A stretch of DNA of 64,000 nt from assembly GCA_021157965.1 (NCBI GenBank), contig JAGGVO010000015.1, positions 1-64,000 on the forward strand, written 5' to 3'. Shown here one piece after another: positions 1 through 64,000 of the stretch. A program made the translations under genes and the position numbers. The notes beneath the pieces were generated by a model, which did not search any database, was not told where the DNA came from, and saw nothing but the letters and a program-made list of their open reading frames with translations. Numbering within the stretch: the first letter of the stretch is position 1; each line of letters begins with the position of its first letter. Origin of the DNA: Candidatus Neomarinimicrobiota bacterium. GTDB lineage: Bacteria > Fidelibacterota > Fidelibacteria > Fidelibacterales > Fidelibacteraceae.

Positions 1-917
1 ATCTGAAGCGAATACTCCCCGGGGGCAATGTCTATGCGGCCGGGACGATAAGGCTGGTTATTGATCAGAACCTGGGCATCCGGGGGATTTACTGACAGGT
101 CAAGGGTTGCAATATTGCGCGTTAGGGTATAGCTCAGGTCGTTCTGCTTTTCCTCTTCTATGAGAACCGTATCCACAATATCCAGATACCCGGGTTTCAT
201 AATCTTCAGTTCATACTCTTCCGGAAACAGGAAATCACTCCAATAGGACTGACCACGAAGAACTCCATTCAGGTAAATATCCGCCCCTTCGGGTGTCGTC
301 GTGATGGTTACCGGTGTGACATCAATTTGCTTCAATTCATATCCTCGAAAAAGCGTATTATCTTCGGTCACAGTGATTGTTTGCGTGATCCCCCTGTAAC
401 CCTCTTTACGCAACCGCAGCACATGGTCTCCCGGCACAATTTTAAAGGTTTCATCGGTACCCAAAGATTTCCCATCAAGGATCTTCTCTGCATCAGATGG
501 ATCTGATAAAATGGTGACATTAACCGGCTTCTTCTCCCCTGTCACCTTCAGCTCCCATACCTGGCGGCTTTGCAGACGGATGCTGTAGTCACTCAGGATT
601 ACTTTTAACGGCTCATAACCGGACTTATATATCTCCAGAACCCGTTCATCCGGCTGCAAATACACCATGTCTGCGCCGGGAGCACGTTCGATACCCACAA
701 TCCCATTATTGGACTGGTAGCTGAACCCCCCCATATCGCTCACAACTTTAATCGCTGCGGCAATCCGGTCATTCACATCCCGGTGCCGGGAACCTACAAA
801 TTCATTTCGGAGCAGCCTGGGCGTATCAACCACCCGCATCTGGGGCAATTGCTGACTAAACGCAGTGATGCTGATAAATAATAGAAAAATGCCTCGCCGG
901 ATAATACTGATCTTCAT
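1..917 (-). CDS. PEGA-domain exported protein (3' end beyond window)
   Basis: The reading frame opens at the ATG at 915-917 and runs off the left edge, so the C-terminus is missing. It begins MKISIIRRGIFLLFISITAF followed by SQQ, a clear Sec signal peptide of about 22 residues. After a short N-terminal part come PEGA-type repeats of about 70 residues, recognisable by phrases such as TTTPEGADIYLNG, the later turn PPDAQVLINN, and glycines before YEL/HVL-type strands. PEGA domains are small beta-sandwiches common in bacterial surface proteins; their ligands are usually unknown. The product is probably periplasmic or surface-located. It is separated from the next gene by a repeat-rich gap of 367 bp. 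Nothing visible indicates an enzymatic activity. Confidence 0.8.
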   Translation of the reverse strand, partial: MKISIIRRGIFLLFISITAFSQQLPQMRVVDTPRLLRNEFVGSRHRDVNDRIAAAIKVVSDMGGFSYQSNNGIVGIERAPGADMVYLQPDERVLEIYKSGYEPLKVILSDYSIRLQSRQVWELKVTGEKKPVNVTILSDPSDAEKILDGKSLGTDETFKIVPGDHVLRLRKEGYRGITQTITVTEDNTLFRGYELKQIDVTPVTITTTPEGADIYLNGVLRGQSYWSDFLFPEEYELKIMKPGYLDIVDTVLIEEEKQNDLSYTLTRNIATLDLSVNPPDAQVLINNQPYRPGRIDIAPGEYSLQ

Positions 918-1153
918 GTTCCCATGTACTTATATTCTTATAAGGAAAATAGACTGTTTGGCTGCATGTGTCAAGCGGAAAAATGTTCAAAACTTAACGA
1001 AGGCGCCAATCAGAACTGAGAGAAAACCGGGCACGCATGGCTGTGTAATCTCATCCGGTTTTCCTGTATATATGAAATTGATAGGGTTCTCCGGCGCGGG
1101 GCATGGTTAAAAAGGGCGGTTGTGATGCTGCTTCCTGACTTTCTTAGTATTTT
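918..1153. other. intergenic region, no gene seen
   Basis: This is the first part of the 367-bp gap between the PEGA gene and the M28-like gene. Small open frames on both strands here show no family resemblance, no convincing ribosome binding site and overlap the repeat array. The promoter of the PEGA gene must lie here, but no box is clear enough to call. Confidence 0.5.
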
Positions 1154-1283
1154 GACTGCCGACTTAAAAAGTGACGCGTGACGAGTTGACCATCCCTGAC
1201 GACTGCCGCCTGTCCACTTAAAAAGTGACGCGTGACGCGTAACGCGTGACAAGTTGACCGATCCTGACGACTGACGACTGATG
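1154..1283. repeat. 7-bp-periodic intergenic repeat array, copy 1
   Basis: About 130 bp made of imperfect heptamers such as GACGACT, GCCGACT and GTGACGC / GTAACGC. It contains two copies of a longer motif of the form AAAAAGTGACGCGTGACG...AGTTGACC followed by CCTGACGACTG. The array ends one base before the TAG stop (1285-1287) of the minus-strand M28-like gene, so in that gene's direction it begins right after the coding region. The same composite motif returns three times at 6504-6750. Confidence 0.85.
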
Positions 1284-1284
1284 C

Positions 1285-3888
1285 CTATTTCATCAACACC
1301 ATCTTCTGCGTTTTCGCAAAACTCCCGGCTTTCAATCGTGCAATATACACACCGGAGCTATAAGGAGATGCATCCCAGGTGACGGTGTGATAACCTGCAG
1401 GTGTGTGCTGGTTGATGATCTGCTCAACCATTCTTCCGGTGATGTCATAAATATTGAGGGTGATCTGTGCCGGTTCCGGCAGGGAAAATTCAATATGCGT
1501 AACCGGATTAAAGGGATTAGGATAGTTGGGATATAATACAAATGATTCCGATTTTATGACCGGTTGGATTTCCGTAGGCAGTTTTTCCGGAATGCCATGC
1601 AATGCCAGATCGGCAACCAGGCCAATCACTGCCCGGGCCCGGTCGTGAAAGACCGGCAGATCGAAAAATTCCATATCATCCCGGCCAAACCCGTGCATAT
1701 TGGGGTTGGAGATTAAATATTCATAGCTTGTATCCGGATGAAAAATACTCTGCGTAAAGGATATGGACGGCAAGGGATCTGCCTGGCCGTATGTAGTTCC
1801 TTCCCATCGTTTTCCAATGGACAAATCGAGATCATTCTGATACAAAACCGACTGCATCCGATCCAGAACATAGCTTTGAATGGCAATATTCTCATCTCTG
1901 TCGAAATACTGAGGGACAATCTCTCTCAAATTCAGCGTATCGTACCCGATGGCTTCCACATCCACATTGAAGAGGATCTGATCCCACCAGGGATTGTCCG
2001 GCCATTCTTTGAAAGATTCGGCACCAATCTCCCAGGATCCCCACAGAGCAAATAGGATGGAATAAGGTGTATCAACATCTTTCAGGATTCGGGCACACTC
2101 CAGAAGTGCGGCCACACCGCTGGCATTTAAATCCGCATTGGGATTGATAACAGACGGTTTTGACCAACACTCTATGCCATCGTAAAAAGCCGTCATGAGT
2201 ATACAGGAATCAGGATATTCAGTCCCTTCTTTATAAACCAGCAGATCACGGATATCTACACTTCCATACGCCTCAACAGGACGGGCAAGAACCGTGTATC
2301 CAAAAGATTCCAGTGTTTCTGTTAAATATTGCTTTGCCAGGGGCATATCATTGGCTTCCGTCATATTGTTGGTGTAAAACCGTTCAACAATTCGTTGGGA
2401 CGTACCTCCAATAACTGCCGTGGTATCTCCGGATAAAACACGGACCTGCACATCCAGATTCTCCTGTCTGACTGCATCAATAATATCTGTTACAGTTGCT
2501 GAGGTTTCAAAATCAAACTGAGCATCAAACAGCTTTTGGACATATTCTTTTGCAAAACGCAAGGCCGCCACGGAACGGATATGGTTGTGTCCCTGGGCAA
2601 CGATGATGGCCGTCACAATCTCCTGGGTATCGCAGGGTGCCATTTCAAAAGGACCCGCACTGAAGAGGAACCGGCGGTCCCCCGGTGGAACTTCCGTAAT
2701 ATTCAGCCATCCCTCTCCCGTTACCGGATCACCGGTGTAATGAAAGCGGGTCGGCTCACCCGTCGTCGGATCAATCCACGATCCTCCCCCTTTTTTCAAT
2801 CCCCGGACAACATGATATGCCTCTTCCTTATTGTCGGGATCCTGATTCAGTGTCGGGGACCCCTTTAGAACGATAAATCCGGATAAATCTGCTTCCCTCC
2901 AGCCCGGACGGGGGGTACCGGACCAGCTTGCCGTATCTCCGGGGCTTTTTACCTGAGGCCTTTGAAGAAAGGTAAATCCTACTGCAGGGGGTGTTAAACC
3001 ATATTTCAAATCTTCCGGAACACCATTAAATACATATCCCATTGTTAGACTGGTATCAACCCCTGCACAGTTATCCCACGCCATTCCCAATTCCGGAGCT
3101 GCCCAGATGCCGGCATACATCTCTTTATAGTGGTTATCCGATTTGTTGATGACAAGGCTCCGGATAAAAAGCACATCTCCCAATATATCACTCCGGTCAA
3201 ATCCGTATAATGTCGTTTGTATCTCAACACCCATGGGGGCTCCACCCAGATTGGACGTATGAAGGCTCGTATCCATATCATTGCAGACACTCCATACCAT
3301 CTGATCACCTGAAAAGAGCGGTTTCCCGGATTCATCCACCGGGGCGCCCTGTTCCGACGGCCAGTTCAGGTAATCGGCAGAAAGACTGTCATGCCGGTTG
3401 ATTTTATACAACCTGTAAGACGGATCTGCCGGATCTGCCGCTTTCCAGATGCAATGTTCCTGAGGATAGTTACTCATAGGCACCACAACCTGGTTTAATG
3501 TATCGAAATAGAGAATCTGTCCGGGCTGAAACTGTGAAAAGAACTCAGCAACCGCCGTCCGGATATCCTCGTGGAATGTGAGCGAATCCTTTTCCTTTGT
3601 CTGTCCGCTTACCAGAAAGAGTCCGGACTGGAACACATTCGATATTCCGGAACCTTTCGGCCATTCCATGCCGGGATACGATGTGGCCCGAAAAGAAACC
3701 CAGTCCCCCACATTGCTGGTCCACGTGCAGATCCGGTTTCCGTCAAACTGACCATAATCCACGGTAAAATCCTGGGCTTCTGTCACAAAACGATCCGTCC
3801 CGTCCAGGGGCATGGCTCCATGCATCACGGATATCCATAGAAAAACAGACATAACGACTAAAATCAGGATATTTCTTTGCCTATTCAT
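1285..3888 (-). CDS. T9SS-exported M28-like metallopeptidase homologue with degenerate zinc site
   Basis: An 867-residue protein. I place the start at the ATG at 3886-3888 because GAGG sits six bases upstream; an in-frame ATG at 3900 overlaps that site. A signal peptide (MNRQRNILILVVMSVFLW) is followed by a long beta-rich region without recognised family, then from about residue 560 an M28 aminopeptidase-like fold, and finally a type A T9SS sorting domain (YPNYPNPFNPVTHIEFSLP ... KMVLMK). The M28 motifs are altered: the usual AHYD reads AFYD, ADDNASG reads ADLNASG and GAEELG reads GSWEIG. This removes one His ligand, the bridging Asp and the general-base Glu, while NVDVEAIG and a late FHPDT remain. 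It is probably a secreted non-catalytic M28 relative. Export family: high confidence; lack of activity: inference. Confidence 0.85.
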   Translation of the reverse strand: MNRQRNILILVVMSVFLWISVMHGAMPLDGTDRFVTEAQDFTVDYGQFDGNRICTWTSNVGDWVSFRATSYPGMEWPKGSGISNVFQSGLFLVSGQTKEKDSLTFHEDIRTAVAEFFSQFQPGQILYFDTLNQVVVPMSNYPQEHCIWKAADPADPSYRLYKINRHDSLSADYLNWPSEQGAPVDESGKPLFSGDQMVWSVCNDMDTSLHTSNLGGAPMGVEIQTTLYGFDRSDILGDVLFIRSLVINKSDNHYKEMYAGIWAAPELGMAWDNCAGVDTSLTMGYVFNGVPEDLKYGLTPPAVGFTFLQRPQVKSPGDTASWSGTPRPGWREADLSGFIVLKGSPTLNQDPDNKEEAYHVVRGLKKGGGSWIDPTTGEPTRFHYTGDPVTGEGWLNITEVPPGDRRFLFSAGPFEMAPCDTQEIVTAIIVAQGHNHIRSVAALRFAKEYVQKLFDAQFDFETSATVTDIIDAVRQENLDVQVRVLSGDTTAVIGGTSQRIVERFYTNNMTEANDMPLAKQYLTETLESFGYTVLARPVEAYGSVDIRDLLVYKEGTEYPDSCILMTAFYDGIECWSKPSVINPNADLNASGVAALLECARILKDVDTPYSILFALWGSWEIGAESFKEWPDNPWWDQILFNVDVEAIGYDTLNLREIVPQYFDRDENIAIQSYVLDRMQSVLYQNDLDLSIGKRWEGTTYGQADPLPSISFTQSIFHPDTSYEYLISNPNMHGFGRDDMEFFDLPVFHDRARAVIGLVADLALHGIPEKLPTEIQPVIKSESFVLYPNYPNPFNPVTHIEFSLPEPAQITLNIYDITGRMVEQIINQHTPAGYHTVTWDASPYSSGVYIARLKAGSFAKTQKMVLMK

Positions 3889-3974
3889 AACAGACCTCAT
3901 TATTATGCTCTAAAATATTTTAACACTTAATTAGTTATATGTCAAGATTAATAGGAACCCTATTTTACAGGATC

Positions 3975-3995
3975 AGCATTCAGCATTCATCATTC
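3975..3995. repeat. three tandem heptamers abutting a stop codon
   Basis: Three 7-bp units, AGCATTC, AGCATTC and ATCATTC, stand directly next to the TGA stop (3996-3998) of the minus-strand SH3 gene. The sequence differs from the arrays at 1154 and 6504, but the unit length and the position right after a stop codon are the same. Confidence 0.6.
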
Positions 3996-5447
3996 TCATC
4001 TGTGCCACCCCGACCACCGTGTTCGGACAATACTCCAAAAATGTCCGCACTCCTGGTTTGTACACAAACGATGATCCAGCCAGACTTCTTTGGTGCCGTG
4101 TTCTACTGTTTTATTACCGCTACTGTATGTCGTTGTCAGCGTATGCTCTGATTTGTCCACCAGTTCAGACCCGGCATCAGAACCGGACCAGTTACGGCAT
4201 TTGGAACACCGGTTATAGAGAAGGTCCGATTTCCATTTGCTGATGAATCCGATCGTCATGCCGAGTACAAAGAGAAAATGAATAAAGAAGTGGTTGTTGA
4301 ATGTTCCGATATTAACATTAATAAACACAAAATAAATATATCCCAGGATAATCCCGGAAATTGCCGCAACGAGTAAAATGATTTTATTTGCCAGTTTCTG
4401 ATTTAAACTGACACTGAAAGCGATTTTATTCGAGATATAATAGGGGACAAACAGGATGATATAGAAAAGGGATATAAAACTGATGACCACGAGAATAACC
4501 AGTATCCAGGAAAGCCACCGTGGTGGATTATAAATGGTTTCGGATAATCTGTCTCCAAATCTATTGTAAGATTTATGATAACTTAAATCGAACACATGCC
4601 ATAAATTATTCATAATAATGGGGAAACGGAGGGTTGCACTCAGGGGAAAGCGGCCAATCAGCTGTCCCGGCCGGGCGCTGTAATGAAAATCCTGAATGTT
4701 TCCATTTTCAGTAATGACCTGTGTACCTATCTCTTTCCGGTGACCATTGAATAAATAAAGATTGTTGAAAAAATATATTTTCCGTCCATCGTCAATCATA
4801 ATGGCATGAGGTTCTGAATATCTTCCGATAAATTTTTCAACCGGCCGGCCTGTCCACCGTTTCACGATTCTTTTTTTATTATAACGCCATTCATCCCTTT
4901 GAATCAGACGGGGTTGTTTCCAGCCTATCCGTTCCAAATCATAAGAAAAAACCCACCCTTCTTTCCCATCTTCTGTCCGTATACGGGTAAATGCCTGTTT
5001 ATTCAATGCTTTTGGAGATTCTTCAAGCCGGGTGACCCATTTGCGTCCACGAACTTCCCCAATCACTTTATGACCTGCTGTCTCAGGTTTATCCCAGATA
5101 TCAATTGTTCTGCTTTCAACTTCCCTTACAAGGACCTTTTCAGATGGTTTAAGGTGATTTTCATGAATCCAGCCCATCGTCCCGTCATCCATGAGAATTT
5201 TATACCATTCTGAATGTCCTTCCATCACTTGCACCGGCGTACCGGCCGAAACCTGACCCACAACACGACTTACCCAGTCATCACTGGCTCCCCTCCAACG
5301 ATGATTAGACATTAAATCAGCATCTTCAATAATAACTGAAGCATAAGGTTCGGCTTCATAAATGCGTCTGTCTTTTTGAAATACATTCACCAAAAAAGTA
5401 ATGATAACAGCAAAAATGGCGGCATACAGTGCATACTTTGCCTTCAT
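3996..5447 (-). CDS. SH3-domain membrane protein with C-terminal Cys pairs
   Basis: A 483-residue protein of no family I recognise. AGGAG is placed eight bases before the ATG. An N-terminal membrane anchor (residues about 5-22) is followed by two bacterial SH3 (SH3b) segments around residues 55-170, with phrases like AGTPVQVMEGHSEWYKILM and GWIHENHL. A beta-rich stretch with GRKIYFFNN follows, then about three hydrophobic segments from residue 310 to 395. The last 80 residues hold CSKC and, about 50 residues later, CTNQECGHFW, which could bind zinc or iron. SH3b domains usually bind cell-wall peptides; the Cys tail is more typical of the cytoplasm, so the protein may link the two sides of the inner membrane. 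Its neighbours give no functional hint. Confidence 0.75.
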   Translation of the reverse strand: MKAKYALYAAIFAVIITFLVNVFQKDRRIYEAEPYASVIIEDADLMSNHRWRGASDDWVSRVVGQVSAGTPVQVMEGHSEWYKILMDDGTMGWIHENHLKPSEKVLVREVESRTIDIWDKPETAGHKVIGEVRGRKWVTRLEESPKALNKQAFTRIRTEDGKEGWVFSYDLERIGWKQPRLIQRDEWRYNKKRIVKRWTGRPVEKFIGRYSEPHAIMIDDGRKIYFFNNLYLFNGHRKEIGTQVITENGNIQDFHYSARPGQLIGRFPLSATLRFPIIMNNLWHVFDLSYHKSYNRFGDRLSETIYNPPRWLSWILVILVVISFISLFYIILFVPYYISNKIAFSVSLNQKLANKIILLVAAISGIILGYIYFVFINVNIGTFNNHFFIHFLFVLGMTIGFISKWKSDLLYNRCSKCRNWSGSDAGSELVDKSEHTLTTTYSSGNKTVEHGTKEVWLDHRLCTNQECGHFWSIVRTRWSGWHR

Positions 5448-5498
5448 GATGATCTCCTGTTTTGTGATTTCGGATTATAGGATTTTGTACAGTGCCGG

Positions 5499-5516
5499 AT
5501 TCGAATACATTCGAAT
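5499..5516. promoter_or_regulatory. palindromic repeat upstream of the SH3 gene
   Basis: The octamer ATTCGAAT, itself a palindrome, occurs twice separated by AC, giving an 18-bp inverted repeat 51 bp upstream of the SH3-protein start codon. It is placed where an operator would lie. No binding protein can be named. Confidence 0.35.
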
Positions 5517-5657
5517 ATCCATGGGGATATTTGATATAATAATACCACTATGAATAATTTGTTTCATTTAAAATTACTCTTACAAAATATCACCAACAAG
5601 CAAATTTATTGACAAAAAGATTTTTTTATTTTCGGAGTCCGTTCATCATAATTTTTT

Positions 5658-6254
5658 TCATAAGGCAATCACAATTTCAGGTTTGTCGGTTACACCTTTG
5701 ATATTCCATTGATAAACCCTCATGTGTTTTTTATTATATTGGTGATCCGCATTATGAGTCTTGATTTCTAAATCAGAGTCCACCAGAACCTTCAGAGAAC
5801 CTTCTATGCTTACGCCCAGTGCCTTCAACTGTTGAAAATCAGCTTCTGTCGGACTAAAACCTTGTATAGACAATAAGTTTTCTTCCTGAAAGAATACAGA
5901 AAAAATCTGCAAATCATCGGTGATAAATGAGTACTTCTCACCTGCTTTTCCACGATAGTCGACGGATATTTGATAACGTCCTTTTCCCACATATTTAACC
6001 GATTTAAAACCTTTCAGTTCTTTCAGTTTTTCAACATCTTTTTTCAGTTCGCTCTCTTCTTGTTTACCCAGTTTTCCCTCTTTTTCCAGGGATAATGCCA
6101 TGACATTCGTCAGTTTTCCTTTATACGTAAACCGGTAACTCCCGTCTTTATTCACATAGAACTGCGCGTCAAAATCTTCGGGAATCCAGCAACCCCACAC
6201 AAATATGAGAATTAAGCCCATAAGAATAAAAGTAATCGCATGATGTTTTTTCAT
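5658..6254 (-). CDS. predicted lipoprotein, unknown function
   Basis: A 198-residue protein. The signal peptide ends in a lipobox-like VWGC at about residue 22, so a lipoprotein is predicted. The mature part starts with FDAQFYVNKDGSYRFTYKG, a strand pattern seen in small beta-rich envelope proteins, and has a charged helical stretch (residues about 55-80) before further strands. AGGAG lies five bases before the ATG. It has the same orientation as the neighbouring SH3 protein but is separated by 210 bp, so co-transcription is uncertain. I do not recognise the family; a resemblance to LppM-type lipoproteins is possible but weak. Confidence 0.7.
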   Translation of the reverse strand: MKKHHAITFILMGLILIFVWGCWIPEDFDAQFYVNKDGSYRFTYKGKLTNVMALSLEKEGKLGKQEESELKKDVEKLKELKGFKSVKYVGKGRYQISVDYRGKAGEKYSFITDDLQIFSVFFQEENLLSIQGFSPTEADFQQLKALGVSIEGSLKVLVDSDLEIKTHNADHQYNKKHMRVYQWNIKGVTDKPEIVIAL

Positions 6255-6503
6255 AATGACTCCTGATTATAAGTAAACATATCTATTTATTTTCAATTAA
6301 TCAAATAATTTCTGAACGCTGAATTTTTCCTTCTGCAGAGCTCGCTGAAACGCAGAGAGTTTTGAATGCCATGAATCTACTCTTGAATTGCTGAACCCCC
6401 TCATTCCTCATGTCAACAGTGTGAAAGCACTTCAGTTTAATCCCCCGGACTAAGTCCAGGGCTGTCAATCATCCAATCGAATCAATCTGATCAATCCTCT
6501 TTC
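6255..6503. other. intergenic region with a REP-like hairpin
   Basis: First half of a 511-bp gap without genes. An imperfect inverted repeat at 6443-6461 (CCC, GGACT, A, AGTCC, GGG arms with one mismatch) could form a short hairpin and recalls REP-type elements, but no further copy is seen in this window. The rest shows no coding signal. Confidence 0.4.
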
Positions 6504-6750
6504 GGCTGCCGACTGTCCACTATTGACTGCCGACTTAATAGTGACGCGTGACAAGTTGACCAATCCTGACGACTGCCGACTAAATAGTGACGCGTGACGC
6601 GTAACGCGTGACAAGTTGACCAATCCTGACGACTGATGACTGACGACTGACGACTGCCGACTGCCGACTAAATAGTGACGCGTGACGCGTAACGCGTGAC
6701 AAGTTGACCAATCCTGCCGACTGATGACTGACGACTGTCCACTGACAACT
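6504..6750. repeat. 7-bp-periodic intergenic repeat array, copy 2
   Basis: About 250 bp of heptamers, mostly GACGACT, GATGACT, GCCGACT, GTGACGC and GTAACGC. A longer composite motif, from GTGACGC units through AAGTTGACCAATCCTG to GACGACT units, is present three times; the first copy lacks two of the inner GTGACGC/GTAACGC units. The array stops 16 bp before the end of the minus-strand M29 gene, so again it lies downstream of a coding region. Unit number varies between copies, as expected from slipped replication. Confidence 0.9.
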
Positions 6751-6765
6751 ACTGTCCCAATCTTC

Positions 6766-7881
6766 CTACTTCAGCTTCTCCGGATTCAGCCCTTCCAATT
6801 CCGGCAGGACAAAACGTCCGTCTTTACGGATCAGTACGTCATCAAACCAGATTTCTCCACCGCCGTGTTCCGGTGTCTGACGTAAAACAAGATCCCAATG
6901 AATGGCACTTTTGTTTCCGTTATTTGTCTCTTCGTATGTATCTCCCGGGGTAAAATGGATGGAACCTGCAATCTTTTCGTCAAAAAGGATATCCAGCATC
7001 CCTTCCGTGATCCAGGGATTGAGTCCGATGGCAAATTCACCTACGTACCGGGCACCTTCATCCGTATCAAAAATAGCTTTCAGCTTTTCAGGATGATCTC
7101 CCTGAAAATCCACAATTTTACCGTCTTTGAAAGTCAGGCGGATATCCTGAAAGATGGTTCCCTGGTATAATGTGGGGGTGTTGTAGTGGATAACACCGTT
7201 TACGCTCTCCTTCACTGGCGCCGTAAAAACCTCACCATCCGGAATATTGGCTTCACCGTCGCATTTAATGCCGTTGAATCCTTTGATGGAAAAAGTCAAA
7301 TCCGTGTCTTTTCCGGTAATCTTGACTTTATCGGTTTTGTTGATCAATTCCACCAGGGGATCCATGGCTTTAGACATTTTTGAGTAATCCAGGGTGCAGA
7401 CTTTAAAGAAGAAGTCCTCAAAAGCTTCCGTACTCATCCCTGCCTGCTGGGCCATGGAAGGTGTGGGATAGCGGAGAACCACCCAGCGGGTTTTGGGAAC
7501 ACGAATCTCTTTATGGACGGGATATCCCCACAACAATTCATACCGTTTCATATCCTCTGCGGAAACATCGGACATTTCGGAAATGTTCAGGGCTCCCCTT
7601 ACTCCGATGTAACAATCCATCTCCTTCATGGCTGCGGCTTCCAATCTGCCGCTGAGGGAAATCTGATCATCATTTCCGTTTCGCAGGAGTTCCCGGGTAA
7701 CTACCGAGGATTTCAGGTTTACAAATGGATTCCCCTTCCTTGTCCGGACAGACCGAATCAATTGCACTACCAGTGAATCGGGAATATTAAAAGCTTCAAT
7801 CAGGACATTCTCATTTTCCTGAACATTTGTTGAATAATTAACCAGTACGTCGGCCAGTGCCTTTTCCCTGGGATCCGTCAT
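6766..7881 (-). CDS. M29-family aminopeptidase
   Basis: A 371-residue cytoplasmic metallo-aminopeptidase of the thermophilic M29 family (AmpS / aminopeptidase T), which removes N-terminal residues from peptides. The full set of expected metal ligands can be found: Glu217 in GEVFTAP, Glu282 in GEFAIG, His309 in IHFTPG, Tyr316, and His328/Asp330 in HWDL. At 371 residues it is somewhat shorter than the roughly 400-residue family members. AGGAGG lies upstream of the ATG, and only 3 bp separate it from the glutaredoxin gene, so it is the last gene of the rlmN operon. It is directly followed by the repeat array at 6504-6750. Confidence 0.93.
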   Translation of the reverse strand: MTDPREKALADVLVNYSTNVQENENVLIEAFNIPDSLVVQLIRSVRTRKGNPFVNLKSSVVTRELLRNGNDDQISLSGRLEAAAMKEMDCYIGVRGALNISEMSDVSAEDMKRYELLWGYPVHKEIRVPKTRWVVLRYPTPSMAQQAGMSTEAFEDFFFKVCTLDYSKMSKAMDPLVELINKTDKVKITGKDTDLTFSIKGFNGIKCDGEANIPDGEVFTAPVKESVNGVIHYNTPTLYQGTIFQDIRLTFKDGKIVDFQGDHPEKLKAIFDTDEGARYVGEFAIGLNPWITEGMLDILFDEKIAGSIHFTPGDTYEETNNGNKSAIHWDLVLRQTPEHGGGEIWFDDVLIRKDGRFVLPELEGLNPEKLK

Positions 7882-7884
7882 GCT

Positions 7885-8142
7885 TCAATCCTCCTTTTTT
7901 CCTCTGAAATACCCCCGGTTTATGAGTCCTGCCAGCTCGGGAAAACCACCTTTCAAAGGCTTGTCATCCAACACGATGCCCGGCGTGCCCCAATATCCGG
8001 TTTTTTCATACAGGAATTCTTTATAGTTGTCTTTTCCCGTCACTTCGATTTCGGTATAGGGTATCTTTTCATGTTCCAGCATCTTTTTCAGAGCCAGACA
8101 TACGGCACACCATTCCGCAGTATATATTACAAGTCGCTTTAT
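7885..8142 (-). CDS. glutaredoxin-like protein with apparent ATA start
   Basis: The frame encodes an 85-residue glutaredoxin/thioredoxin-fold protein only if it begins before its first ATG (8080-8082): the active site WCAVC (Cys13, Cys16) lies upstream of that ATG. The frame is closed further upstream by a TGA, and no ATG, GTG or TTG is present in between. The best start is an ATA at 8140-8142, giving (M)IKRLVIYTAEWCAVC, with AGGGGA six bases before it. This ATA overlaps the TAA stop of the DUF523 gene (ATAA), where ATGA would be usual. TPG at the expected cis-Pro position is also present. Likely a small thiol-disulfide oxidoreductase. The fold is clear; the start is inferred. Confidence 0.8.
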   Translation of the reverse strand: MKRLVIYTAEWCAVCLALKKMLEHEKIPYTEIEVTGKDNYKEFLYEKTGYWGTPGIVLDDKPLKGGFPELAGLINRGYFRGKKED

Positions 8143-8600
8143 AACATTTCCCCTATTTCTTCTTCAGAATAGATATGAATTCCTGCGTCACTCAGGACTT
8201 TAGCCGTTATGCCGGACCCGGGAACAGTTTTTCCGGTAAATGTTCCATCATAAATGCGACGTGTGCCGCAGGAAGGTGAACCTTCTTTTAAAATAGCCTT
8301 ATGGATATCCAGTAAATGTGCGATATGTAATGTTTCCCGGGCACCCCGGATGAATGCCCGGGTACAATCCATTCCCTGCCGATTCAGAATTTTACCTTGT
8401 CCGGAGAGAATTTTTTCCACCGGCGCCTGCAGTTCACAGGGAATCCGCGGAGTAGCCAATCCTCCGGCCTGTTCGGGACAAACCGGAACCAGATCATACC
8501 GTTTGCTTAATTCCAAAAGACGGTCAAGAACATGAGTCCCTCCGTCATATCGGCAATGAAGCCCCGCCAGACAACCGGAAATGATGACTTTTTCTTTCAT
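8139..8600 (-). CDS. DUF523 family protein
   Basis: A 153-residue protein that matches the DUF523 family along its whole length. Recognisable motifs are ISGCLAGLHCRYDGG at the N-terminus, VCPEQAGGLATPR at about residues 39-51, and GSPSCGTRRIYDG at about residues 107-120. The conserved cysteines suggest metal or cluster binding, but the family's reaction is not known to me. It overlaps the pullulanase gene by 4 bp and the glutaredoxin gene by 4 bp, so all three are probably translationally coupled. The neighbouring glutaredoxin fits a cysteine-based chemistry; that link is inference. Confidence 0.88.
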   Translation of the reverse strand: MKEKVIISGCLAGLHCRYDGGTHVLDRLLELSKRYDLVPVCPEQAGGLATPRIPCELQAPVEKILSGQGKILNRQGMDCTRAFIRGARETLHIAHLLDIHKAILKEGSPSCGTRRIYDGTFTGKTVPGSGITAKVLSDAGIHIYSEEEIGEML

Positions 8601-10690
8601 TTATCCTTAATCTGTTCCAGCAAGACTGCTCCACGGGGATCGAGGACAATCTGACCGACAATACCCTTATGCACCGGAGCATCCAGCCCTGCTTTTAATT
8701 CATTGGCCCGAACATCCCACGTGCCGTCAGGAAGTTTATACATGGCATGTTTGACCGGATCCCCGTTCAATAAAATCAAATAGCGCTTTTCCGAAGCAGG
8801 ATCATTGATTTCATAGCCAATTCCAAACTGTACATTGTCAGAATACTTACGTTTCAGGTGCTTTCGGTCAGCTCTCCTGAGTTCGGGAATCCGTTTACGG
8901 AGTTTAATCAGATCGGTATAATAGGACACCAGCTCTTTATTCTTTGCCATTATATCATAGTTGATATAATTGGTTTCATTATCTTTTTCATAGGAATTAT
9001 GGTCAATATGGCCTACATGAGAATTTTCCACACCCGAGGGTGCAATAACTTTGGAGCGGGCAAATTCCTGTCCCGAATGGACCATCATGATGCCCTGTGA
9101 GGTGGCCAGCGTAAAAGCTGCCAGGCGATTCAATGCAAGCATGTCCCCTTTTACCAGATGGTACTCATCAACGCTTTTATTCTGAGGTGTCCAGTTCAGA
9201 AAAAGACGGATAAAATCCCCCAGAGTATAATCATCATGGGATGCAAGATAATTCACCGAATGGGCGGATGTCTGAAAAAGTCCCCCGTCATTAACCAGTG
9301 TCCCGGTTAAAAATCGAAAAACGTTATCCCGGTTCACCCCGTCATCCCAGCGTCCAAAAATAAATCCAGGCCGATTATCGGGATTCTGGCCCTTGACGCC
9401 ATTCCGGAACTGATCATTCCATGCTGCCCACCCCAGTTCGCTGAAACGGTCCGGTTTATATCCGCCACCCCAGGGTTCAGCGATGATCACCACATGGGGA
9501 TTCACTTTCCGGGCTTCCTCAAGGATCATGGCACAGGTTTCTTCATCAATCATGGCAGCCAGATCGAAACGGAAGCCGTCTATATGGTATTTTTTCATCC
9601 AGAAAATCACACTGTCGATAATCAGCCTGCGGGCCATGGGACGCTCCGTGGCGTAATCATTGCCGCATCCGCTTACAGAAATAAAATCCCCCTTTTCATC
9701 CAGCCGGAAGTAGTATTTCTTGTCAATATATTTCAGGGGATTATAATCGTATTCACTGACATGATTGTACACGACATCCATGAGAACGGCAATACCTTCG
9801 TCATGAAAAGCTTTCACCATATCCTTCATTTCCAGCACCTGCCGGCCGTCGTGCCCGCTGTATCCTCCCTCTTTCAGGGATGGATTTGTGGCATAGTAGG
9901 ATTCGGGGGCAAAAAAGTAGCTGGTCATGTATCCCCAGTGATTCCGTTCATAAGGATTCCAGGTGTTGTATTTCCGTTCCACACTGTCTTTATAGGGAAT
10001 TTCAATGTTGCCGAAATCCATCAGTGGGAGGAATTCCACTGCATTGACACCCAAAGATTTAATGTACTCAAGTCCGCCTGTTATCCCTTTTTCCACCGCA
10101 CCCCTATATGTCCCCGGTTTTGATGCGCCTGAAGAAGGATGGGCGGTCAGGTCCCGAAGATGGGCTTCGTAAATTATCAGATCCCGGGGATCTTCCGGTA
10201 CGATCCATGTGTCACGACCCCAGTGATAATCATCTTTCAGGATGATGGATTTTCCTTCATGCGTAAAATGATTTTTCGTCGAAACAGCAATGGAATAAGG
10301 GTCGGCAATCACAAGACTGTCATCAAACATCTCGCCGGGACCTTCCGGGCCGGAAACCTGATACCCGTAATAATCACCCCAGCGTTTTGCAGGACTGACA
10401 TACTCCCACACCCCCTGATCATCCCGGATCATGTACAGGGTTTCATAGGGAGTTTCATCACTATATTTCTTAAAAAACAGGATTTTCACCTGTGTTGCCC
10501 GGGGGGCAAAGACCCGGAAAGTCATCTTTCCGTCTTCCACATTCATACCCAGGGCTTTTTCGGAATAGAGCTTGTCAAAATCTTCTTCCGTAAAGGGTTT
10601 CACCTTTTGCGGAGACTGATAAGCGGCGTTTTCGCCCATGCATCCTCCCAATAACATCACCATGCACGCAGTAATGATTGTTAACTTCAT
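8597..10690 (-). CDS. type I pullulanase-like GH13 lipoprotein
   Basis: A 697-residue secreted glycoside hydrolase of family GH13. The lipobox LGGC at residues 14-17 predicts a lipid-anchored protein. A CBM48-like beta domain (about residues 45-145) precedes the catalytic barrel. Conserved regions are DVVYNH (305-310), the nucleophile Asp376 in DGFRFDLA, the acid/base Glu405 in AEPWGGG, and Asp486 in ASHDD. These fit debranching of alpha-1,6 links in pullulan, glycogen or starch fragments; the exact specificity cannot be read from sequence alone. It lies 12 bp after the purine nucleoside phosphorylase gene. No strong ribosome binding site precedes the ATG. Confidence 0.9.
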   Translation of the reverse strand: MKLTIITACMVMLLGGCMGENAAYQSPQKVKPFTEEDFDKLYSEKALGMNVEDGKMTFRVFAPRATQVKILFFKKYSDETPYETLYMIRDDQGVWEYVSPAKRWGDYYGYQVSGPEGPGEMFDDSLVIADPYSIAVSTKNHFTHEGKSIILKDDYHWGRDTWIVPEDPRDLIIYEAHLRDLTAHPSSGASKPGTYRGAVEKGITGGLEYIKSLGVNAVEFLPLMDFGNIEIPYKDSVERKYNTWNPYERNHWGYMTSYFFAPESYYATNPSLKEGGYSGHDGRQVLEMKDMVKAFHDEGIAVLMDVVYNHVSEYDYNPLKYIDKKYYFRLDEKGDFISVSGCGNDYATERPMARRLIIDSVIFWMKKYHIDGFRFDLAAMIDEETCAMILEEARKVNPHVVIIAEPWGGGYKPDRFSELGWAAWNDQFRNGVKGQNPDNRPGFIFGRWDDGVNRDNVFRFLTGTLVNDGGLFQTSAHSVNYLASHDDYTLGDFIRLFLNWTPQNKSVDEYHLVKGDMLALNRLAAFTLATSQGIMMVHSGQEFARSKVIAPSGVENSHVGHIDHNSYEKDNETNYINYDIMAKNKELVSYYTDLIKLRKRIPELRRADRKHLKRKYSDNVQFGIGYEINDPASEKRYLILLNGDPVKHAMYKLPDGTWDVRANELKAGLDAPVHKGIVGQIVLDPRGAVLLEQIKDK

Positions 10691-10702
10691 GACTGTCTCG
10701 AT

Positions 10703-11476
10703 TTATGATTTATCCAAACCGTTCAAAAGCGATGAAATCAGGGATTTCATATTTCCGCTGACTTTCAGAGCTGCCTCTGTGACTTCTTCATGATAAAGAG
10801 CTTCCTTTTTTATCCCGGCCGCATAATTTGTGGCACAACTGAAGGGATAGACTTTCATACCGTAAGATCTGGCCCGAATAACTTCAGGCATGGTGGACAT
10901 TCCCACCACATCGGCTCCCAGTTCTTTGAAATATTGTATTTCTGCCGGTGATTCATAAGATGGTCCTGTAGTCCATACATAAATCCCCTGTCCGATAGAC
11001 ACACCGGATTGCATGACAGCCTTGTCAATAACCTTTTTTTCATCTTCGCGGATTCCGGCAAGGGAAAGATCACCCGCCGCCGATGCTTTATGAGTAAAAT
11101 CAATAAAATCATCAATCCTCAGAATCACCCCTTTTTCATATTTTTCATTGATTAAACCTGCAGCATTGGTCACGATAAGATGCCGGATACCCACGTCATG
11201 AAAATACTCCACAATCGCCAGGATCTTGTCCATGCTGTAGCCTTCATAATAATGAAAACGGCCTTTGGCAGCCAATATTCGATGACCGTGCCAATCACCC
11301 AGAATAAACTGTCCGGCATGGCCTTCCACCGTGGATTTCGGAAAACCGGGAATTTTATCATAGGGTAAAACCTGCTCTGCCTGGATTTCAGAAGCCACAT
11401 CTCCCAGACCGCTTCCCAGGATCATACCAAAATCGACAGGTTTTTTTTCAAGATATTTTTTTAGTGTATCAGTCAT
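10703..11476 (-). CDS. punA: purine nucleoside phosphorylase
   Basis: A 257-residue member of the trimeric (family I) purine nucleoside phosphorylases, which split purine nucleosides with phosphate into base and ribose-1-phosphate. Motifs seen are GMILGSGLGDVA (phosphate loop), KGRFHYYEGYS, VTNAAGLI, GMSTMPEVIRAR and SCATNYAAGI. The Asn in the last motif favours 6-oxopurines (inosine, guanosine) over methylthioadenosine; that assignment uses family knowledge. Its start overlaps the end of rlmN by 8 bp, placing it second in the operon. Length is a little below the usual 270-290 residues. Confidence 0.92.
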   Translation of the reverse strand: MTDTLKKYLEKKPVDFGMILGSGLGDVASEIQAEQVLPYDKIPGFPKSTVEGHAGQFILGDWHGHRILAAKGRFHYYEGYSMDKILAIVEYFHDVGIRHLIVTNAAGLINEKYEKGVILRIDDFIDFTHKASAAGDLSLAGIREDEKKVIDKAVMQSGVSIGQGIYVWTTGPSYESPAEIQYFKELGADVVGMSTMPEVIRARSYGMKVYPFSCATNYAAGIKKEALYHEEVTEAALKVSGNMKSLISSLLNGLDKS

Positions 11477-12515
11477 AGACTTCCTTCTTCATTTGGGTGT
11501 ATAATTGTCCGCACGCTGCCTGTTTATCGGATCCACCACTCCACCGTATCATGACGGGAAAAGGCGCTCGTTGCTGTAAATAGTCTGTAAAAGACTGTAT
11601 CTCTTCTTCAGCAGGCCTTTCATAGGGAGCCTCTGTCATATTGAAGGGAATCAGATTCAGTTTACAATCCAATTCACCAAGACGGGAAACCAATTCATCG
11701 GCATCCCTTTGTGATATATTGACATTCTTCATCATCACATATTCAAAAGTGACTCTGCGATGGGTTTTCTGCGTGTAAAATTTAACAGCTTCCAAAAGTG
11801 CAGACAAAGGATATTGTCTGTTGATCGGCATCAGCGTTTGCCGTAAGTCATCCCGGATAGCATTCAGCGAAACAGCCAGTTTAAATTGATAGGGCAGCTC
11901 TGCAAAGGCAAGGATTTGGGGGATAATTCCTGCTGTCGACAGGGTGATATGCCGGGCGCCGATATTGAGACCCGATTCATGATTCAGGATCCGTGCTGCC
12001 TGAATCACTGACTCAAAATTGAGAAAGGGCTCTCCCATGCCCATAAACACAACATTTGTGATTTTTTCAGATACCATACGACGGATATGCAAAACCTGAT
12101 CCACAATTTCCCCGGGTGTCAGATTCCGGTGAAACCCCATTCGGGCAGTCTGACAAAAAGAACAGTTCAGGGTACAGCCTACCTGGCTGCTTACACATAT
12201 TGTTTTTCGGTTTTCAGCCGGGATATAGACACTTTCCACGGCTTTTCCGTCCTTTAATTCAAAAAAGAATTTATGGGATTCCGAAAAATCTTTTGGCACA
12301 TTACCGACAAGACGGATCAGTTGCAGGTTCCCTTCTCCAAGAATTATCTTCCGAAGTTCTTTGGGCAGCGTATGCATTGCTTCCGGATCGTCCAATCCTT
12401 TCTGAAAAATCCACTGTGCCATTTGCCGCCCTTTATAGGACGGATAGCCTCTGAACCGGACCCAGGATTCCATTTCTTCAGGAAGCAGATCTTTCAATGA
12501 GTGCTTTATCATCAT
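11469..12515 (-). CDS. rlmN: dual-specificity RNA methyltransferase RlmN
   Basis: A 348-residue radical SAM enzyme that methylates C2 of A2503 in 23S rRNA and, in many bacteria, A37 in tRNAs. The cluster motif CTLNCSFC has Cys114, Cys118 and Cys121, followed by QTARMGFHRNLTPGEI. The second catalytic pair is recognisable by Cys335 near the C-terminus (AACGQLY), the residue that carries the methyl relay. VVFMGMGEPFLN is the SAM-binding GEP motif. It is the first gene of a six-gene minus-strand operon and is divergent from tRNA-Pro. ATG codons at the first two positions are both possible starts. Confidence 0.97.
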   Translation of the reverse strand: MMIKHSLKDLLPEEMESWVRFRGYPSYKGRQMAQWIFQKGLDDPEAMHTLPKELRKIILGEGNLQLIRLVGNVPKDFSESHKFFFELKDGKAVESVYIPAENRKTICVSSQVGCTLNCSFCQTARMGFHRNLTPGEIVDQVLHIRRMVSEKITNVVFMGMGEPFLNFESVIQAARILNHESGLNIGARHITLSTAGIIPQILAFAELPYQFKLAVSLNAIRDDLRQTLMPINRQYPLSALLEAVKFYTQKTHRRVTFEYVMMKNVNISQRDADELVSRLGELDCKLNLIPFNMTEAPYERPAEEEIQSFTDYLQQRAPFPVMIRWSGGSDKQAACGQLYTQMKKEVYD

Positions 12516-12630
12516 AGCGTTAAAAATAGTGAGTTCACAGCTCAGGGTCTATTCTTTTCCACTTTTTTCACTAAAATAGTTTCTCATCCCTTGCAGATTC
12601 ATTAAATTGCACAGCTTTTTGAGAATCCAT

Positions 12631-12705
12631 CGGGGTGTAGCGCAGCCCGGTTAGCGCGCGTCGTTCGGGACGACGAGGTCGGAAGTTCGAATCTTCTCAC
12701 CCCGA
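12631..12705 (+). tRNA. tRNA-Pro (anticodon CGG)
   Basis: A cloverleaf folds with acceptor arms CGGGGTG / CACCCCG, the anticodon stem CGTCG / CGACG and the loop TTCGGGA, giving anticodon CGG. The T loop reads GTTCGAATC. The discriminator is A12705 and no CCA is encoded. It lies between the divergent rlmN operon and mrfB. Confidence 0.95.
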
Positions 12706-12773
12706 CAACAGGTCAATAATGAAATTTTTAAGTCCGTTAGATATTCTCTCATTCTCATTGTAAATTTAATTTC

Positions 12774-14084
12774 ATGAAAAGTATCAAAGACAAACTGCAG
12801 GAGCTTTATCACTCCTCCTCTCCCTTTAAGAAGCACGAAAATGATGGGAGTCATGTTAAACAACAGCTTGAACGGATTTACTCCCGTAAAAATGAGATCA
12901 AACATTTTCCCGACACACGACTTCAGCAGCAATCTTCCGGTCTGGAAGAGCTTGTGGGTGGCTGTTGGATCAACTCATCTTTCGGCGATATTTTCCGGGC
13001 AGAATATTCCTGGAGTTTGAATAAATTATATGGCAATTGTAATCTTTCTACTATTTTCTCTATCGACCCCCGGGACTTTTCTACCGTTTTTAACACTCCA
13101 TCCCTGTCTTCCTGGGAGTCTCTCATCTTTTTGGATACGGAAACAACCGGCCTCAGCGGCGGTTCCGGAACGGTAGCATTTATGATTGGTCTCGGCTTTA
13201 TTAAAAACGGCTTATTTCGTGTGTATCAGTACTTTATCTCCCGCCTAAGCCATGAAGAAGGGATGCTTGAAATGGTCCGTGCTCTGCTTGATGATTTTCA
13301 TACCATCGTGACATACAATGGAAAAATCTACGACATTCCCCTTCTTAACACCCGGTTTGTGATGAATCATCTTCCGCCCCTGAGTCCGGAAATCCCCCAT
13401 GGAGATTTGCTTCATCACAGCCGCAATTTGTGGAAATTTTCCCAGAAAAACTGCAAGCTGACAACTCTGGAGCGGGAAAAACTGGGTTTCGAACGGGATG
13501 AAGATATCCCGGGTGAGATGATTCCGGGTGTGTATTTCGAGTATATGCGCCTGAACCGGGTGGATCTGCTGGCAAAGGTTTTTATTCATAACCGGTGGGA
13601 TATTATCACTATGCTGGCCATTCTCATCCGCATTCTGAAGAGTCATGAGCGACTTCAGGCAGAAGACAATCCGCTGGATGACTATGCCAAGGGACGTCTT
13701 TTCAGGAACCGTATGGATTTTGAACGGAGTATTGCCCATTACCGGTATGTTCTGGAATCGGACATCACACCTCAGCGACGACAGAAAACCCTGCTGGAGC
13801 TGGCGGCTATTCTGAAAAAACGGGGAGACTGGACTGATGCACTGGATGCCTGGACGGAAGCCTGTGACTCCCAATATCCCTTTTCATACGAGGCTTACAC
13901 AGAATTGGCAAAGTACTATGAACACAGGGGAAAGAATTTTGAAAAAGCATTGCAGGTTGTTCATAAGGCTTTATCACGAATACCCGGCCGGCGTCAGGCA
14001 GATCGTGAAGCCCTGAATCACAGGCAAGCAAGACTTCAACGTAAAATCAAGGCAGGAAAAAAGGATGACAGAGATCATGCATAA
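12774..14084 (+). CDS. mrfB: MrfB-like DEDD exonuclease with TPR region
   Basis: A 436-residue homologue of YprB/MrfB, the 3'-5' exonuclease partner of the MrfA helicase in a UvrA-independent excision repair pathway described in Bacillus subtilis for mitomycin C damage. The RNase H-like domain (about residues 115-285) has Asp121 and Glu123 in LDTETTGLSGG, YNGKIYDIPLL, and a late HNRWDI with the fourth acidic residue. The C-terminal 120 residues form TPR-like helix pairs. The last 20 bp overlap the helicase gene, which supports a two-gene operon. Family assignment is strong; the repair role in this organism is inferred from the pair. Confidence 0.9.
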   Translation: MKSIKDKLQELYHSSSPFKKHENDGSHVKQQLERIYSRKNEIKHFPDTRLQQQSSGLEELVGGCWINSSFGDIFRAEYSWSLNKLYGNCNLSTIFSIDPRDFSTVFNTPSLSSWESLIFLDTETTGLSGGSGTVAFMIGLGFIKNGLFRVYQYFISRLSHEEGMLEMVRALLDDFHTIVTYNGKIYDIPLLNTRFVMNHLPPLSPEIPHGDLLHHSRNLWKFSQKNCKLTTLEREKLGFERDEDIPGEMIPGVYFEYMRLNRVDLLAKVFIHNRWDIITMLAILIRILKSHERLQAEDNPLDDYAKGRLFRNRMDFERSIAHYRYVLESDITPQRRQKTLLELAAILKKRGDWTDALDAWTEACDSQYPFSYEAYTELAKYYEHRGKNFEKALQVVHKALSRIPGRRQADREALNHRQARLQRKIKAGKKDDRDHA

Positions 14085-16467
14085 GGAAACCCGCTCGGTT
14101 GAGACTTTATTAACCCGGTCGGAACGCTTTCATCCCAACATAGTCCATATTCATCATATAGAAGGCAACGAGGGAGATTTTCGTGACTTTCCCGAAGAGC
14201 TCCATCCGGATATCAGGCATGTTTTGAAATCACGGGGAATTCACCGTCTCTATTCTCATCAGGCGGAGGCCTGGGAACAAACATCTGCCGGTAAAAACAT
14301 CACAGTCGTCACACCAACTGCTTCGGGAAAGACACTGACTTATAACCTTCCGGTTTTGCATAAAATCATTGAGAATCCCAAAGCCAAAGCCTTGTACCTT
14401 TTTCCCACCAAAGCCCTGAGTCAGGATCAGATGACCGAACTCCACGAGTTAATCACGGCCCTGGAGCGGGATATCAAAGTCTACACCTTTGACGGGGATA
14501 CACCCACCAGTGCACGGGCAGCCATACGGAAGCAGGGCAATATCGTGGTCACAAATCCGGACATGCTCCATCAGGGCATTTTGCCTCATCATACCAAATG
14601 GATGCAGTTTTTTCAGAATCTGGAAGTGGTCGTCATCGATGAAATGCATATTTACCGGGGAGTTTTCGGATCCCACATGACCAATGTGATCCGGCGACTG
14701 AAACGGATTTGCCGGTTTTACCGTTCAGATCCTCTCTTTATCCTTTGTTCCGCCACCATTGCCAATCCGGGAGAACATGCCGGCCGTTTGATTGAGGATC
14801 AGATCACCGTGATTGATCGTTCCGGAGCACCGGTAAGCCCCAAAACCCTGATCTTTTACAATCCGCCTATAATCAATAAAGAACTGGGAATCCGTGCCAG
14901 TTACATCAAGCAGGCCCGGTATCTGGCGGAGTTTCTCATTCGGAACAACGTGCAAACGCTTGTCTTTGCCCTTTCACGTCTGAATGTGGAAGTTTTAACA
15001 AAATATCTCAAGGATACCTTCGACTCGGACCGGGAATCCATGGGCCGGCCGGAAATGATTGCCGGTTACCGGGGAGGATATCTGCCCAACAGGCGTCGGG
15101 AGATTGAAAAAGGAATACGGAGCGGTCAGATACGCGGGGTTGTATCCACAAACGCCCTGGAGCTGGGGATAGACATCGGAAATTTGGATGCGGCCATTCT
15201 GGCGGGATATCCGGGGAGCATATCCAGTACCTGGCAACAAATCGGTCGTGCGGGACGACGGGGAAAATCCGCCATCGGTATTTTTATCGGCCGTTCCGAC
15301 CCGCTGGACCAGTTCCTCATGCAAAACCCCGACTATTTTTACGGGCAGTCCCCGGAACACGCCCGGATGAATCCGGATAATGTGATGCTTCTCGTGGATC
15401 ATATTAAATGCGCCGCCTTTGAACTCCCCTTCCAGGAGGGGAATACCTTTGGGAACGTGGCGGCGAACGACTTGCAGGCAATTTTGGAATTTCTGACCAA
15501 TGGCGGTATTTTGCATTATGACAACCGGCGTTGGTACTGGTCTGATACGGCGTATCCGGCCGTGAATGTGAACCTCCGGCGGTCACCCGAAGGGAATTTT
15601 GTGGTAGTGAATACGGAAAACAACCATCAAATCATTGGAGAAGTGGATTACAGTGCGGCGATTCTCACCATTTATCCCGATGCCATCTACCTGGCGTCCG
15701 GACAGCAATACATTGTAGACAAACTGGACTGGGACGGCCGGAAGGCACTGGTCCGCCCTACCGATTCCGATTACTACACCGATTCCATAGACTATACAAA
15801 GGTCAAAGTCTTAACTGAGGACGAAGAACGCCATGCCCGGAATGCCAGGGTTTTTCAGGGAGAAGTACAGGTCATGACCCGGGCGGTAGGATTCAAGAAA
15901 ATCCGCTTTTATACCGGTGAAAACACAGGTTATGGTAAAATAAACCTGCCGGATCTGGAAATGGCCACTACTGCCTATTGGTTTACCATACCCAACAGTG
16001 CAATTGAACGCCTGCCCCGGAATCGGGCGGATATTGTGGATGGTTTGTTGGGCATCAGCAAAGCCCTTCACTCCGTCGCATCACTCCATATCATGAGCGA
16101 ACCCCATGATATTCATAAAGCCGTGGGAGACAAAAGCTCGGAATGGTTTGCCATGAACACCATTACCGAACGGGGTATCTATTCCGCCCCGGATGAAAAC
16201 AAGAAATCCGTCAAACTCAATCCGGAGGATCTGGAAAACTTCCAGCCGACATTGTTTATTTACGACAACTACCCCGGAGGCATTGGTTTCAGTCCCCTCC
16301 TCTACGATGCCCATGAAAAACTCATCCGGGAAACTTATTCCCTGATTAAAAACTGTACCTGTCCCAATGGATGTCCCTCCTGTGTAGGACCGTCAAATGA
16401 AGTAGGAATCAATACCAAAGAAATCGCTCTGGATATTTTAGCCGTTTTGATGGAACCGGAATCCTGA
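14065..16467 (+). CDS. mrfA: MrfA-like DEAD/DEAH-box helicase with DUF1998 Cys motif
   Basis: An 800-residue superfamily 2 helicase. Motif I is PTASGKT (residues about 90-96), motif II is DEMH in VVIDEMHIY, motif III is CSATI, and motif VI is QQIGRAGRRG. The C-terminal region ends in NCTCPNGCPSCVGPSNE, the four-cysteine signature of the MrfA/YprA DUF1998 type that binds zinc. It overlaps mrfB by 20 bp. Known relatives unwind DNA 3'-5' and work with MrfB in damage excision. uvrB lies about 400 bp downstream, past a tRNA gene, so two excision systems neighbour each other. Confidence 0.93.
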   Translation: MTEIMHKETRSVETLLTRSERFHPNIVHIHHIEGNEGDFRDFPEELHPDIRHVLKSRGIHRLYSHQAEAWEQTSAGKNITVVTPTASGKTLTYNLPVLHKIIENPKAKALYLFPTKALSQDQMTELHELITALERDIKVYTFDGDTPTSARAAIRKQGNIVVTNPDMLHQGILPHHTKWMQFFQNLEVVVIDEMHIYRGVFGSHMTNVIRRLKRICRFYRSDPLFILCSATIANPGEHAGRLIEDQITVIDRSGAPVSPKTLIFYNPPIINKELGIRASYIKQARYLAEFLIRNNVQTLVFALSRLNVEVLTKYLKDTFDSDRESMGRPEMIAGYRGGYLPNRRREIEKGIRSGQIRGVVSTNALELGIDIGNLDAAILAGYPGSISSTWQQIGRAGRRGKSAIGIFIGRSDPLDQFLMQNPDYFYGQSPEHARMNPDNVMLLVDHIKCAAFELPFQEGNTFGNVAANDLQAILEFLTNGGILHYDNRRWYWSDTAYPAVNVNLRRSPEGNFVVVNTENNHQIIGEVDYSAAILTIYPDAIYLASGQQYIVDKLDWDGRKALVRPTDSDYYTDSIDYTKVKVLTEDEERHARNARVFQGEVQVMTRAVGFKKIRFYTGENTGYGKINLPDLEMATTAYWFTIPNSAIERLPRNRADIVDGLLGISKALHSVASLHIMSEPHDIHKAVGDKSSEWFAMNTITERGIYSAPDENKKSVKLNPEDLENFQPTLFIYDNYPGGIGFSPLLYDAHEKLIRETYSLIKNCTCPNGCPSCVGPSNEVGINTKEIALDILAVLMEPES

Positions 16468-16503
16468 CCTATCATATCAATTTAAAAACCTGTTGAAAAA
16501 AAC

Positions 16504-16532
16504 GCCCGTCTGCAGTAAACTATCGGGCTTTT
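16504..16532 (+). terminator. possible intrinsic terminator after mrfA
   Basis: GCCCG at 16504-16508 can pair with CGGGC at 16524-16528, followed by TTTT. The 15-base loop makes this a weak candidate. It ends one base before the tRNA-Ser gene. Confidence 0.4.
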
Positions 16533-16533
16533 G

Positions 16534-16615
16534 GGAGGATTAGGCTAATTGGTAAGTCAGCGGTCTTGAAAACCGCCGCCCTCTGGGCTTGGGGGTTCGA
16601 GTCCCTCATCCTCCG
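16534..16615 (+). tRNA. tRNA-Ser (anticodon TGA)
   Basis: Acceptor arms GGAGGAT / ATCCTCC, anticodon stem GCGGT / ACCGC with loop CTTGAAA (anticodon TGA), and a long variable arm of the CGCCC-TCT-GGGC type, as expected for serine. The T loop reads GTTCGAGTC. The discriminator is G16615; CCA is not encoded. Confidence 0.95.
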
Positions 16616-16622
16616 CTAACAG

Positions 16623-16670
16623 AGTTGAGAGTAAAGAGTCGTGAATTTAGTTTTTGAGTCGGGAGTTTGG
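16623..16670. repeat. 7-bp-periodic repeat after tRNA-Ser
   Basis: AGTTGAG, AGTAAAG, AGTCGTG, AATTTAG, a six-base TTTTTG, AGTCGGG and AGTTTGG follow each other, so AGT recurs every seven bases. The sequence differs from the other arrays but the period is the same. The remaining 200 bp up to uvrB show no gene. Confidence 0.5.
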
Positions 16671-16874
16671 TTTGAAACGTTAATTGATGATTGTGCCGGA
16701 TAATCTCCCCTCTTCAGAGGAGTCGGAAATGTGTAAAAACGTAACAAAAATGCATGACAAGGGGGAAGATAAAATGATGAGTGATGAATTGGGTACAGTG
16801 CGTCAATAAATGCACAAGCCAATCTAATCAATCCTCCCAATCCTCCTTCTTCCCCCCTTCCATTCTTCCAACAA

Positions 16875-18896
16875 ATGTCATATATTCATGCCAACATGGC
16901 ACAATTTAAAGTCAAATCGCAGTTTAAGCCAACGGGAGACCAGCCTGAGGCAATACAATCCCTGGCAGATGGACTGAAACGGGGTGAAAAATTCCAGACG
17001 CTCCTGGGTATTACCGGTTCGGGCAAAACTTTTACAATGGCAAAAATTATTGAAAAAGTCCAGCGTCCTGCTTTGATCATTTCACACAATAAAACGCTCG
17101 CTGCCCAGCTTTACGGGGAATTCAAAAGTTTTTTTCCGGAAAATGCAGTGGAGTATTTTATCAGTTATTACGATTATTACCAGCCTGAAGCTTACCTGCC
17201 GGTAACGGACACATATATTGAAAAAGATTCAGATATCAACGACGAAATTGAAAAACTTCGTTTAAAAGCTACGGCTTCCCTCCTTTCCCGCCGGGACGTG
17301 ATTGTGGTGGCATCGGTCTCGTGTATATACGGCCTGGGCTCTCCGACAGAATACAAGGATCAGATAATTCTCCTGCAAAAAGGACATGTATATCCCCGTG
17401 AAACACTGCTAAAAAAACTCATCGCCATTCATTACGTACGGAATGATATGAGTTTTTCCCGGGGGACCTTTCGGATCCGGGGTGATGTGATGGATATTTA
17501 TCCGGCGTACAACGACAATCCAGTCAGACTCGAATTCTGGGGAGATGAACTGGACAGCATTACCTTTATTGACCCCATTACCGGGAAGACGCAGAGCAGT
17601 TCGGAATGGATCATCATCTATCCCGCCCGACATTTTATCACCAACGAAGAAAACATGAAAATTGCGTTGAGAGATATCCGAAAGGAGCTTTCCGAACGGC
17701 TGACGGAACTTCGGCAGAACGGAAAACTGGTAGAAGCCCAGCGTTTGGAGCAGCGTGTAAACTATGACATGGAGATGATGCAGGAGCTGGGATACTGTTC
17801 GGGAATAGAAAATTACAGCCGGCATCTGACCCGCCGAAAACCGGGAGAGCGCCCCTTTACCCTCATGGATTTTTTCCCGGAGGATTATCTCCTTTTTATA
17901 GATGAATCACATGCCACCATCCCACAGATACGCGCCATGTACAACGGAGACCGTTCACGAAAGGAAGTCCTGGTGGAATACGGTTTCCGCCTTCCCAGCG
18001 CTCTGGATAACCGTCCCATGAAATTTGAAGAATTCGAGGAGACAATTCATCAGGTAATTTTTGTCAGTGCCACACCGGCTGATTATGAAATGGAGAAGAC
18101 AAAGGGGGTTTTCACAGAACAGATCATCCGTCCAACTGGACTCCTGGATCCGGAAATCGAAGTCCGTCCCACAGAAAACCAAATTGATGATTTGATAGAT
18201 GAAATAAAAAAACGAACAAGCCGGAAAGAACGGGTCCTGATTACCACATTAACCAAGAAAATGTCTGAAAATCTGGCGGATTACCTGAAAAATGTCCAGG
18301 TGAATACCCGATACCTTCACTCGGAAATTGACAGTCTTGAACGAATATCCATCCTCCGGGATCTAAGGCTGGGAGAATTTGATGTGCTGGTGGGTATTAA
18401 TCTCCTCCGGGAGGGACTGGATCTGCCGGAAGTCTCTCTCGTCGCCATCCTGGATGCGGATAAACAGGGATTTTTACGCTCTGAACGTTCATTGTTTCAG
18501 ATTGCAGGCCGGGCCAGCCGGAATGTGAACGGCAAAGTAATTTTTTATGCGGATCGGATCAGCGATGCCATGAAAACAGTGATCGATGAAACCAACCGCC
18601 GTCGGAGGGTCCAGATGGAATACAACCGGATTCATGATATTACACCTGTCACAATCTATAAAACTCAGGATGCCGTTCGCCTGAGCACATCCATCGCGGA
18701 CTACTCACATGTAAAAGAGAAACAGGCACGCTACAAGCTTGAAAGAGACACAGCAGCACTGTCCAAACTGGACATTCTGAAACACATTGACGAACTGACC
18801 AACGAGATGAATCAAGCGGCTGAAAACCTGGAATTTGAGCTGGCAGCCAAACTCAGGGATCAAATCGTGGTCTTAAAACGGGCTTTGAAGAAATAA
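16875..18896 (+). CDS. uvrB: excinuclease ABC subunit B
   Basis: A 673-residue UvrB, the damage-verifying helicase-like subunit of UvrABC nucleotide excision repair. Walker A is GITGSGKT (45-52). The beta-hairpin that clamps DNA is seen in [13 protein letters not shown], and [14 protein letters not shown] and [13 protein letters not shown] are typical. A C-terminal UVR motif ([14 protein letters not shown]) would contact UvrC. The start is uncertain: ATG at 16875 or the in-frame ATG at 16896, which gives MAQFKVKS, a more usual beginning. uvrA and uvrC are not in this window. The sigma-54 activator gene starts one base after the uvrB stop. Confidence 0.97.
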
Positions 18897-18897
18897 A

Positions 18898-20073
18898 ATG
18901 ATTGAAATCGAACAAAAATATGGCATCATCGGTAAATCCGATGCCATCAAAGAGGTCATCAGTTCTATTGAACAGGTGGCTCCTACGGATATCAGCATAC
19001 TAATCAGCGGGGAAAGCGGAACCGGAAAGGAACTGGTTGCCCGGGCGATTCATCGCTTAAGCCACCGGAAAAACCGGCCTTACATCGTGGTCAATTGCGG
19101 AGCGATTCCTTCGGGAACAATAGAAAGCGAACTTTTCGGTCATAAAAGGGGGAGTTTTACCGGAGCGACGGAAGACCGGAAAGGTTTTTTTGAGACAGCA
19201 AACCAGGGGACAATCTTTCTGGATGAAATTGGTGATCTGCCTCTGGAAACTCAGGTAAAACTCCTCCGTGTCCTTGAATCGGGCGAAATCATTCGCGTAG
19301 GCGAAAGCATTTCCCAAAAAGTAGATGTCCGCATTCTGGCAGCCAGCAATAAAGATTTGAAAGAGCAGGTAATGAAAGGAAATTTCCGGAAAGACCTATT
19401 CTACCGTTTAAAAACCATTTCCATTCATCTGCCGGCATTACGGGATCGCCGGGAGGATATTCCCATGCTGGCGGAATTTTTCATGATTGAATATGCAGAC
19501 CGTAACAATCTGCAATACAAACCCATCGCCCCATCCGCCATGAAAATCCTGGAATCTTTAAACTGGCAGGGAAATATCCGGGAACTGCGAAATTTTATCC
19601 ATTCTGTATTTGTTCTGGAAAAATCCCATATTATTCAGGTGGATACTGTCCAAGAATATCTCAGAAAACATGCGGGGTTTATCGAAAGCGGACATTTTGA
19701 CACACGTTTTCCGGTCCGGATAGATAAAGATGTGGACAGGATGGAACGTGAGTTGATTCTCCGGCAGCTTTTTCTTCTTCGGCAGGATGTGGATGAAATC
19801 AAAAGCATGCTGAAGCAAAATAATCAAATGCTTGAAAAGGGGCAGGTTTCACTGGATGAAATTCCCCAGCGGTTGAATCGATATGACAAAGAAGCAATTC
19901 AACCGGGAGAAATTTTACCCGCGGAGGATAAATCCATCCGGGATATGGAAAAAGAACTGATAGAACAGACTCTGGATAAATATCATGGTTCCAAGCGAAA
20001 AACAGCCCGGGCTTTGCAAATCAGTGAACGGACCCTTTACAGAAAGTTGAAAGAGTATGGCATTCAAAGTTAA
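18898..20073 (+). CDS. sigma-54-dependent activator without sensor domain
   Basis: A 391-residue bacterial enhancer-binding protein. The AAA+ domain begins near residue 8: Walker A GESGTGKE (38-45), a sigma-54 contact loop that reads GSFTGA (85-90) where most members have GAFTGA, and Walker [12 protein letters not shown] linker of about 80 residues leads to a Fis-type HTH at the end ([20 protein letters not shown]). There is no receiver, PAS or GAF domain, so activity is probably set by expression or by a partner protein. The gene follows uvrB by 1 bp and overlaps lptE by 17 bp. The order sigma-54 activator - lptE is common in Bacteroidetes-type genomes. Confidence 0.92.
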
Positions 20074-20587
20074 ATTCACGACCTTTTTATTATTAGTGAC
20101 ACATCTGTTTTTCACCGGTTGCGGAATTTACTCGGTCCGTTCCGGAACCATTCCTCCTGGCATTAAAAGTATCGCCGTGGAAGATGTACTAAACGAAACC
20201 GCCGAATTTGGTCTGGGAAAAGAGCTTACTGCTGCCCTGATTTCCCGGATCTTATCGGAAAACATCCTGCCCCTGTCTGAACCCCAGACTGCCCACTCGG
20301 TCATACGAACCCGTATTACACGCATTTCAGACGATCCCCACACCTTTGATGAGACCGAGACAGTCAAAGAGTATAAAGTGTCATTGACCCTTCAGTTTGA
20401 ATGGGTTGCTACACCGGAAGAACGGGAGCTCATGTCCGGTTCCTTATCTCAATGGAGTATCTACTACAGTGATAATTATAACAATCAACTGTCCTCCGGA
20501 GATCAGATTGTGCGGGAAGATGCCATTGAAGATGTCCTGGATAAAATCTCACAGGATTTGATTGAAAAGCTTACATCGGATTGGTAG
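20057..20587 (+). CDS. lptE: LptE-like LPS-assembly lipoprotein
   Basis: A 176-residue lipoprotein. The signal peptide ends in FFTGC, a lipobox, followed by [24 protein letters not shown], the pattern of the LptE family in Bacteroidetes-like bacteria. In known systems LptE plugs the LptD barrel and helps place lipopolysaccharide in the outer leaflet. The length fits the family. It starts inside the end of the sigma-54 activator gene. Sequence conservation in this family is low, so the call rests on the lipobox, the early strand pattern and the gene order. Confidence 0.8.
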
Positions 20588-20778
20588 TATACTTTTACTG
20601 TTATTTGGATATAGTTGATAATCAACTTATTACAAGTTTTGTCTACACTTGATTATTCCTGATTATCTAAATACCGTAAATGATAAAATTAAAAACAAAT
20701 GTACATTCAACGGGATTTAACTATTGGTAAAAATCAATCAGTGCCGTAAAATTTGAGAATAAAAAACAAACATAATTG

Positions 20779-22599
20779 ATGGCGAAAAAAAGAGACAAAC
20801 ATCATTCGGAAGATCCATTCAGAGTAAATTTTCATTCACGACACCGGTGGAAAGATAAATTAATTCATCTTGCAAATCCCATTTTAGAGCATATGTTTGC
20901 TTTTGGGCGTCTGAATAAATTGTATTCAAAACTCCTCAACCGGCAGGATCATGAATCGTTTGAAGCCTGTGTGCTGAAGAACATGAACATCACATACGCC
21001 ATTTCCGATGCAAAGACACTGCACAATATTCCGGAGAAAGGTCCATTTATCATCATTGCAAACCATCCCTTTGGTGTTCTGGACGGACTCATTCTCATGG
21101 ATTTGATCTACCGGATCCGGCAGGATGTTAAATTCATTGCCCAGAAAGAGATAAAATACATTCCGGATATTCGGGACCGGCTTATTCTGGTGGATACTCA
21201 CCGGACACCGGAAGCTAAATACATGAACATCCGGGCAGTTCGTCACAGCCTGCAATGGTTGAAACGCGGCGGCGGACTCGTTTTATTTCCTTCCGGGGCA
21301 GTTTCACAATTTCGTGTCCGTCACCAGGATATTACAGACCCCGGATGGATTGAAAATACAGCCCGCCTTATCCAATTGGCTTCTGTCCCTCTGATTCCCG
21401 TTTATTTCGAAGGAAGAAACAGCCTGACCTTTCTTTTAGCAGGCATGTTTAACCAGAATTTGCGCATGTTCATGTATCCCCGGGAATTTTTAAAAACAAA
21501 AAACAAACACATCGTTGTGAAAGTCGGTGATTCTATCCAGCCGAAACGGTACCACAGTTTTGAAAATCCAAGAGATCTTTTAAATTATCTCCGCCTGAAA
21601 ACCTATGTTCTTCAATACAGACCCTTATCTTCCGATAATCAGAAACAGCAGAATACCTTGAAAGAAAACCCCTTAGAGGAAATTCCCGAACGGTTTGATA
21701 CTGAAGTTCTGACAAAGGAAATTGAATCCCTGTCACCCGGTCAAGTGCTTCTGAAAAATCGGGAATACAGTGTGATATACGCCAAAGTTGATGATATCCC
21801 CTTTTCTGTCCGTGAGCTGGGACGCCTTAGGGAAATTACATTTCGTGATGTAGGTGAAGGAACAGGGAAAAGTCTGGATTTAGACATTTTTGACGAATAC
21901 TATTACCATCTGATCGTATGGAATCATGTAAAAAAAGAAATTGTCGGTGCATACCGCCTTGGCCCAACTGACGAGATAATCCGCAAATATGGTCCTTCCG
22001 GACTTTATACAAGCACATTGTTCAGATACAAACCGGATATTTTTGATAAAATGGGACCTTCCATTGAACTGGGTCGATCATTCATCCGTAAAGAATACCA
22101 GAAAAAATACGCTCCCCTCCTACTCCTGTGGAAAGGCATCAGCCTTTTCATTGTGCGAAATCCTCATTACACCAACGTTTTCGGTCCTGTCAGCATTACC
22201 GGAAACTACAATGCCGTTTCACGGCAAATTTTGGTCAATTTTTTAAAAAATCATTACATGGATAAAGAACTGGCCAGATATGTCCGCCCCCGGAACCCCT
22301 TTAAACACAAATCCATGAAAATTTGGGATAAAATCCCTTCACAGCACCTCATCAAAACCCCTGAAGAAGTCTCTTCATTGATATCGGATATCGAACATCA
22401 GATAAATGGAATTCCCATTTTAATTAAACAGTATCTGAAACTGGGAGGTAAAATTTTATCATTTAATATGGATCCGGATTTTAACTATTGTCTGGATGGA
22501 CTGATATATGTCAATCTTCCCTCAACGGATGGTGAAGTTCTGAAATGGTATATGTCTCCGGAAGGGTATGAATCATACATTAAACATCATCAAAACTGA
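20779..22599 (+). CDS. OlsF-type bifunctional acyltransferase (ornithine lipid synthesis)
   Basis: A 606-residue fusion. The N-terminal half is a PlsC/LPLAT-type acyltransferase with NHPFGVLDG (His96, Asp102), RGGGLVLFPSG and IPVYFEGRNS. The C-terminal half (from about residue 320) resembles the OlsB-like N-acyltransferase, with IVGAYRLGPTDEI, SIELGRSFI and VFGPVSITG. Such fusions (OlsF) make ornithine lipids by N-acylating ornithine and then O-acylating the product; here glycine or another amino acid could also be the head group. I use the ATG at 20779; a TTG just before it is unlikely. It is a single gene convergent with the Crp/Fnr regulator, with no gap between the stops. Confidence 0.85.
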   Translation: MAKKRDKHHSEDPFRVNFHSRHRWKDKLIHLANPILEHMFAFGRLNKLYSKLLNRQDHESFEACVLKNMNITYAISDAKTLHNIPEKGPFIIIANHPFGVLDGLILMDLIYRIRQDVKFIAQKEIKYIPDIRDRLILVDTHRTPEAKYMNIRAVRHSLQWLKRGGGLVLFPSGAVSQFRVRHQDITDPGWIENTARLIQLASVPLIPVYFEGRNSLTFLLAGMFNQNLRMFMYPREFLKTKNKHIVVKVGDSIQPKRYHSFENPRDLLNYLRLKTYVLQYRPLSSDNQKQQNTLKENPLEEIPERFDTEVLTKEIESLSPGQVLLKNREYSVIYAKVDDIPFSVRELGRLREITFRDVGEGTGKSLDLDIFDEYYYHLIVWNHVKKEIVGAYRLGPTDEIIRKYGPSGLYTSTLFRYKPDIFDKMGPSIELGRSFIRKEYQKKYAPLLLLWKGISLFIVRNPHYTNVFGPVSITGNYNAVSRQILVNFLKNHYMDKELARYVRPRNPFKHKSMKIWDKIPSQHLIKTPEEVSSLISDIEHQINGIPILIKQYLKLGGKILSFNMDPDFNYCLDGLIYVNLPSTDGEVLKWYMSPEGYESYIKHHQN

Positions 22600-23280
22600 T
22601 TATCCTTCAATTAATATTTCATTCAGTTTTTGAAGATTTTTTAATTCAATGGTCCGGCCTTTTACAGCAATCAGTCCCTCCCGGTGTAATTCCGACAAGA
22701 CACGGGACACAGAAGGCCTTTCCACATTAAAGAGATCTGCCATAGCTTCACGGCTAATGGGCACCAGGACACTAAGGGACTGGTTTTTGCGGAGGGACAG
22801 AAGATACCGAGCCAGTTTCTGGCGGATTGTGCGGAAAGAAAGCATCTGTATCTTCTTTGCCAGCATAACGGTCCTGTCAGTTACATCCCGGATAATCATC
22901 CGAATAAAATCCGGATTCTGTGCAATGAACATAAAAATGAAATCTTTTGGAATCAGTACAATTTCACAGGATGATACAGCTACGACATTAACGGGAAAAC
23001 GATTTTCTCTTGCAAATATAAATGCAGAAGCCACCGTATCGGGAGCATTTATCACTTCCACCGTAAAGGAGCGTCCGGAAAAATCCAGCATCTCGCCCCG
23101 GCATTTCCCCTGTATTAAACAATAAAGTGACTCTATGGGATCTTTTGAAAAAGCAATAACATTTCCAGGTATATAATGCCGAACATATATTCTGTCTTCC
23201 GGCAGATATTTGGATAATGCCTCTTCATCGAAAGAGCTAAACAGAGGAATTTTTCTCAATTTTTGATATATATTTTCCAT
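22600..23280 (-). CDS. Crp/Fnr-family regulator, probably HcpR-like
   Basis: A 226-residue Crp/Fnr protein: a cyclic-nucleotide-binding-like beta barrel (about residues 10-125), a long dimer helix, and a winged helix with ISREAMADLFNVERPSVSRVLSELHREG. No N-terminal cysteine cluster like that of Fnr is visible. It is divergent from hcp, with only 75 bp between the start codons, and a strong palindrome lies 4 bp from its start. This arrangement matches HcpR, which controls hcp in response to nitric oxide in other anaerobes. No Shine-Dalgarno sequence precedes the ATG, so the transcript may have a very short leader. Confidence 0.85.
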   Translation of the reverse strand: MENIYQKLRKIPLFSSFDEEALSKYLPEDRIYVRHYIPGNVIAFSKDPIESLYCLIQGKCRGEMLDFSGRSFTVEVINAPDTVASAFIFARENRFPVNVVAVSSCEIVLIPKDFIFMFIAQNPDFIRMIIRDVTDRTVMLAKKIQMLSFRTIRQKLARYLLSLRKNQSLSVLVPISREAMADLFNVERPSVSRVLSELHREGLIAVKGRTIELKNLQKLNEILIEG

Positions 23281-23284
23281 ATTT

Positions 23285-23308
23285 GTAACATATGTTACGT
23301 TATATAAC
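23285..23308. promoter_or_regulatory. palindromic operator between regulator and hcp
   Basis: GTAACATATGTTAC (23285-23298) is a perfect 14-bp palindrome, followed directly by a second palindrome, GTTATATAAC (23299-23308). The site lies 4 bp from the regulator start and 47 bp from the hcp start. It is a likely binding site for the divergent Crp/Fnr protein and could control both genes. Confidence 0.65.
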
Positions 23309-23355
23309 CCGGAAATACCATTATATTTTTAGAGTAAAGAAAAAAGGAGAACTGA

Positions 23356-25008
23356 ATGTCAAACATGTTTTGTTTTCAATGTCAGGAAGCGGCAGGAGGT
23401 ACCGGATGCACCATCAAAGGTGTTTGCGGTAAAAAACCGGAAGTCGCCCGGATGCAGGATCTGCTCATATACACAGCGAAAGGAGTAGCTGTTTTAAGCC
23501 GTGAAAAACGCAAACAGAACACGCTGTGTGAAACACTCGACCGATATCTGGCGGATTCCCTGTTTACAACCATAACGAATGCCAATTTTGATATGCAGGT
23601 CATCGCGGATAAAGTCTTACAGGGACTTGCTTTACGGGATCATATCAAAGAGAATATCGATATGGATGCACTCCCGGAATGGCTCAAGAACCACGATGTC
23701 ATCACCTGGAAAGGAGCAACCATTCCCGAATTGGAAGAAAAAGCAAAGAACGTAGGTGTTTTAGTGACGAAGGATAAGGATATCAGGAGTCTCCGGGAAC
23801 TGCTCACCTATGGTTTAAAGGGAATGGCTGCTTATGCAGAACACGCACTGAACCTGGGTTATTCGGATAATGATGTCTTCGGTTTCATGGAAAAGGGGTT
23901 GATTGCCACCCTTGATGAGAGTTTGAGTGTCGAAGATTTGACAAATCTGGTGTTAGAATGCGGTAAATTTGGTGTCAGCGCCATGGCTCTTCTGGATAAG
24001 GCAAACACTTCCACCTATGGTCATCCAGAGATCACACAAGTAAATATTGGCACCCGGAACAATCCCGGAATTCTGATCAGCGGTCATGACCTGAAGGATT
24101 TGGAAGAACTTCTTAAGCAGACCGAGGGATCCGGAATCGATGTCTACACACACAGTGAAATGCTGCCGGCCCATTATTATCCCGCATTCAAGAAATATGA
24201 TCATTTTACAGGGAATTATGGGAATTCCTGGTGGAAGCAGACCGAAGAATTTGAGACCTTCAATGGCCCCATTCTTTTTACCACTAACTGTCTGGTTCCT
24301 CCCCGTAAAAAATCCACATATAGAGACCGTGTATTCACTACGGGGACTGCCGGATTCAGCGGTTTTCCCCATATCGAAGACCGGCCAAAAGGTGGCACCA
24401 AGGATTTTTCACCCATCATCGAGATGGCAAAAACCTGTAAACCGCCGGTAGCCATCGAAAACGGCACCATTACTGGCGGGTTTGCCCACAATCAGGTTGA
24501 ACAATTAGCTGATAAAGTGGTAGACGCCGTAAAAAGCGGAGCCATCCGGAAATTCATTGTCATGGCCGGATGTGACGGCAGAATGAAAAGCCGTGAATAC
24601 TATACCGAATTTGCCCAAAAACTTCCGAAAGATACGGTCATCCTAACGGCCGGTTGTGCTAAATATCGTTACAACAAGCTGCCTCTGGGAGACATCGGTG
24701 GAATTCCACGAATTCTGGATGCGGGGCAGTGTAACGATTCATATAGTCTTGCTGTGATTGCACTCAAGCTGAAGGAGCTCTTTGAACTAAACGATATTAA
24801 CGAGCTCCCTATTTCATACAATATTGCCTGGTATGAACAAAAGGCAATCATTGTCCTGCTGGCTCTGCTCTACCTTGGTGTAAAGAATATTCATCTGGGA
24901 CCCACACTCCCCGCGTTTCTCTCCCCCAATGTAACAGATGTACTTGTAAAAAACTTTGGAATTGCTCCGATTGGCTCTGTTGACGAAGATATCAAACTTC
25001 TTGCCTGA
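23356..25008 (+). CDS. hcp: hybrid cluster protein (hydroxylamine / NO reductase)
   Basis: A 550-residue hybrid cluster protein. The N-terminal cysteines 6, 9, 18 and 24 (C-X2-C-X8-C-X5-C) are of the spacing typical of strict anaerobes and bind the cubane cluster. The hybrid Fe-S-O cluster ligands are suggested by [38 protein letters not shown] and [12 protein letters not shown]. Known enzymes reduce nitric oxide to nitrous oxide or hydroxylamine to ammonia and protect against nitrosative stress. AAAGGAG lies before the ATG, and a strong terminator follows at 25031. No hcr reductase gene is next to it. Confidence 0.97.
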
Positions 25009-25030
25009 ACAAGACCCTATAACTCACTGG

Positions 25031-25064
25031 AAAAAAGACCGGTATAAAATCCGGTCTTTTTTTT
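25031..25064 (+). terminator. intrinsic terminator of hcp
   Basis: AAAAGACCGG and CCGGTCTTTT arms with an eight-base loop, followed by a T tract. It lies 23 bp after the hcp stop. Confidence 0.92.
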
Positions 25065-25163
25065 CAGGGATAATCTTCCCGGATCATGGAAAAAATTCAC
25101 ATTTTATGACAACTTTTTCGGTAAATTTTCAATCCGAATTTGGATAAACAAGAGGAAACGACC

Positions 25164-27230
25164 ATGAATCACACTGTATTACGGACTGGAATGATTATAC
25201 TTTCAGGACTTGTACTGCTTTTCAGCATAGCATGTACTCCGCAGGAGATGCTGAAGGAATCTGCAACTGTTCAAATGTATCCTGCCTTTGATATATCCAA
25301 TATGGATTTGTCCATCAAGCCTGGCGAAGATTTTTATCTCTATGCCAATGGGAAATGGTTGCAGAATAATCCTGTACCCGATAACAAAGTCAGCGTGGGT
25401 GCTTTTCGGGAAGTGTACGACCGGAATCAGGATATGATTAAAACCCTGTTAGAAGAAGCCGCAAACAACATGGACTCAGATCCTTCCAGTTTACGTGGTC
25501 AGATAGGGGCTTATTACACCAGCGGACTGGACAGCGCTTTAATTGAAGAAAAAGGGTTAACTCCATTAATGTCACAACTTGAGATTGTGAAAACCGAATC
25601 TCCCCGGGAGATTGTTAAGACAATTGCCTGGTTTCACTCACATTTTATGGCACCGGTTTTTGATATATCTTTTTATGAAGATCCAAAAAATACAGATCTT
25701 GTTATTGTGCAACTGGGACAAAGCGGCTTGGGCCTCCCGGAGCGGGAATATTATTTGGGACAATCAGAAAGATTGAAGGAAATACGAAATGAATATAAAG
25801 CCTTTCTGAACCGTTTTTTTCAGGCAGGAGGATATACACCGGAGAAAGCTGAAACAGCGGCGGCATCCATCCTGTCATTTGAAACCCGTCTGGCTGAAGC
25901 ATCCATGAACATTGTAGACCGCCAGGACCCTCAAAAAACATATCATAAAATGTCCCTGTCAGAATTAAAAGAATTGACTCCTGATTTGGGTTGGAATCTT
26001 TATTTTAAAGCTTTGGGACTCGATTATAATCAATATTATAATGTTCACCAGCCTGACTTTTTCAGGGAAGTGAATCAAATGCTCACAGAGATCCCTGCTG
26101 AGGTGTGGAAAGATTATTTTACCTGGAATATGATGAACCGCATGGCTCATTATTTACCGGATGAGATCAATGCTCTGCGTTTTGATTTCTTTAACCGGTA
26201 CTTATCCGGGCAGAAAGTTATGGAACCCCGGACAAAACGAGTATTAAACCAGTCAAACTGGATTCTGGGCGACATGCTGGCGAGGCTTTATGTGGAAACC
26301 TATTTCCCTCCGGAAGCGAAAGAAAAAATGATCGAATTGACAGGGAATTTGAAGCTGGCCCTGAAACATCGTATTGAAAATGTAGATTGGATGACAGATG
26401 AAACGCGGCAAAAAGCCCTGGTTAAGCTGGAGGCAATGCGGATAAAAATTGGATATCCGGAAAACTGGGATGATTACTCAGGACTGACGGTCAAACGAGA
26501 TGATTATTTTGGAAATTTTTTGCGAATTGCTGCTTATAATTTTGACTTAGAAAAGGTAAAAGCCGGGCAAAAACCGGACCCGGAAGAGTGGCACATGCCG
26601 GCTCATATTGTCAACGCCTATTATAATCCTCTGGGAAACGAAGTAGTCTTTCCTGCCGGTATCCTCCAACCTCCATTTTTCAACCTCTATGCCGACGATC
26701 CCATAAACTACGGAGCCATTGGTGTTGTTATCGGTCATGAAATGACCCACGGTTTTGATAATCACGGCAGGCAATATGATGAGAACGGAATGCTGAACGA
26801 CTGGTGGACTGCCGAAGATGCCGAACAGTTTGATGAGCGAACGAAAAAACTCGTCGAACAATATGATAACTACGTTGTCATCGATACATTCCGCATCAAT
26901 GGAGAACTGACACTGGGAGAAAATATAGCAGATTTGGGCGGTGTAAATGTGGCTTATGATGCACTGCAACTGGCTAAAAAGAACCATGAAATGAAAAATA
27001 TCGACGGGTTCACACCCGATCAGCGCTTTTTTCTTGGTTTTGCCCAGATCTGGCGGCGAAACATGAACCGGGAAACCATGATACGGCGTATTATGGAAGA
27101 TGAGCATTCTCCGTCACATTACCGGGTTGTGGGACCTCTGGAAAATGTGGATGCCTTCTATGAAGCTTTTCAAATCCGCCCCGGTTATCAAATGTACAAA
27201 TCTCCGGAAGAACGGGTTGTCATCTGGTAA
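25164..27230 (+). CDS. M13-family metallopeptidase lipoprotein
   Basis: A 688-residue neprilysin-like zinc endopeptidase. The ATG at 25164 is preceded by AGAGGAAA and starts a signal peptide whose lipobox is SIAC, so the enzyme is lipid-anchored in the envelope. The zinc site is complete: His525, Glu526 and His529 in HEMTH, and Glu586 in ENIADLGG. NAYYNPLGNEVVFPAGI is the usual substrate-binding strand. Such enzymes cut short peptides, which fits a peptide-using fermenter. It is a single gene with its own terminator. An in-frame TTG at 25140 is less likely as start because it would hide the signal peptide. Confidence 0.95.
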   Translation: MNHTVLRTGMIILSGLVLLFSIACTPQEMLKESATVQMYPAFDISNMDLSIKPGEDFYLYANGKWLQNNPVPDNKVSVGAFREVYDRNQDMIKTLLEEAANNMDSDPSSLRGQIGAYYTSGLDSALIEEKGLTPLMSQLEIVKTESPREIVKTIAWFHSHFMAPVFDISFYEDPKNTDLVIVQLGQSGLGLPEREYYLGQSERLKEIRNEYKAFLNRFFQAGGYTPEKAETAAASILSFETRLAEASMNIVDRQDPQKTYHKMSLSELKELTPDLGWNLYFKALGLDYNQYYNVHQPDFFREVNQMLTEIPAEVWKDYFTWNMMNRMAHYLPDEINALRFDFFNRYLSGQKVMEPRTKRVLNQSNWILGDMLARLYVETYFPPEAKEKMIELTGNLKLALKHRIENVDWMTDETRQKALVKLEAMRIKIGYPENWDDYSGLTVKRDDYFGNFLRIAAYNFDLEKVKAGQKPDPEEWHMPAHIVNAYYNPLGNEVVFPAGILQPPFFNLYADDPINYGAIGVVIGHEMTHGFDNHGRQYDENGMLNDWWTAEDAEQFDERTKKLVEQYDNYVVIDTFRINGELTLGENIADLGGVNVAYDALQLAKKNHEMKNIDGFTPDQRFFLGFAQIWRRNMNRETMIRRIMEDEHSPSHYRVVGPLENVDAFYEAFQIRPGYQMYKSPEERVVIW

Positions 27231-27256
27231 AAAATGCCAGTACAATCAAATTATTA

Positions 27257-27281
27257 AGAGGGTCTAAGACCCTCTTTTTTT
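27257..27281 (+). terminator. intrinsic terminator of the M13 gene
   Basis: AGAGGGTC and GACCCTCT arms with a three-base loop TAA and six T bases. It starts 27 bp after the stop codon. The following 150 bp up to ttcA hold no gene. Confidence 0.92.
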
Positions 27282-27433
27282 ATATCCAAAATATGCGAAT
27301 TCATTAAAACACATTCGATATATTTCTATATAGCAATATATTTGACTATCTCCCCCCACCCCGGGGGAAAAATACACCGGGACCCAGAAAATGTCAAGCT
27401 TATATTATTATTAATATTATTGTATATTTTTAA

Positions 27434-28192
27434 TTAATGATTTTTATACTTCGGTTTTCGAATTTCCGTCAAATCTTGTGTATCGGGGAATACAGGGATA
27501 AAGGGACGGTTTATCCGCTTCAGACTCGAAAATATATTATCCACAACATCTATTCGGGGATTGAACTCCTGAAGGTCATTGAGCCATTCTCTGATGCGAT
27601 TTCGTCGTGAATGTTCCGCTGCAGGACATGTTTCAGGGGCAACAGGCACTTTTTGTTCTCCTGCATAGGTTTTTAAAAGAGGTGCAGGTATCATGTACAT
27701 AGGTCTGCAAATATGAAACTGACCATCAAAGAGAGGTTGTTTTGGTAGCATGGTACTGATTTCGCGACCATATATCTGGTTCAAAAGAAAGGTTTCAACT
27801 ACATCATTTTTATGGTGACCAAAAAATATTTTATTAAACCCATTTTTTACTGCAAAGGATACAACAGTTTTTCTCCTAAGGCGCATACAGATAAAACAGG
27901 GGTTTTTCCCTGCATCGGGTGCAAAAGCCTTTTCGTGAATGTCGGTTTTAACCAGATGAATCCGGGCGTATTTCTTGCAATAGTCCAGAAAATGGACCGG
28001 CAGTTCGGAATTGAGCTGCACGTGTACTGCATGGAGTTCAACAGGAAAGCGGGATAAAAGTGTAAGGAGGCTTAAGGAATCTTTCCCGCCGGAAACACCC
28101 ACAAGCAATTTTTCCCCTTCCTGAAACAAGTCCCAGTTGCGGTTTGCTTCCCGGATACGGGCAAGGAGGATTTTTTCCAGTTTTGTCGTCAT
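27434..28192 (-). CDS. ttcA: TtcA-like tRNA thiolation ATPase
   Basis: A 252-residue PP-loop ATPase of the TtcA family, which thiolates cytidine-32 in tRNA. The ATP loop is GVSGGKDSLSLL near residue 32. The cysteines expected to hold the iron-sulphur cluster appear in NPCFICMRLRRK and CPAAEHSRRNR. FFGHHKNDVVETFLLNQIYG is the family's next signature. Related enzymes act on other bases, so the exact target is not certain. It follows nifJ on the same strand but is separated by a strong hairpin terminator. Confidence 0.88.
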   Translation of the reverse strand: MTTKLEKILLARIREANRNWDLFQEGEKLLVGVSGGKDSLSLLTLLSRFPVELHAVHVQLNSELPVHFLDYCKKYARIHLVKTDIHEKAFAPDAGKNPCFICMRLRRKTVVSFAVKNGFNKIFFGHHKNDVVETFLLNQIYGREISTMLPKQPLFDGQFHICRPMYMIPAPLLKTYAGEQKVPVAPETCPAAEHSRRNRIREWLNDLQEFNPRIDVVDNIFSSLKRINRPFIPVFPDTQDLTEIRKPKYKNH

Positions 28193-28206
28193 GATTGAAT
28201 TTACAA

Positions 28207-28237
28207 AAAAAGGGAACAGTCAAACTGTTCCCTTTTT
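28207..28237 (-). terminator. terminator between nifJ and ttcA
   Basis: A near-perfect hairpin with arms AAAAAGGGAACAGT and ACTGTTCCCTTTTT and a three-base loop. It has T tracts in both directions and on the minus strand lies 22 bp after the nifJ stop. Confidence 0.92.
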
Positions 28238-28258
28238 GGGTTATCTGTGTTATTTTGT

Positions 28259-31200
28259 TTATTCAGCCATTTTTCGGTATTCTTCATAACGCTGTTTAGC
28301 ATATTCCACAAACTTTTTCCTGTATTCTTCTGCATTTTCAGGAAAAGTTTGCTTCAGGGAAGAATAGCGTTTTTCTCCTTCGAGGAAATCCAGAACATTC
28401 CCTTTTGGTTCTTTTGAATCAAGAATGAAGGGATTTTTGCCTTGCTTTTTCAGGGCCGGATTATAGCGATAGAGCAACCAGTATCCTGTCTCAACGGCTT
28501 TTTTCTCTTCCAGCTGGCTCTGGCTCATGTCAATGCCATGATTGATGCAGGGAGCATAAGCGATAATGATGGAAGGTCCGGGGTAGGCTTCAGCTTCGGA
28601 AACAGCCTTAATCAGCTGATTCTTATTAGCCCCCATAGAGACCATGGCCACATAGACATAACCGTATGTCATCATCATCTTACCAAGATCTTTTTTAATG
28701 GTTTTCTTGCCTGCTTCGGCAAAACGGGCAACGGCACCAAGCGGGGACGCCTTTGACGCTTGTCCGCCGGTATTGGAATAGACTTCCGTATCCAAAACAA
28801 GAATATTGATATTTTTTCCGGAGGCAAGGACATGGTCCAGGCCACCGAATCCAATATCATAAGCCCAGCCGTCACCACCAAAAGACCAGATGGATTTGTC
28901 CACAAAATAATTTCTCAGTTCGTAGACTTTCTGAGCAATAGGTTTCAGTTCAGCAGGGGCCTTTTTCAGGTATTCCGGCAGTAATTCTTTGATTTTCCTT
29001 GCATTGGCTTTTGTTTCCTGATCCACGGATGCCCAGTTTTCCACTGCGATTTTCAGGGCTTCACCCAATTCGCCCTTTACACCGGCATCCAGAAGTTTCT
29101 GAACCTTATTTTTCAATTGTTTCCGGTTGGCATCCACAGCCAGACGCATTCCAAAACCATATTCAGCATTGTCTTCAAAGAGTGAATTTGCCCATGCCGG
29201 ACCATATCCATCTTTGTTTTTCGTGTAGGGAATCGTGGGAAAAGTCCCGCCGTAAATGGACGAACATCCCGTGGCATTGGCGATGATCATTCGATCGCCG
29301 AAAAGCTGTGTGACCAGTTTAATGTAAGGTGTTTCACCGCAGCCGGCACAGGCACCGGAGAATTCAAACAAAGGCTGTTTGAACTGGCTTCCTTTAACAG
29401 AATTTTCGCGATTGTTACCCAGGACATCGTTGGGCAATGTATTGAAAAAATCCACATTGACCCGTTCTCCTGCTTTACGTTCATTCTCGATGGGAGAAAA
29501 TGTCAGAGCACCGGTGGGACAGTCATTAATACAAACACCACAACCCACACAGTCGTCAATATACACCTGGATTTTATATTTATATTGGCTGTCTTTTCCT
29601 TTCACATCCAGCACATTGAAAGTTTCCGGAGCATTTTCCAGATCAGCCGGATCGATAAGTTTGGCCCGGATGGCTGCATGGGGACAAACGAAAGAGCACT
29701 GGTTGCACTGAATACATTTTTCAGCTTCCCAATGGGGAACCCGGGGAGCAACACCCCGTTTTTCAAGGGCTGTGGTACCCGTTGGAATTTGTCCGTCATA
29801 AGGCATCTGGCTCACGGGAATCTCGTCTCCCTTTTCCCGCATAATCCGCTCAATCACGTTTTTCGTAAAGCCTTCGGAGTCTTTGGGGACCAGATCATTG
29901 ACTTTTGCACTCTTTGAGATTTTTTCAGGAACTTTAATCTGTTTCAATGCCTCGTCGGCTCTGTCCACAGCTTTCCAGTTCATCTCAACCACATCTTTAC
30001 CTTTTTTCATGTAGGACTTTTCGATGGCTTTCTTGATCATTTTTACGGCATCTTCCCGGGGAAGCACCTTAGAAATAATGAAAAAGGCAGCCATCATCAC
30101 CGTATTGATCCGGGATCCAAGTCCAACATCCTGAGCGATTTTCAATGCATCGATATTGTAAAGATTGATATTTTTTTCGATAATAGTTTTCTGCATATCT
30201 TCTGTGAGATTTTCGAAAACTTCATCATCTTTCCAGTTGGAATTCAGAAGAAAGACGCCGTTTTCTTTAATTCCTTCGAGGATATCATAACGTCCGATAA
30301 AGGCTTGATTATGACAGGCGATAAAATCAGCGTTTTCAACCAGATATTCGGATTGAATTTTTTCTTTTCCAAAACGGAGGTGACTGCGGGTAATTCCCCC
30401 GGACTTTTTTGAATCGTACTGAAAATATCCCTGGGCATACATATCCGTATTGTCACCGATAATCTTGATGGAATTCTTGTTGGCACCGACTGTTCCGTCT
30501 GAGCCAAGTCCCCAGAATTTACAGGAAATCGTTCCTTCGGGGACGGTATTGATATGTTCTTTAACCGGAATGGAAAGGCCGGTTACATCATCTGTAATTC
30601 CAACGGTGAAACCATGAAAGGCTTTCCCGTCAAGATGATCATACACTGCCTTCACCATGGACGGTGTAAATTCCTTACTGGAAAGTCCATAACGTCCACC
30701 AATGATTTCTATCTCTTTCCGCTCTTTCAAAGCGGCCACAACATCCAGATAAAGAGGCTCACCAATGGAACCCGGTTCTTTGGTCCGGTCTAAAACGGCA
30801 ATTTTTCTGACAGAATCAGGAATTGCTTCTGCAAATTTTTCAACAGCAAAGGGACGATACAGGCGAACTTTTACAAGTCCCAGTTTTTCGCCATTTTTAT
30901 TCAATTTATTGATTGTCTCTTCAATGGTGTCACAGGCACTGCCCATGGCCACAATCACCTTTTCCGCACCGGGATCCCCGAAATAATCGAAGAGATGATA
31001 TTGGCGACCGATTTTCTCAGCCACTTTATCCATATATTTCTGCACGATATCCGGAGTTGCCAGATAATATTTATTGACGGTTTCACGGCCCTGGAAATAG
31101 ACATCCGGGTTCTGGGCACCCACTTTAGCCATGGGGATTTCCGGATTCAGGGCTCTTTTTCTGAATTCTTCCACATATTCCGCGCTGCCTTCCAGGAGTT

Positions 31201-31786
31201 CTCCCATGGTACCGTAATCAATCATTTCAATTTTCTGGATTTCATGGGAATTCCGAAAACCGTCAAAGAAATTAAGGAAGGGGACTTTCGCTTCGAGGGT
31301 TGCCAGATGGGAAACAAGGCCGAGATCCATGATTTCCTGGATGGAAGATGCAGACACTAATGCAAAGCCTGTATTCCGGGCAGACATTACATCAGAGTGA
31401 TCACCGAAAATGGAGAGAGACTGAGCTGCCAGTGAGCGGGCACTGACATGAAATACTGTCGGAAGCATCTCCCCTGCTATTTTATGCATATTCGGCAACA
31501 TGAGCATGAGTCCCTGTGAAGCCGTAAAGGTTGTTGTAAATGCACCGGCAGACAAGGAACCGTGCACTGCTCCGGAAGCACCGGCTTCACTTTGCATTTC
31601 CACTACATCCACAACTTCATCAAAAAGATTCTTTTTCCCTTTGGATGCCCATGCATCAGCATATTCACCCATATTTGATGAAGGTGTAATGGGATATATG
31701 GCAGCCACATCGCTGAACGCATACGCGACATGAGAAGCGGCAAAATTTCCATCAATCGTCTGTTTTTTAAATTTGCTCATTTGCAT
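28259..31786 (-). CDS. nifJ: pyruvate:ferredoxin oxidoreductase
   Basis: A 1175-residue single-chain pyruvate:ferredoxin (flavodoxin) oxidoreductase, which converts pyruvate and CoA to acetyl-CoA, CO2 and reduced ferredoxin. Domains I/II begin with GNFAASHVAYAFSDVAAIYP. Two ferredoxin-type clusters are seen in CIQCNQCSFVCP and CVGCGVCINDCP (residues about 690-770). The TPP domain has CAGCGETPY, NATGCSS and GGDGWAYDIGFGGLDH. The gene stands alone, with AGGAG nine bases before the ATG. It is the central redox enzyme of the anaerobic metabolism suggested for this organism. Confidence 0.98.
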   Translation of the reverse strand: MQMSKFKKQTIDGNFAASHVAYAFSDVAAIYPITPSSNMGEYADAWASKGKKNLFDEVVDVVEMQSEAGASGAVHGSLSAGAFTTTFTASQGLMLMLPNMHKIAGEMLPTVFHVSARSLAAQSLSIFGDHSDVMSARNTGFALVSASSIQEIMDLGLVSHLATLEAKVPFLNFFDGFRNSHEIQKIEMIDYGTMGELLEGSAEYVEEFRKRALNPEIPMAKVGAQNPDVYFQGRETVNKYYLATPDIVQKYMDKVAEKIGRQYHLFDYFGDPGAEKVIVAMGSACDTIEETINKLNKNGEKLGLVKVRLYRPFAVEKFAEAIPDSVRKIAVLDRTKEPGSIGEPLYLDVVAALKERKEIEIIGGRYGLSSKEFTPSMVKAVYDHLDGKAFHGFTVGITDDVTGLSIPVKEHINTVPEGTISCKFWGLGSDGTVGANKNSIKIIGDNTDMYAQGYFQYDSKKSGGITRSHLRFGKEKIQSEYLVENADFIACHNQAFIGRYDILEGIKENGVFLLNSNWKDDEVFENLTEDMQKTIIEKNINLYNIDALKIAQDVGLGSRINTVMMAAFFIISKVLPREDAVKMIKKAIEKSYMKKGKDVVEMNWKAVDRADEALKQIKVPEKISKSAKVNDLVPKDSEGFTKNVIERIMREKGDEIPVSQMPYDGQIPTGTTALEKRGVAPRVPHWEAEKCIQCNQCSFVCPHAAIRAKLIDPADLENAPETFNVLDVKGKDSQYKYKIQVYIDDCVGCGVCINDCPTGALTFSPIENERKAGERVNVDFFNTLPNDVLGNNRENSVKGSQFKQPLFEFSGACAGCGETPYIKLVTQLFGDRMIIANATGCSSIYGGTFPTIPYTKNKDGYGPAWANSLFEDNAEYGFGMRLAVDANRKQLKNKVQKLLDAGVKGELGEALKIAVENWASVDQETKANARKIKELLPEYLKKAPAELKPIAQKVYELRNYFVDKSIWSFGGDGWAYDIGFGGLDHVLASGKNINILVLDTEVYSNTGGQASKASPLGAVARFAEAGKKTIKKDLGKMMMTYGYVYVAMVSMGANKNQLIKAVSEAEAYPGPSIIIAYAPCINHGIDMSQSQLEEKKAVETGYWLLYRYNPALKKQGKNPFILDSKEPKGNVLDFLEGEKRYSSLKQTFPENAEEYRKKFVEYAKQRYEEYRKMAE

Positions 31787-32003
31787 ATCTCCTATTTATA
31801 TTTTTTAATCTCAACAATCCCATAGCATTAAAATATACAAAATTATTTTCTGATTTTTTAAGCTCTTTATTGATATTTTCTCACTTATGAAATGCTTCAA
31901 TGTGTCGTTATTTTACCTTTTTTAAATGGATGAAAGATAATCCCTGATCGTTTCCGGGAGCTTCTATTCACATGTTACTAAACACTCTATGATGCAGAAG
32001 AAA
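31787..32003. other. upstream region of nifJ, AT-rich
   Basis: A 217-bp AT-rich stretch between nifJ and the amidotransferase gene. It must carry the nifJ promoter and leader; TAGGAGATATGCAA before the ATG is the ribosome binding site. No clear palindrome or Rex-like site is visible. Confidence 0.4.
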
Positions 32004-32723
32004 TTATGTTTCGTCTGGAGAGCTTGCAGCACGGATGAAGGTTGAAAACAGTAAATTCCGGTGTTGTAAATTGTCAATACGTTCAGGGTGCCATTGAACA
32101 CCCAGCTGGAAAGACCGTCCGCGAACTGAGATGGCTTCAGGGATACCGTCTGGAGCCAGGGCAATGATATCCAGCCCCTGACCCACATAAGCCGGATCCA
32201 CCGCCTGGTGATGGTAAGAATTGACAATCAGGGTTGTTTCAGAAAATATCCCGGCAAGAAGTGAACCTTCATGGATCGTTATTTGATGATAATATTCACC
32301 GGTATGACGCATTCCTGTTTCAAGATGGGGAATCAGCCGGCCACCGGCGGCAATATTCATCATTTGCATACCGGCGCATACAGCAAGTAAAGGTTTTTGC
32401 TGTTTTAAAACCTGTTTCATCATCAACAGATCATGTTTCGTCCGCCGGGGATGGGCCAGTTCCATGTCCGGTAACACTTCACCGCCGTACAAACCCGGAT
32501 CATAATCATCTCCCCCGACAAAAAGAAAACCATCCAAAAAGGAAAAATAGGATTCCAGGTGGTACTCATCTTCAAAAGGCGGAATGACTACCGGAATCCC
32601 TCCATTTTCATATACCGCATCAAGATATCTTGCGGGCACTGTCACCCAGGGCGCTTTCTTTCTCTCTTCAAAATTACTGTTCACACCTATCAACAGTTTC
32701 TTATCCATCATACTCCATACCAT
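32004..32723 (-). CDS. class I glutamine amidotransferase (peptidase C26 type)
   Basis: A 239-residue protein of the gamma-glutamyl-gamma-aminobutyrate hydrolase / peptidase C26 family. The nucleophile is Cys116 in AVCAGMQMMN, and the His of the triad is in VQWHPER near residue 215. YHHQAVDP and FVGGDDYDPGLY are other family marks. Members hydrolyse gamma-glutamyl amides; the substrate here cannot be told. The start may be the first ATG (32723) or one of two ATGs five and six codons later, where GGAG is close. It is 28 bp downstream of the outer-membrane barrel gene's 3' end and may be co-transcribed with that cassette. Confidence 0.85.
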   Translation of the reverse strand: MVWSMMDKKLLIGVNSNFEERKKAPWVTVPARYLDAVYENGGIPVVIPPFEDEYHLESYFSFLDGFLFVGGDDYDPGLYGGEVLPDMELAHPRRTKHDLLMMKQVLKQQKPLLAVCAGMQMMNIAAGGRLIPHLETGMRHTGEYYHQITIHEGSLLAGIFSETTLIVNSYHHQAVDPAYVGQGLDIIALAPDGIPEAISVRGRSFQLGVQWHPERIDNLQHRNLLFSTFIRAASSPDET

Positions 32724-32751
32724 CTTTCCACTAAACTCAATTCATCTTTCA

Positions 32752-35391
32752 TCAAAACCAATATTTCAGCTTCATCCTGAATCGAAATTCGTTATACTCT
32801 TTCTCCACATCCACTTCATCACTTACAACAATCAAATCCATATTACCGTTAATTGTAAAGTTTTTCATTATTTTATAACCCACACCGGCTTTAAGTGTAA
32901 ATTTGCTGTTATCAAGCTGGATTTCATCAGTATAGGGTTCTCCTTCATTGTACTGGCCGTCTTCATTGATGTCCACGTAGGATTCCCCGGGATCAAACAA
33001 ACCGTTTTTATCCCTAAAACCATCAACCATACTATAGCCGATATATGTGTTCAGCCGGTTATTCATCCATTTATACCCTATCCGGCTGCTGTGAATCATA
33101 AAACGTGTCCCGGCCTGAGTCACATCCTCAGGATTTGTTGTTGAAAATCCACCGCCCAGTGTTACGGAAAGGGGAAATTCAAAACCAGCTGTCAAAGCTG
33201 TTGTCAGCGACTGGGTCAGGTAGTTTGTATTATAATCTTCCGTGGAGTTTGCGTCCTTATAATTCATTAACATATAGCTGGCATTGATATTAAACTGCGT
33301 TTTAAACGCCGTAAACTGATATGAGGGACTCACCGTATGTGTAATGGTGACATTGTCGTTCAGTGTCAGTTCTTCGGGATTCTCGTAACCTTCCGCCGGT
33401 TCGCCAAGCCTGTTCATAACCCGCATGGAATAATTCAGCATGGGGAAACCATAAAAATTGAGTCCGATACCTCCAATCAGGGATTCAGTATTTGTGGTTT
33501 GATTCTTGGTATTTCCGGCTACGTTGTCAAAGGTATTTTCAAATCGGCCGGTCAGCGACAATTGGTTTTTAAGAAGACGTATTCTGGCTCCGGAACGGAA
33601 TCCCATAATATCTGTCTGCAAGGATGGATTACCAATTGTAACAAAATTAGCCGGAATCCTGAAATATTCTGAGTTTAAATCTATTTGGAGCCATTTTAAA
33701 TCGAGGGGTGTGCGAAATGCTACCCGGTAGGTTCCTCTTTTCACCACATCTTCAATCAGATAGGACGCGGGGTCAAAATCATCCAGATCCGGAAAAGGAA
33801 TTGAAAGTCCCATTCCCTGTGCGCTTCCCAGAAAGATATCATCCGTTAGTGGATAACCCAACAAATCATTGATATCATTGAGCAATGTGGTATCCAGTCC
33901 GCCTTCATGAATCAAAAGGGAATCATCCGCTCGAAGATCATTGGTAGCGGAAATTGCCAGTTCTGCAGATAAAACCGTCCGTTCATGGTTAAAGTGGAGC
34001 TCGGAATTAAGCCCCACCACAGAATTTGCTAAAAACAGATAATGATCTTCCAGGGGTTCATATTCCAAATTGAGTGAACTCACATCATCATAGGATTTAA
34101 AAGCGGAAATACCGACCCGGAAATGGCGATAAAAATCCAGGGATGTAGACAATCCCCTGAATTCCCGGATAGGCGTTCCTTTATCATGATGTATATAGAG
34201 AGTATCCCCTGTAAGATTCCGCATCATTTGCCAGTGTGTTGAATCGGGGTTAGTTTCCACAATGGGTTCAATAAGCTGCCGGGTTGTTCCATGGACATAA
34301 GCCGTTTGCCACCAGCCCAGCTTAAGCCATGCAGATATTCCGCGAACACGGGTTCCTTTTAACGTTAATTCAGTAAACTCCGGTGCGGCATCACCAAAGG
34401 TTACATCGAGAAGAGGCGACCTGAAATCAACACGCAAACGGTTTAAAGGCTGTCTTCGCAAACTTAAATCATGTGCCTTTTTATCAATAACATGGGTATT
34501 CAGGAGAGCTGATGTATTCAATTGGATTTTCCCATAGCGCAGGCGAACCCTGGCGGACGCTTTGTGGACATCCATAGGACGGTTTTCCGGTTGTTCCTTC
34601 CCATAGAATATGTCGTAATCCGAATCGAGTCCTACATTCGCATTGATTTTCAGCTTATCCTGCCAGGCCGGCCGTATCCCGCGGCCTGCAACGGGGACTC
34701 TTTTACCGATGCTGACGGGATAACGTTTCATAAAAAGGGTTTTCCCACTTTTATCTTCCAGAAGAATTTTCACTTCCTGAGACCCGCTTGAAAGTTGTCT
34801 CTCAGGAATATAAGTCACAACAGCCCCGTCCTGAATAATTTTATTTGATACATCTGTTGCATTCAAAACAATCCGCAATTGATTTTTACTAAGCAAATTC
34901 TCCGGATCATGGACCAAAAACACAAATGTGGGTTTATCATCATCCGTCTGAACATTGGGCTCAGGATAGAGCATCTGAATGGAAAAACGTTCAGGTTCAA
35001 TCTCCGATTCAAAACGGCCCACTTTAATCCGCAATGGATCCTTTTCTCCGCCTTCCGGATAGAAAGCCTGATTGTTATAGGCATCTTTTGCCCAGAAATA
35101 ATACTCTAAAATGCCTTCAATTACTTCAAATCCGGGGATCTCTGCTGTATAATTCACATCCTTTTCCATTTCAACGGATGTAAACCCACCGGTTTCCGCC
35201 GTTTTATAATAGAGCCTGACCGATTCAATGGGGGATGCATCGGTGATAACAATTTCAAATCGGATGGGACTGCCGGCTGTGATATTACCAATTTGGGGAA
35301 CAGATACAAATGTGGGAGCCTGTCCGTCATCCTGGGCAAAAAGCGAAAGGGTAAAACCAAGCACGATCAGAACTATTTTGCGACACTTCAT
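32752..35391 (-). CDS. predicted outer-membrane beta-barrel protein of the Fn3-FecR cassette
   Basis: An 879-residue exported protein of no family I recognise. GGGGAG seven bases before the ATG at 35389-35391 decides the start; an upstream ATG at 35409 overlaps the FecR stop. After a signal peptide (MKCRKIVLIVLGFTLSLFAQ) there is an Ig-like segment (residues about 25-100, DASPIESVRLYYKT) and a second beta domain. From about residue 230 on, the protein is made of alternating amphipathic strands, and it ends in FRFRMKLKYWF, an aromatic C-terminus typical of proteins inserted by BamA. An acidic loop near residue 790 resembles calcium-binding turns. It is the last gene of a three-gene cassette. 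Confidence 0.78.
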   Translation of the reverse strand: MKCRKIVLIVLGFTLSLFAQDDGQAPTFVSVPQIGNITAGSPIRFEIVITDASPIESVRLYYKTAETGGFTSVEMEKDVNYTAEIPGFEVIEGILEYYFWAKDAYNNQAFYPEGGEKDPLRIKVGRFESEIEPERFSIQMLYPEPNVQTDDDKPTFVFLVHDPENLLSKNQLRIVLNATDVSNKIIQDGAVVTYIPERQLSSGSQEVKILLEDKSGKTLFMKRYPVSIGKRVPVAGRGIRPAWQDKLKINANVGLDSDYDIFYGKEQPENRPMDVHKASARVRLRYGKIQLNTSALLNTHVIDKKAHDLSLRRQPLNRLRVDFRSPLLDVTFGDAAPEFTELTLKGTRVRGISAWLKLGWWQTAYVHGTTRQLIEPIVETNPDSTHWQMMRNLTGDTLYIHHDKGTPIREFRGLSTSLDFYRHFRVGISAFKSYDDVSSLNLEYEPLEDHYLFLANSVVGLNSELHFNHERTVLSAELAISATNDLRADDSLLIHEGGLDTTLLNDINDLLGYPLTDDIFLGSAQGMGLSIPFPDLDDFDPASYLIEDVVKRGTYRVAFRTPLDLKWLQIDLNSEYFRIPANFVTIGNPSLQTDIMGFRSGARIRLLKNQLSLTGRFENTFDNVAGNTKNQTTNTESLIGGIGLNFYGFPMLNYSMRVMNRLGEPAEGYENPEELTLNDNVTITHTVSPSYQFTAFKTQFNINASYMLMNYKDANSTEDYNTNYLTQSLTTALTAGFEFPLSVTLGGGFSTTNPEDVTQAGTRFMIHSSRIGYKWMNNRLNTYIGYSMVDGFRDKNGLFDPGESYVDINEDGQYNEGEPYTDEIQLDNSKFTLKAGVGYKIMKNFTINGNMDLIVVSDEVDVEKEYNEFRFRMKLKYWF

Positions 35392-35405
35392 GGGACATCT
35401 CCCCG

Positions 35406-36566
35406 TCATTTAGGTTCAACAAATATTCTGAGACTGATAGTCCCGTCCGGATTTTCAACCTGTATAATATCCAATACCTTATATTCCCCTTTATCAACCT
35501 TGTCCAGAACATCATTGACAGTCTCACCGGCACCACTGACTTTAGCTGTCTCAAGTTTTCGGTTCTCCGACAATTCGCCGATTTCTTGAATTTTAGAATG
35601 GGAACCCAACCTTTCCACATTCTTAGCGATTTTCTTTTTTTGTTCCACCGTCCTGTCAAATTCAAACATCACTCTTCTGGATTCAGCCCCGTCCATGGAG
35701 AAGGTACATCCAAAATCACCAGGATTGAGTCCCTTTAAGGTAAAGGTTCCGTTTCCGTTTGAGATGGCAATTTCAGCCTGATCTTTCAATGCATCGGAGG
35801 AAACGCCCACTTTCAGGGATGGAGAATCGGATACTACGGTAATCCGGCCGGAAAATTGATTGGCTGTCTTATTAGAGGATAAATTTTTCACCTGAATCGT
35901 CACATTGACCGGTTGCCCGGCCGGAATTTTTCCCTGTTTTTCAGGAATCACGTGAAATCCCCATTCCGGCTCGATTTTATCTTTCCATCCGGGTATTTCC
36001 GATTTTTTCAATTTTGAAACACGCTGTGGTTTTTGCCGGGGTTCAATACGTGACATGGTCATTTCTCTTGCCAGAATGGTTCCCAGTTCATTACTGAATT
36101 CCACGGTGCCACTGATCACAAAAAGATCGGATATATTTTCAACCTGGTTATACAAAAGGTCAAATTCCGTGCCTTTAACGGAAGCAACAGAGACAGGAGT
36201 TTGAATTTTAAACTCGCCCTTTTGTTTTTGCACTTTCGTCCAGATTTCTCCCTGAGTCAGATATAAATCTGTATTCTGAACAGATTGGGATACCTTCTGA
36301 GCACGTATTTCGAGCTCCGTTAATTCCCTGATTTTCAGTTGGGATCCATCCATAAAGACGATGGCTGCAAATTCATCCCTATTTGTCTTCAACCAATCAC
36401 CATCATAGAGTATTTGACCGACATAACTTTGTTTATAGAGTTTTCCCGCCGCAGGTTTCACCATGACATTCCCCTTGATTTTAATCACTGCGGCCACTTT
36501 TTCTGCTGCCGTGAGGGATAGTGAGAAAACCAGAAGCAGCAAGAGACATTTATTCAGGTGTTTCAT
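35406..36566 (-). CDS. exported FecR-domain protein
   Basis: A 386-residue protein. The start is one of two adjacent ATGs; the second (36564-36566) has GGAGG six bases before it, the first only three. A signal peptide (ends near SLTAA) is followed by a FecR-type domain at about residues 25-165: IKIKGNVMVKPA, DGDWLKTNRDEFAAIVFMDG, TPVSVASVKGTEFDL. An Ig-like segment at about 205-300 and a short charged tail follow. FecR domains often sit in the periplasm and take part in signal transfer or surface assembly. There is no membrane anchor besides the signal peptide. It lies between the Fn3 and barrel genes. Confidence 0.85.
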   Translation of the reverse strand: MKHLNKCLLLLLVFSLSLTAAEKVAAVIKIKGNVMVKPAAGKLYKQSYVGQILYDGDWLKTNRDEFAAIVFMDGSQLKIRELTELEIRAQKVSQSVQNTDLYLTQGEIWTKVQKQKGEFKIQTPVSVASVKGTEFDLLYNQVENISDLFVISGTVEFSNELGTILAREMTMSRIEPRQKPQRVSKLKKSEIPGWKDKIEPEWGFHVIPEKQGKIPAGQPVNVTIQVKNLSSNKTANQFSGRITVVSDSPSLKVGVSSDALKDQAEIAISNGNGTFTLKGLNPGDFGCTFSMDGAESRRVMFEFDRTVEQKKKIAKNVERLGSHSKIQEIGELSENRKLETAKVSGAGETVNDVLDKVDKGEYKVLDIIQVENPDGTISLRIFVEPK

Positions 36567-39500
36567 CATTCACCTCCTTCGGCAGCAGAAAAGATTAATT
36601 CAATTTCAATCACCTGCCCCTTTATTCTGAATTTACCGGTTTGAGACGGATCCGCCAGATGATTCCCTTCTTCATCCGATGAAATAACCCTGCAGAAATA
36701 ATCCATGGATGGATTCAGGGGCACTGGAGCTTCAGCCGGATAAGAAAACTGATTGGCACTCAAAGGCGGTGATTCAAATAAAACCGATGTAAAATCGCTG
36801 CTGGTGCTGATCTGAACAATAGCATGACTCACTCCGGCAGGTCTTTTCCAGGAAAAGGAAATGTTTCCCGGTTCAAACAACTCATCGAGGGGATACTCCA
36901 GGGTTGTAATCCGGTCGCCTGACAGGGTAAACTGAAAAGGAGCTGACCATGGGAAAGCATTAGCACTTGAAATAAGACTCCGGACCCGCCAAAAACAGTT
37001 ATGATCATACTTCAACTCTCTTCCTACAGCTTCAGGAAGACTGATATTTGCTTCTGTCACCCGGTCGTGGTTCCAAATCAAAGAAGTAAACTCTTCGTCC
37101 TCGGCAACCATGATTTCATAGCGGTCTGCGTAACGAACATTTGACCAGGAAAAAACAATGGCGGAAGAATAGACTTTTTCTCCATTTGCCGGAGATTCGA
37201 GGGTAGGCGTCATATTGGAAACCACCTGAAAGGTGAGCACGTTGCTCCAATCTGTCAGGGGATTATTCCCTTCGTCAAGGGCCCTTACGCGGGCAAAAAT
37301 ATCCCGCCGCTCTTCAAAATAACCCGGTGCTGACGGCTGAAATTCTTTTGCTTCAACCCTTTCAGTCCGTGCGTCACTAAAGCCATCATCGTAGGAAAAA
37401 CTTATTTCATACCGTACACTGCCTTCCGGTTCCCCACTCCACGCCAGTCTTAGCCGATTTACCGGATATATGCCCTGATTGGCAGGTGTAACAAAGTGGA
37501 GGGTTTCTTCTTCATTACCGGAAATTGCAGGTAATTCCTGAAATGCAAATGAAAAAACCGGTGAAATAACAACCCCTTTCACCGGATGAATTCCGCGAAC
37601 TCTCCAGTAGTAGGGCTTATTAAGCTGAAAAATCCCTGTTTCTCCGTCATAAGACACTTGTTTTTCTGACGTTTCCCTGGCATAGAGGAAGGACTGAAAG
37701 CTTTCATCTTCCGAAATTTCCAGAACAAAGGTCAGATTTTCGGGACACGACCAGCTAAAGGTTGGGAGATTGATCAGTGAAGTTTCGGACCGGGGTGATT
37801 CAAGCTGGATATCCGGCCCAGGTGAACTCCTGTAGGATTTTACATTACTCCAGGCACCCCAGGGTTCGTCATCATAGTCCACTCCGCGAACCTGCCAGAA
37901 ATAAAGGGTACCCCAATACAGATCAAACTGATCTTCCGTTATCAGATTTTGACTGACAACTGTTTCAATTACCTGACTGCGGAAATCGGGATCTGTCGAG
38001 AGTCTCACTTCATATTGAGGAGCCGGTGGAATTGCCGGATCCCACATAAGAAGGCTTTCGGACAAGACAGGCGGAACAACCGGTTCGATATAGACCCGCC
38101 GGATTTCAGACGGAATTCCATGGATTTCATCGTTTGCCAATGGGGTAATTTGAAAATAGACATTGGAGTCAAAAGGAAGGCCCAACTCTCCCCTGTCAAT
38201 GGTTGCAGTCATGCCCGTCATGGCATCAAGGCGCCAGATTTCATCCATTCCTTCGGCATCGGAATAAGCCGTCAGGCGATAAGTATCCGCTCCGGCGACG
38301 GAATTTGTCCTTTCAACCATCATTTGGTTCTGATCTCTGAGCCAGTTTGCCACAATTCCCACCTGTTGGTTGGCGCCCGGTCTGGATGGAAGGATGACTT
38401 CATAAACTCCGGACCCGTTTCCAAGCGGCATCCCGTCCCGTAAGAGCACAAGCTGAACATACATCTGTTGACCGTATTCAAAAAAGTCATCAGTTACAAA
38501 GACCGGCAGGGCATTGGTTGAATACTCTTCTGAAAAGATAGGGGTTGAAAGTTCAGGATCTGTACCGGCATTCACCATGACAGCCCGGGCAAATGGTACA
38601 GGTTGGGTGTATCTTACCATAAAACCCGGATTTCCAGCCGGATCGGGTTCTATCAGGAATGGTTCATAAAGGACAGATACAAAGGCAGCAGGATTGATAA
38701 CGATCGGTTCATTCGTAGATGCAATGATATTCCCCGATGAGAGAGCCTGTACATTTACATAAACCTGATCATATCCTGCAATCTGATTCCACACATCCTC
38801 AAGGGGAAATGGAAATCCCGGAGTGAAAAAATCCATAATCACCTCTTCACCTCCGGCATCCGATGACAGGGTAATCATATATTCATCAACGCCACTTACA
38901 CCCTGAATCAGTTCAACGAGAGGCTGAAGTGGATTTTGTGGATTCCGGCTGAGACGAATAAACAAATCCACTTCATTAAAAAAGTTAAGATTCAGGGGAC
39001 GTGGGACATCCCAGAAGAATGTATTACCATCCAGCGTTACCCCAATTTGTCCATAGAGTATCATTTCAGGCGTTATCTGCAACTCATTCACCGGCAGGCG
39101 CAAAGAGGTTTCCAACAACATATCGGAGTTCCATAGTGGCTGGATCAGACGTCCGTCTTCCCGGATATCCGGCATATCGGAGATCAAAATCTCATAACCC
39201 CGTGCTGACGCATAGGGAGACCAAAAAGCCGTAAGGTCCCGATTTGTCAGAGACCAGTCCACCACCGGAAAATCAAGAGTTTTTACTGAAAAAGAGTATG
39301 TCACAGAAGGACCGCCTGCTACTTCGTCGGGATTGAGGGGGATCACCTCCCAATAATAGGTTTCACCTGGCAGCAAAGGTACCTCGGAATCGGAGGGATA
39401 CTGATACATTTTTTGCCGCAAAACGGTTGTAAAAAAGGGATTCTCAACATTTGGATCATCGGCGTATGAAAGGTGAAATTCAAACAAATCCTGACCTGCC

Positions 39501-41230
39501 GGTGCTTCCCACGAAAAAACGGGATTGGTTTCAGCCTGATTTTCTCCATTGGCAGGAGATTGCAGGGAGATATTTAATATTTTGAAATTGCCGATCACCG
39601 TATGGTCGTCGGGAAGTCCGAGCATGGTTTCATTGGCATCCAGTGGAATCAGTTTCCAAAAATATTGCTTTCCGGGATATAACCAGCCGTTTTCATCCAT
39701 TCGCAATTTATAGGGAAGTGTCTGGATTACCGTATTAAGGACATTCCCGATATCTACGGTTTGATCATTGATATCACTGATCCGAAGCTCATAATAGGGG
39801 ACTGCTGCGGGGACATCCGCATTGAATGTGGGTAAAACCGTAAAAACCTCATCCCCCGTAATCGGTTCGGTCAACTGGATGGGCGAGACGGTAAAAGTGC
39901 TGATATCACTCCAGGGGGACGGATCGGGCCCCGGATTCATGCGGATCTTCCAGACATAGCGTTTGCCGGGAACCAGGGGTTCTTCTTCCAAAGGATAGGT
40001 ATAAGGCAGGCTTTGGATGGGATCGCTCTGCCACCAGGGGTTTTCCACCATAGGGTCGACATCAGCCTCACTGAGCCAGATTTCATATTCCTGGGCACAG
40101 GCCGTCAAATCCCAGTTAAAAATCGGATTGACACTGTTGACCGTTGCCCCGTAAGCCGGTGAAGACATCCGGTCCTGGGTAATCCGTTTGCCATAACTGA
40201 AAATATACACAGGACTCGTTATCGGATCAGGCCAGCCCCAGATTCCTTTCTGGCCGATATAATCGTAGCCGTCAATGTATTCTCTGGCTTCCACCTGCCA
40301 CACGTATTCATAGCCGCAGGCCAATTCCCGTTCACTGGAGGGATACTGAAGAGATACTGTGCGAACGGTTCCCGTTTCAGGAACCCTGAAAATAGAGGTG
40401 TAAGATTCTTCCCAGCGGGTATCCAGAAAGACTGCTGTCACATCCTCAAAGGCATCATCATAACTGCTGTGAATTTCAGGATTATACTGGGCCACTTTGA
40501 GCCTGTAATCAATAACCACGCCGGGGCGGAATCCCGGTGAATCCCAGCGAAACCAGGGTTGAAAATCCGTAACATCCGCCCTCTGAACCGGTTCATTTAA
40601 AACAATTTTACTGGATAAAATATTGGTCAGATTTTCACCCGGCATCTGGGCTTCTGGTTTATCCCAGGTCCAGTTCCGGTCGTACCGTTTATCTACAAAG
40701 CTGTGGTCCCATGACAAATCCAGCAACCGGTTTTCGTCCGTATCCATCACCAGTCGTGAATCTCTGTCTGTATCTGCCCTTGTCACATTTTCCCAGGCAA
40801 TCATTTTAATATCATATTTACCAGCCGGCAGATATCCGTTGGTTTCAATCATATCCTGAAATTTCTTTGTGATTTCAAACACCATCATCCGGTCCTCGGT
40901 AAAGCTGGAATTCATGAGGAGTATTGTTGAATTGGGTTGCACTTCATAGGGATCGGTGACACCCCAGGCAACGGGATTATCACTTTCAGAAATACCGGAT
41001 ACATTCTGAACGCTGAGACGGAACTCCACATTCACATACATTACGTCATCCGTCTTATTCGTCAGACTCACGGTCCATAAATTGATATTGGGATCGTTCC
41101 AGCTTTGCAAAGTGAACTGTCCTGTCATTAACAGCTGGACTTCAATATCCAGCTCCTCTCCCATCGGGGCCGCGTCAACAAAATGTATACACAATAAAAA
41201 AGCTATCATCAAAATGGAAATATTTTTCAT
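36566..41230 (-). CDS. large exported protein with multiple fibronectin-III-like repeats
   Basis: A 1554-residue protein with a signal peptide (MKNISILMIAFLLCIHFVDA). A unique N-terminal domain (about 25-200) is followed by many Fn3-like modules of 90-110 residues. They are recognised by the recurring pattern SPANGE...NPVFSW, then YEI-type strands, then PGKRYVWKIR / PGETYYWEV. At least six are clear by eye, and several more diverged ones lie in the middle. The end (IEIELIFSAAEGGE) has no T9SS or LPXTG signal, so the export route beyond the periplasm is unclear. The stop codon overlaps the start of the FecR gene. It probably forms an elongated surface or periplasmic scaffold. Confidence 0.85.
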   Translation of the reverse strand: MKNISILMIAFLLCIHFVDAAPMGEELDIEVQLLMTGQFTLQSWNDPNINLWTVSLTNKTDDVMYVNVEFRLSVQNVSGISESDNPVAWGVTDPYEVQPNSTILLMNSSFTEDRMMVFEITKKFQDMIETNGYLPAGKYDIKMIAWENVTRADTDRDSRLVMDTDENRLLDLSWDHSFVDKRYDRNWTWDKPEAQMPGENLTNILSSKIVLNEPVQRADVTDFQPWFRWDSPGFRPGVVIDYRLKVAQYNPEIHSSYDDAFEDVTAVFLDTRWEESYTSIFRVPETGTVRTVSLQYPSSERELACGYEYVWQVEAREYIDGYDYIGQKGIWGWPDPITSPVYIFSYGKRITQDRMSSPAYGATVNSVNPIFNWDLTACAQEYEIWLSEADVDPMVENPWWQSDPIQSLPYTYPLEEEPLVPGKRYVWKIRMNPGPDPSPWSDISTFTVSPIQLTEPITGDEVFTVLPTFNADVPAAVPYYELRISDINDQTVDIGNVLNTVIQTLPYKLRMDENGWLYPGKQYFWKLIPLDANETMLGLPDDHTVIGNFKILNISLQSPANGENQAETNPVFSWEAPAGQDLFEFHLSYADDPNVENPFFTTVLRQKMYQYPSDSEVPLLPGETYYWEVIPLNPDEVAGGPSVTYSFSVKTLDFPVVDWSLTNRDLTAFWSPYASARGYEILISDMPDIREDGRLIQPLWNSDMLLETSLRLPVNELQITPEMILYGQIGVTLDGNTFFWDVPRPLNLNFFNEVDLFIRLSRNPQNPLQPLVELIQGVSGVDEYMITLSSDAGGEEVIMDFFTPGFPFPLEDVWNQIAGYDQVYVNVQALSSGNIIASTNEPIVINPAAFVSVLYEPFLIEPDPAGNPGFMVRYTQPVPFARAVMVNAGTDPELSTPIFSEEYSTNALPVFVTDDFFEYGQQMYVQLVLLRDGMPLGNGSGVYEVILPSRPGANQQVGIVANWLRDQNQMMVERTNSVAGADTYRLTAYSDAEGMDEIWRLDAMTGMTATIDRGELGLPFDSNVYFQITPLANDEIHGIPSEIRRVYIEPVVPPVLSESLLMWDPAIPPAPQYEVRLSTDPDFRSQVIETVVSQNLITEDQFDLYWGTLYFWQVRGVDYDDEPWGAWSNVKSYRSSPGPDIQLESPRSETSLINLPTFSWSCPENLTFVLEISEDESFQSFLYARETSEKQVSYDGETGIFQLNKPYYWRVRGIHPVKGVVISPVFSFAFQELPAISGNEEETLHFVTPANQGIYPVNRLRLAWSGEPEGSVRYEISFSYDDGFSDARTERVEAKEFQPSAPGYFEERRDIFARVRALDEGNNPLTDWSNVLTFQVVSNMTPTLESPANGEKVYSSAIVFSWSNVRYADRYEIMVAEDEEFTSLIWNHDRVTEANISLPEAVGRELKYDHNCFWRVRSLISSANAFPWSAPFQFTLSGDRITTLEYPLDELFEPGNISFSWKRPAGVSHAIVQISTSSDFTSVLFESPPLSANQFSYPAEAPVPLNPSMDYFCRVISSDEEGNHLADPSQTGKFRIKGQVIEIELIFSAAEGGE

Positions 41231-41378
41231 GAGGGGTCCCTCCCTGAATATGGATATTGTGGGTAATTTATAAAAATTCCGTGTTCATGTTACATTATAC
41301 TTTTAAATATCACTCCATGCAAGGTCATGGAATAAATATTCCAAAGGATATGACGACTCTCACATTGCAGAGTGATTC

Positions 41379-43040
41379 TTAAAATGTCTCTGTCAGAACC
41401 CGGTGTTCCACCTCTCTCATAATGTGGTGCCGACTGATCAGTCCTTTGATTTTTTTACGGGTTTCATCAGTCACAATATATTCGCCATATCCCTTTTGAT
41501 TCATGAGGGCCAGGGCTTTATCCAGGGGAGTACCAGGACATATTACTTCTTTGGGGGGATCGGTCATAACATCCGAACTTACCATCCACTGCCACAGGGA
41601 AGGATCCGGCAACACCTGACGGATACCGCTGACACTCAGCAAGCCAATCCACTCACCGTTCCGCTTTACAACAGGAAATATTGACTGGTCAGCCTGGGCC
41701 ATCATGTCCACAGCTTTTTCAAGGGAGAGATCTTCATTCAGTATCACGGGGGACGGATTCAGAACATCTTCTGTTTTCATTTCGGCCAGGACATCCTCAA
41801 CGGTTACATTTTTTCCGGCTTCACCGGATTTTTTTATAATCCATTTGACCATGGGAGGTCCCATAAGCTGGACGAGAAAAGTTGTCGTTGTTACGCCAAA
41901 AATCACCACGTCACCAAGAGTCATGGTTGATGAGACGGGAATATGCTGCAGGTGGTGACTGGCCATAATGGAAAGGCCGATAGCGACACCACCCTGGGCA
42001 AAGAGTCCGAGACCTGTATATTTTTTTACAATAGGATCAGATCGGGACAACACTGCACCAAACCAGGCGCCTGTAATTTTTCCTATGGTTCGAGTAAGGA
42101 CATAAACACCGATAATCAGCCAGAGCCATCCCGGCATGGCATAAAGGGTTAAACGGGCACCGACAAGAACAAAAAAGAGGATGTAAATGGGATCGGAAAA
42201 GTTCTTCAATTGTTGAATCACTTTTTTACTCCGGTCATAATCCAGATTAACGACAACAATCCCCATGGTCATGGATGCCATGATAACATCCATATTAAAA
42301 AAGACAGCAGTCCCGATTGTTAATAGTAACAGACCAATTGCAGAAGGCAGAATCACTTCCAGTTTATCGGTATACCGAAGAATTAATTTCAGAATAACGG
42401 CGGCAATGAATCCTGTTATGATGGCACCGCCTAATTCCACACCAATACGGAGTATTTGCTCAAGCCAGGCAACATCTCCCCCGGATAAAATTCCTGCAAT
42501 TCCGGTCCCCACGCCATACAGGGTCATAGCCAGCGCATCATCGAGGGCTACAATAGCAATGAGTGTCGTGGTTAAAATACCGGCGGACCGGTATTCCCAG
42601 ATCACATTGATGGTAGATGCCGGATCAGTGGCACTGGCAATAGCTCCGAAAATAATCCCTGCGGCTATGGCTCCGGACCAACTTCCCATAACAGTATAGA
42701 GAATAACCGTGATTGACAATCCGACAAGAAAAAAAGTCAGTAATCCTTCAGAAATCAGGATTGCGGCAAATTGTTTTCCATATTTCCGGAGTGTGGAAAA
42801 GCGGATTTCTGCCCCGACCAGAAAACCGATAATCCCCAGGGCAAAATAGTTAAAGGCGCTCAGTGCCTGGATATCCTCCTGAGTCACCAAGCGGATACCT
42901 CCTTCTCCCAGAAGGACTCCCAGGAGAATATACCCCAAAACCTGGGGAATACTCAAACGCCTGGCCATTAAAGCACTGAGAATACCCCCAAACACACCAA
43001 TTCCAAAAATAATCATAATGCCCGGATTCAATCCATTCAT
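41379..43040 (-). CDS. cation/proton antiporter with C-terminal CBS pair
   Basis: A 553-residue membrane protein. The ATG at 43038-43040 overlaps the stop of the EIIA gene (ATGA), which decides the start. About twelve hydrophobic segments (residues 1-400) form a sodium/proton-exchanger type core, with SATDPAST and ALDDALA as likely ion-site motifs. Two CBS domains follow (about residues 420-545: VLNPSPVILNEDLSLEKAV and VMTDPPKEVICPGTPLDKAL). CBS pairs bind adenine nucleotides, so transport is likely controlled by energy status. The ion (sodium or potassium) cannot be told. Coupling to an EIIA protein suggests additional control by phosphotransfer. Confidence 0.9.
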   Translation of the reverse strand: MNGLNPGIMIIFGIGVFGGILSALMARRLSIPQVLGYILLGVLLGEGGIRLVTQEDIQALSAFNYFALGIIGFLVGAEIRFSTLRKYGKQFAAILISEGLLTFFLVGLSITVILYTVMGSWSGAIAAGIIFGAIASATDPASTINVIWEYRSAGILTTTLIAIVALDDALAMTLYGVGTGIAGILSGGDVAWLEQILRIGVELGGAIITGFIAAVILKLILRYTDKLEVILPSAIGLLLLTIGTAVFFNMDVIMASMTMGIVVVNLDYDRSKKVIQQLKNFSDPIYILFFVLVGARLTLYAMPGWLWLIIGVYVLTRTIGKITGAWFGAVLSRSDPIVKKYTGLGLFAQGGVAIGLSIMASHHLQHIPVSSTMTLGDVVIFGVTTTTFLVQLMGPPMVKWIIKKSGEAGKNVTVEDVLAEMKTEDVLNPSPVILNEDLSLEKAVDMMAQADQSIFPVVKRNGEWIGLLSVSGIRQVLPDPSLWQWMVSSDVMTDPPKEVICPGTPLDKALALMNQKGYGEYIVTDETRKKIKGLISRHHIMREVEHRVLTETF

Positions 43041-43690
43041 GACAGATCCTTCCCCGTAAAGACAGACCATAACTCCTTTTCTTCCGCCTTCAACAGAGCT
43101 TTTACCACGGAATCATCTTTCATACGGCCACTGACAAGGGAGAGAAGCCGGATATATTCAGCATGCTGGTCACGCCCTGCAGCAATCATAATAATATAGT
43201 GTACCGGCAGACCATCCAACGACTTATAGTCAGCAATCCCTTTCCTGGAAACACCCAAAGCCATAACCGGTGATTTGACCGAATTCAGGCGGACATGTGG
43301 AACGGCAATACCCCAGCCGATGCCGGTACTCATCAAATCCTCCCGCTGACGAAGAGCAGACATAAGTTCTTCTTTTGATTTTATCTTTCCAGTCTGAATA
43401 ATCAGATCTGCCATTTCATCCAATGCGCCCCATTTGTTGAGTGATTTGATTAATTTTACCGATTCCGGTTTCAGAACTGCTGAAACAGTCAGACTGAATT
43501 CTTTGGATTCATCGGGGATCTGAGTCGTAAGCCTGCGGTTGACCCAGTTTTCAATTTCAGACCGTTTAAAACGCCAGGAAGTGCCGATTTTACCTCCGGG
43601 GATCTCCCCTTTTTGAACCCACTCATATACCGTCCGCTCAGATACCCGTAAATATTCAGCAACTTCTTCAAGAGTCATCAATTCATTCAT
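43037..43690 (-). CDS. HTH - PTS EIIA(Ntr)-like regulator
   Basis: A 217-residue fusion. The start at the ATG at 43688-43690 has AGGAGG six bases upstream; the longer frame begins with an unlikely extension. Residues 1-55 are an excisionase-type helix-turn-helix (TLEEVAEYLRVSERTVYEWVQKG, then TSWRFKRSEIENW). Residues about 70-215 are a PTS EIIA type 2 / PtsN-like domain with the phosphorylatable His132 in AVPHVR. In such proteins phosphorylation by the nitrogen PTS could be read out directly by the DNA-binding part. No other PTS gene is in the window. It overlaps the antiporter gene by 4 bp. Confidence 0.88.
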   Translation of the reverse strand: MNELMTLEEVAEYLRVSERTVYEWVQKGEIPGGKIGTSWRFKRSEIENWVNRRLTTQIPDESKEFSLTVSAVLKPESVKLIKSLNKWGALDEMADLIIQTGKIKSKEELMSALRQREDLMSTGIGWGIAVPHVRLNSVKSPVMALGVSRKGIADYKSLDGLPVHYIIMIAAGRDQHAEYIRLLSLVSGRMKDDSVVKALLKAEEKELWSVFTGKDLS

Positions 43691-43937
43691 CTTCATCCTC
43701 CTGACATATATTATCATATTTTTCAATCAATTTCAATTCTTTCAATTTAATACCCACGTTTTACAATATTTGCTTAAAGCGGGGAAAAATCAGGACAGAT
43801 TATTCATCATGAAAGAAGTAAAACAAACGGAACAATCCGGATGAAATTTCTTTGGAAAGCTGTTTTTTAAATCCATTCTTTTACATAAGTTTATATCTTG
43901 AGTTTATTATGATGTGCGAAACAAACATGAGGGAGAT

Positions 43938-45134
43938 ATGAAACCGATCATACCGGCAAAACGGGTTGAAAATGTCAAATACGCCATACGGGACATTGTT
44001 GCCATTGCAAATAAGGCCAAAGCTTCTGGAAAAGAGATGATTTATCTGAATATTGGTGATCCGAATATTTTTGGCTTTCGGACGCCTCAGCACATGCTGG
44101 ATGCGGTGACTGACGCCATGAACCGCAACATGAACGGATATTCGCCATCTTCCGGCATTGAAGAAGCGGTGGAAGCGATCCGGAAACAGGCAGGGCGTTC
44201 GGGAATTCGGAACATCCGGGATATTTTTGTCTCAACAGGCGCCAGCGAAGCGATTGAATTGTGCCTTACAGCCCTCTTAAATCCCGGAGATAATGTTCTT
44301 CTGCCCTATCCCGGATATCCCCTGTACACGTCGGTTGTGGGCAAACTGTCAGCCGAAATCAATCCCTATTATCTGAATGAGGAAGATGGCTGGAATCTGG
44401 ATGTGGCAGATATTGAGAGCCGCATCAATGAAAAAACCAAAGGTATTGTTATCATCAATCCAAACAATCCCACAGGCGCCATTTATCCTCCGGAAACATT
44501 GAAACAACTCATTGAATTGGCCAAGAAATATAATTTGGTGATTTTCAGCGATGAAATTTATGATAAACTCTGTTTTCACGGACAAAAATATACCTCACTT
44601 GCTTCCCTGACACAGGATACACCGGTCGTAACCTTTAACGGACTTTCCAAATCATATCTGGTCCCGGGTTTCCGGATTGGCTGGGCTATATTCAGCGGCC
44701 CAAAAGAACTTATGCAGGATTACATTGATGGTGTTAACAAGATGGTCCGGGCAAGATTGTGTGCCAATCACCCCATGCAATATGCCATCAAACCAGCGCT
44801 GGAAATGGATCAATCCCATATCCAAAATGTTCTTTCCGAACTGGAAAAACGCAACCGGATAACAGATGAGATGCTGAATGATATTCCTGAAATCAGCTGT
44901 GTTCCTGCTAAAGCGGCATTTTACGCCTTTCCGACTCTGAATATCCCGGACCGGGATCTGGATTATGTCTCAGATTTGATTCGTGAAACAGGGGTTGTCA
45001 CGGTTCATGGAAGCGGCTTCGGACAAAAAAAGGGGACACAACACATGCGGGTGGTTTTTCTGCCGGAAGAAGACCGTCTTATAAAAGCCTATGAAAAAAT
45101 CCGGGATTTTACACGGAAGCGATATCATTCTTAA
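43938..45134 (+). CDS. class I/II aminotransferase (alanine aminotransferase type)
   Basis: A 398-residue PLP enzyme of fold type I. AGGGAG precedes the ATG at 43938. The lysine that binds PLP lies in NGLSKSYLVPGFRIGW, and NPNNPTGAIYP, SDEIYDKL and FLPEED near the end are usual for the AlaA / aspartate aminotransferase group. It probably exchanges amino groups between alanine or a related amino acid and 2-oxoglutarate, which would feed pyruvate to the PFOR seen elsewhere in the window. A strong hairpin terminator follows. A GTG at 43914 could also start the frame but would have a poorer site. Confidence 0.92.
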   Translation: MKPIIPAKRVENVKYAIRDIVAIANKAKASGKEMIYLNIGDPNIFGFRTPQHMLDAVTDAMNRNMNGYSPSSGIEEAVEAIRKQAGRSGIRNIRDIFVSTGASEAIELCLTALLNPGDNVLLPYPGYPLYTSVVGKLSAEINPYYLNEEDGWNLDVADIESRINEKTKGIVIINPNNPTGAIYPPETLKQLIELAKKYNLVIFSDEIYDKLCFHGQKYTSLASLTQDTPVVTFNGLSKSYLVPGFRIGWAIFSGPKELMQDYIDGVNKMVRARLCANHPMQYAIKPALEMDQSHIQNVLSELEKRNRITDEMLNDIPEISCVPAKAAFYAFPTLNIPDRDLDYVSDLIRETGVVTVHGSGFGQKKGTQHMRVVFLPEEDRLIKAYEKIRDFTRKRYHS

Positions 45135-45152
45135 AACTGTAAAACATATCTG

Positions 45153-45179
45153 AAAAAGGTCCATACCGGACCTTTTTTT
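45153..45179. terminator. bidirectional terminator
   Basis: AAAAAGGTCC, a five-base loop and GGACCTTTTT form a hairpin between two convergent genes. On the minus strand it overlaps the stop codon of the lipoprotein gene. It can serve both directions. Confidence 0.9.
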
Positions 45180-45666
45180 AATATTCAATTTTCACGTAAA
45201 TCTGTACATTGGCCGGACCCAGACTGGATGATCCCGTACCACGCTCCGGATTAGGAAGTATGTGTCCCAAATCGGGTACCGTCTGGACCAGGTCGGTTTC
45301 CATGCTTACTTCATCACCCGGCAAATATTGGAAGAGTCCTTCCTCTACCCTGCCGTCATGATACACCAGTTCAAGCCATTCACACAATCCAACGGGAGGT
45401 TGAGTAACCACATAGATCCCTTCATAAATAACAGGGGAAACATTCTTCATATAGGTATACATCTTAAATTCACCGGTCTGATAAAACACAATTTTCATAC
45501 TGTCGATAACGGACGGTTGCAATGCTGAGAGGTTGTCGCCTTCGCTGATCCAGACACCGGTGAGATTTTCAGATTGGACATCACTGTTCCCTTCACAACC
45601 TTGCAAAAAAAGATACATTGTTATAATAAGGGAGAAAGTCGCAATTTTCTGAAGATGCTTAATCAT
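45178..45666 (-). CDS. predicted lipoprotein, unknown function
   Basis: A 162-residue protein. The signal peptide ends in the lipobox LQGC (residue 24). The mature part is beta-rich (GVWISEGDNLSAL, YTYMKNVSPVIYEGIYVV, VEEGLFQYLPGDEVSM), similar in layout to small lipocalin-like lipoproteins with an opening GVW motif, but no family can be named. Its stop codon lies within the terminator hairpin shared with the aminotransferase gene. It stands about 75 bp downstream of rex on the same strand and may be part of the rex transcript. Confidence 0.7.
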   Translation of the reverse strand: MIKHLQKIATFSLIITMYLFLQGCEGNSDVQSENLTGVWISEGDNLSALQPSVIDSMKIVFYQTGEFKMYTYMKNVSPVIYEGIYVVTQPPVGLCEWLELVYHDGRVEEGLFQYLPGDEVSMETDLVQTVPDLGHILPNPERGTGSSSLGPANVQIYVKIEY

Positions 45667-45742
45667 GTGAGGAAACCACCTTTTATAAGAATTTGATTAC
45701 TTTTTACTGATAAATCAAGAATCATGAAAACAGAGAAAGACT

Positions 45743-46399
45743 TTACTTCGTATCTTTTTCCGTTTCCGACAGTTTCATTTTACTGGTCAATACTCCCAGG
45801 CTCACAGAAAGCTGAGCATTCTCCACGATCACGTCATCGGGAACAATCAGGGCTTTCGGGACAAAATTCCAGATACCTTTAATAAACCCCTGTACCATCA
45901 AGTCGGCAACCTCCTGAGCCGAGTCTTCGCCTACTGTGATAATCCCGATATCGATTTTCATTCTCAAAGCCAGATTGGGCATTTTTTCCACCGGGAGAAC
46001 ATCCACCCCAAAAATTGTTTTACCGATACGCCTGGGATCTTTGTCGAATGCCGCCACAATATTCAGACCATACAAACGAAAGCGCTGATATCCCAGCAGT
46101 GCCGTCCCCAGATTCCCTACCCCGACAAGAAATGCATCCCTTTTAACATCCCATCCGAGAAAGGCTTTGATCTTATCAATCAGTTCCTTAACAGAATATC
46201 CTACACGGGGTTTACCCACAATCCCTGTCAGCGCCAGATCTTTTCGTACCTGGGTCGGGTCCAGATGCAATTCATTGGAAATAAATGTACAGGAAACATA
46301 CCGTCGGTTTTCCCGAAGTAAACGGGTAAGGACATGTAAATAAGCGGGAAGACGCCGCATGGACGGTTCCGGGGCAGAAAATTTCCTGATTTTTCTCAT
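45743..46399 (-). CDS. rex: redox-sensing transcriptional repressor Rex
   Basis: A 218-residue Rex. I choose the ATG at 46397-46399: GGAG is eight bases upstream and the length fits the family, while the open frame continues 49 codons further without a family match. The N-terminal winged helix is LTRLLRENRRYVSCTFISNELHLDPTQVRKDLAL, written here in part, and the Rossmann motif GVGNLGTALLGY starts near residue 92. Rex senses the NADH/NAD+ ratio and represses fermentation and respiration genes when NADH is low. Divergent from a potassium-channel gene, with a 16-bp palindrome between them. Confidence 0.95.
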   Translation of the reverse strand: MRKIRKFSAPEPSMRRLPAYLHVLTRLLRENRRYVSCTFISNELHLDPTQVRKDLALTGIVGKPRVGYSVKELIDKIKAFLGWDVKRDAFLVGVGNLGTALLGYQRFRLYGLNIVAAFDKDPRRIGKTIFGVDVLPVEKMPNLALRMKIDIGIITVGEDSAQEVADLMVQGFIKGIWNFVPKALIVPDDVIVENAQLSVSLGVLTSKMKLSETEKDTK

Positions 46400-46450
46400 A
46401 ACGGTTCTCCAACAGAGAATTAATTCACGAATAATAGCTGTTTTTACAGG

Positions 46451-46466
46451 TGAAGTCAAGACTTCA
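46451..46466. promoter_or_regulatory. palindrome between rex and the K+ channel gene
   Basis: TGAAGTC-AA-GACTTCA is a perfect inverted repeat with a two-base spacer. It lies 52 bp upstream of the rex start and 68 bp upstream of the channel start. It differs from the classical Rex operator (TTGTGAA ... TTCACAA), so binding by Rex is only a possibility. Confidence 0.4.
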
Positions 46467-46533
46467 TCCTCAAATAAATGGCTCCGGAAATAGTTTAGGC
46501 TTTTTTTCTCATTGAAATTGAATAATTTTATAT

Positions 46534-47532
46534 ATGATTGCTTCACAGCGCAAATTACTGGTACAAATTCTCCTATTTGTATTCGGGCTGATATTCATTG
46601 GATCTTTTGGATATCATTTCATTGAAGGATTATCCTGGTTTAATTCTTTATACATGACAGTGATCACCATCAGCACCGTAGGTTACGGCGAAGTCTTTCC
46701 CCTGTCCACTGCAGGTCGTGTGTGGTCGGTGATCCTGATTTTATTCGGGGTAACCATCCTGGGGATCATTGCTGGAAAATTTGCTGAAATATTAACGGAC
46801 ATACAGGTTTTCAGGAGATATAAAATGCTTAAAAATATTAAAGAGATGAAAAATCATATTATTGTATGTGGCTATGGAAGAATGGGACGTATTGTGGGCG
46901 AATCCCTGATCCATTCCGGCCAGCCTTTTGTGGTTATAGACCGGGATGAAAAAGTGATAGAAGAACTGATGCAGGATCATATACCGGCAATCCAGGGAGA
47001 TGCAACCCTGGATGAATTTTTGGAAAAGGCAAATGTCAAGGATGCCCGTGCCTGTGTATGTACCCTGGAAACAGATGCGGACAATCTCTTCGTGACTTTT
47101 TCTGTCCGTGAAAAAAATAAAACGGCGCTTATTATCGCCCGGTGTAAAGAGTCGGCCAACACAATCAAACTTCAGAAAGCGGGTGCAAACCGTGTGATCA
47201 ATCCTTATGAAGTGAGTGGAAAAACCATTGCTCAAATTTTACTTCAACCGGCTATTCACAATTTCATTGAGATTTTTCGTAACAGGGATATTGATTTGGC
47301 CATGGAGGAAATCGAAATTCCCAAAGAGAGCTTCCTGTCCGATAAACGCCTGATCGATGCCCCTCTCCGCTCCAGATATAACCTGATGATCACGGTTATC
47401 TTTGATAAAAGCCACGATCCTTATTTTAATCCATCATCGGACCATGTCCTGAAAGCTGGTGATCATATATTGATTATGGGTAAGACCGATGATCTGAATC
47501 ATCTGAAGAAAGATTTGGGAATCTCATCCTGA
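46534..47532 (+). CDS. two-TM potassium channel with RCK domains
   Basis: A 332-residue protein. Two membrane helices (about residues 8-30 and 65-87) flank the pore, whose filter reads TVGYGE (48-53); the usual last residue is Asp. An RCK N domain follows with IIVCGYGRMGRIVGES, a nucleotide-binding Rossmann motif, and a RCK C domain at about 245-330. Such channels, similar to MthK or to the YugO/Kch group, are gated by ligands that bind the RCK ring, such as calcium or nucleotides. It is divergent from rex. No good ribosome binding site is visible before the ATG at 46534. Confidence 0.9.
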   Translation: MIASQRKLLVQILLFVFGLIFIGSFGYHFIEGLSWFNSLYMTVITISTVGYGEVFPLSTAGRVWSVILILFGVTILGIIAGKFAEILTDIQVFRRYKMLKNIKEMKNHIIVCGYGRMGRIVGESLIHSGQPFVVIDRDEKVIEELMQDHIPAIQGDATLDEFLEKANVKDARACVCTLETDADNLFVTFSVREKNKTALIIARCKESANTIKLQKAGANRVINPYEVSGKTIAQILLQPAIHNFIEIFRNRDIDLAMEEIEIPKESFLSDKRLIDAPLRSRYNLMITVIFDKSHDPYFNPSSDHVLKAGDHILIMGKTDDLNHLKKDLGISS

Positions 47533-47558
47533 AAGACTTTTTCTTTTAGAAACCGGGA

Positions 47559-48953
47559 TTATTGTAGTTGATATGTTTCATCGTATTGTGGGATATGAAC
47601 CGTCCAATGAAAAGTCTCTTTAATTTTTTCAGCCAGGCTTTTGGATGCTTCAGGTTCGCCATGGACAATAAAAACTGATTTAGGAGGATGGGTTAATCCC
47701 GCCAGCCAGGCCAGGATTTCTTCATAATCGGCATGGGCTGAAAAACCGCTGATTTGTTCAACCCTGGCTTTCACGGGAATGTGTTCTCCGTGAATTTTAA
47801 CCTTTTTCTTCCCTTCCAACATGGCTCGTCCACGGGTACCTTCTGCCTGATAACCAATAAACAATACCGTATGTTTCGGATCCGGCAGGCGATACTTGAG
47901 ATGATGTAATATCCGGCCGCCTGTCAACATACCACTGGCACTGATAATGATACAGGGTTCTTTGAAGTCGTTGATTTTCTGAGATTCTTCCCGGGTTTGG
48001 GTAAATTCGGTGTTTTGAGTTCTGAAAGCGTCTACCCCTTTAATATAGAGTAAACGGGCCCCTAAATCTTGATTTTCAATGTGTTTTGCTGTGATTTCAG
48101 TGGCATTGATCGCCATAGGACTATCCACAAAGACGGGGAGTTGCGGAATCCGTTTCTTTTCTTCAAGGTCCCTCAGAATATACAACAGCTCCTGAGTACG
48201 CCCTACGGCAAAGGAGGGAATAATCACGCTCCCCTTTTTTCGGACTGTTTCACGAATGATCTCTTCCAGTTTTCTTTCCGGGTGGTGCTCTTCGTGGAGA
48301 CGATTTCCATAGGTGGATTCCACCAGAAGATAATCTGTATTGTAAATGGTGGAAGGATCTTTCAGAATTGGCCTGTTGGCACGCCCCAGATCCCCGCTGA
48401 ATACAATTTTCCGATTTTCACCTTCATCATTTTCCCAATAAAGATTCACAAAAGAAGAACCCAGGATATGTCCGGCATCTTTCAGCTTTGCCCGAACACC
48501 GGGAATTACCTCAAATTCGAATCCGTAAGAAACAGGTTCCAGCAAGGCAATGGCCTTTTCTGCATCATTCTTATTATAAAGAGGAAGGGCCGGCCTGTGT
48601 TTGGTTGCACCAATTTTATTCAGAAAACGGGCATCTTCTTCCTGCAGGTGAGCAGAATCCATAAGCATAATTTTCAAGAGATCCACGGTGGCTGCATTTG
48701 CATACACCGGACCAGAATACCCCTGTTTTACCAGGCGGGGCAAATATCCCGTATGATCAATATGGGCATGGGTAAGGACAATGGCTTCAAGCGAGCGGAC
48801 ATCCAGAGGCAGGGGTGACCAATTGCGTTTCCGCAGTTCTTTGAGCCCCTGAAACAAACCGCAATCAATCATGATGCGCTTTCTACGGTACTCAAAAATA
48901 TATTTTGACCCGGTTACCGTACCCGTCGCCCCCAAAAACCGTAGAGAACTCAT
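47559..48953 (-). CDS. MBL-fold/beta-CASP ribonuclease
   Basis: A 464-residue metallo-beta-lactamase protein of the beta-CASP (CPSF73-like) group. The zinc motif is THAHIDHTG with His62, His64, Asp66 and His67. GDLGRANRPIL and ESTYGNRLHEE are followed by the beta-CASP part (VDSPMAINATEI, IIISASGMLTGGRILHHL) and by an RMMBL end with SGFSAHADYEEIL. Relatives act as RNA endonucleases or 5' exonucleases in RNA turnover. With rny it gives two RNA-decay enzymes in this window. Stand-alone gene, convergent with the channel gene. Confidence 0.93.
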   Translation of the reverse strand: MSSLRFLGATGTVTGSKYIFEYRRKRIMIDCGLFQGLKELRKRNWSPLPLDVRSLEAIVLTHAHIDHTGYLPRLVKQGYSGPVYANAATVDLLKIMLMDSAHLQEEDARFLNKIGATKHRPALPLYNKNDAEKAIALLEPVSYGFEFEVIPGVRAKLKDAGHILGSSFVNLYWENDEGENRKIVFSGDLGRANRPILKDPSTIYNTDYLLVESTYGNRLHEEHHPERKLEEIIRETVRKKGSVIIPSFAVGRTQELLYILRDLEEKKRIPQLPVFVDSPMAINATEITAKHIENQDLGARLLYIKGVDAFRTQNTEFTQTREESQKINDFKEPCIIISASGMLTGGRILHHLKYRLPDPKHTVLFIGYQAEGTRGRAMLEGKKKVKIHGEHIPVKARVEQISGFSAHADYEEILAWLAGLTHPPKSVFIVHGEPEASKSLAEKIKETFHWTVHIPQYDETYQLQ

Positions 48954-49031
48954 GAGAACTCCTTCACTTATAATATTGTTATTCTTTAATTATCATTATA
49001 ATTTACGCCATAATTTTCAATAAACTAAGGA

Positions 49032-50444
49032 ATGAAAAAAAACATGGATACTCAACGCGCTTTTTCGGAAGATCCTTTTCATCATGATATCATTCTTAAA
49101 ACACTGCAATCCACTCTCAATGTTAATGATTACATTTCTGTTTTGGACAGAGATTTTACATACCGGTATGTCAATCAGGCCTATAAAAAATATTTTAATC
49201 TGGATGAAGCCGATATACTGGGCAAAACGCACAAGGAACTGTTTGGTACAGATTTTTACAAAAAGACAATCCGGCCTAACCTGGAAGCATGTCTGAAGGG
49301 TGAATCCGTCTACTATTCCGCCTGGTATAAACACAGGGATATTGAAAGATACATCAGTGTAACCTGTCTTCCCTATCGTCCGTTTGGTGACGCTATCATG
49401 GGAATCATCATCAACGGACGGGATACAACAGAGCTGAAAAATATATCGGACAAGCACAAAATACAAAAAGCTTATTTTGAAAACCTGTTTCAGCAATCTC
49501 CTGATGCCATAGCCATTTTAGACAACAACGACAGGGTGATTAATGTAAATGATGCCTTTACAGAGCTCTTTGGTTATACCCTCATGGAGTGTCAAGGCAA
49601 ACCTATCAATGACCTGGTCGTTCCGGATAACCTGAAAAAAGAGGGATTGGAAGCAACCATGAATGTCGCCGACGGGCAGAATATCAGCCTGGAAACCGTC
49701 CGAAGAACTAAATCGGGTAAGCTTATTCATGTATCTATTATCGGCAAGCCAATCCTGATGGAAAATAATCAACTGGCCGTCTACGGTATATACCGGGATA
49801 TCACTCACCGAAAAAAAATAGAGAAAAAAATTGCCCGGGATTTACAAGAGAAAGAGGTCATGTTGAAAGAGATTCATCACCGGGTTAAAGATAATATGCA
49901 GATCATTTCATCCCTGTTAAACATGCAAATCCGCTATGTTAAGAATGAAGCAGACAAGGCAATTTTCAAGGAAAGCCAGAGCCGAATCAAATCTATGGCG
50001 TTGATTCATGAACGGCTTTATAAATCGAATGACCTGGCCCACATCAATTTTGAAAAATATACACGCAAAGTTGTCAGTAACCTTCTCGCATCCAACGAAT
50101 CCGGTCCTAAAAATATCATGTTTAACTTTGATATGGAAGATATAGCTATTCCCATCAACCAGGCAATCCCTCTCGGACTGATTGTCAATGAAATTATATC
50201 CAACAGCATCAAATATGCTTTCAAAAAAACCGAAAAACCGGCAATTCATATATCGCTTCATAAAAGTGACCCATGGTTTGAAATGATCATACGGGACAAC
50301 AGATGCGGGCTGGATATATCAAAAATACCGGATCAATCAAAAACCGTAGGAATGCATCTTATTAAATCACTGATCACTCAATTACACGGATCATTGGATG
50401 TAATGTCGGATCAGGGACTGTCATACACCATCCGCTGGCAATAA
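49032..50444 (+). CDS. cytoplasmic PAS-PAS histidine kinase (HisKA_2 type)
   Basis: A 470-residue sensor kinase with no membrane segment. Two PAS domains lie at about residues 20-135 and 150-265 (VLDRDFTYRYVNQAYKKYF and AILDNNDRVINVNDAFTELF). The phosphoacceptor His282 is in LKEIHHRVKDNMQIISSLL, a HisKA_2 signature. The ATPase domain has NEIISNSIKYAF (N box), but the usual DNGxG reads DNRCG at 422-426, so a conserved Gly is replaced by Arg. No response regulator is next to it, so it is an orphan. The PAS ligand is unknown. Its stop codon directly touches the stop codon of nadA on the other strand. Confidence 0.9.
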   Translation: MKKNMDTQRAFSEDPFHHDIILKTLQSTLNVNDYISVLDRDFTYRYVNQAYKKYFNLDEADILGKTHKELFGTDFYKKTIRPNLEACLKGESVYYSAWYKHRDIERYISVTCLPYRPFGDAIMGIIINGRDTTELKNISDKHKIQKAYFENLFQQSPDAIAILDNNDRVINVNDAFTELFGYTLMECQGKPINDLVVPDNLKKEGLEATMNVADGQNISLETVRRTKSGKLIHVSIIGKPILMENNQLAVYGIYRDITHRKKIEKKIARDLQEKEVMLKEIHHRVKDNMQIISSLLNMQIRYVKNEADKAIFKESQSRIKSMALIHERLYKSNDLAHINFEKYTRKVVSNLLASNESGPKNIMFNFDMEDIAIPINQAIPLGLIVNEIISNSIKYAFKKTEKPAIHISLHKSDPWFEMIIRDNRCGLDISKIPDQSKTVGMHLIKSLITQLHGSLDVMSDQGLSYTIRWQ

Positions 50445-51536
50445 TCAGCCTGTAATTTCAAGCATTTTATTCAAGGCTTTGTAGGCATCCCGTGCAATGT
50501 GAGGATTTACTTTGACCTGATGTATCACGTGTCCTTTGGATAATTCCGCTAATACATGGTGCAATTTTTCCGGCGTTGTCATCGACATGGTAACACACTG
50601 ATAGCCTGGATTTGTCAATTGTAAAACCGTTTTGCCGGAAAACTTCTCCTGAAGCCTGTTAACCATGTGTGCTTCAGTCCCAACCGCCCAAACACTGCCG
50701 GGTTCACTCTGTTCCACCTGGCGGAGTATTTTCTCCGTACTTCCCGAATCATCTGATTCCGCCACGACTTCATGACGGCACTCCGGATGGACAATCACCC
50801 GAACTCCCGGGTGGTTCTTGCGGATATTGACTACATCTTCCGGCATAAAACGACGGTGTACACTGCAATATCCGTCCCATAACAGAACTTTTGCCATGTG
50901 AATATCCTCCGGGAAGACAGGATTGAGCATATCCCCTTTGAGATGATAGATCAACTCCGTTGGGATTCCCTTAGCCAGGGCTGTATTTTCACCCAGGTAC
51001 CGGTCCGGAAGAAAGAGTATTTTATCCCCCTGTTTCAAGGCCCAGTCAAAAATTTTCCCCGCATTTCCGCTGGTACAAACCGTTCCTCCGTTTCGACCCA
51101 CAAAGGCCTTGATCACGGCAGTTGAATTGATATAAGTCACAGGGATAATTTTTCCCCCCACATGATTTTGCAAAGCACGCCATACACTTTCCACTTCGGT
51201 AATATCAGCCATTTCAGCCAGTGGACACCCGGCATTGGGTTCAGGCAAGAGAACCACCCTGTCCGAAGAGGTTAAGATATCGGCACTTTCCGCCATGAAA
51301 TGGACACCGGCAAATACGATATATTTTTTATCCCGGATTTTTGCCGCTTCCTGCGCCAGTTTCAGGGAATCACCTACGATGTCTGCCACGGACACAATTT
51401 CATCCTGCTGATAATGATGGGCCAGCAAAATCATCTCTTGACTCAGCTCTTTTTTCAGAGTCCGGATATCTGTGAGAATCTCATCCTGAGTCCGGCAGAG
51501 TTTGAAATATTCCACACCATTTTCTAAGATTTCCAT
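50445..51536 (-). CDS. nadA: quinolinate synthase
   Basis: A 363-residue NadA, which condenses iminoaspartate with dihydroxyacetone phosphate to quinolinate in NAD synthesis. The iron-sulphur ligands are probably Cys104 (NAGCPLAEM), Cys224 (GYCSVHRRF) and Cys314 (YQCVTMSM). LLAHHYQQDEI, VFAGVHFMAESA and VHPECRHEVV are family motifs. AAAGGA lies before the ATG. nadB and nadC, the usual partners, are not in this window. The gene after it encodes a corrinoid adenosyltransferase on the same strand, 15 bp before the nadA start region, with separate function. Confidence 0.96.
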   Translation of the reverse strand: MEILENGVEYFKLCRTQDEILTDIRTLKKELSQEMILLAHHYQQDEIVSVADIVGDSLKLAQEAAKIRDKKYIVFAGVHFMAESADILTSSDRVVLLPEPNAGCPLAEMADITEVESVWRALQNHVGGKIIPVTYINSTAVIKAFVGRNGGTVCTSGNAGKIFDWALKQGDKILFLPDRYLGENTALAKGIPTELIYHLKGDMLNPVFPEDIHMAKVLLWDGYCSVHRRFMPEDVVNIRKNHPGVRVIVHPECRHEVVAESDDSGSTEKILRQVEQSEPGSVWAVGTEAHMVNRLQEKFSGKTVLQLTNPGYQCVTMSMTTPEKLHHVLAELSKGHVIHQVKVNPHIARDAYKALNKMLEITG

Positions 51537-51551
51537 TTGTATCCTTTCGGT

Positions 51552-52088
51552 TTAGAAATCAATCCCTTTTTTACCGGGAATTCCCTTTTGAAAAGGGTGT
51601 TTAATTTCCTTCATTTCTGTCACCAGGTCGGCAGCCTGTATTACAGCATCACCGGCACCCCGCCCCGTGAGAATTAAATCAACAGTGTCCGGCTTGTCCC
51701 GGATAAAATCAAGCAATTGCTTTTCCGAGATCAGGTTTACCTGAACTGAAACCAGTATTTCATCAAGAATCATCAGGCGATATTCTCCGGAATTCATTTT
51801 TTCACGGGCAAAAGCCAGGGCACGTTCAGCTGCATCCCGGTGTTCCTTTTCCGGTACTTTATCTCCCATTATATGATAAAATCCCTTTCCCATCCGGTGT
51901 ATTTCAAAATCAGGCGACAGTCGTTTGACGGCATCCAACTCACCATAGTGCCAATCTCCCTTGATAAACTGGACCATGCACACTTTACAACCATATCCCA
52001 GGCATCGGAACGCTGTTCCCAGGGCAGCCGTGGTTTTTCCTTTTCCGTTTCCGGTATACACAAGAACTAATCCTCTTGATTGTTCCAT
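51552..52088 (-). CDS. cobO: cob(I)yrinic acid a,c-diamide adenosyltransferase
   Basis: A 178-residue BtuR/CobO-type adenosyltransferase, which attaches the adenosyl group of ATP to cob(I)alamin or its precursors. The P-loop GNGKGKTTAALG is at residues about 13-24; VQFIKGDWHYGE and LILDEILVSVQ follow. The start at the ATG at 52086-52088 is set by GGAG five bases upstream and by the length; the open frame extends 62 codons further without a family match. It is just upstream of nadA, with a 15-bp gap, so the two are likely co-transcribed. Its presence implies use of adenosylcobalamin. Confidence 0.93.
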   Translation of the reverse strand: MEQSRGLVLVYTGNGKGKTTAALGTAFRCLGYGCKVCMVQFIKGDWHYGELDAVKRLSPDFEIHRMGKGFYHIMGDKVPEKEHRDAAERALAFAREKMNSGEYRLMILDEILVSVQVNLISEKQLLDFIRDKPDTVDLILTGRGAGDAVIQAADLVTEMKEIKHPFQKGIPGKKGIDF

Positions 52089-52207
52089 TTTTACTCCGAT
52101 TTTTGGCTTAATATACAGAAGATTTCCGGAAATGACCCGGGATTTGAAAATGGATGATTTAAAAGCTCCTGCTTTTTTATTATATTTCCAAAAACAGGAT
52201 ACCCGGC

Positions 52208-53062
52208 ATGAAAAATACATCCGATCATACAAAAAACACCAACAATCAAAATCAGACTTCACCAAAATCAACATCCAGTGAAAAGGAAGACACCTACTGG
52301 GAATTGTTGAAAAAAAAGCGAATCCAGAAAAAAATCACTCTTGAAGATCTGAACCTGAAAACAAAAATAAATGTCCGCTATTTTGAAGCCATTGAGCGTG
52401 GAGATTTTTCCACACTCCCCGAAACATATATCCGGCTGTTTTTAAAAACTTATGCACAGGAACTGGGGTTGGATTTTGAAGAAATACTGTCCCATACACC
52501 CGAATCCATTCAAAATAAACTAAAAGTCCCGGTTGCAACACCACCGAAGCACAAGCCATCAAATCCCCTCCGAATCAGGAGCCGCCGCAAACGCAATCCC
52601 CTTTTACTTTTATCCGGTATCATTATCATTGCAGCTGCTGCTATTGTTTTAAAATATTATCAGAATGCATCAGATGATCCCGTCAACACGCCCTTAATCG
52701 ACACTCTGGCTCAAACAACACTCCGGAATGATTCAGAAGTCATCCAGCTATCCAACGATATGGAAAATCTGAATTCGGAGCGCGAAACGGTCCTTACTCA
52801 ACCCTATACCATTGAAATCTTCCCTGAAGAGAATCTCATCTATCTGCTCCAGATTGGCAATGAAAGATCCCGGGAGAACCTTATTCAGAAAAATATTAAC
52901 CACAGTATTACATTGAATTCCCCTTTTAAACTGAAAATTTTTCAGCCTGACAAATGCCGGATCATGATAAATAAACACATTCTGCCGGTTGAGTCCAACA
53001 AACCTGTCGTCATTCAGGTGGATGATTCCGGAAAATTGACACTTTTCGGATCTGCACAATGA
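52208..53062 (+). CDS. rodZ: RodZ-like cell-shape protein
   Basis: A 284-residue protein with a polar N-terminal tail, an HTH domain of the RodZ type (about residues 35-110: WELLKKKRIQKKITLEDLNLKTKINVR in part, then YFEAIERGDF), a single membrane helix at about 136-157, and a periplasmic DUF4115-like part (ENLIYLLQIGN...). RodZ links MreB filaments to the cell-wall synthesis machine. mreB is not in this window. The last four bases overlap the next gene, which makes a three-gene operon with the small lipoprotein and the HD protein. Divergent from cobO. Confidence 0.87.
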   Translation: MKNTSDHTKNTNNQNQTSPKSTSSEKEDTYWELLKKKRIQKKITLEDLNLKTKINVRYFEAIERGDFSTLPETYIRLFLKTYAQELGLDFEEILSHTPESIQNKLKVPVATPPKHKPSNPLRIRSRRKRNPLLLLSGIIIIAAAAIVLKYYQNASDDPVNTPLIDTLAQTTLRNDSEVIQLSNDMENLNSERETVLTQPYTIEIFPEENLIYLLQIGNERSRENLIQKNINHSITLNSPFKLKIFQPDKCRIMINKHILPVESNKPVVIQVDDSGKLTLFGSAQ

Positions 53063-53376
53063 CATTCAGGCAATTTCTTCTACTCTTTTTTCTTGCTTTA
53101 TTCACCATAGCCTGTCAATCCAATATTAATCAAATTGAGGTGGAGATTTTAGCGGATACACAATCTTTTCCAGTCGACTCATTGAAATATGCCTTAACCG
53201 GCCTTCAAGGAATCAATTATGTGGCCATGAGTCCCGATACCTCTCATATCACCCTTAAATATGACCGGTATAAAACCCATTCCGACGTGATACTCCAATG
53301 CATTTCAGAGTATGGATATCATCCCCGGTTGATTTCCAAAAAATCCATATCTGTTAAAAAGGAGGCTGTCCATTGA
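53059..53376 (+). CDS. small lipoprotein with HMA-like fold but no CxxC
   Basis: A 105-residue protein. The signal peptide ends with the lipobox TIAC (residue 19). The remaining part has the strand-helix order of a heavy-metal-associated (HMA) domain: a first strand IEVEIL, a helix VDSLKYALTGL, GINYVAMS, ITLKYD, then the helix SDVILQCISEYGY. The metal-binding CxxC expected in the first loop is absent. It may bind another partner or simply keep the fold. It overlaps rodZ by 4 bp and the HD gene by 4 bp. Family resemblance is inferred by pattern only. Confidence 0.7.
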   Translation: MTFRQFLLLFFLALFTIACQSNINQIEVEILADTQSFPVDSLKYALTGLQGINYVAMSPDTSHITLKYDRYKTHSDVILQCISEYGYHPRLISKKSISVKKEAVH

Positions 53377-53951
53377 AAGAAACGATGACTTATGATGAAG
53401 CTCAGAAACTATTTAACAAATATCTGAAGACAGATTATCTGAGAAAGCATTCCCGGGAAACTGAAGTCATCATGCGTCATTTGGCCCGGGTTTTAAATGA
53501 AGATGAAGATTTCTGGGGTATTACGGGACTGTTGCACGACCTGGACATGGATGTATGCAAAGGCGATTACAGTCAACACGGGTATAAAACCCTGGAAATC
53601 CTCAAAGACGAAGGATATAACATTCCCTCTATGTTCAAGGCCATTCTATCCCATACCGAAGGGTTGGATAGCCGGCGGCCCAAGCGGGAAACCCTCCTTG
53701 ATTATTGCCTGGCCGGTGCGGAAAACATTACCGGCATTATATCGGCTTATGTATTGCTGAAACCCGGTGGAAAACTTGAAGGGACAAAACCCAAATCTAT
53801 CCGGAAAAAATTGAAAGATAAATCCTTTGCCGCCTCCATAAACCGGGAATTCATTGCCGATGTCCCCCCGCACACTTCCATGGAAGAATCGGAATTTATA
53901 CAGCTTGCCATCGATGCCATGACAGAAATATCGGAAGAAACCGGTATGTAA
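53373..53951 (+). CDS. HD-domain hydrolase
   Basis: A 192-residue protein of the HD superfamily, with His55 and Asp56 in LLHDLDMDV and a following His in SQHGYKTLEIL and LSHTEG. Members are metal-dependent phosphohydrolases of nucleotides or cyclic dinucleotides; the substrate is not known. The start is a TTG at 53373-53375, with AGGAGG placed seven bases before it and the TTGA overlap with the preceding stop codon. An ATG four codons later would be too far from this site. Last gene of the rodZ operon. Confidence 0.85.
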   Translation: MKETMTYDEAQKLFNKYLKTDYLRKHSRETEVIMRHLARVLNEDEDFWGITGLLHDLDMDVCKGDYSQHGYKTLEILKDEGYNIPSMFKAILSHTEGLDSRRPKRETLLDYCLAGAENITGIISAYVLLKPGGKLEGTKPKSIRKKLKDKSFAASINREFIADVPPHTSMEESEFIQLAIDAMTEISEETGM

Positions 53952-54021
53952 AATCACTTTATAACACCTGTAACGGGCAGGTCTTTGTTTTATAGTCAGG
54001 AAATCCTTATATTCAAAATGA

Positions 54022-54101
54022 AATGTTAGGGGTGCTGTCCTAAAAAGGGCGGCTGAGAGCAAACCCTTGAACCTGAAACGGATAATACCGGCGGAGGAAA
54101 A
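54022..54101 (+). promoter_or_regulatory. TPP riboswitch (THI element)
   Basis: About 80 bases before the receptor gene show the THI-box order: a GGGGTGCT opening, GGCTGAGAGC, then ACCCTTGAACCTGA and CGGATAATACCGGCGGAGGAAA (given as separate pieces, 54082-54100 for the last). The ribosome binding site GGAGG of the receptor gene is part of the 3' end of this element and only 4-8 bases before its ATG, so thiamine pyrophosphate probably blocks translation. No terminator hairpin is seen. Confidence 0.93.
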
Positions 54102-54102
54102 C

Positions 54103-56568
54103 ATGAAAGCTCATCATCTTATCATCGCCATCATTCTTTTAATCAGTAATAGGGTTCACGCCGAAACACTTGAGGGACTTATTTTATCTTCGGTGACCGG
54201 TGAACCGGTACCCTATGTAAACATCTCAATAGAGGGGACAGATCTGGGAACTATTACAGATCCGGACGGATATTTCACCGTGAAGGCCGACACTCTGCCT
54301 TTAGAAGTGAAAATCGGTCATATCCAGTTTGAAGACCGGATTGTTGATTTGTGGAATCCTTTCACAAAAATCATCCTGGAACCGGATGTCCTTCAGACGG
54401 AAGAAATCCGGGTTATTGCCAGCCGAGCCGTCAAAGGAAAAACACCCGTAGCCTTTTCCACGATCGATCAGAAGGATATTCAAACATCCTACTCCCATCA
54501 GGATGTCCCCATGGTCATGAAAAAAACACCGGGAGTATATGTTTATTCCGATGCAGGAAATGGTACGGGATATTCTTATCTGAAAATTCGGGGATTTTCC
54601 CAGGATCGGATCGGCATTATGCTGAACGGTATTCCTTTAAATGATCCGGAATCCCATTCTGTGTACTGGGTGGATCACGGAGACATTCTGGCATCGGTAT
54701 CCAACATTCAGATACAAAGGGGAACCGGTAATTTTCTCAACGGAGCTACAGTTTTCGGGGGAACGGTCAATATGGAAACCAATTATGCCCATTTGCCCCG
54801 GGGACTTCTCATCACAGCCGGTTATGGGAATTATATGGGGACGGGAGGACTTGATTTGCCGGGCTATAAAATTTCCTCCACATACAACGGCAGGCCATTT
54901 GCCGCAAAACCTCTCTATTTTTACGCTCGGATGAGTTACATGGACAATCCCGGATACAGGGTGGGAAGCGGTACCACCCAAAAATCTTTCCATACCGGAT
55001 TGCAAAAACAGAGTCCGGATAAAATGACGCGGGTGGAGTGGATTTTCGGCGATGAAATAACCCACTTTTCCTGGGACGGAATTTCACCTCAATATGGATA
55101 TAATCTGGATAACCGGGATGAGCGCCGCTATAATTACTATGCCGACCCCGCCTATAACGGTGGCTATGACGATGCAAACAAGGATGTATTTTCACAGCAT
55201 ATTGTTTCTTTACAACACAGTCGGAAATTTACTTCCTCCCTGTTGAACCTGACCTTATATGCCGTAAAAGGGGATGGATATTACGAACAGTTTAAAGGCA
55301 ATCAGTCCGTCAAAGAATACAATCTTACATCCATACTACCAGATACAGCCTCTGTAGACCTGATCCGTCAGAAATGGTTAAAGAATGATTATCAGGGGCT
55401 GCTTCTTCAATATAATATGCAACATCTCAATAACATGGACATTACTCTGGGAACAGAAGCCCGTTTTTACCAGTCCGATCATTTCGGAAATGTCTCATCG
55501 CTGGAAAACATCCCCCTTTCCCCGCCGGATAATCATAAATACTATTGTTCGGACAGTTATAAAAACACAATCTCTTTCTATCTTCATAGCATCTACAATC
55601 TCAGAGAAAATTTGAGTTTTCTCGCTGACCTGCGTTTTCTCTCCCATTTTTACACTTTTAACCAGGATCGGATTGGTGCTTTTAAAGGATATGAATACAA
55701 ATTAAAGTACTTGTTTCTGGATCCCCGTCTTGGAATCATGTGGGAAGCTGCTGACGGGTTAACACTCTTTGCCAACATTTCCACTGCCCACCGTGAACCG
55801 GCGGATTCAGATATTTATGACCAGTCCGATCCTGAGGCCGAGCCGGCAATTCAATTGACAGATTCTAAATATGCTGATCCGCTTGTAAAAGAAGAGCGGC
55901 TGATACATACCGAACTGGGTATCGATTATTCCAATGACCGCTTATCCGCTGCTTTGAACCTGTACCGGATGGATTTCAGGGATGAGCTGATTCCCATGGA
56001 TTACCGGTACCGGGATGACGATAACATTCTCAAAGGGAATGTACCCAAAACCATCCATCAGGGCATCGAAGCGGATATTGCATTCCGGTTGAACCGCCAT
56101 GTATCCCTGCGTTCCAATGTAAGTTATTCACATAATTCATTTGTTGAATTTTTTGGAGATGCACTGGGTTGGGGAGGATATGGGGCCCTTGCAGATTATT
56201 CCGGAAAAACCATTCCCGCGTATCCTTCTCTCATGGCCAATATAAGCGGAACAATCAGTCTGGGGGGGTATTCTCTAAACCTGGATTTGCAATATACCGG
56301 AAAACAATATATCGATTTTTCAAACACGGAAGAAGCGGCAGTATCGCCACATACCATTGTAAATATGGCCTTAATCCTGCCATTGATTCAATCCCGTGCG
56401 GGAAATCTGACGGTAGACGCTAAAATCTACAATGTTTTTGATACTTTATATGAAACCTTCGGATATAATTATTATCTGGATCCCGATACACGTATTGATG
56501 TCTACTGGCCGGCAGCTACGAGGAATTACTTTTTGACAGCCACCTGGCACATCAAAGCCGGGTTATGA
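54103..56568 (+). CDS. TonB-dependent receptor, probably for thiamine
   Basis: An 821-residue outer-membrane receptor. The ATG at 54103 is preceded by GGAGGAAAAC. After a signal peptide (to about residue 20) comes a carboxypeptidase-regulatory-like domain (about 22-100: GLILSSVTGEPVPYVNISI), a plug (about 110-230: VMKKTPGVYVYSD, LKIRGFSQDRIGIMLNGIPL), and a barrel ending in NYFLTATWHIKAGL. The TPP riboswitch in front of it suggests that it imports thiamine or a thiamine precursor, as described for similar receptors in Bacteroidetes. This substrate call rests on the riboswitch and not on the protein itself. Its end overlaps the convergent rhodanese gene by 6 bp. Confidence 0.92.
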   Translation: MKAHHLIIAIILLISNRVHAETLEGLILSSVTGEPVPYVNISIEGTDLGTITDPDGYFTVKADTLPLEVKIGHIQFEDRIVDLWNPFTKIILEPDVLQTEEIRVIASRAVKGKTPVAFSTIDQKDIQTSYSHQDVPMVMKKTPGVYVYSDAGNGTGYSYLKIRGFSQDRIGIMLNGIPLNDPESHSVYWVDHGDILASVSNIQIQRGTGNFLNGATVFGGTVNMETNYAHLPRGLLITAGYGNYMGTGGLDLPGYKISSTYNGRPFAAKPLYFYARMSYMDNPGYRVGSGTTQKSFHTGLQKQSPDKMTRVEWIFGDEITHFSWDGISPQYGYNLDNRDERRYNYYADPAYNGGYDDANKDVFSQHIVSLQHSRKFTSSLLNLTLYAVKGDGYYEQFKGNQSVKEYNLTSILPDTASVDLIRQKWLKNDYQGLLLQYNMQHLNNMDITLGTEARFYQSDHFGNVSSLENIPLSPPDNHKYYCSDSYKNTISFYLHSIYNLRENLSFLADLRFLSHFYTFNQDRIGAFKGYEYKLKYLFLDPRLGIMWEAADGLTLFANISTAHREPADSDIYDQSDPEAEPAIQLTDSKYADPLVKEERLIHTELGIDYSNDRLSAALNLYRMDFRDELIPMDYRYRDDDNILKGNVPKTIHQGIEADIAFRLNRHVSLRSNVSYSHNSFVEFFGDALGWGGYGALADYSGKTIPAYPSLMANISGTISLGGYSLNLDLQYTGKQYIDFSNTEEAAVSPHTIVNMALILPLIQSRAGNLTVDAKIYNVFDTLYETFGYNYYLDPDTRIDVYWPAATRNYFLTATWHIKAGL

Positions 56569-56889
56569 AGGAATCAGTTCGTACTCCCAGTGTTTCAGGC
56601 TTCCCAGGGAAAAGACATGGGGTATCCCCTTCTTTTTAAGAAGGTCCACGGCTAGGGACGATTTGAGTCCGTTCTGGCAATATACTACAACAATTTTATG
56701 CTTGGGAATGGTATGAGCTTTTTTTTCTAATTGTGAAAAAGGCAATGAATGAGCACCGGGGATGTGTCCTTCTATATACCGGCCCGGAGATCTCAGATCC
56801 AGAATAAAAAGATCCTCCGGTGTATTCTGAAATATTTCATGTAATTTTTGTCCGTGAATGACAGGAAAAGATTTTATTCTGTCAGGCAT
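56563..56889 (-). CDS. rhodanese-like sulfurtransferase
   Basis: A 108-residue single-domain rhodanese. The active-site cysteine is Cys71 in VVYCQNGLKSS, and LDLRSPGRYIEGHIPGAHS is the usual first signature. Such proteins carry sulfur as a persulfide to acceptors such as cyanide, thiols or thiamine and molybdopterin synthesis proteins. It lies 6 bp after folD and overlaps the end of the TonB receptor gene. No good start alternative is seen. The role in this organism is open. Confidence 0.88.
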   Translation of the reverse strand: MPDRIKSFPVIHGQKLHEIFQNTPEDLFILDLRSPGRYIEGHIPGAHSLPFSQLEKKAHTIPKHKIVVVYCQNGLKSSLAVDLLKKKGIPHVFSLGSLKHWEYELIPS

Positions 56890-56895
56890 GAGATT

Positions 56896-57777
56896 TTATC
56901 TGTTTTGAAATTTAGCAGCTTTTACCGTATTCACCATGAGCATCGCAATCGTCATGGGGCCTACACCACCGGGAACGGGGGTGATGGCAGAGGCAATCTC
57001 GGCCGCTTCATCAAATTTCACATCACCTGTCAGGCGATACCCTTTTTCTGTTGAGGGGTCATCCACGCGGTTCATGCCCACATCGATCACAACCGCACCG
57101 GGTTTGATCATATCCCCGGTAATAAATTCCGGTACACCGGCTGCTACAATCAGAACATCCGCCATCCGTGTAATAGAACCCATGTCCTGAGTCCGCGTAT
57201 GGCAAATGGTTGCCGTGGCATTGGCATGCTTCTTTTTTTGATACAGCATATTCAGCATCGGTTTACCTACAATGTTGCTCCGTCCCACAACGACGGCATG
57301 TTTCCCTTCCAGGGATATCTTATAGTAACGGAGAATTTCCATGATACCCGCGGGTGTACACGGCTGAAAACCCTCTTCATCCAGAATCAGCCGTCCCACA
57401 TTCTCAGGGTGAAAACCGTCTACATCCTTTTCCGGACGGATACGGTGAATGATTTCAGAAGCATTGAGCTGTTTGGGCAAAGGCATCTGAACCAGAATTC
57501 CGTGGAATTTCAGATCATGGTTCAGTTTATCAATAATAGTATTCAATTCCCTTTGGGATACATCTTCCGGCAGGGTGATAGTTTCAGAAAATATCCCCAA
57601 CTTTTCGCAGGTCCGGCCTTTATTTCTAACATATACCTTTGATGCCGGATCTTCTCCCACTAAAACCACGGCCAGCCCGGGATAGATATTCTCCTTTTTC
57701 AGAGCTTCCACCTCTTGTTTTACCGATTCTCTAACGGATTTGGCTACATCTTTTCCGTTTAAAAGCATCGCTTTCAT
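56896..57777 (-). CDS. folD: methylenetetrahydrofolate dehydrogenase / cyclohydrolase
   Basis: A 293-residue bifunctional FolD, which converts 5,10-methylene-THF to 10-formyl-THF in two steps and links one-carbon pools. Family motifs are VGEDPASKVYVRNK, GILVQMPLPKQLN, DVDGFHPENVGRL, CTPAGIMEIL, VVVGRSNIVGKP and PGGVGPMTIAML. The ATG at 57775-57777 has GAGGAG before it, whereas a GTG five codons upstream would begin inside the site. It is 15 bp downstream of rny and is the last gene of the long minus-strand block. Confidence 0.96.
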   Translation of the reverse strand: MKAMLLNGKDVAKSVRESVKQEVEALKKENIYPGLAVVLVGEDPASKVYVRNKGRTCEKLGIFSETITLPEDVSQRELNTIIDKLNHDLKFHGILVQMPLPKQLNASEIIHRIRPEKDVDGFHPENVGRLILDEEGFQPCTPAGIMEILRYYKISLEGKHAVVVGRSNIVGKPMLNMLYQKKKHANATATICHTRTQDMGSITRMADVLIVAAGVPEFITGDMIKPGAVVIDVGMNRVDDPSTEKGYRLTGDVKFDEAAEIASAITPVPGGVGPMTIAMLMVNTVKAAKFQNR

Positions 57778-57792
57778 GGTGTCTCCTCTCAC

Positions 57793-59337
57793 TTATTTCG
57801 CATAGCTGACGGACCGGTGTTCCCGGATAACCGTCACTTTAATCTGTCCCGGATAGGTCATTTCATTCTGAATTTTTCCGGCAATATCATCTGCCAGCAG
57901 ATCGGCATCTCTGTCGTCCACAGAGCTCTGTTCCACCATCACACGGACTTCCCGTCCGGCCTGAATGGCGTATGTTTTACTCACACCGGAAAAACCGTTT
58001 GAAATTTCTTCCAGTTTTTCCATCCGGTGAATATAGCTTTCCAGTGTTTGTCCCCTTGCACCACGACGGGAACCACTGATGGCATCAGCCGCCTGAACAA
58101 GGGCTGAAATGGGGTGAATCTTTTCCACTTCATCGTGATGGCTTTCAATGGCATTCACCACGATCTGGTTCTCACCGTTCCGGCGGGCAATTTCACCACC
58201 GATCAGGGCATGGGTTCCTTCAACATTTCGGTCGTATGCCTTCCCCAAATCATGTAAAAAACCCGCCCGTTTGGCCAGAGTTCCGTCAAAGCCAAGTTCT
58301 ACAGCCATCAAACCTGCAAGCCAGCCCACTTCAATGGAGTGTTTCAGCACATTCTGTCCATAACTGGTCCGATATTTCAGCCGGCCGATAAAATGCATCA
58401 TTTCGGGATTCAGGGGTGGAAGTTCCAGTTCCATCAGTGCATCCTGAGCTGCCTGAATGATGGATTCTTCAATTTCCTTTGTAGCCTTTTCTATCATTTC
58501 TTCGATCCGCGCGGGATGGATACGGCCGTCCTGAATCAATTTTTCCAGAGCTATCCGTGCTGTTTCACGGCGAATGGGATCAAATCCGCTCAGGACCACA
58601 GCTTCCGGTGTATCATCCACTATCAGTTCCACGCCTGTCAGTGATTCAAAGTGACGAATATTCCGTCCCTCGCGTCCAATCACCCGCCCTTTCATCTGTT
58701 CGTTGGGTAAATTTACAACGGTCACTGTTGTTTCCGCCGTATGATCAGCCGCCGAGCGCTGAATAGCTTCAATGATAATTTTCTTGGCTTCCTTATTGGC
58801 ATTCAGCAGAGCCTGTTCCCGAATCTCCTTCACCTTCACCTGAGCATCCATCCGGGCTTTTTCAATCATGCTGTTCATGAGGATTTCCTTAGCCTCATCA
58901 GCACTCAGCCCGCCGATTTCCTCCAGTTTGGCTTGTTGCAGGCGAATCAGATTCTCGATCTCTTCAGCCCGTTGTTCCAGTTTTTTATCCTTTTTCCGAA
59001 GTTCATCCTCCTGCTTCTGAATGTTGTCGTACCGCTGGTCGAGGAAATCACTACGCCGCTCAAGGTTGCTCTCCTTTTTCAGGATTTCCTTTTCCGCTTC
59101 CCGAACATCTTTGAGTTTCTGTTTATACTCTTCCTCGGCATTCTGTTTAATGCGAAGGGCTTCATCCTTCGCTTCCAGAATCCGTTCCTTCTTAATGCTT
59201 TCCCCTTCTTTACGGGCATTTTCCAGCATATCCTGGATATGATTTTTCAATCCTCCCAGTTTAATACGGACATAAAGCCAGTAAATCAGGAAGCCTACTA
59301 AAAAGGATACCGTTGAACAAATAATAATATTAAGCAT
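57793..59337 (-). CDS. rny: ribonuclease Y
   Basis: A 514-residue membrane-anchored endoribonuclease. A single N-terminal helix (residues about 3-22) leads to a long charged coiled coil (about 25-190), a KH domain (about 205-270, with GRVIGREGRNIRHFE and VVLSGFDPIRRE) and an HD domain (about 330-425, HDLGKAYDRNVEGTHA). RNase Y starts mRNA decay. A hairpin whose 3' arm touches the ribosome binding site lies upstream of the ATG, between it and zapA. Length matches the family. Confidence 0.97.
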   Translation of the reverse strand: MLNIIICSTVSFLVGFLIYWLYVRIKLGGLKNHIQDMLENARKEGESIKKERILEAKDEALRIKQNAEEEYKQKLKDVREAEKEILKKESNLERRSDFLDQRYDNIQKQEDELRKKDKKLEQRAEEIENLIRLQQAKLEEIGGLSADEAKEILMNSMIEKARMDAQVKVKEIREQALLNANKEAKKIIIEAIQRSAADHTAETTVTVVNLPNEQMKGRVIGREGRNIRHFESLTGVELIVDDTPEAVVLSGFDPIRRETARIALEKLIQDGRIHPARIEEMIEKATKEIEESIIQAAQDALMELELPPLNPEMMHFIGRLKYRTSYGQNVLKHSIEVGWLAGLMAVELGFDGTLAKRAGFLHDLGKAYDRNVEGTHALIGGEIARRNGENQIVVNAIESHHDEVEKIHPISALVQAADAISGSRRGARGQTLESYIHRMEKLEEISNGFSGVSKTYAIQAGREVRVMVEQSSVDDRDADLLADDIAGKIQNEMTYPGQIKVTVIREHRSVSYAK

Positions 59338-59346
59338 CGGTCATCT

Positions 59347-59371
59347 CCCGGTTAAAACCAGGAAAACCGGG
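59347..59371 (-). promoter_or_regulatory. hairpin covering part of the rny ribosome binding site
   Basis: On the minus strand, CCCGGTT and AACCGGG form a seven-pair stem with an 11-base loop in the 49-bp gap between zapA and rny. The last bases of the stem run into GGGAG, the ribosome binding site of rny. There is no T tract, so it is not an intrinsic terminator. It may limit translation of rny or be an RNA processing site. Confidence 0.45.
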
Positions 59372-59386
59372 CCTCTGCAGATAAAA

Positions 59387-59692
59387 TCAGGTCTCGCTCA
59401 AAGAACGGTCAATCATGAGAATCAATTCCCGGGATTTTTGTTCCACACTGTCTAAAAGACTTTCGTGTTCATCCCGATATTCCAGATATTCGCCGGCAAT
59501 GTTCATTGCCGCCAGAACAGCTATTTTATGAACAGCGGCGGAGGATGACATATTGGCACCGACTTCGTGCATCCTGTCATTTACCAGGGCGGCGATGCGT
59601 TTCAACTGCTCCACATCCACCTTGCCCCGCACCGGGTAGTCCTGACCATAAATTTTCAGAACAACCGATTTTTCTTCATTCTCCACGCTCAT
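59387..59692 (-). CDS. zapA: cell-division protein ZapA
   Basis: A 101-residue ZapA-like protein, which bundles FtsZ filaments at the division site. The N-terminal strand-rich part holds VVLKIYGQDYPVRG and the helix AALVNDRMHEVG; VHKIAVLAAMNIAGEYLE starts the coiled coil. Length and order fit the family. It overlaps the upstream coiled-coil gene by 17 bp and lies in the pheT - zapA - rny order common in many bacteria. Confidence 0.92.
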   Translation of the reverse strand: MSVENEEKSVVLKIYGQDYPVRGKVDVEQLKRIAALVNDRMHEVGANMSSSAAVHKIAVLAAMNIAGEYLEYRDEHESLLDSVEQKSRELILMIDRSLSET

Positions 59693-59903
59693 GGTTTAAT
59701 TCCGCCTGTGCTTTCAGTTCCTCGTCAATCCATCCCGATATTTTCCGGAGACTTGTTTGAATTTTTCTCACAGCCTCGTGGATTTCGGGGGTTGGTTGAT
59801 TTCGGGACTGACGAAGGCGAAGATTCTCCTCTTTTACAGACTGCAGATGTTCCACCAGCAGATGTAATTTGATTTCCAGTTCTTCAAGAGCCCTGATGTC
59901 CAT
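59676..59903 (-). CDS. small coiled-coil protein (ZapB-like position)
   Basis: A 75-residue, highly charged helical protein (LEELEIKLHLLVEHLQSVKEEN in part) predicted to form a coiled coil. It lies exactly between pheT, whose stop it overlaps by one base, and zapA, which it overlaps by 17 bp. The place next to zapA and the coiled-coil nature suggest a division protein similar to ZapB, but such simple sequences cannot prove it. Translation is probably coupled to both neighbours. Confidence 0.75.
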   Translation of the reverse strand: MDIRALEELEIKLHLLVEHLQSVKEENLRLRQSRNQPTPEIHEAVRKIQTSLRKISGWIDEELKAQAELNHERGE

Positions 59904-62299
59904 TATCTGAGTTGAGCTCCATATTTCCTGATCAGTATGTTAAATATTTTTTCCATGATGCGGTCCACGTCCTGATCTTCAAGAGTCCTTTCATCACTCT
60001 GGAACCAAAGCCGGTAAGATAGGGCTTTCTTTCCGGGAGTGAGTTTTTGATCATCCATGAATTGATCATAGACAACCACATCCTTCAGAAATTTACTTCC
60101 TTTTTGATGAATTTCCTTCATCAGAGTTTCAGATTCCATGTTTTTATCAACAACAATGGAAATGTCCCGGGTCATAGAGGGATAAGGTGAAACCGGTTTG
60201 TATTTGAAAACCTCTTTCCGAAGTTCAAAAATCTCATCCAGTTTCAGCTCCAGAATGACCACCGGATATTCCAGCGGGTATTTATTCAGAAATTCGGGGT
60301 TATATTCACCGATTATTCCAATCCGTGTTTTACCCGAATAGATATCCATTAAAATGCGATATCGGTCTGTATCAAAATCTGACTTTCTCAGAGAGATATC
60401 CGAAATACCCAGGTTCCCGAGAAAACGGGTGAGGATACCTTTACCATAAAAGAAATCTGCCGGGGCCGGACTTTCAATCCAGTGAAGATCCCACATATCG
60501 CTGCATATCAACACACCCAGGTTTTGGTATTCACGGACTGTGGTTTCCGACGAGGAATCCTTTTCCATCACCCGCCCGATTTCAAAAAGGCGTACATGCT
60601 GCCGTTTCCGGAATACATTCAGTTTTAAATTGTGAAGAAGAGGCTGAATCAGGTCTGTCCGCAAATGATTCATATCCACTGAAAGAGGATTCATCAGGCT
60701 TACGGGGGTATATCCCCAGAGACCGGCTTCAGCCATATCACGGGAAACCAGGGAGTTGCTGATGGCTTCATGAAAGCCAAATCCCATAAAGATTTCACGA
60801 ATTTTATTCAAAAAGGGATTGATCGAATCGACGGTTTCAGGCATGGAAAACTGGAGCCGTGCATTAGCCCGGATTTTGTTCAGTCCGTAAATCCGGACGA
60901 TTTCCTCAATCAGATCTATTTCCCGTTTCAAATCCGGACGGAATGTAGGTGCAAGGACTGTAATGGATTTATCATCCATCGATTGAACAGCAATTTCCAG
61001 GGATTCAAAGATTCTCCGGCAGGTTTCCCGTGGGACATCCAGGGATGTGATTTTCTTCAGCCTGTCAAAATGCATGGTGATGAGAAGCGGCTCAATCTTC
61101 TCCGGATAGACATCAATCATCCCTTTTGCACAGTTCCCTCCTGCCAGTTCAAGGATCAGCGATGCCAGGCGATCCTGAGCATATACACAATTTGCATTGG
61201 GGTCCGTTCCCCTTTCAAAACGCTTGGATGAATCAGTGGAAAGCAGCTGCTGTTTAGAACCTTTACGGATCGTAGGCGGATCAAAATAGGCGCTTTCTAT
61301 CAAAACATTCACCGTATCATCAGAAATTTCGGAATGGAGTCCTCCCATAATACCGGCCATGGCGACAGGTTTTTCCCCGTCACAAATCAATAAAACATTT
61401 TCTGAAAGGGTTCGTTTTTTGTGGTCCAGGGTTTCAAATGTCTCCCCTTCTTCCGCATAACGGACGACGATCCGGTGTTCAGCCAGTTTATCATAGTCAA
61501 AGGTATGGAGCGGGTGTCCCGTTTCATGCAAAACGTAGTTGGATGCATCCACCACATTGTTGACCGGCCGCAATCCAATCGCTTCGATGCGTTTCTTCAG
61601 CCAGTCCGGACTGGGTCCGATTTTAACATTCCGGATGACGCGGGCGGTATACCGTGGACAGCCGTCTGAAGCGGGTACATCCACCCGGGCCAGGGTATGT
61701 ATCTCCGGTCCGGATTCCTGAAGTGTAATATCAGGAATTTTCAGGGTTTTACCGGTCAATGCAGCAATTTCACGAGCAACACCGATATGGGACATACAAT
61801 CGGGGCGGTTTGCCGTTAAATCAATATCCAGAATCACTGTTTTGGGAAGGTAATCATTCAGGGATTTTCCAATCTCACAGGATTCATCAAGAACCATGAT
61901 TCCCGAGTGATCCCCGGAAAGTCCCAGTTCATCTTCGGCACAAATCATCCCATTGGACGTTACACCCCTCAGCTTTGCTTTTTTCAGGGTGAATCCGGGG
62001 GCCAGGGTCGTCCCCACCGTTGCAACCGGGACTTTTTGTCCAGCAGCTACATTCGGGGCACCACACACAATTTGAACCGGTTTATCTTCACCGGTATTTA
62101 CATAACAAACAGACAATTTATCGGCATTTGGGTGATTTTCTACGGACAGGACCTCTCCGACAATCACACCATCGGAAACATTCGGACCGGACGCTACAAT
62201 GCGACATTCGAGTCCCGCCTCTGTTAACAGGTCACAGATTTCTTCAAGAGGTTTATCTATATTTACATAATCTTGAAGCCAGTTCAGATCAACTTTCAC
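59903..62299 (-). CDS. pheT: phenylalanyl-tRNA synthetase beta subunit
   Basis: A 798-residue PheT. An N-terminal EMAP-like tRNA-binding domain (about 40-150: GVIVGEVLSVENHPNADKLSVC in part), B3/B4 editing domain (about 210-370), B5 domain with IPDITLQ and later RPDLKREIDLIEEI, and the ferredoxin-fold anticodon-binding domain at the end (KPVSPYPSMTRDISIVVDK). The enzyme attaches phenylalanine to tRNA-Phe together with PheS and removes misacylated tyrosine. pheS is 28 bp upstream. Length fits bacterial PheT. Confidence 0.98.
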   Translation of the reverse strand: MKVDLNWLQDYVNIDKPLEEICDLLTEAGLECRIVASGPNVSDGVIVGEVLSVENHPNADKLSVCYVNTGEDKPVQIVCGAPNVAAGQKVPVATVGTTLAPGFTLKKAKLRGVTSNGMICAEDELGLSGDHSGIMVLDESCEIGKSLNDYLPKTVILDIDLTANRPDCMSHIGVAREIAALTGKTLKIPDITLQESGPEIHTLARVDVPASDGCPRYTARVIRNVKIGPSPDWLKKRIEAIGLRPVNNVVDASNYVLHETGHPLHTFDYDKLAEHRIVVRYAEEGETFETLDHKKRTLSENVLLICDGEKPVAMAGIMGGLHSEISDDTVNVLIESAYFDPPTIRKGSKQQLLSTDSSKRFERGTDPNANCVYAQDRLASLILELAGGNCAKGMIDVYPEKIEPLLITMHFDRLKKITSLDVPRETCRRIFESLEIAVQSMDDKSITVLAPTFRPDLKREIDLIEEIVRIYGLNKIRANARLQFSMPETVDSINPFLNKIREIFMGFGFHEAISNSLVSRDMAEAGLWGYTPVSLMNPLSVDMNHLRTDLIQPLLHNLKLNVFRKRQHVRLFEIGRVMEKDSSSETTVREYQNLGVLICSDMWDLHWIESPAPADFFYGKGILTRFLGNLGISDISLRKSDFDTDRYRILMDIYSGKTRIGIIGEYNPEFLNKYPLEYPVVILELKLDEIFELRKEVFKYKPVSPYPSMTRDISIVVDKNMESETLMKEIHQKGSKFLKDVVVYDQFMDDQKLTPGKKALSYRLWFQSDERTLEDQDVDRIMEKIFNILIRKYGAQLR

Positions 62300-62327
62300 T
62301 GTAAAACTCCATATTCGGTATGTCGAA

Positions 62328-63341
62328 TCAGAATTGCTTTAAAAATTCGACATCATTATCAAACAGCATACGAATATCATGGATATCCAGCTTTTGCATG
62401 ACTGCGCGATCAACGCCCAGACCAAAAGCATACCCGGTTACCTCTTCCGGGTCGTAACCTACCGCCTTAAAAACATTGGGATCCACCATCCCGCATCCCA
62501 GAATTTCCAGCCAGCCTGTATTTTTACAAACACGGCATCCTTTCCCTTTACAGAGAAAGCAGGAAACGTCCACCTCGGCCGAAGGTTCGGTAAATGGGAA
62601 AAAACTGGTGCGGAATTTAATCCGGGCATCAGGACCGAAATACATTTTACTGAAAAGTTCCAAAGTTCCCCTCAGGTCAGCAAAGGTAACGTTTTTATCC
62701 ACATAAAGGCCTTCGATTTGATGGAACATACAATAACTCCGGGCACTGATGGCTTCATTCCTGTAAACCCTTCCCGGAGCCACAATCCGGACCGGCGGTT
62801 TATGCTGAGTCATATAACGGGTCTGGACCGGGGACGTATGGGTCCTGAGCATAACCCCCTCATCTACATAAAAAGTATCCTGCATATCCCGGGCAGGATG
62901 ATTAAGAGGCAGATTCAGGGATGAAAAATTGTACCAGTCTGTCTCCACTTCAGGACCATAGGCAATATCAAAGCCCAGTCGTGAAAAAATAGACAACATT
63001 TCGTCAATGGCCTGTGTTAAGGGGTGACGGGTACCTTTAAAAAAGGGAAAACCGGGAAGGGTATAATCTACATAATGCTCTTCATCCACCTTTTCCTGTA
63101 AAGTCTGATAGAGAAAATCCACCTGATTTTGAAGCTCATTTTTCAGGCTGTTCAAAGCCTGTCCGATAGCCTTCCGCTCCTGGGGTGCAACTTCCCCGAT
63201 CCGGGAAAAGAGTTTGCTTACAATGCCTTTTCGCCCCAGATAAATGTTTTTCAGGTCTTCCCAGCTTTTTAAGTCACTAATACGTTCGAGATCAGTTTTA
63301 AACTGATCCCGAACATTATTGATTTTTTTCAGAAGTGTCAT
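62328..63341 (-). CDS. pheS: phenylalanyl-tRNA synthetase alpha subunit
   Basis: A 337-residue class II synthetase subunit. A coiled N-terminal arm (about 1-90) is followed by the catalytic core: HPLTQAIDEMLSIFSRLGFD, HPARDMQDTFYV (motif 2 neighbourhood), HTSPVQTRYM, GRVYRNEAISARS, FTEPSAEVDVSCF and the motif 3 region GLGVDRAVMQKL. A CFLCKGKGCRVC stretch in the middle could bind zinc, as in some PheS. It is 12 bp downstream of rplT and begins the pheST pair. Confidence 0.98.
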   Translation of the reverse strand: MTLLKKINNVRDQFKTDLERISDLKSWEDLKNIYLGRKGIVSKLFSRIGEVAPQERKAIGQALNSLKNELQNQVDFLYQTLQEKVDEEHYVDYTLPGFPFFKGTRHPLTQAIDEMLSIFSRLGFDIAYGPEVETDWYNFSSLNLPLNHPARDMQDTFYVDEGVMLRTHTSPVQTRYMTQHKPPVRIVAPGRVYRNEAISARSYCMFHQIEGLYVDKNVTFADLRGTLELFSKMYFGPDARIKFRTSFFPFTEPSAEVDVSCFLCKGKGCRVCKNTGWLEILGCGMVDPNVFKAVGYDPEEVTGYAFGLGVDRAVMQKLDIHDIRMLFDNDVEFLKQF

Positions 63342-63353
63342 AAACGTGTTTTT

Positions 63354-63698
63354 CTACTTAAGTGATTCCACCAGCTTCTTGAAACTCTGAGGTTCACGAA
63401 TTGCCATTTCGCTCAGTTGTTTCCGGTTGAGTTTGATGTTGTTTTCCTGCAGTTTGTGAATAAACACAGAGTAGGACATGTCGTACTGACGGACGGCGGC
63501 ATTGATACGGGTAATCCACAGACGGCGGAAATCCCGTTTTTTACGCCGGCGGTCGCGATAGGCATACAACCAGCCCCGTTCGACGGCTTCTTTTGCAGTT
63601 TTATACAGACGGCTTCTGGCACCCCAGTAGCCTTTTGCCATTTTCAGTATTTTTTTATGGCGACGATGTCTTGGTACAGAACTATTTGCTCTTGGCAT
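63354..63698 (-). CDS. rplT: 50S ribosomal protein L20
   Basis: A 114-residue, highly basic L20, a primary 23S rRNA-binding assembly protein. KGYWGARSRLYKTAKEAVERGWLY in part and RDRRRKKRDFRRLWITRINAA in part are strongly conserved. AGGAGGTGAAAT precedes the ATG. In other bacteria L20 represses its own operon through the mRNA leader. It is 12 bp after rpmI. Confidence 0.98.
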   Translation of the reverse strand: MPRANSSVPRHRRHKKILKMAKGYWGARSRLYKTAKEAVERGWLYAYRDRRRKKRDFRRLWITRINAAVRQYDMSYSVFIHKLQENNIKLNRKQLSEMAIREPQSFKKLVESLK

Positions 63699-63710
63699 AT
63701 TTCACCTCCT

Positions 63711-63905
63711 TTAAATTCCCAGCATCCGTTTTACCCGACGTTTTTCAGCACTTGAAACAACCGTGGGTTTTCTCAATGAGCGTTTACGCTTCGTGGTCTT
63801 GGATGTGAGAAGGTGACTGCCGTAAGCTTTCACGCGTTTGATTTTTCCGGTGCCTGTCACTTTAAAGCGTTTTGCGGCACCGCGATTTGTCTTCATTTTG
63901 GGCAT
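63711..63905 (-). CDS. rpmI: 50S ribosomal protein L35
   Basis: A 64-residue L35 with [20 protein letters not shown] and many Lys/Arg residues later on. It follows infC by 15 bp and precedes rplT by 12 bp, in the standard infC-rpmI-rplT order. Length matches the family. Confidence 0.98.
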
Positions 63906-63920
63906 TGAATGCGACTCCTT

Positions 63921-64000
63921 TCATTTGGCGACGAGATAAGCCGTTAAGAAACGGCCTTCCTGAGATGGTTCACTTTCCATGCGGGCAATATCCGACAATT
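63921..64000 (-). CDS. infC: translation initiation factor IF-3 (C-terminal end only)
   Basis: The last 26 codons of a minus-strand frame end with TGA at 63921-63923; the rest lies beyond the window edge. The end reads LSDIARMESEPSQEGRFLTA, then YLVAK, as in the C-terminal domain of IF-3. The order infC-rpmI-rplT supports the call. Confidence 0.88.
   Translation of the reverse strand, partial: LSDIARMESEPSQEGRFLTAYLVAK

Follow-up and report, generated by a model that had tools for sequence, protein, structure and literature searches.

What does a FecR protein do between a giant Fn3-repeat protein and a putative outer-membrane barrel, with neither a sigma factor nor a TonB receptor encoded at its side? 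The question is raised by a 64,000-nt stretch of DNA (the window) in which three adjacent, co-directional ORFs encode the proteins we call A', FecR' and C' (Table 1). The original prediction, made from the letters of the DNA, saw in them a surface assembly or adhesion module composed of a multi-Fn3 protein, an exported FecR protein and a barrel-like protein.

All three ORFs lie on the minus strand just as they had been described, at the same coordinates and lengths, although two of them offer a choice of start. FecR' has 387 aa if it starts at its first ATG (ORF 35406-36569) and 386 aa if it starts at 36566, where the ATG overlaps the A' stop codon and has a well-spaced GGAGG six bases ahead. 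For C', the full ORF (32752-35409) gives 885 aa and a start at 35391 gives 879 aa; this inner ATG follows a GGGGAG site, 14 bp past the FecR' stop. The overlap and the 14-bp interval that had been reported match these two inner ATGs and, judged by sequence, the N-termini of all three proteins do resemble Sec signals, without a lipobox. Signals in a promoter and terminator scan stayed at about background level. Between congeners the three proteins are 85-93% identical and their dN/dS is 0.06-0.11, near that of the flanking antiporter gene (0.063), which indicates that A', FecR' and C' are functional genes.

Table 1. Coordinates of the trio and its domains in the window.
Feature	Position	Strand	Remarks
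A'	36566-41230	minus	Exported, 1554 aa; N-terminal domain and 13 Fn3-like repeats; without T9SS sorting domain
A' N-terminal region, mature part (residues 21-213)	40592-41170	minus	Common to canonical A of ~400 aa
A' 13 Fn3-like repeats (residues 214-1530)	36641-40591	minus	Iterated profile
FecR'	35406-36566	minus	Exported, 386 aa; translationally coupled to A'
FecR domain PF04773 (residues 60-157, 387-aa reading)	36099-36392	minus	Without DDK and KGTxFW
FecR' extra C-terminal domain (residues 195-387)	35409-35987	minus	Diagnostic of the window-type trio
C' outer-membrane barrel protein, 879 aa	32752-35391	minus	Predicted by homology, AlphaFold and Foldseek
C' two Ig-like N-terminal domains (residues 27-228)	34708-35313	minus	Strand pattern in AlphaFold model
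C' barrel (residues 247-879), about 24-26 strands	32755-34653	minus	AlphaFold; C-terminal Phe

The FecR assignment of the middle protein was borne out: PF04773 (E 3e-15) is its sole Pfam domain above cut-off, and Pfam found neither FecR_N/DUF4880 nor DUF4974 in it. Comparison of FecR with the LapA retention module and MpAFP (5ix9) gave E-values of only 5.6e-4 and 0.011, which makes this likeness no more than a lead.

In A', Pfam does not call PF00041, detecting only Ig_Rha78A_N near the C-terminus (E 7e-22), and a PDB sequence search gave no matches. The predicted multi-Fn3 architecture was recovered by an iterated profile, which resolves 13 repeats, the first corresponding in position to the single Fn3 domain of homologues described below. 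An AlphaFold model of residues 1-700 (pLDDT 75.5) points the same way, its Foldseek matches being fibronectin and LAR FnIII chains. One Fn3 domain spans ~3.5 nm; by analogy, the A' rod may reach ~45 nm, which would exceed the width of the periplasm and so favours surface exposure. No recognised surface-sorting signal was found in A', and we rejected the idea that it is type IX secretion cargo, as Pfam found no C-terminal Por_Secre_tail sorting domain in it, though PF18962 was detected in another window protein. That protein, an M28 peptidase encoded at 1285-3900, is type IX secretion cargo by virtue of its sorting domain, and the organism therefore probably has a T9SS.

No Pfam or NCBIfam family was found in C', and neither collection has a model for its barrel family. 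Its AlphaFold model, built from 45 aligned sequences (mean pLDDT 78.2, with most barrel blocks at 80-97), consists of two Ig-like domains and the large barrel that had been anticipated, with a low-confidence helical insert at residues 501-551. The outer-membrane type of C-terminus attributed to C' is likewise there, in the form of a final Phe, and 60 of the 65 barrel-family members longer than 740 aa end in this residue. Foldseek likens C' to other large outer-membrane barrels (MtrB, the ushers FimD and PapC, and TonB-dependent receptors), but with low TM-scores, and residues 27-128 gave a profile match to a peptidylarginine deiminase chain (E 4e-6). By Pfam, C' has neither the plug nor the N/C domains of ushers; the cassette holds no chaperone, pilin or multihaem cytochrome partner, and none of the scanned window genes was recognised as encoding a PapD-like chaperone. 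We rejected C' as an usher, since the fold likeness is only distant, and regard it as a predicted outer-membrane barrel of no assignable known type.

The key to the locus came from relatives of C'. When we sought barrel homologues with C' in 40 related genomes and then read 35 neighbourhoods, barrels appeared in other genera of Neomarinimicrobiota, and a second copy appeared in the window's own genome (G000, contig C41), beside a second FecR in an operon with a CHASE2 cyclase. Gene order in these neighbourhoods is almost constant: A (~400 aa), FecR (~230 aa), barrel (~840-950 aa) and D (~725-850 aa), the last a fusion of CHASE2 with a class III nucleotide cyclase. In 67 D sequences there is no variation at the residues expected, in this family, to serve metal binding (D475, D519), ATP specificity (K515, D593) and catalysis (N596, R600), which predicts that D is an active adenylate cyclase. 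No such CHASE2 or class III adenylate cyclase gene follows the window trio as a fourth member; by Pfam, the genes downstream encode a C26 amidotransferase and then PFOR, and the trio has the same flanking genes in two other genomes (G004, G005).

This canonical operon is widespread. In a scan of GTDB contigs for operon loci with a FecR alignment as query, the order A-FecR-barrel-D was intact in 52 of the 80 fetched loci, many of the others being cut by contig ends. The barrel family occurs in 173/245 Neomarinimicrobiota genomes (73/84 genera) and in 38/40 Calditrichota genomes, and was also seen in KSB1; CHASE2 occurs in 181/245 Neomarinimicrobiota genomes, a count that includes a second type of cyclase. 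Compared by hand, 165 of these 245 genomes have both barrel and CHASE2, 8 the barrel only, 16 CHASE2 only and 56 neither, as raw counts uncorrected for relatedness or completeness. The second type of CHASE2-adenylate cyclase stands apart from the FecR operon (L149 5853-9232, which is G000 contig C31; L153, L154, L157); at C31 it is followed by a protein with SH3b and M48 peptidase domains, and the type was seen in several genomes of the phylum. There are also stand-alone FecR-domain proteins of ~750 aa without a barrel neighbour (L035 9013-11301; L125, L135, L137, L144, L148).

Downstream of the operon, the next recognised gene is a PorX-type response regulator (REC + PglZ) in 26 of the 43 loci with enough sequence. 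It mostly starts 40-270 bp past the cyclase gene (for example L044 12392-13957 and L053 9274-10836) and is followed, by eye, by TsaE/TsaB/RimI/AccD/SurE/GuaA-like genes; in the window's genome, PorX stands apart (G000:C42:110599-112146). In Bacteroidota, type IX secretion is under PorX control, and for the P. gingivalis enzyme hydrolysis of oligoadenylates, both cyclic and linear, has been reported (PMC11320123).

All three window proteins are paralogous to this operon. Against canonical profiles, hhalign matched A' over residues 3-350 (P 99.2, E 1.5e-19), FecR' (P 99.9) and C' along its full length (P 100), and the signature A-x-Y-x-P-x-x-HSS...QYP...YVWQV is common to A' and canonical A. The trio thus comprises adjacent A, FecR and barrel homologues on one strand in canonical order, and its extra FecR C-terminal domain, multi-Fn3 A protein and barrel lineage place it in a long-rod, cyclase-less clade. 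In a tree of 54 barrels, all 12 window-type rows fall into one clade (SH-aLRT 100) outside the canonical barrels, Calditrichota ones included, in a midpoint rooting that does not fix the depth of the split. Rod length varies within the clade from 5 (family f24) to 17 (G042) Fn3 repeats, versus one in canonical A. A profile of the extra FecR' domain detected the window type in 17/245 Neomarinimicrobiota genomes, spread over 8 genera and 5 families, and in none of 40 Calditrichota genomes; two further copies, truncated by contig ends, lie in G001 and G003. The closest named match to FecR' in the FecR-alignment scan of GTDB contigs is from Marinimicrobia bacterium 46_43 (87% identity over the full length), in whose genus the window genome is placed, and many more Candidatus Neomarinimicrobiota records are among the matches.

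The cassette is therefore no peculiarity of one strain, and the original prediction was right to treat the three genes as one unit. Wherever the contig is long enough, window-type A', FecR' and C' occur together, in at least five families, and in the congener G002 the PFOR-amidotransferase and antiporter flanks are in place but the entire cassette between them is missing, as a clean block. As the cassette is present in G001, whose antiporter is more divergent, its absence likely reflects loss of the block in G002. The same genome also lacks the canonical A-FecR-barrel set but keeps D (L152 9049-11226, a canonical-type cyclase at the usual site beside a DnaG-like gene). Further cyclase-less variants exist (L189, with A, FecR and a short barrel; L063; L124; L129), and together with the solitary D of G002 they mark the trio as a separable module. 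The short-barrel set is a third paralogue (L188 6707-8959, L189 5952-8201), whose barrel of ~750 aa lacks the first N-terminal Ig-like part. In family f25 (L180, L183, L184, L185, L187), an ABC-2 transporter set (ATPase and two ABC2_membrane_6 permeases) lies co-directionally upstream of the window-type trio.

FecR' has diverged in ways that bear on its coupling to a cyclase. Cyclase-linked FecRs have two motifs in common even between phyla: DDK is present in 52/56 of them versus 0/14 window-type FecRs, and KGTxFW in 45/56 versus 0/14, the window type losing the Trp. FecR' is also longer by ~190 residues, which form the new C-terminal domain. Together with the other changes in the clade, the motif loss suggests that coupling to CHASE2 has been lost. 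However, the cyclase-less trios L124 and L126 keep both motifs, so that motif loss is no strict marker of uncoupling; and since the differences in rod length and motifs all belong to a single clade, they amount to no more than one event. A helix-plus-strand motif, LxxIxxGxYxIxxVxVE, is alike in canonical A C-termini and the FecR' C-terminus (window 35409-35700). By eye this suggests a transfer of the motif (helix and last strand) from canonical A to FecR', but we do not claim one: hhalign gave E 3.5e-4, yet over the 26 matched columns the probability was only 37% (1% in the reversed control).

Could the trio still be a sensor? The main rival to a structural role is that it forms a long-reach second input, acting in trans through the CHASE2 cyclase at C41 or C31. 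Two such cyclases do exist in G000, and hand counts found CHASE2 in 15 of the 17 genomes with a window-type trio, and a further barrel match likewise in 15 of the 17; G002, from which the window trio was likely lost, is without the canonical A-FecR-barrel set as well, although it keeps D; and a Crp/Fnr regulator is encoded in the window at 22600-23280. This last gene, whose product has a cyclic-nucleotide-binding domain, is divergent from a hybrid-cluster (prismane) gene at 23356-25008 and probably serves nitrosative-stress control rather than acting as a cAMP effector. Two observations count against signalling in trans, which we consider rather unlikely: FecR' has lost DDK and KGTxFW while carrying its new C-terminal domain, and in G182 (87% complete) the trio is present with no CHASE2 and no second barrel detected. 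We give still less credence to a secretion or assembly role, in which the C' pore would export the Fn3 rod and FecR' would serve as chaperone or gate, in a two-partner or usher-like manner. Such a role would fit the Sec-like export of A' without a T9SS sorting domain, the translational coupling of the genes and the appearance of the usher barrels PapC and FimD among the Foldseek matches of C', but the TM-scores against ushers, normalised to the query, reach only 0.2-0.3, and neither a chaperone nor a POTRA or plug domain was recognised; moreover, the same barrel family serves canonical A, a protein of only ~400 aa, so that exporting so large a rod is not what the family did ancestrally.

The remaining readings fare much worse. 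FecI, FecR and FecA form the iron-citrate signalling system, and the cassette shares its FecR domain; a TonB-dependent receptor is encoded in the same window too, and the sigma gene could be elsewhere. But FecR' has an N-terminal signal and neither the anti-sigma domain FecR_N/DUF4880 nor DUF4974, C' has neither a plug nor an STN domain, none of the scanned window genes was recognised as coding for an ECF sigma factor, and the trio is homologous to the CHASE2-linked operon instead. Classical signalling of this kind, rejected on the domain content of FecR' and C', is therefore highly improbable, and the earlier observation that the cassette itself has no sigma factor or TonB receptor holds. The nearest TonB-dependent receptor gene (54067-56568, with a plug and a CarboxypepD_reg-like domain) is 13 kb away. 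Least credible of all is a relic of the canonical operon decaying after cyclase loss. Absence of the cyclase, the patchy distribution and complete loss in G002 would accord with decay, but strong purifying selection on all three genes rejects it, and the ORFs are intact in five families and have gained domains.

Coupled with the homology data, these considerations make it somewhat probable, in our judgement, that the trio is a once-diverged, cyclase-less paralogue of an envelope-sensing operon and that its own products form a barrel-FecR-Fn3 rod complex uncoupled from cAMP output, most likely a structural or adhesive envelope rod. In the parent operon, a signalling module, the barrel would serve as anchor, FecR as periplasmic adaptor and A as the sensed or protruding part; if the analogy to other clusters that pair FecR with CHASE2 holds, occupancy of or strain on the complex might pass through FecR to the periplasmic CHASE2 domain and alter cAMP synthesis. 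In the window copy, C' would span the outer membrane while its two Ig domains face the periplasm, FecR' would act as a soluble periplasmic adaptor docking C' and the N-terminal part of A', and the outer membrane would either hold the long A' rod or let it through. Since the relay to CHASE2 is apparently lost and the long rod has become dominant, a structural or adhesive role appears most likely. The window trio thus resembles a signalling machine reduced to its outer half, with the switch gone. The original prediction of a surface assembly or adhesion module stands insofar as it recognised one unit, a barrel and a departure from the FecR/sigma/TonB type, but it missed the homology to a cyclase signalling operon. 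A bolder version would see in the operon an undescribed surface-to-cAMP signalling line, shared by two FCB phyla, with the T9SS also under its control, and in the window copy a new outer-membrane rod-assembly system with an exporting or anchoring barrel and FecR as gate; this we regard as a long shot.

More generally, the analysis connects a three-gene cassette that had been an orphan with an operon present in most of two large phyla, themselves largely uncultured, and supplies concrete candidate partners (FecR, barrel and Fn3 protein) for the CHASE2 sensor domain. The cyclase-less duplicate constitutes a natural experiment in which the outer sensing or anchoring part is split from cAMP output, and the frequent PorX neighbour makes it possible to test directly whether cAMP signalling is linked to type IX secretion. 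No publication joining Marinimicrobia and FecR, or describing the operon's barrel or Fn3 partners, was found in a literature search whose scope excluded most subscription journals and preprints; within the literature found, the A-FecR-barrel-CHASE2 operon and these partners are undescribed.

Individual components have relatives elsewhere. Leptospira Lsa33, LipL45 and Lsa19, which appeared as NCBIfam matches, are like FecR' exported FecR-domain proteins, and Lsa33 is annotated as a surface adhesin, but the scores are far below curated cut-offs. Closer in organisation is a Campylobacterota cluster of a CHASE2 adenylate cyclase, a FecR-domain outer-membrane protein, a cAMP phosphodiesterase and a TPR protein (PMC9239204). 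It combines FecR with a CHASE2 cyclase as the canonical parent operon does, but its published description includes neither an Fn3 protein nor a separate barrel family, and the window trio has neither cyclase nor phosphodiesterase. In the BiofilmReg operon of Burkholderiales, a response regulator gene is followed by genes for a LysM/FecR protein and a CHASE2 histidine kinase, and an insertion mutant in the response regulator shows control of biofilm formation (PMC5192318). There too a periplasmic FecR-domain protein adjoins a CHASE2 sensor, as in the canonical operon, but the output is a histidine kinase rather than a cyclase, LysM takes the place of Fn3 or barrel partners, and the window trio is without a CHASE2 protein. 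With FecR-CHASE2 pairing thus known in Campylobacterota and Burkholderia, the operon from which the window trio derives is a variation on a known theme.
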